Positions 1-36,524 of a stretch of DNA of 36,524 nt are shown here, piece after piece; positions within the stretch are counted from its first letter, which is position 1, and each line of letters begins with the position of its first letter. The stretch is from IMG/VR virus record IMGVR_UViG_3300007734_000637, positions 1 to 36,524 of that record; one strand, given 5' to 3'. The stretch is from a virus. The translations under genes and the position numbers were made by a program. The notes under the pieces were generated by a model. The model did no database searches, was not told where the DNA came from, and worked only from the letters and a program-made list of their open reading frames with translations.

Positions 1-103
1 CGATCCAGCCGAAGCTGATGCCTGTTGCGTGCGCAATTTCCGCATATTGCCTATGCTTAATAACTTTTCTCTTACAATCTTCTACTTTATCTATCAACCA
101 CAT
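1..103 (-). CDS. Cro-like HTH regulator, 5' part only (duplicate of the gene at 36321-36500)
   Basis: This is the first 34 codons of the regulator described at 36321-36500, cut by the contig end. It is not a separate gene: it exists because the terminal 127 bp are duplicated. The start ATG is at 101-103 on the minus strand, preceded by an AAGGTGG ribosome binding site. Confidence 0.75.
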   Translation of the reverse strand, partial: MWLIDKVEDCKRKVIKHRQYAEIAHATGISFGWI

Positions 104-127
104 ACGACCACCTTAATTAATTAAGTC
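1..127. repeat. Terminal direct repeat, left copy (circular contig overlap)
   Basis: Bases 1-127 are identical to 36398-36524. A length of exactly 127 is the usual largest k-mer of common de Bruijn assemblers, so this is best read as the overlap of a circular or circularly permuted genome rather than a biological terminal repeat. The repeat lies inside the start of a minus-strand HTH gene, intact only at the right end. Confidence 0.9.
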
Positions 128-217
128 ATTATTATACATCAAAATATTAAAATAATACTTTACGGTTATAAGATTTTATAATACAATTTAGCTCTACTTA
201 ACAAAGAGGGCTAGAAA
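104..217. promoter_or_regulatory. Divergent control region between HTH regulator and recombination operon
   Basis: This AT-rich 114-bp region separates the minus-strand HTH gene from bet. A rightward sigma70-like promoter can be placed at TTTACG (159-164), a 17-bp spacer and TACAAT (182-187). The block AAAATAATAC just before the -35 box recurs before the promoter at 2901-2929, and CTTAAC lies downstream of both. A TTAATTAATTAA palindrome (113-124) lies near the regulator start. The bet ribosome binding site GAGGG is at about 206-210. A regulator acting here is inferred. Confidence 0.55.
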
Positions 218-919
218 ATGAGCAAAGAACTCGCAGTAATCATGGGCGAAAAGTTCCACGTTGGAGCGCAAACTAACGTGATAAATGTATTAAAAGAAAC
301 GGCATTTAGAGGCCAACAAATAACTGACGGGCAAATGACAGCACTACTGGTCATTGCTAATCAGTACGGATTAAATCCGTTTACTCGCGAGATTTACGCG
401 TTTCCTGACAAGGGCTCGATTGTCCCCGTAGTAGGCGTTGACGGCTGGACTAGGATTATCAATGAGCATCCATCGTTTGATGGCTTAGAGTTTGAGCAGG
501 ACGCTGAGAGCTGCACGTGTATTATTTATCGCAAAGACCGCAGTCACCCAACTAAGGTTACAGAGTGGTTGTCGGAATGCAAACGCGACAACGCCCAGCC
601 GTGGAAAACACACCCTCGCAGGATGCTTAGACATAAAGCGCTTATTCAATGCGCCCGCCTTGCGTTTGGATTTAGTGGAATCTACGACACGGATGAAGCG
701 GAGCGGATTGTCGAGCGTGAAGTGTACGAAGCTGTGCCCGTTGCTGCATATGAAGCGCCGGCGCTAGAGTATTGCACCAATGAGAATTTTAATGCTAAGC
801 GAGAGCAATGGATGGGCATTGTAGAGAGCGGTAAAAAAACAAAAGAAGAGCTAATTATTGCTATTGAAAGCAAGGGCTTATTAACTGACGAACAAAAAGA
901 GGAGATTTTATCATGGTAA
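218..919 (+). CDS. bet: Bet/RecT-family single-strand annealing recombinase
   Basis: The 233-residue protein matches phage Red-beta (Bet) proteins: the N-terminal part runs ALLVIANQYGLNPFTREIYA and is followed by a VVGVDGW segment, both hallmarks of the annealase core. Such proteins pair complementary single strands during phage recombination and work with a 5'-3' exonuclease and SSB, which are exactly the next two genes. The core spans about residues 25-160; the C-terminal third is variable and may bind partners. GAGGG precedes the start at good spacing. The stop overlaps the next gene start by 7 bp, indicating translational coupling. Confidence 0.92.
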   Translation: MSKELAVIMGEKFHVGAQTNVINVLKETAFRGQQITDGQMTALLVIANQYGLNPFTREIYAFPDKGSIVPVVGVDGWTRIINEHPSFDGLEFEQDAESCTCIIYRKDRSHPTKVTEWLSECKRDNAQPWKTHPRRMLRHKALIQCARLAFGFSGIYDTDEAERIVEREVYEAVPVAAYEAPALEYCTNENFNAKREQWMGIVESGKKTKEELIIAIESKGLLTDEQKEEILSW

Positions 920-2508
920 CAGTAGACGTAAAAACAGGCTCAAAAGAATGGCACGAACACCGCGCGAAGTATTTTAACGCAAGCGATGCGCCCGCAATGC
1001 TTGGTAAGGGCAAGATTAGCCGAGAGGCATTGTTAGACAAGTATAAGGGCTATCAGGCCGAAGTGAGCGATTTTACGCAAAAGATTTTTAACAAAGGACA
1101 TGAACTGGAAGCCGATGCGCTTGCTATTGCCGAACGCAAAGTAGGCGACGACCTTTACCCATTGATCGGTGTTAGTGGCTCACTAAGCGCGTCTTTTGAC
1201 GGCATTACATTAGACGAGCGCACAATCTACGAGCACAAAACGCTTAATGCTGAGATAAAACAATCGGGCGCAACATTAGCGCACAAAATGCAGGTGCAGC
1301 AACAATTTATGGTGTCCGGCGCTGACAGATGTTTATTTTTAGCAACTAATGGAGTTGATGAGCATTATCAAGAATGGCTTGAGCCAGATTTAGAGCTGCA
1401 AGAACAGATTAAAAACGGCTGGGAATTATTTACTATTGACTTGGAGCATCATGAAATAAAACAGAGGAATGAAACACCTGTTAAAGCCTCTGTGATTGAG
1501 CTACCCAGTGTTATTATCCAAGTGAAAGGCGAGCTTACACTGTGCAATATTAGTGATGTAAGACCTGTATTTGACAAATTTTTGTCAGAAGCAACAGTTA
1601 ACCTTGTTACAGATAACGATTTTGCAATAGCAGAAGCCGAAAGCAAAAAGGCTAGGGACATAGCAAAGCGCTGTATTGCTACCGAAAAAAGTGTTATTGA
1701 ACAGACGGAAAGCATTAGCGAAGTTACGCGCGAGTTGCGTATGTACGCCGATAAATTTAACGCACTTGCTTTGCAACAAGAAAAAGCTGTTAAAACTCAA
1801 AAAGAGAATATTAAAATTGCCCTTTTGAATAAAAGCACTGCTGAGTTTGGTATTTTTATCAAAACATTGAATGACGGAATTAAACCAATTTATTTAAAAA
1901 CCCAACAGCCTAATTTTATGGAGGCAATGAAGGGCAAACGAACGGTATCTTCGCTCGAAGATGCTGTGGTTTTTGAGTTAAGCCGCTGCCAGTCGATTGC
2001 TGTAGCAGCTGCAAATCTGATAAGCGCAAATCTTAAAGAAATAGCAGCAGCAAGTGAATATAAATTTTTATTTAATGATTTCGACAGCTTAGTTTTGATG
2101 GATATTGAGCATTTAAAAATGACAATAGACACAAGAATTCGAGATCACAGGACTGCCGAAGCACAAAGAATTATTGATATTGAAGCCGCTGCATTAAAAA
2201 AAGCACAGGAATATTTATTGGAATCTGAGCGCGAAAAAATACAGCTTGAAGTGCTTGCAGATCAAAAAGCTGTTGAGATTGAAAAAGAAAAGGCATGGAG
2301 GGAAGAAGAAGCCAAATTACAACTAGATGCCGAATTTTTGCGTAAGACCGCAGCGAGCACAGAGCAAGGCGCTGATATAGAAAAATCATTAAAACCAACA
2401 GATGCCGAAATTTTAGCATCAATAGTATTTTATTTTAATTGTTCTCAAGAGACCGCTTGTAGGTGGCTCAGAGGACTTGATATTAACAAATTGGAGGCTG
2501 GACTATGA
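913..2508 (+). CDS. YqaJ/lambda Exo-like exonuclease with long C-terminal extension
   Basis: The N-terminal ~200 residues match the YqaJ viral recombinase fold (PD-(D/E)XK): the start reads GSKEWHEHRAKYFNASDAPA, then comes a GHELEADA segment with an acidic residue, then IYEHKTLN carrying the E-x-K-like pair, then KMQVQQQFMVSGA. It should resect 5' ends to feed Bet. At 531 residues it is more than twice the length of lambda Exo (226). The extension (about 220-531) is Ala/Glu/Lys-rich and probably helical or coiled coil, with a small C-terminal segment around SQETACRWLRG. The extension's role is unknown. Confidence 0.85.
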   Translation: MVTVDVKTGSKEWHEHRAKYFNASDAPAMLGKGKISREALLDKYKGYQAEVSDFTQKIFNKGHELEADALAIAERKVGDDLYPLIGVSGSLSASFDGITLDERTIYEHKTLNAEIKQSGATLAHKMQVQQQFMVSGADRCLFLATNGVDEHYQEWLEPDLELQEQIKNGWELFTIDLEHHEIKQRNETPVKASVIELPSVIIQVKGELTLCNISDVRPVFDKFLSEATVNLVTDNDFAIAEAESKKARDIAKRCIATEKSVIEQTESISEVTRELRMYADKFNALALQQEKAVKTQKENIKIALLNKSTAEFGIFIKTLNDGIKPIYLKTQQPNFMEAMKGKRTVSSLEDAVVFELSRCQSIAVAAANLISANLKEIAAASEYKFLFNDFDSLVLMDIEHLKMTIDTRIRDHRTAEAQRIIDIEAAALKKAQEYLLESEREKIQLEVLADQKAVEIEKEKAWREEEAKLQLDAEFLRKTAASTEQGADIEKSLKPTDAEILASIVFYFNCSQETACRWLRGLDINKLEAGL

Positions 2509-2891
2509 GCAACGTATTTTCATTCACCGGGGCTATCGGCAGAGATGCGGAAGTTAAACACACGCCAAGCGGCTTAACTATCTTAAATGTAACGGTTGCC
2601 AATAACATTGGCTTTGGTGATAAACAGCAAACCTTATGGGTACGTGTGGCTTTGTTTGGCAAACGCGCCGAAGGCTCTTTAAAAGATTATTTAAAAAAAG
2701 GCCAACAAGTGTTTGTTTCTGGAGAACTTAGCCAAAATGAATATCGTGCTAATGATGGTACTACCAAAACCAGCTTAGAATTGAATGCCAATATTATTGA
2801 TTTAGTTGGCAAACGTAGCGAGCCAGCTCCGCAGCAGCAGCAGCAGCAGCAGCCAGCGCAACAAGAGTATGATGACGATATTCCATTTTAA
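2505..2891 (+). CDS. ssb: Single-stranded DNA-binding protein
   Basis: This 128-residue protein has the OB-fold signature of bacterial SSBs: an N-terminal FTGAIGRDAEVKHTPSG, a LWVRVALFGKRAE strand-loop and a YLKKGQQVFVSGEL segment. The last residues are acidic and end in DDDIPF, the conserved tip that recruits partner proteins. The linker contains seven consecutive glutamines from a (CAG)7 tract at 2832-2852. The start overlaps the exonuclease stop in an ATGA arrangement, completing a Bet-Exo-SSB operon. Confidence 0.95.
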   Translation: MSNVFSFTGAIGRDAEVKHTPSGLTILNVTVANNIGFGDKQQTLWVRVALFGKRAEGSLKDYLKKGQQVFVSGELSQNEYRANDGTTKTSLELNANIIDLVGKRSEPAPQQQQQQQPAQQEYDDDIPF

Positions 2892-2900
2892 AATAATACC

Positions 2901-2929
2901 TTTACATTGTAAGATTGTAGTGGTAATAT
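2901..2929 (+). promoter_or_regulatory. Sigma70-like promoter
   Basis: TTTACA (2901-2906), a 17-bp spacer and TAATAT (2924-2929) form a near-consensus promoter just after ssb. The -35 box overlaps a perfect TTACA-T-TGTAA palindrome (2902-2912). CTTAAC/GTTAAG arms (2938-2943, 2951-2956) sit at the expected transcript start and could form a small leader hairpin. The sequence resembles the promoter upstream of bet, so both may respond to one regulator. Confidence 0.65.
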
Positions 2930-2975
2930 AGACACAACTTAACTACTTCGGTTAAGACCTTTTTAGGAGATAAGT

Positions 2976-3311
2976 ATGAAAGTAACAATAATCTCTGGGG
3001 ATCTTTACCCCAAAAGGCTCGGCTGGAGGTGCGAGGCCGTAGCCTTCTGCCCTTATATAAAGGGGAGCGAAGCTCCCAGGCAGCGCTTTTCAGCCGGAGT
3101 CTGCACAAAAGACATTGATGTGTCTTTTGAGCGCCGGTTACAAACAGGCGCTGAGTCAAATGGGATCAGCGGGTATGAGTACACTTACGCAGTGTACGAA
3201 CCTCAACACGAGGAGAAAGGCCTTGAGTATATCAAGGCTATCAGGAAGCTCGTCATGCAAGACGGGTTTCAAAGAATGCTGAATGATCAGCATAACGAGG
3301 CGAGCATGTAA
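2976..3311 (+). CDS. Hypothetical protein
   Basis: This 111-residue protein belongs to no family I recognise. It follows its own promoter and an AGGAGA ribosome binding site 5 bp before the ATG, which supports translation. It has three cysteines and a basic N-terminal half; the C-terminal part (about 75-111) looks amphipathic helical. The coding DNA can fold into hairpins, for example GGGAGC/GCTCCC around 3063-3077, so the region may also act as structured RNA. It is followed directly by the hairpin-rich non-coding region. Confidence 0.6.
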   Translation: MKVTIISGDLYPKRLGWRCEAVAFCPYIKGSEAPRQRFSAGVCTKDIDVSFERRLQTGAESNGISGYEYTYAVYEPQHEEKGLEYIKAIRKLVMQDGFQRMLNDQHNEASM

Positions 3312-3466
3312 GATAAAGCACAGGTGGTAGCGGCCTGTTAAAAAACCGCACCTAGCAGACCTTAATAATTATTGGCGTTATTAAGGAAACCATGACGAAG
3401 CCATAGAACTGCGAGCTTTAGCAGGTAAAAAATTGAGCTTAACCAACCTAGCCCCAGAAATGGGGC

Positions 3467-3508
3467 ATTTTTAGTGATACATCCAGTTTAGGGTGTATCA
3501 CTAAAAAT
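3467..3508. terminator. Long 18-bp stem, possible bidirectional terminator
   Basis: Arms 3467-3484 and 3491-3508 are complementary over 18 bp with a single wobble position and a 6-nt loop AGTTTA. The stem base consists of A/T runs, so a transcript from either strand would carry a hairpin ending in a U-rich tract. It is the strongest stem in the intergenic region. Confidence 0.6.
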
Positions 3509-3571
3509 CTCAGGCGGGTGTCCGCGTACACCCGAAAAAGATACGTGCTAGTGGTTACATTACGTAAGCAC

Positions 3572-3608
3572 CCATCAACCTATTTAGCGTAGTAGGTTGG
3601 TGGTTTTT
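3572..3608 (+). terminator. Rho-independent terminator
   Basis: Arms 3572-3582 (CCATCAACCTA) and 3593-3603 (TAGGTTGGTGG) pair over 11 bp with one wobble, around a 10-nt loop, and are followed at once by TTTTT. It sits 30 bp before the next gene, so it probably ends transcription from the 2901 promoter or attenuates it. Confidence 0.7.
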
Positions 3609-3637
3609 ATAATAATAAATATTAAAAAGGGGGGGAC

Positions 3638-4087
3638 ATGATGGAAAATAGAGAAAGGGCTCTTTTAAAGAGAGTCCGAGATGTGTTAATCACACTAGAC
3701 CACCAAAGTTTAGACCTGCGCGACCACTTTGCTGGTTTAGCCATGCAAGGACTACTTTCGTCAGACCCACATCAACGCTGGGCTGACAAAGACTGCGCTA
3801 AGTTTGCTTACCAACAAGCAGACGCAATGCTTAAAGAAAGACAGGTGAGTCCTGAACTGTCAACTGATAGTTTACAGTTGCCTGAGCAAGATCCTGTGGC
3901 TTGGATTAAAACGAATGGCAAAGAGCCAACAGAATTTGAAGCCTATGAGTACATTTGGACTCATTGGAAAAGCGGAAGAGTAAGCTTAGATGAAGCTTAC
4001 GGGTGCTGGACTTGGGAAGACATTACTCATTGGATGCCAGCCAATATAATAGAGCCCAATAAGCCGAGGGTAGATGATGCGGGTTAA
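3638..4087 (+). CDS. DUF551-like hypothetical protein
   Basis: The 149-residue protein has two parts seen in many phage accessory proteins. An N-terminal helical segment contains RDHFAGLAMQGLL and AYQQADAMLKER. A C-terminal segment ends in ITHWMPANIIEP, resembling the DUF551 signature (THWMP). The function of this family is unknown to me. An AAGGGGGGG ribosome binding site precedes tandem ATGs. The gene ends within the left copy of the 76-bp direct repeat, so its last bases are part of the duplicated sequence. Confidence 0.65.
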   Translation: MMENRERALLKRVRDVLITLDHQSLDLRDHFAGLAMQGLLSSDPHQRWADKDCAKFAYQQADAMLKERQVSPELSTDSLQLPEQDPVAWIKTNGKEPTEFEAYEYIWTHWKSGRVSLDEAYGCWTWEDITHWMPANIIEPNKPRVDDAG

Positions 4088-4159
4088 CCTTTACAATTAC
4101 CCAAAGCAGCAACAGGATTATAATATGAGCGAAATAGACGAGATACGCATGGCTAAAGC
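4084..4159 (+). repeat. 76-bp perfect direct repeat, left copy
   Basis: It is identical to 7209-7284, exactly 3,125 bp away. It contains the leader, ribosome binding site (AGGA) and first 12 codons of the DUF3310 gene. Sequence diverges immediately on both sides. The pair brackets the small ORFs, the R-M genes and the SleB-like gene, so recombination between the copies would remove the whole segment and leave an intact DUF3310 gene. Confidence 0.95.
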
Positions 4160-4181
4160 GTTGCAAAGTTCGTTCACTTAA
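4125..4181 (+). pseudogene. Truncated DUF3310 gene start
   Basis: This ORF begins with the same 12 codons as the DUF3310 gene at 7250 (MSEIDEIRMAKA), then diverges to LQSSFT and a stop. The ribosome binding site is preserved, so an 18-residue peptide could still be made. It is a remnant produced by the 76-bp duplication. Confidence 0.75.
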
Positions 4182-4247
4182 ACCTAATACGTCACAGGCT
4201 TTAGTTTGCCGCACCCCCGCCCAGTCACAAGGTTTTAGGGCTGACAA
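4160..4247 (-). pseudogene. Possible remnant of an IS3-type transposase N-terminus
   Basis: Read on the minus strand, this stretch gives WAGVRQTKACDVLGLSERTL followed by QR, which resembles the N-terminal helix-turn-helix of IS3-family orfB-type transposases (an AG..RACE.LGLS.RTLQRW pattern). The similarity stops exactly where the 76-bp repeat begins. Only about 30 codons are present and no terminal inverted repeats were found. This is my reading of a short motif, so chance resemblance is possible. Confidence 0.35.
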
Positions 4248-4326
4248 AGACGCGACCGATCAGCCAAGCTTCTGGGCTGGTGTTGAGCTTGCAGAAAAGC
4301 ACTATGGGGTAGAAATAAATGAATGA
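4164..4326 (+). pseudogene. C-terminal fragment of an unknown phage gene
   Basis: An open frame without any usable start codon ends in FWAGVELAEKHYGVEINE and a stop at 4324-4326. It overlaps the next gene's start in the usual coupled manner, which suggests a true gene end whose 5' part was lost at the repeat junction. It lies opposite the presumed transposase remnant, so at most part of either reading is correct. Confidence 0.4.
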
Positions 4327-4480
4327 CTCCGAGAAATTAGCCTACGAATTACTTTTAAAAGATTTAAAAGAAGCTTCTAATGCCAATCGAGTTTATTTTT
4401 TAGAAAGGCTGGAAAAGTTTGTATCTATAGTTAATATCAGAATAAACAAAGCAATCCCAAGGGGGTGTGAAATACCATGA
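4319..4480 (+). CDS. Small hypothetical protein (53 aa)
   Basis: The short ORF encodes a mostly helical, charged protein beginning MNDSEKLAYELLLKDLKEAS. It belongs to no family I know. The case for a real gene is its coupling on both sides: its start overlaps the upstream frame's stop and its stop overlaps the next start as ATGA at 4477-4480. It lies in the repeat-bounded segment. Confidence 0.6.
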   Translation: MNDSEKLAYELLLKDLKEASNANRVYFLERLEKFVSIVNIRINKAIPRGCEIP

Positions 4481-4671
4481 AACTTTATGAACTAAGCAAT
4501 GACAAAAGATTTGCCCATACTAATGAGGGTTACAAACGATTTACCATTAATAACGATGGTTCTGGCACAATATTTACATATGATCGCACAGACGGCGCAT
4601 ATTGCGCGTGTTATTTAGGCAATGCGATCGTATACATATCTAAAAATACTGAAATTAAAGAGGCGGAATGA
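4477..4671 (+). CDS. Small hypothetical protein (64 aa)
   Basis: This 64-residue protein starts MKLYELSNDKRF and looks beta-rich, with aromatic residues throughout and two cysteines near ACYLG. I recognise no domain. A GGGGGTGTGA stretch before the ATG provides the ribosome binding site. It is coupled by ATGA overlaps to both neighbours (4477-4480 and 4668-4671), forming a chain of tiny genes ahead of the R-M module. Confidence 0.6.
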   Translation: MKLYELSNDKRFAHTNEGYKRFTINNDGSGTIFTYDRTDGAYCACYLGNAIVYISKNTEIKEAE

Positions 4672-4841
4672 GCAAACAAATAAATGACTTATTAGACATA
4701 TATAACGACCCAAAGCTAACATCAAAAGAGCGTGAACATTGCCTTTTTTATCATTGTGTTTTCGTTTTATTATTTAGATTATTGCTAGTCTTTCAATGCA
4801 TTACCATTTATGAGACAATCCCCAATAAAAATAACCAATAA
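4668..4841 (+). CDS. Small hypothetical protein, possibly truncated by insertion
   Basis: The 57-residue ORF starts with a normal-looking hydrophilic segment, MSKQINDLLDIYNDPKLTSK, then changes abruptly to a hydrophobic, AT-rich stretch (FVLLFRLLLVFQ). The switch near 4740 may mark where the R-M module joined and cut off the original gene. Alternatively it is a one-helix membrane protein. The start overlaps the previous stop as ATGA. Confidence 0.45.
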   Translation: MSKQINDLLDIYNDPKLTSKEREHCLFYHCVFVLLFRLLLVFQCITIYETIPNKNNQ

Positions 4842-4851
4842 AATCTCATAA
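4808..4851. promoter_or_regulatory. Inverted repeat upstream of the C5 methyltransferase
   Basis: Perfect 8-bp arms TTATGAGA (4808-4815) and TCTCATAA (4844-4851) are separated by 28 bp and end about 10 bp before the methyltransferase start. R-M genes commonly need timed expression, and no separate controller protein is visible here, so this may be an operator or leader structure. No clear ribosome binding site is seen before the methyltransferase. Confidence 0.35.
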
Positions 4852-4861
4852 CACATTGATA

Positions 4862-5863
4862 ATGAAGAAGTTTAGCTTTATAGACTTATTTGCTGGAATT
4901 GGCGGGTTTCACCAAGCTGCTGTTTCAAATGGCGGTAAGTGCCTTTTTGCCTGCGAAATAGATGGCGCTGCCAAAGAAGCTTATGAAGCAAACTATGGTA
5001 TCAAGCCACACGGTGATATTACTCAAATTGATATAGAGAAAATTCCTGAACACGATTTGTTATGCGCTGGATTTCCATGTCAGCCGTTTAGTATTATTGG
5101 AAGTAGGCAAGGTTTTGATGACATTAGAGGCACATTGTTTTTTGAGATAGTTCGAATACTTGAAGTTAAAAAACCTCAAATGATTGTTCTTGAAAATGTA
5201 AAGCAATTAGCCACACATGACGATAAAAGAACTATTACCAAAATAATCAATACGTTAAATGGGTTGGGTTATAAAACTGACTGGAAAGTTTTAAACGCTC
5301 TTGATTATGGTTTACCTCAAAAAAGAGAGCGCACAATTATTGTTGGTTTTTTAAATCATGAAATAGCTTTCAATTGGCCTGAGAAGATTAAAAAATATAA
5401 GCCACTTTCAGAAATTCTTGAGAAAGACATTGATGAAAAACATTATGCAAGCGAGCGTATAGTTGAAAAGCGACTGGCTAAACATATTAGTAATCACAAT
5501 CCGTCTATTTGGCATGAAAATAAGAGCGGTCATATTTCAAGCTATCCTTTTTCTTGCGCCTTAAGGGCTGGAGCCTCGTATAACTATCTTTTAGTTAATG
5601 GAGAAAGACGGTTAACTCCAAGGGAAATGTTAAGGCTTCAAGGTTTTTCAGAAAAGTTTAAAATTGTCTGTACAGATTCACAAACAAGAAAGCAAGCAGG
5701 GAATGCCGTGCCTGTGCCTATGATCCAAGCAGTTATAAAAGAGGTTTTGAATGCTTCCGCCCAAGTTGCGCGACACCAAACACAGGAAAAAATCCGAACT
5801 ATATCCGTTAGGGGGCTTTCCGGAAGCGGTGATTTACGAGATCAGTCGTTGGCTTATATATAA
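4862..5863 (+). CDS. C5-cytosine DNA methyltransferase (Dcm family)
   Basis: The 333-residue protein has all the main C5 methyltransferase motifs in order: I FIDLFAGIGG (about 5-14), IV GFPCQPFS with the catalytic cysteine (about 70), VI ENV (about 112), VIII QKRER, IX with LTPREMLRLQGF and X GNAVPVP. It transfers methyl groups to cytosine within a short, unknown site. ATG at 4862 is preferred over TTG at 4856. About 30 residues after motif X share DNA with the start of the next gene, which is the candidate cognate nuclease. The low GC and location suggest acquisition by transfer. Confidence 0.92.
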   Translation: MKKFSFIDLFAGIGGFHQAAVSNGGKCLFACEIDGAAKEAYEANYGIKPHGDITQIDIEKIPEHDLLCAGFPCQPFSIIGSRQGFDDIRGTLFFEIVRILEVKKPQMIVLENVKQLATHDDKRTITKIINTLNGLGYKTDWKVLNALDYGLPQKRERTIIVGFLNHEIAFNWPEKIKKYKPLSEILEKDIDEKHYASERIVEKRLAKHISNHNPSIWHENKSGHISSYPFSCALRAGASYNYLLVNGERRLTPREMLRLQGFSEKFKIVCTDSQTRKQAGNAVPVPMIQAVIKEVLNASAQVARHQTQEKIRTISVRGLSGSGDLRDQSLAYI

Positions 5864-6374
5864 TTTTGCTATAGGTAAAGCAGATATAAGTGGTGAAGAT
5901 TGGGGAGATATATTTGCAAAAGCCATTGATGGTGGTCATCTTTCAAGTCCCGTGGGGTTGGCAGATGTTGTTATTGATGGTCAAGCATGGTCAGTTAAAA
6001 GTGTAAAGCATGATAAGCCTCATGAGTGCACCTCTTTAAGGGTTATCTCAGGAAGAAGCTCACCTGATTATTCCTATGGTATAGAAAATCCTCATAATGA
6101 CATACAAGAAACCGGCAATGCTGTTATTGGTATTTGGAATGGACGTGTCAATATTGCTTTAGAAAAATTTGATTTCTTGCGTACAGCTATATTGGTAAGA
6201 AATGCTAATAAACTTGAATTCGCTCTATTTGAGGAAGATACTCATAGATTTAATGCGAATGAATATCGCTGGGAAGTCAATAGTCGCGGTAATTTCGAAG
6301 GTTTTGATAGAACCAGCAATTTGCATAAATTTACCTGGCAGCCTCATGGTGCACAATTTACGATATGCGATTAA
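5751..6374 (+). CDS. Candidate type II restriction endonuclease
   Basis: The 207-residue protein overlaps the methyltransferase gene by 113 bp in another frame, the typical arrangement of a type II R-M pair. Residues 69-86 contain GLADVVIDGQAW followed by SVKSVK, which fits a PD-(D/E)XK nuclease core with D72 and K83 or K86 as candidate metal and catalytic residues; the usual Glu is replaced or displaced. The N-terminal helix (FPEAVIYEISRWLI) would support dimerisation. I cannot assign a recognition site. The call rests on context plus a short motif. If intact, the phage would both protect its own DNA and cut competitors. Confidence 0.65.
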   Translation: MLPPKLRDTKHRKKSELYPLGGFPEAVIYEISRWLIYNFAIGKADISGEDWGDIFAKAIDGGHLSSPVGLADVVIDGQAWSVKSVKHDKPHECTSLRVISGRSSPDYSYGIENPHNDIQETGNAVIGIWNGRVNIALEKFDFLRTAILVRNANKLEFALFEEDTHRFNANEYRWEVNSRGNFEGFDRTSNLHKFTWQPHGAQFTICD

Positions 6375-6406
6375 GATTATTGCTATTTTGAACGAAAGGT
6401 ATAAAA

Positions 6407-6628
6407 ATGATTAAATATACTGGCGTTATTACTTTTAAAATTGATATTGAAGCCGTTGATATGGAAGCAGCGGAGCATATAGCCAGCCAAGCCTTGCCGA
6501 ATCATTTTTTATTTCGAGATGACAAAAGAGGTGTTGGTAAGTTCTTAAGGGGACTGATGCCGGTGGTTTTTGAAGCGGATGATGTTGCTGTGAGTATAAA
6601 TAACGAAAGCTACTGGCGCAACAGATGA
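6407..6628 (+). CDS. Hypothetical protein (73 aa)
   Basis: This small acidic protein opens with an alternating beta-like segment (YTGVITFKIDIEAV) and a helix rich in Ala/Glu. I recognise no family. The ribosome binding site is GAAAGG. It overlaps the SleB-like gene by ATGA (6625-6628), so the two are probably co-translated. Confidence 0.6.
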   Translation: MIKYTGVITFKIDIEAVDMEAAEHIASQALPNHFLFRDDKRGVGKFLRGLMPVVFEADDVAVSINNESYWRNR

Positions 6629-7002
6629 AAATTTTGGGCTTGGTGTTGATACTGTTTCCAGCTTTAGCGCTAAGTAGTGAATCAGAGTGTTTAGCCGCTA
6701 TCATGCACTCAGAAGCAAGCGGCGAAAGCTTAGAGGGGTTGATTGCAGTGGCACAGGCAAGCATTAACCGCTCTAAGGCTACTAAGAGACCAATATGCTT
6801 AATTCGTGGCGTGACGCGCAAGAGGCCACCGTCTAATATAGCCCAGCATTATACTGCACTGGCTCAATCAATATTAGATGGTGGCGCGTCTATAGTTGGT
6901 CGCGCTGATAGCTGGGAGCGGAGCAGAAGGCCAAAATATGCTTGTAAAATAACAAGATTTATTGGCAAGCACACTTTTTACATCATGAAAGGATTAAGAT
7001 AA
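6625..7002 (+). CDS. Secreted SleB-like cell wall hydrolase
   Basis: The 125-residue protein starts with a clear signal peptide (MKILGLVLILFPALALSS). The rest resembles the SleB/Hydrolase_2 family: ECLAAIMHSEASGESLEGLI with the conserved glutamate, AVAQASINR, and a late GKHTFY segment. These enzymes cleave peptidoglycan glycan strands as lytic transglycosylases. It is unusual in being expressed with the early genes and away from the lysis cassette. Roles in late lysis timing, entry or envelope remodelling are possible; none can be chosen from sequence. Confidence 0.65.
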   Translation: MKILGLVLILFPALALSSESECLAAIMHSEASGESLEGLIAVAQASINRSKATKRPICLIRGVTRKRPPSNIAQHYTALAQSILDGGASIVGRADSWERSRRPKYACKITRFIGKHTFYIMKGLR

Positions 7003-7191
7003 ATGGCAGATGAGGCAGACGTGGCTAACGACCAAGCACAAATGATTTTAGACAAACAAATAAAAATGAAAAGAAAGGACGTTAATCCGTTTCAGAACAG
7101 TTCCGGTGTTTGCTGGGAGTGCGATCAACTTGTTCCAGACCAGCGGAGGTGGTGTTCGATTGAATGTTGTGCAGCAAGTGAACTGGCCTGA
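7003..7191 (+). CDS. Small zinc-finger protein, TraR/DksA-like
   Basis: The 62-residue protein begins MADEADVANDQAQMILD, closely matching the N-terminus of phage/plasmid TraR-DksA family proteins, and has a C-terminal cysteine cluster (CWECDQLVPDQRRWCSIECC). TraR-type proteins bind the RNA polymerase secondary channel and mimic ppGpp/DksA. Residue spacing around the cysteines differs somewhat from the classical C4 finger. It starts immediately after the SleB-like gene stop and is probably in the same operon. Confidence 0.65.
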   Translation: MADEADVANDQAQMILDKQIKMKRKDVNPFQNSSGVCWECDQLVPDQRRWCSIECCAASELA

Positions 7192-7208
7192 CTTTACGTT
7201 TCAACCGA

Positions 7209-7284
7209 TTAACCTTTACAATTACCCAAAGCAGCAACAGGATTATAATATGAGCGAAATAGACGAGATACGCATGGCTAAAGC
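7209..7284 (+). repeat. 76-bp perfect direct repeat, right copy
   Basis: Identical to 4084-4159. This copy belongs to the intact DUF3310 gene starting at 7250. Confidence 0.95.
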
Positions 7285-7498
7285 ATGGGGGCCAAAAGAC
7301 ATAATAAACAAACCAGAGCATTATATACACGGCGGAATAGAAACATGGGATGTTATTGAGGCATGGAAACTTAATTACAATCTTGGTAATGTAGTAAAAT
7401 ATATAAGCCGCGCGGATCACAAAGGTAAGCGCTTGGAGGATCTGCAAAAAGCCCGCGCTTACCTTGACCGTGAAATTGAATTATTAATTAGACCTTAG
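7250..7498 (+). CDS. DUF3310 protein
   Basis: The 82-residue protein contains the DUF3310 pattern: KPEHYIHGGIETWDVIEAW, then YNLGNVVKYISRADHKGKR and a final helix with KARAYLDREI. This family is common in tailed phages and some members are annotated as nucleotide kinases without clear proof. ATG at 7250 is chosen because AGGA lies 7 bp upstream; the frame is open further upstream to a GTG at 7178. Its first 12 codons are duplicated at 4125. The 3' end overlaps the convergent endolysin gene by 15 bp. Confidence 0.8.
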   Translation: MSEIDEIRMAKAWGPKDIINKPEHYIHGGIETWDVIEAWKLNYNLGNVVKYISRADHKGKRLEDLQKARAYLDREIELLIRP

Positions 7499-7888
7499 CT
7501 GCTCCAATGTTTTGCCCTCTGTGTACTGACAGTGGGCAAGCTCTTTAAACCTCAGCCAGCGACCAGCCCACTCCAAGCCTAAGCTTTCGGCAATCTCACC
7601 ACACTTATTAAAAGTTTTTAGATCAGTCCATTGGGCTTTCCCGTCAACAATAGGGCAAAAGTCAAAAGCTAGTCTAAAGTTATGAAACGATTGACCGCCT
7701 TTTGCGTTTGTCACTTTAGCACCTGACTTAGTGCGCCCTTGCGCATACAGTGCGTTTTGTGATTCAGAATCTCTATAAGTTGAAGTAATAATTACATCAA
7801 TGTTTTGCTCTTTGCACTTAGCAATAAATAGCTGACAAAGCCTTGCAACATTAGGATTAAGCGCGCTTATATCCCTACTGTTTATCAT
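7484..7888 (-). CDS. M15-type endolysin (L-Ala-D-Glu peptidase-like)
   Basis: The 134-residue protein matches the M15C/VanY-like peptidases used as phage endolysins. The zinc-site motifs are SFHNFRLAFDF (His69, Asp76) and ELAHCQ (His119, in place of the usual PHFQ), with SxHN and AFD spacing typical of the family. It should cut the peptide stem of peptidoglycan. It ends the lysis cassette and overlaps the converging DUF3310 gene by 15 bp, with no terminator between the two transcription units. Confidence 0.9.
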   Translation of the reverse strand: MINSRDISALNPNVARLCQLFIAKCKEQNIDVIITSTYRDSESQNALYAQGRTKSGAKVTNAKGGQSFHNFRLAFDFCPIVDGKAQWTDLKTFNKCGEIAESLGLEWAGRWLRFKELAHCQYTEGKTLEQLRSN

Positions 7889-8115
7889 GGCTTGTTAAGC
7901 ACGTATGCAATTACTGTAAAAATAGCGCCGACGGCAAAAACTATTCCGCCGAAAAAACCTTTATTTTTTGCTGATTCTTTTTTTAGTTCATCAAGCGTCA
8001 TAAAAATCTTATCTGACTTTCGTCTAACTTCGTCCCGATCTTCGTTAAGCTCTCTGCATAACCCGTCTAGCCGTTGCTCAACTTTTGCAACTCTACAGTT
8101 TAAGTCATCTGCCAT
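7885..8115 (-). CDS. Small membrane protein, holin-like candidate
   Basis: This 76-residue protein has a charged, coiled-coil N-terminal part (about 1-50) and one C-terminal membrane helix (GIVFAVGAIFTVIAYVL). The shape is like XhlA-type or other single-span lysis proteins. It overlaps the endolysin start by 4 bp and follows Rz/Rz1, supporting a lysis role. Which of the two small membrane proteins in the cassette is the holin cannot be settled. Confidence 0.65.
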   Translation of the reverse strand: MADDLNCRVAKVEQRLDGLCRELNEDRDEVRRKSDKIFMTLDELKKESAKNKGFFGGIVFAVGAIFTVIAYVLNKP

Positions 8116-8578
8116 AATCTATCCCCCTTATAAAATGACTGCACAGTATAGCATAAGCACTTATTTCATCGGCTCTGTAGGCTTCTGACTTGAGAAATTC
8201 TGTAAGTTCTGCTGAAATCCCCCGATCCTCTGAGGCGGCATCAATAAGCTCTCCGGTATTAGTAGTTTTTGTTGAGGTGCAACTACTACGCGCCCTATGG
8301 GTGTCGTACAAGCGCTTAGAGCGAAAAGCGTCACGCTGACTATTAATAGCATTGATAGTTGATACATTGGCGTCCTCTAGTTGTTTGTTAGCGTTAAGAG
8401 TCGCTGCTTTGTCTTTATTAGCTTGTTCTGCTAAGTTAGCATACTGAAGCTCTGCTTCTTTGTTTTGCGCTGCTATACCATCTGCCATGTGCTGAATCTC
8501 AGCTTTACTCATTTGATAAGTAACACCCCCGCCCGCAGCGAAAGCTAGCATGGCTATAATAGCAAAATAATAAGGCAT
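8105..8578 (-). CDS. Rz: Rz-like inner-membrane spanin subunit
   Basis: The 157-residue protein starts with a single membrane anchor (YYFAIIAMLAFAAGGGVTY) followed by a long Ala/Glu/Gln/Lys-rich periplasmic coiled coil, the architecture of i-spanins. It would join the outer-membrane lipoprotein Rz1 to disrupt the outer membrane at the end of lysis. The nested Rz1 gene in another frame is strong support. Its start overlaps the stop of the upstream 55-residue gene as TGATG. Confidence 0.85.
   Translation of the reverse strand: MPYYFAIIAMLAFAAGGGVTYQMSKAEIQHMADGIAAQNKEAELQYANLAEQANKDKAATLNANKQLEDANVSTINAINSQRDAFRSKRLYDTHRARSSCTSTKTTNTGELIDAASEDRGISAELTEFLKSEAYRADEISAYAILCSHFIRGIDYGR
8161..8367 (-). 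CDS. Rz1: Rz1-like outer-membrane lipoprotein spanin, nested in Rz
   Basis: The 68-residue ORF is wholly inside Rz in a different frame. It has a signal sequence ending in the lipobox LSAC with Cys20 as lipidation site, leaving a mature chain of about 49 residues with several prolines. This matches o-spanins, which bind the C-terminus of Rz across the periplasm. Nested Rz/Rz1 pairs are characteristic of phages of Gram-negative hosts. Confidence 0.85.
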   Translation of the reverse strand: MYQLSMLLIVSVTLFALSACTTPIGRVVVAPQQKLLIPESLLMPPQRIGGFQQNLQNFSSQKPTEPMK

Positions 8579-8745
8579 CAGTCATGCACCATTAATCCTA
8601 GTCCGCCACTGACAGCAGCGGCAAGCAATAAAAGTTGATCTATAGGTTTGCCCTGATAAAGTAAAACAGCCCCTACAAGAGCTGTAGCTACCCAGATTAA
8701 CCCGCGTTGTGTTGAGGCTTGTGACCAGTTTATGCCTAGTTTCAT
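8578..8745 (-). CDS. Small two-helix membrane protein, holin candidate
   Basis: This 55-residue ORF has two hydrophobic segments: GLIWVATALVGAVLLY and LLLLAAAVSGGLGLMV, joined by a short polar turn (QGKPID). It sits between a tail gene and Rz. Its start overlaps the upstream stop as ATGA, and its stop overlaps Rz as TGATG. The size and topology fit class II-like holins. Confidence 0.65.
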   Translation of the reverse strand: MKLGINWSQASTQRGLIWVATALVGAVLLYQGKPIDQLLLLAAAVSGGLGLMVHD

Positions 8746-8978
8746 GGCAATGCGTTTATTTGATCGGTTAAAGCTTGTAATTGCGCCATTAAATCCTCTT
8801 TGCTTGGTGGAGGTGTTGGCGGCTTAACGTCGACAAAGTTTGCCACAACATAGGCTGCCGCGTCTCTTTCTGCTGTTGTCGCCCCATTCTTAAAGGATAT
8901 TTTGCCGTTTGAATTAACACCATCAATTCGGCACACAAGTTTAATTTCTGCGTCAAGTTTTTCAATATTTTCAATCAT
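8742..8978 (-). CDS. Small tail-associated hypothetical protein
   Basis: The 78-residue protein starts MIENIEKLDAEIKLVCRIDG and has an ATTAERDAAAYVVANF helix, a proline-rich hinge (KPPTPPPS) and a C-terminal helix. Similar small proteins follow fibre genes in many siphophages and may be fibre assembly helpers, but the function is not established. It sits just after the fibre-like gene and is coupled to the holin candidate. Confidence 0.55.
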   Translation of the reverse strand: MIENIEKLDAEIKLVCRIDGVNSNGKISFKNGATTAERDAAAYVVANFVDVKPPTPPPSKEDLMAQLQALTDQINALP

Positions 8979-8988
8979 CAGTTTCCCC

Positions 8989-10290
8989 TTACCCGTAAAT
9001 TGTGCCAGTTATGCCGCTGTTTAAGTTAATATTTGAGGTTCCGCCAAGACTCACCCCAAGCCCTCTCGTTGCACCATACCAAGTGGTTGTAGCAGATGCT
9101 TCTGAAACTTCTAGCCAAGCCAAAAAATGACGACCTGCACTAGGGAATCCAGTATAAACCGCTTTTAAATAACTAATTCCAGTGCCGCTGCCATAAAGAA
9201 TGCTTGTAATGTTTGAAGATGTGCTATTTGTCACATCAAGGCCAATAGCCACCGCAAAATCTGCAACGCCTCCTGTATTTCGTACGGCGCATTGCAAATC
9301 AGCCAAAACAGGCACTTCGCTCACCCCAATTACAAAATCAAGTTGATTAGCTGTTGATCCGTTAGCCTGTCTCATTGTGTTTGTAGTATATGTCCACGCA
9401 CCAGTCAAATCATTAACTAACATATTTCTTATAAGTCTATTTGATACGTTCCATAAATATCGCTTTTTTAATGAATCTTCACACTGGCCTGAGGCTGTTG
9501 TTGTTCTTCCCGTGCCTAAGTAGCGCCTAGTAGTTGCGCCAGACTTTACGTGAATCCCGTCTTGCAATACTAGCGCGGTAGCTCGGGTGGTGTCGTTTGT
9601 CCAGTTTACCGTTTCTAGCGCCAGCGTTGCATCAACAATAAAAACATCAAAAGGCGTTGACGTTGTCGCAGGGACAGCAACAGATTTTTCTGTAAAAGTA
9701 TTTATTGACCATGCCGACCCGCTATAAGTAGCAATCTGGTTACCGTTGTATGGCGTGAAATATACGGTCGTTGCTGCTAAAACGTCCGTTGTTGTTACTG
9801 GCGTGGCGGTGGTTAAAGTAAGCCTGCCGTTAATGGTAGCACTTACGGGGACTGATGAAGAAGGCGCTCCGGTTACGGAAACCGACCAGCTTGCTACCGT
9901 TCCACTTCCATTTATTGCCGTTACATTAACAACTAATGACGTTCCAGAAAACGCCGTTACCTGTCCGATCATGTTATTAGCTGGCGTTGCTGTTGACGCT
10001 ATGATTACGTATTGACCAATCGTATAAGCTTTGCCAGATTCTGCCAGCGTTAATGATTTTGATCCTGTGGCAATTGCTAACGATGTCAAGCTTGTTGAAT
10101 TTGTTGTTGCACCGCCTAGAACGGTTAAAGCTGCATTAACAACAAAGCTAGCCACCGCGATCTCTTGCGTAAGAGCGGGAACAAAACGCGTTTTCCAACC
10201 CCCCTCTTTTAGCCCTGTCATTGCGTTATTGTCGTCTGTGACTGTTGACCCGTCACCGCCTACGGATGTGCTAAATGTAACTGAACTCAT
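8989..10290 (-). CDS. Fibre-like tail protein, receptor-binding candidate
   Basis: The 433-residue protein starts MSSVTFSTSVGGDGSTVTDD and is rich in Ser/Thr/Gly/Val with alternating beta-strand patterns, as in fibre shafts and tips. The middle contains Ig-like or beta-sandwich-looking segments (about 60-150). Its location as the last large tail gene before lysis fits a host-recognition protein. The start overlaps the stop of the upstream tail gene. I cannot identify a specific receptor or chaperone domain. Confidence 0.6.
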   Translation of the reverse strand: MSSVTFSTSVGGDGSTVTDDNNAMTGLKEGGWKTRFVPALTQEIAVASFVVNAALTVLGGATTNSTSLTSLAIATGSKSLTLAESGKAYTIGQYVIIASTATPANNMIGQVTAFSGTSLVVNVTAINGSGTVASWSVSVTGAPSSSVPVSATINGRLTLTTATPVTTTDVLAATTVYFTPYNGNQIATYSGSAWSINTFTEKSVAVPATTSTPFDVFIVDATLALETVNWTNDTTRATALVLQDGIHVKSGATTRRYLGTGRTTTASGQCEDSLKKRYLWNVSNRLIRNMLVNDLTGAWTYTTNTMRQANGSTANQLDFVIGVSEVPVLADLQCAVRNTGGVADFAVAIGLDVTNSTSSNITSILYGSGTGISYLKAVYTGFPSAGRHFLAWLEVSEASATTTWYGATRGLGVSLGGTSNINLNSGITGTIYG

Positions 10291-11141
10291 AATAATTCCT
10301 TGATTTCATAGCTGGTTTGATACCGCGTGTTATAAGGTTGTTGGATTGGGGATAATGTTTGCAATCTACCCAAAAAAGCGCGTCTATTTAAATTTAAAGC
10401 AGAACTATCATCATAAATATAAAGCACCTCCGCGTCTGTGCCGCTGATCTTTATGATATCGCCGTTTATGATTGATTCATTGTAGTCTAAATGATCAAGC
10501 GTAAACCTAGCAACTCTGCTTGATGTGCGTCTGTCAAAATACTCCGCGCCACTTATTGATGTATCAACAACGGTGCTGGTTTCATCACCGATTGACGCGC
10601 CTAAAATCATGTTTAGTGTTGGCTGATAAACAGCGCCTACAAATATTCTGCCTAGCTCTACATATCCCGCCGCGTTAGTGCTATCAAAAAACTCAATCTC
10701 ATAATAACGAGCATCAGCAACAACGGATGGAACGTAAACAATTGACTTTGTAAATAGCGCAATTTCTTCGACCGATAATTGCAAATCCCAGAACCTTGAG
10801 TCTTCCCACTCATAAGTTCCAAACGGCATTAGAGGCCATGCGTCAATAATGCCGCTATCATAAGCCAAGCCAGTGTACCCGCTGTCTGAGTAAGCTCTAT
10901 ACCTCCAAGTGGCTAAACTGGTTAAATTATGGCTAACAATAGCAACAGAGCCTATAATGCGAGATTGATCTAATGAAAACCTGAGCTTAGTTGATGTGTT
11001 AACCGCATTAGTTGATCTTGCTTTTTTGCCTAGCCGTCTATTTTGAATATTAGTTAATGGCAATGTTGCCGACCACGAACCATAAGCCGCGAATGTGGCC
11101 ACATCAATTCTATTTTGATAACCAATGATGGTATTGCTCAT
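10287..11141 (-). CDS. Tail tip protein with discoidin-like N-terminus
   Basis: The 284-residue protein has an N-terminal half resembling discoidin/galactose-binding jelly-roll segments often found in tail tip proteins (IGSVAIVSHNLTSLATWRYR, then YYEIEFFD and YVELGRIFVGAVYQP). The C-terminal half looks like a compact beta domain. It lies between the tail hub-like gene and the fibre gene, so it is probably part of the distal tail. Confidence 0.6.
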   Translation of the reverse strand: MSNTIIGYQNRIDVATFAAYGSWSATLPLTNIQNRRLGKKARSTNAVNTSTKLRFSLDQSRIIGSVAIVSHNLTSLATWRYRAYSDSGYTGLAYDSGIIDAWPLMPFGTYEWEDSRFWDLQLSVEEIALFTKSIVYVPSVVADARYYEIEFFDSTNAAGYVELGRIFVGAVYQPTLNMILGASIGDETSTVVDTSISGAEYFDRRTSSRVARFTLDHLDYNESIINGDIIKISGTDAEVLYIYDDSSALNLNRRAFLGRLQTLSPIQQPYNTRYQTSYEIKELL

Positions 11142-11142
11142 G

Positions 11143-12666
11143 CTAGCCCCAAAGCGTTAAGGTTGCGCGGTTTGTTGAATAATCCGCTTCAATACCTATG
11201 ATTTTGAATAGTTTACCACTATTTAAACCAAACCGATTCAATGTTAAGTTTGCAACATTAACAAGGTCTGGTAATGTTTCGGTTAAGTCAAGAGCAATTC
11301 TAACAGTAAATAATGATCTATTGGCTTTATAAAGAGCCAGAACCCTCGCCGCTTCTGTTTGCGCGTTTGCTTGAGTGACTAACAAGCTATCACGCACAAG
11401 AGTTGCTGCAAGGCTGTATTGTGTTTTGATAGCTAAATCTTCCGAAGAAACCGTTAATGATGATTGAGCTAATACATTTCGTCTAGCGTCAAGCGTTGCG
11501 CCTGCTAAATCAAAATCTTGAACTGTGTAGTTTTTTTGATAGCTAACATTGACCCTATAAGCTGGTATGCCCTTGTCTGTGTCACTTGTGCGGTTATGCT
11601 CAATGCTTATAATATTACTAGAGCTTATCTCAATATTTGCCGCGCCCGATGGAGCATCAAAGCGCCCAATTCTAAAGAGTCCAGTAGCATCAAAGCCATA
11701 ATAAGCTCCTATGGATATAGATATCATGTCCATTATATTAATAGATGATTCTAAGCCCTCAAGCCACACGCCCACAACCGACGAGTTAAGCGTATCTAAC
11801 GCCGTTACGTCACCCGCCACAATATCACCAGCCGATACCCCGCCTTTTAAAGCAATGGCTTTTAATATCTGCGCCACTGTGCGATCCCCTGCTGCCGCGC
11901 CTTGTGTAGCGTCACACGTTAGCAAACCAGATGGGACGGTTTTAATTCTGATATACCCTGATGCTAGACAGGTTGTATATTTCCCAGCAGACGGATCGTT
12001 CGCTTCCATGGCTGCAATGGTTGGCTCGTCCCCTTGAAAAATCAGTGGAACACCGCGATCATAAACGCCATTAATTGACGCTATTGCACCGTCATTAATC
12101 TGATAAATAAGTTTTGAGCTATTTACCATTATTGGCTGAATGTTAAACACTTGGCCAAATAACAAAGGCTTAGGTTTTTTAGCTATGTCAGCAACCCCCT
12201 CCACCCCAGCGGGTAACGAGTTATTACCCGCATAAAGCGTTGTTTGTAATGGCTTGTCGAGTATCGCTAATTTATCGCGAACAAGAATAGTCGCCTTGGC
12301 AAACGTAAATTCTATCTGCTCCATCGTGCCATTTAAAACGGTGGCGAACGTTGAAAACGCAGCGCCTTGCACCCCGATCTTGATAACTAAACTTCGGCCG
12401 TCAAAAGAATAGGGTAGTAAATAATCCAGCGCCCCATCAACATTAGATAATTCCACAGTGCCATAACCAACTCGACTAGCTCCGCTTGTTGTGCCATTGC
12501 TAAACATGTTACGGCTGATAGATGCTGGATTTACTACCCTAGCATCATAATAAACACTAGGTGGCGTGTCGCTTGGCTCAGTAGTAAAGTTTTGTGACGA
12601 GAACCTAAGAACCTCAGTTGCTCCAGTCGCGTCTATAGCCGCCGTTACTTCGACTAAATAAATCAT
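11143..12666 (-). CDS. Tail tip/hub-like structural protein
   Basis: This 507-residue protein begins MIYLVEVTAAIDATGATEVL and is encoded directly downstream of the tape measure, whose stop it overlaps. The order tape measure, this gene, discoidin-like gene and fibre is what siphophages use for distal tail and hub proteins. It is beta-rich with LSNVDGALDYLL and VRDKLAILDKPLQ segments near residues 70-140 that recur in such proteins. No enzymatic motif was seen. Confidence 0.6.
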   Translation of the reverse strand: MIYLVEVTAAIDATGATEVLRFSSQNFTTEPSDTPPSVYYDARVVNPASISRNMFSNGTTSGASRVGYGTVELSNVDGALDYLLPYSFDGRSLVIKIGVQGAAFSTFATVLNGTMEQIEFTFAKATILVRDKLAILDKPLQTTLYAGNNSLPAGVEGVADIAKKPKPLLFGQVFNIQPIMVNSSKLIYQINDGAIASINGVYDRGVPLIFQGDEPTIAAMEANDPSAGKYTTCLASGYIRIKTVPSGLLTCDATQGAAAGDRTVAQILKAIALKGGVSAGDIVAGDVTALDTLNSSVVGVWLEGLESSINIMDMISISIGAYYGFDATGLFRIGRFDAPSGAANIEISSSNIISIEHNRTSDTDKGIPAYRVNVSYQKNYTVQDFDLAGATLDARRNVLAQSSLTVSSEDLAIKTQYSLAATLVRDSLLVTQANAQTEAARVLALYKANRSLFTVRIALDLTETLPDLVNVANLTLNRFGLNSGKLFKIIGIEADYSTNRATLTLWG

Positions 12667-15600
12667 GATGAAGCCTCTAATTTAGCTTTTCTAGTTAGCT
12701 CTGATATTTCGGCTTTCATGCCCTTCAGTTCGTTAATCATTGCCACATTGGCCGATGATTGTAGATTTACTAATGCTTGCAGCTCTATCACTTGCTCTTT
12801 TAATAGTGTGGTTTGGATCTCGCTAGAATCTTTAATTGATTGAGATATATTGTCAAACAGGCCAACGGTTTTAGAATGATTAGTAACATTAGCAGGCGAA
12901 CCAAAATTAACAAGCTCCGCGCCTTGTTCACCGACTAAAGATAGGCCGTTCGCTATACCACCCATTGCGTAGGCTGGTATGCTTGCTAGATACTGCTGCT
13001 TTAGCGCCTCGTATTGTCTAGCTGCGTCCGCGTCTGTGCCCCACCCTCTATTCATTGATACGCCAAACCGTGCCTTATGCTCCGCGCTAAACTGACCAAT
13101 GACAGACTCCCAATAAGGGTTGCTAGTCCCGCCAGGTGCTATTGTTGTCGGGACGCTTGATCTATAGCCAGCTAACAAAGCCGCTCTTTCTTGTGCAGCT
13201 TTTGTTTTTGATGCTTCTGCCGCTGTTTGTTCCGCTGCTATCCTTGCCGCTTCGTTGCTTGCGTTTGTGCTTGCAAGGTTGTTTGCTGCGTCAATAGCTG
13301 CGCCAGTGTCGCCAGTTGATGTTAATGCAGAGATTGTCCCGGTTGCCACCTCTGCCGTTGTTGCTGCCGTTGTTGCTTGTAGTCTTGCCAGTTTTTCTGA
13401 TGCCGCTTTGATTTCTTGAGCGGTAACAAAAGATGCTAAAGCATCACTTAAAATTAAAATAGATGATGTTACGGTATTAACGCTAGCATCTAACGCTGAT
13501 AATTTATCATTTGCCGCTTTTGCTTGATCTAATTGCAATTGCATTAAATCTTCTTGCGTTTTTACCGCCACCATTGAATCTTCTAGGCTTTTTAATACTG
13601 CTTTGTAATCTGCTTGGTATGCCTCGCCTGTTGCGTTGTATTGTTTTGATGAGTCTAAAAATTCTTTGCCAAGTGCGGGCAAGCTTGCCAGCGCCACCTC
13701 ATTGCCTTGAGCCGCTAATATTGACGCGTCAGTAAAAGCCTTTTTGCTTGAATTATAAATTTGTTCAGGTGATGCTGTTGGATTTTTAGCGCCTGTTAAT
13801 TCGTTATAATATGTTAATAATCCTTTTCCAAGCGTAACAAATTTATCGCGCATGGCTGTTAAGCCTTTATAAGCTGTTTCTAGCGTCTTTTGAGTTCCTT
13901 CTAGCGCAACATTAGCATCGGTTAATTTATTTAAGGTAACAGTGTATGCTTTTGTTTCTTTGTCCATGCTAAGCATTGCTTTTTCTCGTTCTAAGCCTAG
14001 ACCAGCTTCTGTATCACCTAAAGCCTTATAAATAGCAATTTGACGGTTATATGATGCATCTATGATTTTATTTTGTTCGGTTAGTTTTTCTTTAACTAAT
14101 TGTGCGTTTAAATCCGCCGCGTCTGCAAAGTCTTGAGACATAGCCAAGGCTAATACATATATTTCCCTGCCTCGTGCTGTAGTGTCATTTTTTAATACGT
14201 CTAGCAATGTTTTGTAATTAGCTTTTGCATCAGTAACCACGCCAGTTGTGGAATCAAAAGTGGCGTTGACTATCGGCATTAATAGCCCAAGTTTTGCAAA
14301 GCTATTACTTAAAGTTTCTGACTTGCTTATAAGCTTTTCTTGATCTGTAAAATAATTGTCAAAATAAGAGGCTAATGAATCTTTTAGCGCTGATATGCCT
14401 CCAGCAGTTACGATTAAATTACCATCCAATAAAACACTAGCCGCGCCAACATCTTTTAAACCTTGCTTGATAGCCACTAAATCTTTAAATGCCGCTATTG
14501 CATCATCAGCAGTGCCGGGCAACATGCCCATAATGGCGTTTAAATCTTCCATTTTAGATGATGCAATAATTGACTGTATAATCATTTGCTTTTCAACATC
14601 GCCCGATTTTACAAGTATGTCAGAATAATTTATTGCCTCTATACCTAAAGTTTTGAGCTTAGATTGTGCTGTTGATATAAGAACGGTTACGCGCATTAAT
14701 GTTTGATAATAGCCCTCACCTGTTTTTTGAAAATCAATGAACATAGGGTTAAGCAGCGCCATTTGATCGGCTGCTTTTGACATTGCCGCTGTTAGTACTT
14801 CATTGTTTTTTGTTGCGTCTGTGCTTAACGGCATTTTGCCAAGATCGACAAGAAAGTCTGAAAGTTTTAATTTTATGCTTTCTGACCCTGCTCCTGCCAA
14901 TTCTGATGCTGATATAATGCTTTGTTTGGTGTCAATTAATGTTCTTGCGATAGCGGACGATATTGATTTATCAAGCTCACTAAATATTGTTTGAACTGAT
15001 TGGCTTGTACTACTGAATAAGCCAAAAAAGCTTGAGCTAGTTTTGGTGACTAAAATATCAGTGTATTGCTTGGCTTTTAAAACGCCTTCATTAATGATCT
15101 CACCTAATGTTTGAGATACAAATTGAATGCCTGACCCCGCAAAATCTCTGCTAGTTTTTGAAGATGAGAATATATTGCTAGAACCGCTTGTACCCAATCC
15201 TGCGCTTGAGGTTGAGAAGTTAAACCGCTTTGATATTTCAGCGTTTGCCACACCTAGTGATGATGCTATCGACTCTAAATTATTCGCCATGCCTCGGCTG
15301 TAATCTAAGTCAGCGGTTGAGTTTTCTGAAATTATATCAAGAGCATCAAGGATTGAATTAGAAGAATCATTACTGCCAAGCACAGTACCGCCTAGTGATG
15401 CTGAGTAAGCATCTTCTTGTTGTTTTTGATAATCTGCTCCGCTCATTGTTGGTGCGCTTGAGCTGCTTCCGCTGCCAGCCATTGCAACCCCAATCGCCAA
15501 CATAAAGGCTAACATTGCCGCGCCTGTAGCAAAACCAATAGGAAATGGCGCTGCTGAGGCTGCCGCTACTGCTGCCGTTCCTGATGCGGTTGCCTTTGCT

Positions 15601-17699
15601 CCGTCTGCCGCTGCGTTGGGCAATACGGATGCTGTATTAGCTGCTGTTGATGTAAATATTCCTGTAATGTACGCGCCAACCTTCGCAGCATTATCAGTTA
15701 TCATCTTAACCATTGACATAGCAGACTGGGCCATTTCAAACGCTCTAAATACTTTAGTCGCTACGCCTAACGCCTTATATCCTGTCGACCCTTTTTCAAA
15801 AAAACCTTGAGCCGCTTTTGTCATGTCGCCATAAGACTTGACCTGTAGCTTGTCTTGCTTAGATGATGCGTCTGATATGGCTTTATCTTTTTTGGCTTGG
15901 TCACCCTTGCCGTCATTCATCTTCTCGATAGAAAATAACTGCTGCTCTAGTCCGTCTGTGATTGCTGCCTGTGATTTTTCGTATGATGCGAAAGCAATAC
16001 CAATATCACCGATTGAGCCACCCACTGCACCAAAAGCATCAGCCAGACCCGCAGCCGCTTCCCTTGCTGCGTCTAAATTAGCCGTAAGTATTAGTATTTC
16101 TGCCGTTGCTCTTTCATTAGCCGCAGTCTGAGCTTCGCTAATAGCTTTAATTCTTTCCGCTGCTGCGTTGCTTACTATTTCATCCTTGCCGCCTTGCGTT
16201 CTTATGTCAAGCTGTGCCATTTGCTCAGGAATCAAGCCTTTCTCTGCTTGTAGCCCTGCAAGCTCTGATTTAAGTCTAAGCTGTTCGGCTAATGTCAGAT
16301 TGTACTTACCAGCGGTGTCTAGCTCTGCCTGTGCTGCTGCGATCTTAACGTCAATGGTTGCCGCCGATTGAGCAATAATAGCCGCTTCGATTGCTCTTGT
16401 TTTGTCTAGTGATGCAAAAAGCGCGTCTTGTGTTTGCTGAGTGATTGCGTTCTTAGTGGCTTGCTCTGTAGCTGATGCCATGCTTACTTTGGCTTTATCT
16501 TCTATCGCTTTTCGCTCTGCCGTTAGTGCGAGCAGTTGCGTTGCTGATTGACCGGATAGTATTTTTCCAGCGATTTCTGATGAGGCTATTGTTGCGTCTT
16601 GTTGAGCCTTAAAATTAGCCTCTGCTTCTGCTAAGTCTTTTTTAACTTTTGCCGCTTCTTTGTTTAAATCTGTTTGGCTTTTTGTAATTGTTACAATTTC
16701 TTTTGCAACAGGGATTTCTTTTTCTGTTACCGCAAGCTTTTCTTTTTGTTTCTTTAATGCGTCAATTTTGTTTAATTCCACATTAACATCATAACCAGCA
16801 AAGTCACCAACTACCGAACCAACTACGCCCAAGCCTTTAAAAGTTTTAACCCTAGCCTCTGCGTGTGCTATTTGATCGTCTAAAGTATTGCCCATATTTC
16901 TTGTGAGCATGTTTAGAGTTTCGGTTATTGATGTGACAATAGATTTAATAAATCCTTCACTCTTATCATTTAAAAGAGCATCTTCGAACGTATGCCAAGC
17001 ATCAGACAAGCCGCTGATTTTACCGTTAAGTGTGTCCATAGCTACCGCATTGCTACCGGCCGCCATTTCACCCATTTTAATAATTAACTTATCTATCACA
17101 TCGCGAGTTATTAAACCTTTAGCCGACATATCAGCTAGTTGTGATGTGTTTTTTCCCGTTACATCAGCCAATAATTTGTAGATTGGTACGCCACGCTCTG
17201 CTAATACAACCATGTCCTCTTGTTGCAACTTGCCTTTTGAGTAAGCTTGCCCAAGTTGCATGGTGATGCTGGTAAGCGTTTCTTGTGACGCGCCTAGCTT
17301 TGATGCTTGATTCGTTAGAGCGGACATAACTTGAGTCGTTGGATTAATGCCCATATTTTTAAGCAATAAGAAGCTTTTTGTTAGTCCGTCTATTTCAAAT
17401 GGTGTATTTTTTGCAAAATCATTAATAAATTGAAATGCTTTTTGCGCTCCGACAGCCGAACCTGTAACGGATAATAACTGCGCTCTAAGCATTTCCATTG
17501 ATCTATTAACGTCGAGAATATCTTTTCCAAGTGCCGCAAGCTTATCTAATGCTACCAATCCAACAGCCGCGCGAGCCAACCCTTTTAAAGCCGCCTCCGC
17601 TCCTCCCGTTGCTTGCTCCATGCCTCTTAAGTTACGGGTAGCCGATACTGCATCCGTTGAATCAACCGAGACGTGAATAGAATATGAGTCTGTAGCCAT
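12663..17699 (-). CDS. Tape measure protein
   Basis: At 1,678 residues this is by far the largest protein and sets tail length. The N-terminal part has the conserved tape measure domain (KNTPFEIDGLTKSFLLLKN, ALTNQASKLGASQETLT, EDMVVLAERGVPIYKLLADV). Long Ala/Lys/Glu-rich helices follow, with a hydrophobic region near residues 700-740 likely to help DNA passage through the membrane. The C-terminus has AMGGIANGLSLVGEQGAEL, common in this family. Its start overlaps the stop of the G-T frameshift product as TAATG. Confidence 0.95.
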   Translation of the reverse strand: MATDSYSIHVSVDSTDAVSATRNLRGMEQATGGAEAALKGLARAAVGLVALDKLAALGKDILDVNRSMEMLRAQLLSVTGSAVGAQKAFQFINDFAKNTPFEIDGLTKSFLLLKNMGINPTTQVMSALTNQASKLGASQETLTSITMQLGQAYSKGKLQQEDMVVLAERGVPIYKLLADVTGKNTSQLADMSAKGLITRDVIDKLIIKMGEMAAGSNAVAMDTLNGKISGLSDAWHTFEDALLNDKSEGFIKSIVTSITETLNMLTRNMGNTLDDQIAHAEARVKTFKGLGVVGSVVGDFAGYDVNVELNKIDALKKQKEKLAVTEKEIPVAKEIVTITKSQTDLNKEAAKVKKDLAEAEANFKAQQDATIASSEIAGKILSGQSATQLLALTAERKAIEDKAKVSMASATEQATKNAITQQTQDALFASLDKTRAIEAAIIAQSAATIDVKIAAAQAELDTAGKYNLTLAEQLRLKSELAGLQAEKGLIPEQMAQLDIRTQGGKDEIVSNAAAERIKAISEAQTAANERATAEILILTANLDAAREAAAGLADAFGAVGGSIGDIGIAFASYEKSQAAITDGLEQQLFSIEKMNDGKGDQAKKDKAISDASSKQDKLQVKSYGDMTKAAQGFFEKGSTGYKALGVATKVFRAFEMAQSAMSMVKMITDNAAKVGAYITGIFTSTAANTASVLPNAAADGAKATASGTAAVAAASAAPFPIGFATGAAMLAFMLAIGVAMAGSGSSSSAPTMSGADYQKQQEDAYSASLGGTVLGSNDSSNSILDALDIISENSTADLDYSRGMANNLESIASSLGVANAEISKRFNFSTSSAGLGTSGSSNIFSSSKTSRDFAGSGIQFVSQTLGEIINEGVLKAKQYTDILVTKTSSSFFGLFSSTSQSVQTIFSELDKSISSAIARTLIDTKQSIISASELAGAGSESIKLKLSDFLVDLGKMPLSTDATKNNEVLTAAMSKAADQMALLNPMFIDFQKTGEGYYQTLMRVTVLISTAQSKLKTLGIEAINYSDILVKSGDVEKQMIIQSIIASSKMEDLNAIMGMLPGTADDAIAAFKDLVAIKQGLKDVGAASVLLDGNLIVTAGGISALKDSLASYFDNYFTDQEKLISKSETLSNSFAKLGLLMPIVNATFDSTTGVVTDAKANYKTLLDVLKNDTTARGREIYVLALAMSQDFADAADLNAQLVKEKLTEQNKIIDASYNRQIAIYKALGDTEAGLGLEREKAMLSMDKETKAYTVTLNKLTDANVALEGTQKTLETAYKGLTAMRDKFVTLGKGLLTYYNELTGAKNPTASPEQIYNSSKKAFTDASILAAQGNEVALASLPALGKEFLDSSKQYNATGEAYQADYKAVLKSLEDSMVAVKTQEDLMQLQLDQAKAANDKLSALDASVNTVTSSILILSDALASFVTAQEIKAASEKLARLQATTAATTAEVATGTISALTSTGDTGAAIDAANNLASTNASNEAARIAAEQTAAEASKTKAAQERAALLAGYRSSVPTTIAPGGTSNPYWESVIGQFSAEHKARFGVSMNRGWGTDADAARQYEALKQQYLASIPAYAMGGIANGLSLVGEQGAELVNFGSPANVTNHSKTVGLFDNISQSIKDSSEIQTTLLKEQVIELQALVNLQSSANVAMINELKGMKAEISELTRKAKLEASS

Positions 17700-18465
17700 T
17701 ATTTTTTGCTCCGCTTTGCGATTTGTTCTGATTGATTGACTAAATAAGCGCTATCGATCTGCATGATTGCACTTACTTCTAAATAATCCAGCTTGGTATT
17801 TGTTAATCTGCCCCAAGCATCTATCTCACTATATCTTATAGCGTCTTGACCGTAGCCGTTGGTGGTTCTGGTTCTGCTTAACTCGCTAAACCATTGCCAG
17901 CAATAACTATATGATGTTGGTAGTGGCAGGCTCTGATATTCCTGTGGGATATCGTGTCCTGCCGAAACAATCAGCTTTACTTCGTCGCGTAAGCTTGAAC
18001 CGTTCTCGTTTGTTGCGCTTAGTTCAAACTCACGTTTTGCAAACGAAACTAGCTCATCAATTAAGCCTTGGTGTAGTTTCCCAAGTTGTTTGATGCCTCA
18101 AATACTTGATCTCTGATTTCTGAGTTGTTAGCCATCAGGATTAACGCGCTTTCGTGTGAGTAAGGCTCAGTGATACCACGCCATGCAACGATTCTAATTG
18201 CTGCTGCATCAACACCAAACTGCTCGTCATCTTCCACTGTTCGATCAATGTCTTTTCCGCGCTTAGCCGCCATTGCTTCCTGTGAGCGTCTACGATTTAA
18301 GCTCTTTCTTACCCACTCTTGAACTTTTGGAGCTTGTGAGCCTAGCACTGTGATAAAAACGCCTGTGTCGCTGCCGTCAGTACGTAAGTACTCAAATTCA
18401 AACGCCTTTTCACTTGCGCTAGTTAAGTCTAAATCTGATAGTGAAAATCCTGTTGGTTTTGTCAT
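17699..18465 (-). CDS. Tail assembly chaperone G-T, made by -1 frameshift
   Basis: Near the end of the G gene the 0-frame reads TTG GGA AAC, giving the slippery heptamer G GGA AAC at 18076-18082. A -1 shift there opens a frame of about 125 codons, QGLIDELVSFAKREFEL through QIAKRSKK, ending at 17699-17701. That frame has no ATG, GTG or TTG start near its beginning, so frameshifting is the sensible way to translate it. In lambda and many siphophages the G and G-T chaperones keep the tape measure soluble during tail assembly. The extension contains a W..WF.EL.R....G pattern typical of such T domains. Confidence 0.85.
18061..18465 (-). CDS. Tail assembly chaperone G (unshifted product)
   Basis: The 134-residue protein starts MTKPTGFSLSDLDLTSASEK and is the normal product of the chaperone gene, lying between the tail tube and tape measure genes as in most siphophages. 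It contains FEFEYLRTDGSDTG and a C-terminal helix with SHESALILMANN. The slippery site is seven codons before the stop. A terminator upstream (18488-18528) would lower its transcription relative to the tail tube gene. Confidence 0.8.
   Translation of the reverse strand: MTKPTGFSLSDLDLTSASEKAFEFEYLRTDGSDTGVFITVLGSQAPKVQEWVRKSLNRRRSQEAMAAKRGKDIDRTVEDDEQFGVDAAAIRIVAWRGITEPYSHESALILMANNSEIRDQVFEASNNLGNYTKA
18076..18082 (-). promoter_or_regulatory. Slippery heptamer GGGAAAC
   Basis: The plus-strand sequence GTTTCCC reads GGGAAAC on the coding strand and is in the correct X XXY YYZ register with the G frame. It differs by one base from the lambda GGGAAAG site. No downstream pseudoknot was worked out. 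Confidence 0.85.
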
Positions 18466-18487
18466 GTTCGTGTGTTCCTGTTAATTT

Positions 18488-18528
18488 ATAAAAAAATACC
18501 CCGCTATCTAAAAATTAGATAACGAGGT
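18488..18528 (-). terminator. Rho-independent terminator after tail tube gene
   Basis: On the minus strand, arms ACCTCGTTATCTA (18528-18516) and TAGATAGCGGGGT (18510-18498) pair over 13 bp with two G-U wobbles around a 5-nt loop, followed by an A and a run of T. On the plus strand the same positions would be C-A mismatches, so it functions in the direction of the late operon. It likely reduces read-through to the chaperone and tape measure genes. Confidence 0.8.
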
Positions 18529-18544
18529 GATTGTATCACTGTTT

Positions 18545-19756
18545 TTAAGCTAGTGAGTCTTGTACCATTACAGTAGTAGCTAAATTAGCCAAAGCCGCAC
18601 CGCCTGAGGTGTTTTTAAGAGCTGTGAATGGAAAGGTTCTGGTTAAGCCGTTTTGCCCGTCTGACACGTCCGCACCGCCTAATTTGACTCTTGACATTGT
18701 AAAGACCACGAAGTCAGCCGTTGCGGTATTGTCAGTGGTTAAGGCTACGACAATAGAAACCTCTGTTTCGTTGATGAAATAATCTCTGAACGTTGCATCG
18801 GTAAAGTAAGCGCTGAATGTACCGCTAGCCATTACTGTTCCTTGAAATACATCTGGGCGAGCTGTAGAGCCCACAACCGCATCAGCTACAGCAATGCTGC
18901 CATTAATATCAAAGTCAATTGACGTAACGATTGCCACTGGAGTTCCGGCAACCAATAGCAAACCATTTACGCCAGCAGTTACGCCGCCTGTGGTGATAGC
19001 TGTCGGGGCTGTTAATACCTGTGATGTGCCAGTGGTTACATTTAAACCAACTAAGGGAAAGTCAATGGTAGCCATCCCGTTTGCAGGGATTTTAACCTGT
19101 GCGTTAGTTGGTATGTTGTCGGTGTAAACTTCTGACTGAGCTACATCAGCAAAATAATGTTCGATGGTGTAATAATCATTAGTCTGTGCCGTCTCAGGAA
19201 CATAAGTGGTTTTGCCTGTAGCCGCAAACGTTACGCCAGTGACCGAAGTTGCATTATCAGCTAACGCGCTACCGTTTAAAGTCTTAACTGTTAATGTGGT
19301 TGCTGTAACACCAGTGATTAACAAGTTTTTATTTAAGTTTGCAGCATTGACTGTTCCGGCTGTAATCCTGACAACGTTACCGATCTTAAAGCCGCCCGTT
19401 AATGGGTTGCCAGTTTGAAAAGTGATGACACCAGTTGATGCAACAATAGTCACAGCCGCTGCTGTCAATGAAGAAATAGCTACAAAATCTTTGCGCAATA
19501 CAGACTGTAAAAAATCTTTATATGTGCCGGGCGATAATTCACCGCTTAATGTGCCAGTCACTTGTTTTGAGCCGTGTCTGAAATCAGCAATTTGTTGATC
19601 TGAGCGAATTTCGTTTGATTGATAAGTATCTTTTGTTAAATTGATTGTGCTAGTCACACGTCTTAATTCTTGACCACCACTGCCTGAAGCTGGAACGCCT
19701 AAACCAGATTGTTTTTTGTACGATACGACTTTTTTAACGCCTTGTGCAATTGTCAT
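18545..19756 (-). CDS. Major tail tube protein
   Basis: The 403-residue protein starts MTIAQGVKKVVSYKKQSG and matches the layout of phage tail tube proteins: N-terminal LRRVTSTINLTKDTYQSNEI, then SGELSPGTYKDFLQSVLRKD, and a late AYFTDATFRDYF segment. A middle insertion (about 90-170) rich in Thr/Val/Gly looks like an added Ig-like domain that would decorate the tail surface. Its position between the tail terminator and the chaperones fits, and it is followed by a strong terminator. Confidence 0.85.
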   Translation of the reverse strand: MTIAQGVKKVVSYKKQSGLGVPASGSGGQELRRVTSTINLTKDTYQSNEIRSDQQIADFRHGSKQVTGTLSGELSPGTYKDFLQSVLRKDFVAISSLTAAAVTIVASTGVITFQTGNPLTGGFKIGNVVRITAGTVNAANLNKNLLITGVTATTLTVKTLNGSALADNATSVTGVTFAATGKTTYVPETAQTNDYYTIEHYFADVAQSEVYTDNIPTNAQVKIPANGMATIDFPLVGLNVTTGTSQVLTAPTAITTGGVTAGVNGLLLVAGTPVAIVTSIDFDINGSIAVADAVVGSTARPDVFQGTVMASGTFSAYFTDATFRDYFINETEVSIVVALTTDNTATADFVVFTMSRVKLGGADVSDGQNGLTRTFPFTALKNTSGGAALANLATTVMVQDSLA

Positions 19757-19767
19757 TTTGTAACCTC

Positions 19768-20175
19768 TTATGAGTAAATATCTGCTGAAAAATAAATTGA
19801 TACCGGAATTTTATAAAGCACCCCGTCAATCAATGCCGGTGCAATTGATGGTGTCTTGTCAATAATAACAGTTATGCCGCCACTTGTTAAACTCGTGCCG
19901 CGTTTAAAATGATTAACGAGTAAATCAGCGCGTGTTGCGGCTGTTTTTGCGCCTGCGTTAGGTGGATAGCACAAAAGCACCTGCATAAATCCTTTGATGC
20001 GATAATGTGTGCCGCCCAGTGTTGGGTTAAGTGTATCTGCAATCATTAAATTAACTTGCTGATAGGCTGTGCCAACTACGGGTGTAAACGGTACACTTTC
20101 CCATGCTGTTGCAAGTGTAGGCGTAAGCGCGTTTAATTTAGTTTCTAACGCTGTTCGAATTTCAACCAGTGCCAT
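19768..20175 (-). CDS. Tail terminator-like protein (DUF4128-like)
   Basis: The 135-residue protein starts MALVEIRTALETKLNAL and has the short alpha/beta layout of phage tail terminators: an N-terminal helix, the strand pattern FMQVLLCYPPNAG, a helix and a C-terminal strand pair IPVSIYFSADI. It lies between the HK97 gp10-like gene and the tail tube gene, the usual place of the terminator that caps the tail tube. The start overlaps the upstream gene by 14 bp. Confidence 0.7.
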   Translation of the reverse strand: MALVEIRTALETKLNALTPTLATAWESVPFTPVVGTAYQQVNLMIADTLNPTLGGTHYRIKGFMQVLLCYPPNAGAKTAATRADLLVNHFKRGTSLTSGGITVIIDKTPSIAPALIDGVLYKIPVSIYFSADIYS

Positions 20176-20524
20176 TTAATAATCCCTCAAATCGTGCAAC
20201 GTTTATTCTTACCATGCCGTTAGGTGCTTTTGTACTATAGCCAGGAGTATATTCTAATTTTTCTATATACCGCACGTTGTTTGTTAAGTACACAACACTT
20301 CCAGCTCTGCGTGGAATAGTTCGTAATATTTGCTCATCTGAACCACTTGCATCTTCACCCACAAAAGGCGCACCAATTGTGCATTGCCAATTATTACGCG
20401 CGTTTCCTGTATCAACTGGCGTATCTTTTCTAATGCCTTTAAAAATACCAATAGTTGCCGATCTAATTCTGTCATCAACATGGCCATTTGCACGAGCAAC
20501 AATTTGCGACATTGAGCCTGTCAT
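20162..20524 (-). CDS. HK97 gp10-like neck/tail component
   Basis: This 120-residue protein matches the HK97 gp10-type pattern: an N-terminal helix, then DTPVDTGNARNNWQCTIG, a long loop, and VYLTNNVRYIEKLEYTPGYS. The family members act at the head-tail interface or as tail completion factors. The gene order (adaptor, closure, gp10-like, terminator, tube) agrees. Confidence 0.8.
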   Translation of the reverse strand: MTGSMSQIVARANGHVDDRIRSATIGIFKGIRKDTPVDTGNARNNWQCTIGAPFVGEDASGSDEQILRTIPRRAGSVVYLTNNVRYIEKLEYTPGYSTKAPNGMVRINVARFEGLLNGTG

Positions 20525-20880
20525 TTTCTCACCTGCAATTCATAAAGCGCGGGCAATTCACCCGACCAAACATAGCGAACCGCGATCACTTGATAAACTT
20601 CACTGTTAATCGTTACTTTGTCTGCTGGTTGTGGCGTTGTTGTGCCTAACGCTGCAATCATTACTTTTCTATCACCTGCTTGCACAACACCACTAATGAA
20701 ATCAATGCCGTTATAATCTTTGATAATTGCCGTGTGCGTGGTGCTTGTTGTTGTACCTGCACCCATATCACCCGTTGCAGGATCATAACTTCCCTCAACA
20801 ATTGACGTTAGCGTGATTGATTTACCAAATTTATCTAGCAATTTATCTGCTGTAGCACGGGCGCGTGTGTCGAGTGTCAT
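20521..20880 (-). CDS. Head closure/stopper-like protein
   Basis: The 119-residue protein starts MTLDTRARATADKLLDKFGK and has beta-rich segments HTAIIKDYNGI, VQAGDRKVMIAALG and PADKVTINSEVYQVIAVRYV, the layout of head-closure (stopper) proteins that follow the adaptor. Both ends overlap neighbours by 4 bp, consistent with coupled translation of the connector set. Confidence 0.7.
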   Translation of the reverse strand: MTLDTRARATADKLLDKFGKSITLTSIVEGSYDPATGDMGAGTTTSTTHTAIIKDYNGIDFISGVVQAGDRKVMIAALGTTTPQPADKVTINSEVYQVIAVRYVWSGELPALYELQVRK

Positions 20881-21407
20881 GTTCTCACCAGTGATCTCGA
20901 CATATCATTGCCTTGTTGCTTAAAAAAAACAGAAAGCATTGCGTCAATTTGTTCGTAGCGTGTTTGTTGTGGTGAAAATTTATCATACTCAACTTCAATA
21001 ACGTCTACTTTTTCACGAATAACGCCTTGTGTTAAATCTTGCATTAATATTGCTGTATAGGCTTTTAATGCTAATTCAGCGCAAGCGTTTTTAACTGTAA
21101 CAGGCACAATGTCAAAATCAACATATTGCGGAAATACATTTGCCGATAATGAATCAATCAATGGAACGTATAAGCGAGGCCAGTCAAGTGACTGAGTTGA
21201 ATATCTGCGATAACCCGCATATTGCAAACGATACTGTGCCACCATATAGTCTGTGGCTTTGCGGAGTAGTTGCTCTTTAGTTGTGTCGCTGGTAATTGCC
21301 GCCCATGCAGTGTTGCCATAATTTGCATGGTAAGTGGTTGCATCTGCAACAGACACATAGCTTTCAGCGTTTGCTAGTCCAGTGCCATCTTCAACGATTA
21401 AAGCCAT
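20877..21407 (-). CDS. Head-tail adaptor (DnaT-like domain protein)
   Basis: The 176-residue protein begins MALIVEDGTGLANAESYVSV and has KEQLLRKATDYM and QSLDWPR segments. This pattern is widely annotated as a DnaT-like single-strand DNA-binding protein, but its constant position directly after the capsid gene indicates a head-tail adaptor. The first segment (ANAESY.SV.DA..Y) is highly typical. I therefore prefer adaptor over a replication role. Confidence 0.75.
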   Translation of the reverse strand: MALIVEDGTGLANAESYVSVADATTYHANYGNTAWAAITSDTTKEQLLRKATDYMVAQYRLQYAGYRRYSTQSLDWPRLYVPLIDSLSANVFPQYVDFDIVPVTVKNACAELALKAYTAILMQDLTQGVIREKVDVIEVEYDKFSPQQTRYEQIDAMLSVFFKQQGNDMSRSLVRT

Positions 21408-21429
21408 AGTTTAATCCTTTTATAAAGGC

Positions 21430-21461
21430 GGGGAACGCGAACAGGAACGAACGCGAACCCC
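21430..21461 (-). other. Hairpin downstream of the capsid gene
   Basis: Between the capsid stop and the adaptor start there is GGGG-AA-CGCG (21430-21439) matched by CGCG-AA-CCCC (21452-21461), and within it a 10-bp direct repeat (GTTCGCGTTC on the minus strand). No clear T run follows on the minus strand, so it may stabilise or process mRNA rather than terminate. Confidence 0.5.
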
Positions 21462-21470
21462 TAAAAAAAA

Positions 21471-22619
21471 TTAACCTAACAACGTTGCAACGTGATTTGG
21501 TTTCCAAACTTTCGTGCCGTACAAACAACGCACTTCAAGCATGGTTTTCATATAACCTTTATAAACTGCAATTTCAAACACTAAGCCGCTATTAGGGTCT
21601 TGCACTGTCATAACGTCAACAGCACTGTCACCACCATTAGGCATTGCAGGTGGGCGCATACCTAACTCAACCGCTGATTTATGGAACGCAACGCTTGGTG
21701 TGTAAGAATCGCCAATTGTTAAAGCGTTTGCTGTAGCAATGACTTTTTGCGCACCCGGAGCGTTTAATGAAATAGTGCCAGCAGCAGTAACACCAGTACC
21801 AACAACATATTTGTTAGCAGTATCTGCTGCAAAGGTAACAACGTCACCAGCCAATACTGTTCCGCTACCTGTTACAAGAGCAATATCAGTTACACCAACA
21901 GCAGTTGAACCTGAAGTAACGTAAGAAGTACCACCGCCTTTTGTGTGCGTAGTAATACCAGCCGATTCTTTAATCATGATACCTTGCAAATCAAGCAAAG
22001 TGCCTTGGCGAAGTAATGCTTCATTACCTGAAGTGTTAACTTGTTGAAGTGCCGCAAGGTTGCGCAATTTAACGCCAGCCGCTGTGTTCATAACCAATGA
22101 AATTTGGTTATCAGTTGGGCAACCGTTATCCACTAAGATTTGACGCACTTGCGCAATGGTGTCGAAGTTTGACGCAAATGGTGTTGTTCCAGCAGTACCA
22201 ACAGCGCGTGACGCGCCTTTGTAAGCTGCTGCAAATAAGTCTTGCTCGATTTTGTTGCACAATGCACGGATTGCTTGTGCGATTTGATCGCCATAAATGG
22301 TTTCATATCCAGCACCGTTATTAACGTGCTTAATATCTTCACCAGTCCAAGGGATTTGAACAGACGCATAAGAGTCTAGCGTCATTGTTTTGTTGTCAAC
22401 GGTTTGGTCTGTACCTTCAGGGATTGTCATTGAAGGCGCGAACGAAGTGTTAACGCTTGGTGTGCGGGTAAATGCCGCGCGGATTGTGTCGCCTTTAGCA
22501 GCGCGAGTTGTTGCGTCACCGTTAATGGTGGCTGATGGGATAAAACCAACTAATTCACGACCAACTACGTCAGCCGCTTTATAAATATCTCCGGCTAAAT
22601 TTGATAAAACATTACTCAT
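21471..22619 (-). CDS. Major capsid protein (P22 coat-like family)
   Basis: The 382-residue protein resembles P22-type coat proteins: an N-terminal helix MSNVLSNLAGDIYKAADVVG with VGFIPSATIN, then VQIPWTGEDIKHVN and a long helix with IAQAIRALCNKIEQDL. A Gly/Thr-rich insertion (about 230-300) could be an extra surface or telokin-like domain. It lies just after scaffold, apart from an inserted homing endonuclease gene. Its start overlaps that gene's stop as ATGA, so its ribosome binding site (GAGGAA) is inside the endonuclease coding sequence. Confidence 0.85.
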   Translation of the reverse strand: MSNVLSNLAGDIYKAADVVGRELVGFIPSATINGDATTRAAKGDTIRAAFTRTPSVNTSFAPSMTIPEGTDQTVDNKTMTLDSYASVQIPWTGEDIKHVNNGAGYETIYGDQIAQAIRALCNKIEQDLFAAAYKGASRAVGTAGTTPFASNFDTIAQVRQILVDNGCPTDNQISLVMNTAAGVKLRNLAALQQVNTSGNEALLRQGTLLDLQGIMIKESAGITTHTKGGGTSYVTSGSTAVGVTDIALVTGSGTVLAGDVVTFAADTANKYVVGTGVTAAGTISLNAPGAQKVIATANALTIGDSYTPSVAFHKSAVELGMRPPAMPNGGDSAVDVMTVQDPNSGLVFEIAVYKGYMKTMLEVRCLYGTKVWKPNHVATLLG

Positions 22620-23332
22620 GATAATTCCTCTTTAATTTGAAGTTTTTTAGCGGCTAATGTCGCTAATCGTTTTGCAATTCGCTTTTCAACCCATTCTGGT
22701 GATTGCGCTTTACCTTTGTGAGCCACCGACATTTTATCTCTTGTTTCAGTCGATAACACATTGCCTAATGCTCTTTTGTTTCCAATTAAACTAGCAGATA
22801 CTTTTGCTTTTGTTTCATCGCTATGTTTTTTTCCTAAATTTGCTTTTCTCATGTTTTCAATATGAGATTTTGATTTTTTTACACCTGTATTAACTATCCT
22901 TATTTTTTCTTTTGTTTCGTCACTGCGTTTTTTTCCTTTGTTTCCATCAGATATAGCTTTTTTATGCTCTGTTGACAATTTTATTCCAGTTTTACTAATG
23001 CTTATTTTTGCTTTAGTTTTATCAGAACGTTTTAAACCTAATGCGCTATTAGCTTTAATTGTTGCATTATATCCATCGCAATACGAATTAAAAGCGTCAA
23101 TAGCTTGTTGTTCGTAAAACAATAAGTTTTTAGGTTCACAAAAAATGATTGGTTGAAATATAAAAGCATCTTCGCCATGTTTATTCCATGCGCGTTGAAG
23201 TTTTATTGAGTGATGGGCGTTTTTTACTAAAACGTTTTTATGCTTTCTAAATCTTGTTCTAAATGATTTTGCTGAGCCAATGTAGCATTTACCATTAACA
23301 ACATTTTGAATTTTATAAATTCCACCAATCAT
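22616..23332 (-). CDS. GIY-YIG homing endonuclease with NUMOD3 repeats (1)
   Basis: From ATG at 23332 the 238-residue protein has the GIY-YIG core at its start (GGIYKIQNVVNGKCYIGSA), catalytic Arg in FRTRFRKHK, and conserved HHSIKLQRAWNKHGEDAF. The C-terminal half has repeated K-S-D-E-T-K-x-K/I motifs typical of NUMOD3 DNA-binding modules (LKRSDKTKAKIS, KKRSDETKEKIR, KKHSDETKAKVS). Such free-standing endonucleases cut a homologous phage lacking them and spread. It is inserted between scaffold and capsid genes. A GTG three codons earlier is an alternative start, but GGAG fits the ATG. Confidence 0.92.
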   Translation of the reverse strand: MIGGIYKIQNVVNGKCYIGSAKSFRTRFRKHKNVLVKNAHHSIKLQRAWNKHGEDAFIFQPIIFCEPKNLLFYEQQAIDAFNSYCDGYNATIKANSALGLKRSDKTKAKISISKTGIKLSTEHKKAISDGNKGKKRSDETKEKIRIVNTGVKKSKSHIENMRKANLGKKHSDETKAKVSASLIGNKRALGNVLSTETRDKMSVAHKGKAQSPEWVEKRIAKRLATLAAKKLQIKEELS

Positions 23333-23364
23333 AATAACCACTCCAGCAAAGTTTAGGAGTAGTT

Positions 23365-23373
23365 ATTATATCA
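23365..23373 (-). promoter_or_regulatory. Extended -10 promoter candidate before homing endonuclease 1
   Basis: The minus strand reads TGATATAAT, a TGn extended -10 box, about 33 bp before the endonuclease ATG, with a TAGATATATCTA palindrome (23378-23389) just upstream. The same nine bases occur before the second homing endonuclease. Confidence 0.5.
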
Positions 23374-23421
23374 TGGTTAGATATATCTAGCGGCTGTTTT
23401 TTATAAACAACCACATAACTA

Positions 23422-24039
23422 CTAATCTGTAACCTTGCCGCCATTCTTTGCAAAACTAGCGCGTTCTGGGTGTGACATTGCGTCAAACTGCGAACGGTTT
23501 ACAACTTGTTGTCCAGTGCTATTACTTCCACCACTTGCGCCACCGCCATTATTCTGTGGTGCTGCAATATAATGTTTGCCGTCATCACTGGTCGCCCATT
23601 CTGTTACAAATGCGCTTAAATCTTTATCACCGATTACTGCTTTGCGTGTGTCGCCTTCAATTGCGATTTTCGCCTGTGATGATAACATAGCTTTCACCGC
23701 AGGTAAAAACGGAGCGGCTACACCAGCCTTAACAAGTGCATCGGTCAATCCATTGTCTAAAAGTAATTTAGACGTGAACCCGCTTTCTGAATCTAGCGCG
23801 GCTTTAGTTTGCTCAAACGCTTTTTGTTGTTCTTTGATTGTTTTTTGTGACGCTGTTAGCTGATTTTCTAACCCGTCAATTTTCTCTTGTAGTTTATCCA
23901 ATTCCGCTGGATCAATTTGTTTTCCTTTTCGTGCCTCTTTCAGCTCTGCTAAAAGTTCGCTATTTTTCTTTGCAAGTCCGCTTGTTGCTTCTTCTACTGC
24001 GGCTTTAATTTGCTCTGCAATACTTTGTTCTTCTGACAT
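23422..24039 (-). CDS. Head scaffolding protein
   Basis: The 205-residue protein is highly charged and helical, with a coiled-coil-like region (about 20-85, AELDKLQEKIDGLENQLTAS), a middle ALVKAGVAAPFLPAVKAML segment and a glycine-rich disordered C-terminal stretch. This matches phage capsid scaffolds, as does its place ahead of the capsid gene. A hairpin (GGTTGTTT/AAACAGCC on the minus strand, about 23392-23412) follows its stop. Confidence 0.85.
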   Translation of the reverse strand: MSEEQSIAEQIKAAVEEATSGLAKKNSELLAELKEARKGKQIDPAELDKLQEKIDGLENQLTASQKTIKEQQKAFEQTKAALDSESGFTSKLLLDNGLTDALVKAGVAAPFLPAVKAMLSSQAKIAIEGDTRKAVIGDKDLSAFVTEWATSDDGKHYIAAPQNNGGGASGGSNSTGQQVVNRSQFDAMSHPERASFAKNGGKVTD

Positions 24040-24086
24040 ATAACCCTCTGGGTTGTTGTTGACGGCTCTGCCATCGGTTAATAAAA

Positions 24087-24269
24087 TTAAATTACGTCTT
24101 TAATTACTTCAATTGCAGTATCTTGTGGAATCTCACGGATATTTTCAACGTGTTCTGCTGCGCCAATAATATCACCATGTGAAATATCGTCAGCCGCTTG
24201 TGTTGCTTCATCAAGTGCTTTTTCTGCTGCGTGTTGAAGTGATTTTCCAATATTATCAAAAACTGACAT
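24087..24269 (-). CDS. Small hypothetical protein (60 aa)
   Basis: The acidic helical protein begins MSVFDNIGKSLQHAAEKALD and sits between the MuF-like and scaffold genes. AGGAAAT before the ATG gives a good ribosome binding site. I recognise no family. In other phages small head decoration or accessory proteins occupy this place. The 109 bp upstream hold no clear gene. Confidence 0.55.
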   Translation of the reverse strand: MSVFDNIGKSLQHAAEKALDEATQAADDISHGDIIGAAEHVENIREIPQDTAIEVIKDVI

Positions 24270-24378
24270 GATATTTCCTTAAAGTTAGGGTGTGCCGCTA
24301 ATGCAAGGTGTAACACCAACGACACTAGAGTAAAACACACATGGCGAGGTGTTTGCCGCATTTATACAGCATACTCAT

Positions 24379-25404
24379 TTACTTTTCAATTTTTTTTAAT
24401 TGCTCAAGTGTTAACTCTTTGCCATTTTCAACAAATCTATCGAGTTTAACGCCCGATCTAAATATTTCCGCTTTTCCTTTTCCTAATGCTTCATCTTGTT
24501 TTGCATGTGATTGTTTACGCAACCACTCATCATAATTTATGGTTTCGCTAATTTGCCCATCAAGTGATGATCGCGTTCCTGGTGGTGGGTCTTTTAATCC
24601 CATTTCTTTCCATGATTTTAAAACAGGTACGGTTGACGATCTGCATCTGACGTGGATAGGTGGGCGCGGGCCTTCATTTAATTTAAATTCTTTTCCATCA
24701 TACGATTTGCAAAGCGTTGTTGTTTTAAAATCCAATGTTGCCAAAAATTGCCAGCCTTTGATTAAATCATCATTAGCATTGTAAAATTCATCTGTTGCTG
24801 TGTTCGTAGCATGTGACATTGCAGTTGATACCAATGCCTGCGTTTGACGTTTGTTTAACGCCATCACGCCATCAGTATATTGCAACGCCTTTGTGCCTGT
24901 TATGCGCTTAACTACGTCAGCGTAAGACTGCCCTTCAACTAAACCCATACGCACCGCATCTTGTATGCGCGTGTAACTGTCTTGGTCTAACTTATCAATC
25001 CATTCTTTAATTAGTTTGCCTTGCAATGGTTTTGATTCTACCGCTGCAAATAATGTTACGGGCGCAACCGCTACCATATCCAGCACAATAGGCGTTGATT
25101 CATTTACGGCTTTGATTTGCCATTCCTGCTCATACTCTGCCGCATCGTGCATATCACTAATTAACTCTTTGCCGGCTAACGTGTAACCCTCATTTAAAAT
25201 TGCCCGTACTGATTCCAAACGCGCGTCAATCTGTGGGATTGTCATTTGGTTATCAAGGTCGAGCGTTTTTAATTGGCGCACCAAATCCTTTTCAGTTTCA
25301 CGCAATAAATCCATCACTTTTTTACTTGTTGACGAGTAATATCGTTGCAGCATTATGGAATGAGCAATCGTTTTATCTCTTAAAATATCATTAGCTGTTT
25401 GCAT
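24379..25404 (-). CDS. MuF-like minor head protein
   Basis: The 341-residue protein contains the Mu gpF-like domain near residues 200-290: TQALVSTAMSHATNTATDEF, then WQFLATLDFKTTTLCKSYDG, and PPIHVRCRSSTVPV. MuF-type proteins are minor capsid components encoded beside the portal and are thought to help head assembly. It was separated from the portal by a homing endonuclease, whose 3' end it overlaps by 25 bp. Confidence 0.88.
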   Translation of the reverse strand: MQTANDILRDKTIAHSIMLQRYYSSTSKKVMDLLRETEKDLVRQLKTLDLDNQMTIPQIDARLESVRAILNEGYTLAGKELISDMHDAAEYEQEWQIKAVNESTPIVLDMVAVAPVTLFAAVESKPLQGKLIKEWIDKLDQDSYTRIQDAVRMGLVEGQSYADVVKRITGTKALQYTDGVMALNKRQTQALVSTAMSHATNTATDEFYNANDDLIKGWQFLATLDFKTTTLCKSYDGKEFKLNEGPRPPIHVRCRSSTVPVLKSWKEMGLKDPPPGTRSSLDGQISETINYDEWLRKQSHAKQDEALGKGKAEIFRSGVKLDRFVENGKELTLEQLKKIEK

Positions 25405-26042
25405 GTTACGCCTATTTTTTTATTTTCAAGAGTTTCTTTTTTACTTAACATTCTTTTGTTAATCCATTCTTGGTCTTGCTTTCCAAAAGTCCTGCCTTTT
25501 CTTTTTGATGGCATTCCTTTTAATGCTAGCGATAGTTTGGCTCTGGTTTCATCAGTTTTTATGCGTCCTTTGCCAGCTTCCCCTAATTTTCTTAAATGTT
25601 CTGCGCTTTTCTTTTTACCTTTTGCGCTTTCTGACATTTTCTTTCTATGTTCATCAGTAAAAATTTTACCTTTACCAGATTCTGGCATTTTCTTTTTTGT
25701 TTCTTTACTATGCTTGAATCCAAGCGGAGATCCAGCAATTCTTTCATTGTTAAATCCATTTTTATCAAATGGGTTTAATGTATCTAAATAATATTGCTCA
25801 CGGATTAAAAGATTTTCTTTTAATTCTACAAATTCAATAACATTAAAAACAAAATTATCTTTTCCATATTTGTTCCATGAACGCTGTAATGTTCTTGAAT
25901 GATGATTATTTTTTATAAGAGAATTTTTATGTGTATTAAATCTTTTTGCAATATTTATAGAACTTCCAACATATATTTTTTGATTAACAATATTTGTTAT
26001 TTTATAAATACCGCTTTTGTGTGATAAACTTTCTGTAGTCAT
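25380..26042 (-). CDS. GIY-YIG homing endonuclease with NUMOD3 repeats (2)
   Basis: The 220-residue protein is a paralogue of the one at 22616-23332: GIYKITNIVNQKIYVGSS, catalytic Arg in AKRFNTHK, and HHSRTLQRSWNKYGKDNF. NUMOD3-like repeats fill the C-terminal half (HSKETKKKM, FTDEHRKKMSESAKGK, KTDETRAKLS). It sits between portal and MuF genes and overlaps the MuF start by 25 bp. Its DNA is visibly more AT-rich than neighbouring head genes, fitting a mobile origin. Confidence 0.92.
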   Translation of the reverse strand: MTTESLSHKSGIYKITNIVNQKIYVGSSINIAKRFNTHKNSLIKNNHHSRTLQRSWNKYGKDNFVFNVIEFVELKENLLIREQYYLDTLNPFDKNGFNNERIAGSPLGFKHSKETKKKMPESGKGKIFTDEHRKKMSESAKGKKKSAEHLRKLGEAGKGRIKTDETRAKLSLALKGMPSKRKGRTFGKQDQEWINKRMLSKKETLENKKIGVTCKQLMIF

Positions 26043-26070
26043 GTGAACCTCGTATGTTCATAATTGATGA

Positions 26071-26105
26071 AAGCCTAAAAATCATTTGCAGTGGTTTTTA
26101 GGCTT
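26071..26105. other. 11-bp stem-loop between portal and homing endonuclease 2
   Basis: Perfect arms AAGCCTAAAAA (26071-26081) and TTTTTAGGCTT (26095-26105) surround a 13-nt loop. The stem begins about where a transcript from the extended -10 box at 26110-26118 would start. It could be a terminator for the portal message or a protective 5' hairpin. Confidence 0.6.
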
Positions 26106-26109
26106 ATTT

Positions 26110-26118
26110 ATTATATCA
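26110..26118 (-). promoter_or_regulatory. Extended -10 promoter candidate before homing endonuclease 2
   Basis: TGATATAAT on the minus strand, identical to the box before endonuclease 1; both continue AA. Here its TGA is the portal stop codon. Confidence 0.5.
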
Positions 26119-27507
26119 CATCAACCCACCTGTTGCAGGTCGTGTTGCAATGCGTTCCATTTCATCATCAAAACTTGTATCTTGCGCAATAATGTCACCT
26201 GCGACAAGGTTTTCAAATAAAGTTTCGTGCGATATTGCACCGCTTTGCCAAGATTTGACCAAACTATCCACGTCCTGAGCTGTCATTGAGTTAGGAATAA
26301 AATCACGGTTTAACTCAACCTTAACATCTCCCGTAATGTTTGACCAATCACGCAACCATTCCATAACGTGTGTTAATCCAACGCTAATCGATTGAGCAAT
26401 TGACGCAAGCACACTGTTTTCACTTGATCTATGAATATTAGCTGTTTGCGCTGCTTCAGCCGCACGTTTTTCAGGTGCTAAAATACGCGCTCCCAGTGTT
26501 GCCATCATTGCTTCTTTTGAGCGCAACGCCTCACGCAATTCGCCTAAACCTTGGCCGGTAAATTCAAGATAAAACGCTTTCGACTGCGGGTCGGGAAGTA
26601 GCCACGCTGTGCCGCTACCAATACGAAGTGACGCGCTTTTATCGTCTGAATAATATCCAGTGACTACAGGCGTTGGCAAGCCAACAAAGTGAAGGCCGTG
26701 TTCATAGTCTGCTGTGGTGCGGTAATGCGACAGGTTAACATCAACCAAGTCAAGTAATGGCGGTTTATCAACGCATGGCGTGTTGTCACGAACGCCAAAA
26801 AACTCAAACGGGATTTTGTTTAATGCTTTGCCATTTATTTGTGGGTAAATTTCCTCAACTAAAATAAACTCACCGCGTTTATCTTTTCTGAAAACACGTT
26901 GACGGTAAATTCCACCATCGCCTAAATCAAGAACGCGCCATTGTGGTTCACATTTAGATTCAAACTCATCAACGGGAATTTCGTTTTCTTCTTCAAGCAC
27001 AACCAGTGTTAATTGTTCAACGTTGTTAATGCGTCCAGTTTTCCAGTTGATGATTGATTCAGCATCGTACATGGTGGCGTAAGGTCTTGACCCTTGAGCT
27101 TGAGCCTGAGCCAATGTGATAGCGCTAGTAATAGGTGGATAGTCGACAAGTACGCCACATCGACCGATGGTAATAACATGTTCTGCTACCATTTCAGCAA
27201 ATTGATGTAGCGACAAACCGCCCATAGTAAAGTCGGCTATGATGTCATCCATTGCAGCAGGCGCAACAACCGCCTCTGGCTTCATAAACAACATCCCCGT
27301 TAAGCCGTCAATAGTCCTAGCTGTAGCATTAAAATATAATGCTCTTTGCTTATAAGCATAATATTCTTGATCGGTTTGACCGCTTAAGCGTGGTAAAAAC
27401 TTAACGCCGTACTCGTGTATCTCGTCTTGTCCTTGCGCTGCGTGTTCGCACCTCTCCCACGTTTCGTAGTATTTGTTATATTCTGAATTTTTAGTATCTA
27501 CACTCAT
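26116..27507 (-). CDS. Portal protein (DUF4055-like)
   Basis: Starting at ATG 27507 (MSVDTKNSEYNKYYETW) the protein has 463 residues; the frame is open another 28 codons upstream but that would lie in the terminase gene. It matches the DUF4055 portal family: YYAYKQRALYFNATARTIDGLTGMLF, GRCGVLVDYPP, and a late NIHRSSENSVLASIAQSISVG helix. The portal forms the DNA channel vertex. The start lies 1 bp after the terminase stop. Confidence 0.85.
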   Translation of the reverse strand: MSVDTKNSEYNKYYETWERCEHAAQGQDEIHEYGVKFLPRLSGQTDQEYYAYKQRALYFNATARTIDGLTGMLFMKPEAVVAPAAMDDIIADFTMGGLSLHQFAEMVAEHVITIGRCGVLVDYPPITSAITLAQAQAQGSRPYATMYDAESIINWKTGRINNVEQLTLVVLEEENEIPVDEFESKCEPQWRVLDLGDGGIYRQRVFRKDKRGEFILVEEIYPQINGKALNKIPFEFFGVRDNTPCVDKPPLLDLVDVNLSHYRTTADYEHGLHFVGLPTPVVTGYYSDDKSASLRIGSGTAWLLPDPQSKAFYLEFTGQGLGELREALRSKEAMMATLGARILAPEKRAAEAAQTANIHRSSENSVLASIAQSISVGLTHVMEWLRDWSNITGDVKVELNRDFIPNSMTAQDVDSLVKSWQSGAISHETLFENLVAGDIIAQDTSFDDEMERIATRPATGGLM

Positions 27508-27508
27508 G

Positions 27509-28756
27509 TTAAACGCCTGTAATCTGAGCAAAAGTTGGCCTATTATTGACCAATGGGTAGCGGTAAGCAACAAAATAGCCAATTGCATCAACTACATGAT
27601 CGAACCCGGCCGCCTTGTCTGGTTCGCCTGTCTTGGCATAGCATTGTTTTTCTAGTGATTCCACCAGCATCGGGCAGTATTGAGCATTAACAAAGTATTT
27701 TCTGATTCCTAAATTGTGAATCATAGCATTAACTGACAATACCCTATCTTTAATGAATGGATTGCGAGAATTAACTAATACCTGTAAGCCATAAGAGCGC
27801 AAAATACTATGATCTGACTCGCTTGCATTGTTTGACTTCCTAGCATTACCAGAGGCGTCTGGATAGATTAATATTTTATGTGTTGGGTAGCGTTCTTTTA
27901 ATAAACGCGCCATCGTTGGAGTATCGAACACACCTGTGAGCTCCATAACAGCACAAGCCGTATCATTGCGAACAACATGAACAACAGCAGACATATTGCT
28001 AACGTTAAAATCCAAACCAACGTGTAGAACATCGCCGTCATTAATTGTTTCAGTTGTTGCGTTAAGCTTCCTATCAAACTCATGGTAGACGCTCCCAGCG
28101 TTAAGGTTTACAAAGTTGCCATCTAAATATGCCGATAATTGTGCGCTTGAATAGGTTGCTTGAAGTTGTGCAATATAACCATCTGGAAGATAAGGATTGC
28201 TTGACGTTGGGGCTTTGATTAGCTCATAGCCTTCGCGCTTTTCCTTGCCCCACATTTCATACATAAATGAGAAGCCTTCGGGTGTTGATACTGCTGCTAA
28301 TGTATTAGGTGCGCCGTCTGGCTTGCGCTCCCTGATGCGTCCCAACATCTTTGCCCATACTGTCCGCGCTTGATCTATGCGTAGAGTATCCGCCTCATCA
28401 ATCACAGCGTCAGCAACCTCAAAACCCACTAGACGCTCTGGGCTGTCCGCGCTTCTAAATATTATCTGTGAGCCATTATCAATTTTGAGTATTGCGTCCG
28501 CTTTGTTTAGTGTGTACTTAACGCCCCACTCGTCTAATATTTCTTGAAACCGTGGAAAGGCTATAAGCCTGATTAAGTCATAAGTAGGTTCGACAAAGGC
28601 AAATGATAGCCCTTGATATTTTAAAGCAAGCAAGGCAAGCCTAATAACGGCCGCCTGACTTTTACCAGCTCCATACCCTGCCACCATTGCCGGATGAATT
28701 GACTCACTAAAAATAAAATCTTCTTGAGGTGCTGTAAGCTTAAGCTTAATCTTCAC
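27509..28756 (-). CDS. terL: Terminase large subunit
   Basis: The protein has a terminase ATPase (Walker A GYGAGKSQ near residues 27-34, Walker B VIDEAD near 115) and a C-terminal nuclease with HVGLDFNVSN and later DHVVDAIGYFVAYRY. It packages DNA into the prohead. GTG at 28756, preceded by GAAAGG at 7 bp, is a better start than TTG at 28771; this gives 415 residues. It overlaps TerS by 11 bp. With a P22-like capsid, headful packaging is plausible and would explain the circular contig. Confidence 0.93.
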   Translation of the reverse strand: MKIKLKLTAPQEDFIFSESIHPAMVAGYGAGKSQAAVIRLALLALKYQGLSFAFVEPTYDLIRLIAFPRFQEILDEWGVKYTLNKADAILKIDNGSQIIFRSADSPERLVGFEVADAVIDEADTLRIDQARTVWAKMLGRIRERKPDGAPNTLAAVSTPEGFSFMYEMWGKEKREGYELIKAPTSSNPYLPDGYIAQLQATYSSAQLSAYLDGNFVNLNAGSVYHEFDRKLNATTETINDGDVLHVGLDFNVSNMSAVVHVVRNDTACAVMELTGVFDTPTMARLLKERYPTHKILIYPDASGNARKSNNASESDHSILRSYGLQVLVNSRNPFIKDRVLSVNAMIHNLGIRKYFVNAQYCPMLVESLEKQCYAKTGEPDKAAGFDHVVDAIGYFVAYRYPLVNNRPTFAQITGV

Positions 28757-29141
28757 GCACTGCCCTTTCAACTAAAAATGTGTAACCTGTTTTGATGGTT
28801 GCTTCAACTCGATCAGTTGATACGCCAGACGCTTTGCCCCGCGCAATCTCCGCTGTAATAGCCGCGTTTATTTGATTGTTTTTAACTGCAAGGTTTCGCA
28901 GTGTCATTAAGTCTTTAAGGTGAGATTCAAGCGTAATACCAACGCTTTCAATGATTGGTTTGCGCAGTTCGTCAACCCTACCCGAAACCGCCCCGCTAGA
29001 CATTAACTCACTAGCTCTTTTTTGTATGGTTTCAGCTTTGGTATTTACACCAACATCAAACGCTCCACGATAAGCGTCCGCCTGTGTTTTTCCTTCAGCC
29101 ACTAATTGCGCAAAGCGTTCTTGTTTAGGTGTGAGAGCCAT
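28746..29141 (-). CDS. terS: Terminase small subunit
   Basis: The 131-residue protein begins MALTPKQERFAQLVAEGKTQ, followed by ADAYRGAF, a characteristic TerS helix-turn-helix start (Terminase_2 type). It binds the packaging site and regulates TerL. It is followed at once by TerL and overlaps the methyltransferase gene by 17 bp. Confidence 0.88.
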   Translation of the reverse strand: MALTPKQERFAQLVAEGKTQADAYRGAFDVGVNTKAETIQKRASELMSSGAVSGRVDELRKPIIESVGITLESHLKDLMTLRNLAVKNNQINAAITAEIARGKASGVSTDRVEATIKTGYTFLVERAVRED

Positions 29142-30420
29142 ACGGTTCGCCTGTTGATTCTAAAATAGCTTGTTTCCCTGTGAAATCTTGCCAGCGTTTG
29201 ATGATGACATCGCAGTATTTTGGGTCTAGTTCCATTAAACGGGCGTGTCTTGATGAGTTTTGACAAGCCATCATGGTTGTTCCACTGCCACCAAATAAAT
29301 CAAGCACAATTTCTTTAGGTTTGCTGCTCCACTCAATCATTCTTTGCACTAAGTTTACAGGTTTCATGGTTGGATGCAATTCGCTACGAGAAGGTCTATT
29401 TTCTCTAAGTGTTGTGTTTTTTTGTTCAGTCCGATAACTATTAACCAGTTCTTGCAATTCTGCTTTGTTCATTTTTTTAATATCTATATCATCATCGATT
29501 ACGCTTGTTCGTGTAAAGTCACCGCAAAAATAATGAGCTGCACCTTCTTTCCATCCATATAAAATTGGTTCATGTTGCCAGTTAAAATCTTGACGACTTA
29601 ATGTTCCTGATTGTTTAACCCATATAAGCACTTGGCTTAATTTAAAACCAGCATCTTTAAAACATTTTGTAAAATTAACACGCTCTGAATCGGCATGAGC
29701 AACATAAATAACACCACCATCTTTTATAACCATAAAATAACAAGCATATACATCAAGAAGAAATTGCTTGAAAGACTCATCACTCATATCGTCATTTAGA
29801 ATTTTTCCAGCAATACCTTCAATAGCCACATTATATGGCGGGTCAGTCCATACCATATCGGCTTTACTTCCCCCCATTAAAACATCAACATCATCAATGC
29901 TAGTGCTATCGCCACACATTAACCGATGATTTCCTAATACCCAAACATCATGCAGTTTTGTTGTTGGCTCTATTGGTGCATCAGGTATTTCATCTTCATC
30001 GGTAAGACCATCTTGCACATCTTCTTCATCACCAATCAATGATAATTCTGTGCTGTCAAATCCTAGTAATTCTAAATTAAACCCTTCTTCTTCTAGTTTT
30101 TGAAGCTCCAACGCCAACAAATCATTATCCCAACCACTGTTCAACGCCAAACGATTATCTGCAAGGATATATGCTTTCTTTTGCGTCTTGGTGAGGTGTT
30201 TAAGCTCAATGGTTGGTACTTCATCAAGTCCTAGCTTTTTAGCCGCCATAACGCGACCATGACCGGCAATAATGCCATTCTCACCATCCACCAAGACGGG
30301 TGAATTAAAACCAAACTCTTTTATGCTGCTTGCTATCTGAATAATCTGCTCGTCGCTATGTGTTCTTGCATTATTTACATAGGGGATTAAGTCCACTATT
30401 TTTTTATTTATAATTTTCAT
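29125..30420 (-). CDS. ParB-like domain fused to DNA adenine/cytosine-N4 methyltransferase
   Basis: Residues 1-90 form a ParB/sulfiredoxin-like domain with VLVDGENGIIAGHGRVMAAK. A linker rich in Asp/Glu follows (130-155). From about 155 there is an N6/N4 methyltransferase with DPPY at 193-196 and the SAM motif DLFGGSGTT near the C-terminus, plus LHPTMKP; the order (DPPY first) is beta class. Such fusions occur next to terminases in many phages and are thought to protect DNA or mark it for packaging. The target is unknown. Confidence 0.9.
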   Translation of the reverse strand: MKIINKKIVDLIPYVNNARTHSDEQIIQIASSIKEFGFNSPVLVDGENGIIAGHGRVMAAKKLGLDEVPTIELKHLTKTQKKAYILADNRLALNSGWDNDLLALELQKLEEEGFNLELLGFDSTELSLIGDEEDVQDGLTDEDEIPDAPIEPTTKLHDVWVLGNHRLMCGDSTSIDDVDVLMGGSKADMVWTDPPYNVAIEGIAGKILNDDMSDESFKQFLLDVYACYFMVIKDGGVIYVAHADSERVNFTKCFKDAGFKLSQVLIWVKQSGTLSRQDFNWQHEPILYGWKEGAAHYFCGDFTRTSVIDDDIDIKKMNKAELQELVNSYRTEQKNTTLRENRPSRSELHPTMKPVNLVQRMIEWSSKPKEIVLDLFGGSGTTMMACQNSSRHARLMELDPKYCDVIIKRWQDFTGKQAILESTGEPYGSHT

Positions 30421-30596
30421 TGCTGTTCAGTCTTAATTAAAAATAATTCAAACATGGCTTGGTGCATACGCGCCTCGCCTTTTTCCCATTTTTGCCAAGC
30501 TCTACAAGTAGAATATAGTACAGTTCCGGCCTGAGTCTGGGTTAAGTTCGCAATGACGCGAGCTTGTTTTACTTTTTCTGGTGTGGGGCTAATCAT
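30417..30596 (-). CDS. Small HTH (XRE-like) regulator
   Basis: The 59-residue ORF reads MISPTPEKVKQARVIANLTQ then TQAGTVLYSTCRAWQKWEKG, a compact XRE-like helix-turn-helix (LTQTQAG..L..S.RAWQ.WE.G). Such proteins usually bind DNA as repressors or modulators. Its stop and the methyltransferase start overlap as ATGA, and its start overlaps the previous stop. It could regulate the palindrome at 30866-30884; that is inference. Confidence 0.75.
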   Translation of the reverse strand: MISPTPEKVKQARVIANLTQTQAGTVLYSTCRAWQKWEKGEARMHQAMFELFLIKTEQQ

Positions 30597-30847
30597 ATTT
30601 TATCAACTTTTTGTTTTGGGAACGCTACTCTAAGCGCGTTTCTTATAATAATTCCATTTGCAGAATAAAAGCTTTCAGTATTCAAACAAAAGAAAGTTGT
30701 TTTTTTATCTGGTTTCATTTTCTTTAATTCTGTTGCGTCTACATTTAGCAACTTTACTAATGCTGAGTCATTAAGATAAATCCTGTTGGCGTTGTTTTTT
30801 TGCCAAATACTCCCGCCCGCCGCGATTAATGTTTCTTGAATAGTCAC
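30593..30847 (-). CDS. Hypothetical protein, first gene after the leftward promoter
   Basis: The 84-residue protein starts MTIQETLIAAGGSIWQKNNA and is mixed alpha/beta with a basic C-terminus (VAFPKQKVDKI). I recognise no family. It is the first gene after the promoter at 30893-30920 and precedes the HTH gene with a 4-bp overlap, so it is the leader gene of the packaging/head operon. Confidence 0.65.
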   Translation of the reverse strand: MTIQETLIAAGGSIWQKNNANRIYLNDSALVKLLNVDATELKKMKPDKKTTFFCLNTESFYSANGIIIRNALRVAFPKQKVDKI

Positions 30848-30865
30848 AATCGTATCTCTTAAAAG

Positions 30866-30884
30866 GGTTTAAGTTGTTTAAACC
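30866..30884. promoter_or_regulatory. 19-bp palindromic operator at the late promoter
   Basis: GGTTTAA (30866-30872) and TTAAACC (30878-30884) are perfect 7-bp arms around GTTGT. It lies at the expected start site of the leftward promoter, a common place for a repressor site. Confidence 0.6.
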
Positions 30885-30892
30885 ATGAGTCT

Positions 30893-30920
30893 AGTATACG
30901 CCTTTTGATCTACATGTAAA
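30893..30920 (-). promoter_or_regulatory. Leftward sigma70-like promoter for the packaging/head operon
   Basis: On the minus strand TTTACA (30920-30915), a 16-bp spacer and TATACT (30898-30893) form a good promoter about 50 bp before the hypothetical gene that leads the operon. No other promoter of similar quality was noticed before the terminase genes. A very AT-rich stretch lies upstream (30930-30965). Confidence 0.7.
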
Positions 30921-30965
30921 GCCTTTTATTCATATTATTTAATTAAATTATAAAAAATGCTTTAT

Positions 30966-31118
30966 TTACTTAATAGGGCTAAGTGGGTGTGCCAGAGATT
31001 TGTTTTTATTATAACTTACTAGCTCCACCCGTCCAAAAGTTCTTTTAAACTCGGTCAAAAGTTCGGTGAGTTTTTGATCGGTTTTTTGTATATCTTCCCA
31101 TGTTTCTTTTTTGTTCAT
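30966..31118 (-). CDS. Small hypothetical protein (50 aa)
   Basis: From ATG at 31118 the protein reads MNKKETWEDIQKTDQKLTEL and is helical and basic. The frame stays open up to 31229 via a TTG, but that stretch coincides with the iteron repeats and looks non-coding. No strong ribosome binding site is present. Its position beside the presumed origin suggests a replication accessory, without direct evidence. Confidence 0.45.
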   Translation of the reverse strand: MNKKETWEDIQKTDQKLTELLTEFKRTFGRVELVSYNKNKSLAHPLSPIK

Positions 31119-31128
31119 TTTATCTTTT

Positions 31129-31384
31129 AGGGCACAAGTGGGCACAACTAGGGCGCGTCTTTTAGTTGTGCCCTCTCTACATCCCTTGTGTGCTGCGGGC
31201 TGTAGCTGTTTAGGGCACAAGGTGCACAACTATTTATAAAATACTTACTATACTATACATATACATATACATTAATACGCTATATATGTATGTAGCGCCA
31301 TAGTTGTGACTTGTGCCCTGCGCAAAAAAAAGGCTCAGGCCACGTATTCTGTGGGCTTGAGCCTAATTTTAAACAAGGGCACAA
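31129..31384. other. Iteron-rich, AT-rich region: presumptive replication origin
   Basis: The 8-mer GGGCACAA or its complement occurs six times exactly: 31130-31137, 31140-31147, 31166-31173 (inverted), 31213-31220, 31311-31318 (inverted) and 31377-31384, with degenerate copies at 31222-31229 and 31304-31310. Arms GGGCACAACTA (31140-31150) and TAGTTGTGCCC (31163-31173) are a perfect inverted repeat. Between the third pair and its mirror copy lies an AT-rich block (31231-31300) with TATACA repeats, bounded by CACAACTAT/ATAGTTGTG. It sits downstream of the primase-helicase gene, as expected for an origin. Confidence 0.6.
31323..31364 (-). terminator. Rho-independent terminator after the primase-helicase gene
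   Basis: On the minus strand AGGCTCAAGCCCAC (31364-31351), a 7-nt loop and GTGGCCTGAGCCT (31343-31331) pair with one bulge, followed by seven to eight T residues. It would stop transcription from the replication genes before it crosses most of the origin. Confidence 0.8.
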
Positions 31385-31388
31385 CTTT

Positions 31389-33509
31389 TCAGTTTAAAAT
31401 TTTATTTATTATAAATCCTCGTTTCCCTGATTGCTTTTTGTAAACAAAACCGTTTTTTCTTAAAAATGCCGCCAGATGATTAACGTCAGATTTTGTCGGC
31501 TGTGCCCGCCCAGCAGACGTTAAAATCTCTGTGCATGTCAAAACATTACCCCAAGCTGGCCTCTCGCTAAGATCAAAAACGACTGAAACAGCATCTTCGA
31601 TATTATTTATCGCTGTATGCTCCTCGTGCCTATCAACCAACATAGCCAATAACGACTCGTTAGGCCACCATTCCGCCCCTTTTATATATAACTGATACAC
31701 TTCAGCCCATAATTGCCCTAAATCAACCCCGTGGGCTGGATTTGTTGATATTACTTGAAGTGGCAAAAAACGACGATTCCCTGTGTCGTCGTTTAAAAAC
31801 TTATCTTCGTTCACCGATGCAAAAAAGGACGTGCGCCGTCTAAACTGAGATGACATAGCCGCGTAAGGCATGCGTATCTCATCAACGTCGTTAGATAAAA
31901 AAGCCTTAAGCTTTGCTATGTCCGACCGTCTAAACGTGCCGTCAAGCTCTCCCAGCTCGACTATCCAACCCGATAACGCTTGTTTGCGACTATCTTTATC
32001 AGCAATGTCTAAAATAACCCCGTCTTTGACATAACAACGATATAATTTGGGGACAATACTACCCAGCCAGCTTGTTTTTTTACCGCCTTGCTCACCCTGA
32101 AACACCAGCACAGATTCAAATTTAGACAGCGCACCAACAATAGGCGACTTTTCGCCGCAATCCGCAGCCGCTACACACTGCACCAGCCACATTTTTATTA
32201 AAGCGTTTCTATATTCTCTGTCAAATTCTTTGACCTTAATGCTTTCGCATAGCGCGTCAATCCTGCCTACCCCATCCCATACCCCAGACTCTAAGTATTG
32301 CAAAACTGGGTTAACACAGTTTTGCATTAAAATTACCGCTATTCGATCTTTGATTTTATCAGGAAAATTATTTAACGAAATTATCGATTTTATTATTTCT
32401 AGCTTGCCATTGTCGCTAATATCGTTAGTCGTGTCGTTTTGCGTAACAATAAAAATTTTCTTTAGAATTTCATCGTAATAGCACTCAATCCCGTACTGTG
32501 CAAACAGCCAAATAAGATTTTCAGTAGTTGCAAGAGCATCACCTCTGTCTGATTGATGCGGATAGTCCCAGCTTAACGCAGGTTTGTCGTGTGTTAAATA
32601 CTCCGTGTTCGCCGCCACGCTTGTCCCCGCACTGACGGGGACAGTTTCAGGCGCAACTGACCTTTGACTACGATTCCATTTTATGGCTTTAGCAAAATCA
32701 TCATCACACTCGAGTATTTTGTAACAATTAAACGCGTCATGCGTGTGCCCGTTATTTAGTGCATCAGACCCATGTGAGTAGATAAAGCCATCATCGTATA
32801 AAATAACAGCAGGAACGCCCGTGGCTGAATTTGGCCTTATGAATCGCTTGCCTGTTTGCTTGTAGCCGTTGCGTAATAATATTTCTGAAACCGAATATCT
32901 AGCATTAAAAAGTGCCACATCTTGCCCAGATACTACTGATTTTTTACTGGATTTTGGTGCTGTTTTTTCAGGTGTAAAAATCTTTTTCCAGTCTACCCAG
33001 TTTGTCACCATGTTAAGCAGTATTTCTGGTACATCAGGGATACTCTCCATATCCCCTATCACACTATAAAGCCCCCCGTTTGGATGTTCGCCATATATTA
33101 CATCTTGACAGTTCCCACACCTAAGCTCAAAAACCCCGCTTAACTGATGTAGTTTGTGCACCCCACTCGGCATTTTAAATAATAATTTGCCTCGGTTTGA
33201 TGATGGCGATTTTATTTCTAAACGGCTAGGATCTACTAACCACGCCCTAATGTCACATCCAATATCGTCAAATATTTCTAGCGTCTTAACCATGTCGTCA
33301 ATGTCAAACGCTAGTGTATTACTAGCCCCGTGATAGATACCAAAGTTCCAATCTTCGCGCCCCTGCATGATAATAGGGTCGTCAGAATAGCCATTCCTGT
33401 TATTTTGCGCCCGTGGCTTGTTCCATCCCGCTGCCACTGGCGCTTTTGTTGCTAACCCGTTGACGCGAGGGATGGGAACTAAAAAAATTCCTTTAGTCGA
33501 TATGCTCAT
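31389..33509 (-). CDS. Primase-helicase: Prim-Pol domain plus VapE-like helicase
   Basis: From ATG at 33509 (MSISTKGIFLVPIPRVNG) the protein has 706 residues. Residues 1-170 look like a bifunctional primase/polymerase domain with the acidic pair in LAFDIDD (about 67-72). From about 430 comes a VapE/D5-like helicase with the P-loop GEQGGKKTS (about 472-480), WIVELGELDG and RRTSFFASVN, then NRRFLPL. It should prime and unwind DNA at the nearby origin. The upstream start at 33527 is possible but would overlap more of the zinc-ribbon gene. Confidence 0.85.
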   Translation of the reverse strand: MSISTKGIFLVPIPRVNGLATKAPVAAGWNKPRAQNNRNGYSDDPIIMQGREDWNFGIYHGASNTLAFDIDDMVKTLEIFDDIGCDIRAWLVDPSRLEIKSPSSNRGKLLFKMPSGVHKLHQLSGVFELRCGNCQDVIYGEHPNGGLYSVIGDMESIPDVPEILLNMVTNWVDWKKIFTPEKTAPKSSKKSVVSGQDVALFNARYSVSEILLRNGYKQTGKRFIRPNSATGVPAVILYDDGFIYSHGSDALNNGHTHDAFNCYKILECDDDFAKAIKWNRSQRSVAPETVPVSAGTSVAANTEYLTHDKPALSWDYPHQSDRGDALATTENLIWLFAQYGIECYYDEILKKIFIVTQNDTTNDISDNGKLEIIKSIISLNNFPDKIKDRIAVILMQNCVNPVLQYLESGVWDGVGRIDALCESIKVKEFDREYRNALIKMWLVQCVAAADCGEKSPIVGALSKFESVLVFQGEQGGKKTSWLGSIVPKLYRCYVKDGVILDIADKDSRKQALSGWIVELGELDGTFRRSDIAKLKAFLSNDVDEIRMPYAAMSSQFRRRTSFFASVNEDKFLNDDTGNRRFLPLQVISTNPAHGVDLGQLWAEVYQLYIKGAEWWPNESLLAMLVDRHEEHTAINNIEDAVSVVFDLSERPAWGNVLTCTEILTSAGRAQPTKSDVNHLAAFLRKNGFVYKKQSGKRGFIINKILN

Positions 33510-33684
33510 GGCCAACCCCATGCGCAATTAATTTTTTTTCAACAATCGGCGACCTCCGCCAGCAGTTTAGACAATAGTATGGACATACAATGCTGCCGTT
33601 TACGTTTGTTGTTTCTAAAATAATCCACTCATCGGCGCCTTTGCAGTGCGAGCAAGGCTTTAACAGATGCCTATTTGTTTTCAT
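33493..33684 (-). CDS. Small zinc-ribbon protein
   Basis: The 63-residue protein has two Cys pairs: PCSHC near the start and CPYYCLNC about 22 residues later, so it probably binds one zinc ion. The LKPC..C start recalls the Lar restriction-alleviation family, but the match is too short for assignment. It lies between the AlpA-like gene and the primase and overlaps both. Confidence 0.6.
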   Translation of the reverse strand: MKTNRHLLKPCSHCKGADEWIILETTNVNGSIVCPYYCLNCWRRSPIVEKKLIAHGVGHEHID

Positions 33685-33844
33685 TTTTAGCCGCCAAGTA
33701 TCTATTAATTTCAGATTTCAAAACACCTATGCGTTTTGTCGTAATGTTAAAGGTTTTTATATCGCCTGATTTAATTAGTAAATATAGCGTAGACCTAGAA
33801 ATGGTCAGCTCATTAGCTGCTTCTTTTAAAGTTAAAATGTGCAT
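33671..33844 (-). CDS. AlpA/excisionase-like HTH protein
   Basis: The 57-residue ORF reads MHILTLKEAANELTISRSTL, then YLLIKSGDIKTFNITTKR and a final helix RYLAAKNE. This is a winged HTH of the MerR/AlpA-excisionase type (HTH_17), typically a DNA-binding regulator or directionality factor. No integrase was found, so a regulatory role is favoured. It starts beside the divergent operator at 33858-33889 and may control itself and the helicase. Confidence 0.75.
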   Translation of the reverse strand: MHILTLKEAANELTISRSTLYLLIKSGDIKTFNITTKRIGVLKSEINRYLAAKNENK

Positions 33845-33857
33845 TATTATCCGTTAT

Positions 33858-33889
33858 TGTGTTATAGTGTGTTAAACATAATAACACAC
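33858..33889. promoter_or_regulatory. Divergent operator with three phased half-sites
   Basis: GTGTTA occurs at 33859-33864 and 33869-33874, ten bases apart, and is inverted at 33882-33887 (TAACAC). The inner pair extends to perfect 8-bp arms GTGTGTTA (33867-33874) and TAACACAC (33882-33889) with a 7-bp spacer. It fills the 56-bp gap between the AlpA-like gene and the helicase gene. Ten-base phasing puts half-sites on one DNA face. Confidence 0.65.
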
Positions 33890-33900
33890 AAGGCTCAAAC

Positions 33901-35643
33901 ATGTTAAGAAATTACCAAAAAGACGCGGTCGTGGCTGGGATTGCACACGCCAAAACGTCATTAGAAAGTCAGGTTATAGTCATCCCCACAGGCGGTGGCA
34001 AAAGCCATGTCGTTGCTGAATTGGCTACTATCCTGCACGGGCTTACTAAAAAGAAAATACTGTGCACAGCCCCCAGCGCCGATCTTGTCGTACAAAATAC
34101 AAAAAAATACCTATCTACAGGGCACGCAGCGTCTATTTTTTGCGCTAGTGCTGGAAAAAAATCATTAAAAGAAAATGTGATTTTTGGCTCCCCGCTGTCA
34201 TTGCTTAATAGCGCTGACAGACTTGGGGCTTATGGCGCTATCATTTTGGATGAGTGTGACTTAATTTCAAGCACCGTTAAAAAGCTTATTGAGCATCTAA
34301 GGGCGCAAAACCCACTAATTCGCGTTATAGGCTTGACCGCTACACCGTACCGGATGGGCATGGGTTACATCTACGGCATACATCATAAAAATGGATTTGT
34401 CGAAGATACTTTTGAACCGTACTTTTATAAATGCACTTATGAAGCTTATGCGCATGATCTGTTGGCCAATGGTTATTTGACTAAGCCGTTGCTAGGTAAG
34501 AACGCGCTTAAATACGAAACTAGCGGCCTGATACTTGATAAAAAGGGAAAGTTTGACCAGCACACCGTCGACGAGGCGTTCATTGGACAAGGCCGCTTGA
34601 CGTCCGACATAGTCGCGGACATTGTCAGCACAACCGAGGGGCACAACGGCGTTATTATTTTTGCACAGACAATACAACATGCTGGGGAAGTCTTGGAAAG
34701 CCTGCCAAAACACATATCCGGTATTGTTCACAGCAAGTTAAAAACCAACAAGCGCACAATGAAGCTGTTTGAGCAAAAATACATTAAATACATTGTGAAT
34801 GTCGATTGCCTAACTGTCGGCATAGACTGGCCTCATGTTGACTGCATAGCACTTATGCGCCGGACTGAGTCCAGCAGGCTATTGCAGCAAATTATAGGCC
34901 GAGGTTTGCGACTAGAGGAAGGTAAAGAATACTGTCTAATCCTAGACTATGCCGATAATTTCCCCGTGCATTTCCCCAGCGGCGATCCTTTCGACCCAAA
35001 AATAAAAGCTAAGGCACCAAACGAAGGCGAAAAAATACCAGCTGTTTGTCCTGATTGCAGTCACGAAAACAAGTTTGCTATGCGACAAAACGATGCTGGG
35101 TACGGCTATCATGAAAACGGGTATTTTACGTGGATTGATACGGGTGACATAGTAAAAGACGAAGAAGCGCGCCCTGTCCCCAGTCATTTTGGCAGGCGCT
35201 GCTTTGGCTTGCTGCAAAAAGATCAGCGCTGTACGTACAAGTGGACATTTAAAGAATGTGAAGAGTGCGGACATGAAAACGACATTGCGGCTAGATATTG
35301 CCAAGCCTGCAAGGCTGAAATAATAGACCCAAACGCAAAATTAACACTAGAAGAAGCAGCTAAAAGCAAAGCTAACTATGAAAAGCATATTATTGAACCT
35401 ATTTTAAGCTTTGAAATAGCCAACGATTTTAAGGGCGATGCAAGGATAAAGGTTATCACTGTACTGACTATTTTTAACAAAACTATCCGTCTTTTTTTGA
35501 GAGTATCAAGCGAAAAAGAACGCGAACAATATAGATTGTTTAGAGACAGCACACTAAACGATTACGACATTATATTTTTTAGAAAACAAGATAAAAATTT
35601 TTATACATTTGTAGGAGTAAGCAAAAATGAAAATATGCAATAA
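33901..35643 (+). CDS. SF2 DEAD/DEAH-type helicase with zinc ribbons
   Basis: The 580-residue protein has SF2 motifs: Q-like YQKDAV (5-10), I PTGGGKS (29-35), II DECD (117-120), III-like LTATPYR (145-151) and VI QQIIGRGLR (329-337). Two cysteine clusters follow: CPDC (383-386) and CEECGHEND..CQAC (about 453-475), forming one or more zinc ribbons. It resembles phage replication or repair helicases of the UvsW/RecG-like DEXH group. It begins a plus-strand operon divergent from the replication genes, under the operator upstream. Confidence 0.88.
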   Translation: MLRNYQKDAVVAGIAHAKTSLESQVIVIPTGGGKSHVVAELATILHGLTKKKILCTAPSADLVVQNTKKYLSTGHAASIFCASAGKKSLKENVIFGSPLSLLNSADRLGAYGAIILDECDLISSTVKKLIEHLRAQNPLIRVIGLTATPYRMGMGYIYGIHHKNGFVEDTFEPYFYKCTYEAYAHDLLANGYLTKPLLGKNALKYETSGLILDKKGKFDQHTVDEAFIGQGRLTSDIVADIVSTTEGHNGVIIFAQTIQHAGEVLESLPKHISGIVHSKLKTNKRTMKLFEQKYIKYIVNVDCLTVGIDWPHVDCIALMRRTESSRLLQQIIGRGLRLEEGKEYCLILDYADNFPVHFPSGDPFDPKIKAKAPNEGEKIPAVCPDCSHENKFAMRQNDAGYGYHENGYFTWIDTGDIVKDEEARPVPSHFGRRCFGLLQKDQRCTYKWTFKECEECGHENDIAARYCQACKAEIIDPNAKLTLEEAAKSKANYEKHIIEPILSFEIANDFKGDARIKVITVLTIFNKTIRLFLRVSSEKEREQYRLFRDSTLNDYDIIFFRKQDKNFYTFVGVSKNENMQ

Positions 35644-35995
35644 GTGTAAGATTAAAAAGGCGGTTAGCGAGTTTGGCAAGGATAAAGCAAGAAGTGATGG
35701 GCTTCATTGTTATTGCAGGCAATGTAAAAACCAAGCTTCCGCTTTTTTTTACAATGAAAACAGTGAAAAAATAAAAGCCAAGCAGGCAAAACACCGCCTT
35801 AAAACACCTAATTACGGCGCTAGGTACTACGCTGCAAACCTTGACAAAATGAAAGAGGTTCACGCTAAGTACAGGTCTGAAAATTGCAAAAAAATAAAAG
35901 AATGTCGTCGAAAATACTACCTTGAAAACGCTGAAAAAGTAAAGACTGGTGTAGCTAGATACAGAGCAGAGCAATCACAAAACGGCCTAATCTAA
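35627..35995 (+). CDS. Zinc-finger protein with repeated helical tail (HNH-endonuclease-like N-terminus)
   Basis: The 122-residue protein starts MKICNKCKIKKAVSEFGKDK and has a second pair CYCRQC, the zinc-binding head common in front of phage HNH endonucleases. No HNH motif follows; instead there are about four Y...N..K.KE-type repeats of about 18 residues. It may be a truncated endonuclease or a DNA-binding protein. AGGAG precedes the start within the helicase gene end (17-bp overlap). The 3' end overlaps the converging nuclease gene by 9 bp. Confidence 0.65.
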   Translation: MKICNKCKIKKAVSEFGKDKARSDGLHCYCRQCKNQASAFFYNENSEKIKAKQAKHRLKTPNYGARYYAANLDKMKEVHAKYRSENCKKIKECRRKYYLENAEKVKTGVARYRAEQSQNGLI

Positions 35996-36328
35996 ACAAT
36001 AAACCAAACAAGCGTCAACAGCCTCAATCCAAGAATAACAGACCTCCACTTTATACCCTTGCTCTCTAAGCTTGGGTATAAATTCTAACTGATCTTTACT
36101 AAGCCTTCCTTTGGGCTTCTTCATTTCAAAATATAACCCATGATACCCACCCTTAGCCATTGCCAGAAAATAATCAGGCGCGCCTTTTTTAATACCAATT
36201 CCGGCAACATGACCAGTCGCCGATTCGTTTTTAATATGATAAATCATTTCGAAAATATCGGGATGATACTGATTAAGACGCTGCATAAAAGCTATACAGA
36301 TCCCCTGCTCAATATAATTTCTAGCCAT
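35987..36328 (-). CDS. VRR-NUC domain nuclease
   Basis: Starting at ATG 36328 (MARNYIEQGICIAFMQ) the protein has 113 residues, about the length of stand-alone phage VRR-NUC proteins. It has the family's GAPDYFLA and LYFEMKKPKGRLSKDQ motifs, giving the D...E-x-K catalytic set of a PD-(D/E)XK nuclease related to Holliday-junction resolvases. It probably processes branched DNA. The frame is open upstream to 36364, but that part overlaps the HTH gene. It overlaps the HTH stop by 8 bp. Confidence 0.88.
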   Translation of the reverse strand: MARNYIEQGICIAFMQRLNQYHPDIFEMIYHIKNESATGHVAGIGIKKGAPDYFLAMAKGGYHGLYFEMKKPKGRLSKDQLEFIPKLREQGYKVEVCYSWIEAVDACLVYCLD

Positions 36329-36500
36329 TAAAATAATCATCCAGTTTTTGGATGTGTAAAACACCGGGATTTTTTATATTATTTGTTGCAAACTTAGCGA
36401 TCCAGCCGAAGCTGATGCCTGTTGCGTGCGCAATTTCCGCATATTGCCTATGCTTAATAACTTTTCTCTTACAATCTTCTACTTTATCTATCAACCACAT
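36321..36500 (-). CDS. Cro/CI-like HTH regulator spanning the contig junction
   Basis: The 59-residue protein starts MWLIDKVEDCKRKVIKHRQ and contains YAEIAHATGISFGWIAKFA, a clear HTH with IA..TGIS...I.KF, followed by IKNPGVLHIQKLDDYF typical of XRE-type regulators. AAGGTGG precedes its ATG. It is co-oriented with the VRR-NUC gene and divergent from bet after circularisation, so it is a candidate repressor of the recombination operon. Most of it lies in the terminal repeat. Confidence 0.8.
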   Translation of the reverse strand: MWLIDKVEDCKRKVIKHRQYAEIAHATGISFGWIAKFATNNIKNPGVLHIQKLDDYFNG

Positions 36501-36524
36501 ACGACCACCTTAATTAATTAAGTC
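36398..36524. repeat. Terminal direct repeat, right copy
   Basis: Identical to bases 1-127. Joining the two copies gives a continuous circle of about 36,397 bp in which the HTH gene at 36321-36500 faces the bet gene across a short divergent promoter region. Confidence 0.9.

Follow-up and report, generated by a model that had tools for sequence, protein, structure and literature searches.

Among 831 phage genomes, nine restriction-modification (R-M) systems were counted against 143 solitary methyltransferases, and the solitary enzymes were judged to have seldom arisen from complete systems that decayed in place (PMC4176335). Methyltransferases of the lactococcal 936 phages have been shown to protect against restriction (PMC4190342). 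These orphan enzymes resemble the one described here as methyltransferases of lytic-type phages with a role in anti-restriction, presumed in our case, but they are adenine-specific and have no endonuclease remnant (PMC4190342). A C5 methyltransferase with 42.5% identity to ours lies beside annotated restriction endonuclease subunits in Streptococcus phage phi1207.3 (spyIM). That system is, however, divergent, and its two endonuclease genes are larger, belong to a different kind and are both apparently complete. M.HhaI and the C5-methyltransferases of the Pfam family DNA_methylase correspond to our enzyme over the full length and in all motifs, while M.HhaI differs in the recognition region.

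The locus was analysed within a window of 36,524 bp, which is a whole virus record from a metagenomic assembly and carries an exact 127-bp direct terminal repeat at its ends. The window encodes portal, major head, tail and terminase proteins as well as the recombination proteins RecT, RecE-like and SSB, and its terminase is nearest to terminases of tailed phages, e.g. Caulobacter phage DMCA and Salmonella phage Akira. Two further genes were observed on the minus strand: one at 29125-30420, for another DNA methyltransferase that carries a fused ParB-like domain (phrog_498, E 9.5e-167), and a homing-endonuclease-like gene at 22616-23341, located within the head module directly 3′ of the major head gene.

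The reading we regard as probable is that of a captured R-M cassette whose nuclease is clipped and likely inactive and whose methyltransferase serves in anti-restriction. In this reading, a type II R-M cassette entered a siphovirus genome at a small gene that lies between the recombination genes and the lysis region, and brought with it a complete C5-methyltransferase together with an endonuclease gene cut at codon 205. The clipped enzyme has most likely lost its activity in full or in large part. The methyltransferase would then in effect be an orphan, methylating phage DNA inside the infected cell and guarding the phage where the host, or a mobile element resident in it, possesses the intact cognate enzyme. 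The features of the locus are listed in Table 1, in which L numbers denote the loci and records used for comparison.

Table 1. Positions in the window of the R-M insertion and of the phage gene that it interrupts
Feature	Position	Strand	Basis
5′ half of interrupted phage gene, 24 codons	4668..4739	+	87.5% identical over 24 residues to L070, L072
R-M cassette inserted in the phage, 1,624 bp; left boundary known to within 1 bp	4740..6363	+	Absent from L070, L072
Cassette leader 5′ of methyltransferase	4772..4861	+	Aligns to L002 (pairwise alignment)
C5-cytosine DNA methyltransferase, M.HhaI-like, intact	4862..5863	+	333 aa from ATG at 4862; Pfam, TIGR00675, PDB
Overlap of the two genes, 113 bp	5751..5863	+	Kept to the base at 14 further loci
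Type II endonuclease gene, C-terminally clipped, 207 aa	5751..6374	+	Family alignment, end of homology, fold
3′ half of interrupted phage gene (YAIKIIAILNERYKND)	6364..6414	+	Matches continuation YAIKIIAILNERYKK in L070

Insertion of the cassette, as documented by sequence alignment, was evident from two related phage records that represent the empty site. In both L070 and L072, window position 4739/4740 is joined straight to 6364 within an uninterrupted gene of about 39 codons, which the cassette splits after codon 24. None of four related phage records possessed the methyltransferase. The GC content of the cassette is 36.8%, compared with about 42% in the flanks, and no target duplication was seen at the insertion. 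A repeat of 12-13 bp (4775-4787 and 6373-6385) was considered as the insertion mechanism and rejected; its two copies do not both fall on a junction, and a repeat of this size is close to chance expectation.

The same alignments revealed the clipping of the endonuclease, which an earlier note had taken as half of a complete R-M pair. The reading frame comprises 205 family residues followed by Cys-Asp and a stop codon deriving from phage sequence, whereas intact homologues are 242-251 aa long (270 aa in L011). About 37 C-terminal residues, present in all intact relatives, are missing, and they are not encoded elsewhere in the window. DNA homology to every endonuclease relative is over by 6361-6366 at the latest, i.e. 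at the right junction of the cassette, and the pair can therefore not be called complete. The cut falls inside the strand formed by residues 202-208 of the full-length model. Every phage base on the right-hand side is retained, and the simplest view is therefore that the endonuclease was clipped as it was captured; had a deletion come later, its end would have had to coincide precisely with the old boundary. If clipping and capture were one event, it would follow that this phage never had an intact nuclease at this locus.

The methyltransferase (open frame 4856/4862-5863, plus strand) matched the Pfam profile DNA_methylase over positions 1-322 of 324 (E 2e-89), TIGR00675 (E 9e-88) and the PDB sequence of M.HhaI (E 1e-65), and it contains the full motif set expected of a type II R-M enzyme, in agreement with its earlier description. 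The positions given before for both frames (4862-5863 and 5751-6374) and for their overlap were likewise exact, and no controller ORF was found adjoining the pair, as had been noted. The overlap had also been taken to imply coupled dosage; its conservation at other loci (Table 1) indicates that it is not due to chance, and it is, to judge by that conservation, an inherited trait of the R-M family and no adaptation of the phage. In the leader, at approximately 4816-4852, TTATGAGA and TCTCATAA form an inverted pair that is kept in L002 and could be an operator. Promoter and terminator scans yielded no excess over shuffled sequences.

The window methyltransferase is 95% identical to, and colinear with, that of L002/G001. 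Relaxed selection on the endonuclease, with fast decay, was considered for the unequal identities to L002 (95.5% for the methyltransferase and 83.2% for the endonuclease) and was rejected, as the window copy is no further from outgroups than the L002 copy. Recombination between the genes among lineages fits the contrast better than decay, and dS was saturated.

Homologues of the window endonuclease were found at 66 other loci, nine from viral contigs, 56 from species genomes and one from an unannotated faecal phage record; the nearest genome copies include one in a Methylococcaceae MAG. The window protein itself matched nothing in Pfam, NCBIfam, PHROGs, PADLOC or the sequences of the PDB, nor did the endonuclease match anything in plasmids. 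A close relative of the same C5 methyltransferase was present nearby at 61 of the 66 loci, mostly overlapping or abutting the endonuclease gene, which speaks against the case, raised in the earlier note as a refutation, that homologues never stand beside methyltransferases. Of the remaining five loci, L021 and L028 lie at contig edges, L052 and L066 are broken copies, and in L036 a different methyltransferase lies directly 5′ of the endonuclease. No intact copy with readable flanks was without a methyltransferase, as would be expected if the nuclease is toxic alone. In addition, the PADLOC REase_II model PDLC03480 matched nine of 54 family members (best E 6.5e-5). On the evidence of these homologues the second protein is a member of a real restriction-endonuclease family, one undescribed in Pfam, NCBIfam and PHROGs, and the R-M reading of the earlier note is right in kind.

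The fold was predicted with AlphaFold2 from the full-length homologue in L002 with 53 sequences (pLDDT 93.1). Foldseek yielded no significant match in the PDB, the best being a structure of EcoRV (E 0.12). Upon VIA re-alignment of the full-length model, 3NDH ranked top (Z 8.7, rmsd 4.5, 176 residues), followed by HinP1I (2FKC and 1YNM; Z 7.5 over 145 residues) and then Eco15I, EcoRV, NaeI, NhoI and DpnI. Nearly all top matches were PD-(D/E)XK nucleases, mostly restriction enzymes. Most of these Z values are within reach of unrelated folds, and the argument therefore rests on the uniformity of the list. We take 3NDH to be the restriction endonuclease ThaI, with the site CGCG, and the site of HinP1I to be GCGC. 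The likeness to 3NDH is one of fold alone, as no sequence match was obtained up to E 10 with either a single sequence or a profile; neither 3NDH nor HinP1I has detectable sequence similarity to the family (11-13% identity in structural alignment), and the window copy differs further in lacking the end that 3NDH matches. The product of the second ORF contains GLADVVIDGQAWSVKSVK. D72, W80 and K83 do not vary across the 53 aligned family sequences, and D72 and K83 occupy adjacent strands of the full-length model; the helix before them has an acidic residue at position 50 throughout, whereas Ser or Gly is found at position 81, the place of the usual acid of the (D/E)XK motif two residues ahead of K83. 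The second protein is, on the fold matches of the model, very probably a PD-(D/E)XK endonuclease, and the nuclease fold that had been suggested for it was recovered. The presumptive recognition site could not be read from palindrome avoidance: GGCC (0.50) and CCGG (0.59) were rarest relative to expectation, a result that is not interpretable, and CGCG and GCGC were not avoided.

The substitution at position 81, the lack of a sequence match of the window protein to any known nuclease family and the outcome with Foldseek alone would also suit a downstream protein that is some other nuclease or a methyltransferase-associated factor instead of a restriction endonuclease. This we consider very improbable, given that the fold matches are mostly restriction enzymes, that relatives match the REase_II profile and that intact copies with readable flanks always accompany a methyltransferase. 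A lesser chance still is given to an assembly artefact, in which the clip or the entire insertion is a chimera of an R-M genome with the phage. The contig is metagenomic, and its endonuclease and methyltransferase differ in their nearest relatives; such differences occur at other loci too, however, and past the cassette the phage sequence continues with the base that follows directly in the empty site, so that a chimera would require two misjoins at one point.

The alternative to which most weight should be given, albeit an unlikely one, is that the clipped endonuclease is still active and that a working R-M system attacks competing phages or unmodified DNA. D72, K83 and every other invariant residue up to T204 are retained in the remaining 205 residues, and the 207-aa protein yielded a confident model with its core sheet predicted intact and with PD-(D/E)XK matches (best Z 7.5), among which HinP1I and EcoRV matched as well as they did the full model. 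Some residual cleavage or nicking by the protein is possible on account of these residues and matches. On the other hand, all intact homologues have at least 37 further residues, including P210, P221 and W239, which are kept in 51-52 of 53 aligned sequences and fall in a gap in the window, and the best match, 3NDH, covers the lost end, its Z value dropping from 8.7 to 7.3 when this is missing. We infer from this a loss of cleavage. Exclusion of rival phages and stabilization of an episome-like state, both raised in the earlier note, require an active nuclease and are thus unsupported by the clipped copy; nor was an integrase seen among the scanned genes of the window. Under the favoured reading of a captured cassette with a clipped nuclease, anti-restriction methylation would be the likeliest role, ahead of exclusion or addiction.

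Intact pairs were also present in contigs with phage genes, i.e. L004 (terminase, endolysin), L008 (tail protein) and L006 (head-tail adaptor, major head protein), although the methyltransferase frame of L006 is not fully clean. Filamentous-phage genes for a coat protein, an ssDNA-binding protein and an integrase are found on L075 (7,129 bp; same record as L002), where positions 1-1630 hold a further intact pair directly 3′ of a Zot-like gene. The endonuclease stop codon forms the very end of this contig, so that the pair may be either cargo of a filamentous phage or flanking host DNA. The chances seem to us evenly balanced that we see in the window how an orphan phage methyltransferase arose, with capture and nuclease loss in one event, out of a compact R-M family whose intact members are also carried by several phage types unrelated to each other, possibly a filamentous phage among them. 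A capture clipped at its junction, with empty-site relatives, would be one concrete route from an R-M system to an orphan methyltransferase. The novelty is modest and consists of an undescribed endonuclease family and a clean event of capture with clipping.

Variation in gene arrangement was observed within the family. In L036 (410-3439) the gene preceding the endonuclease encodes a methyltransferase of a different type (756 aa, phrog_10183), possibly as a result of a partner swap. In a gut clade (L009, L010, L044, L050 and L062) the endonuclease and methyltransferase genes are divergent, and reading of the ORFs of L009 and L044 revealed a helix-turn-helix-like region at the N-terminus of their methyltransferases, which suggests self-regulation in place of a controller protein.
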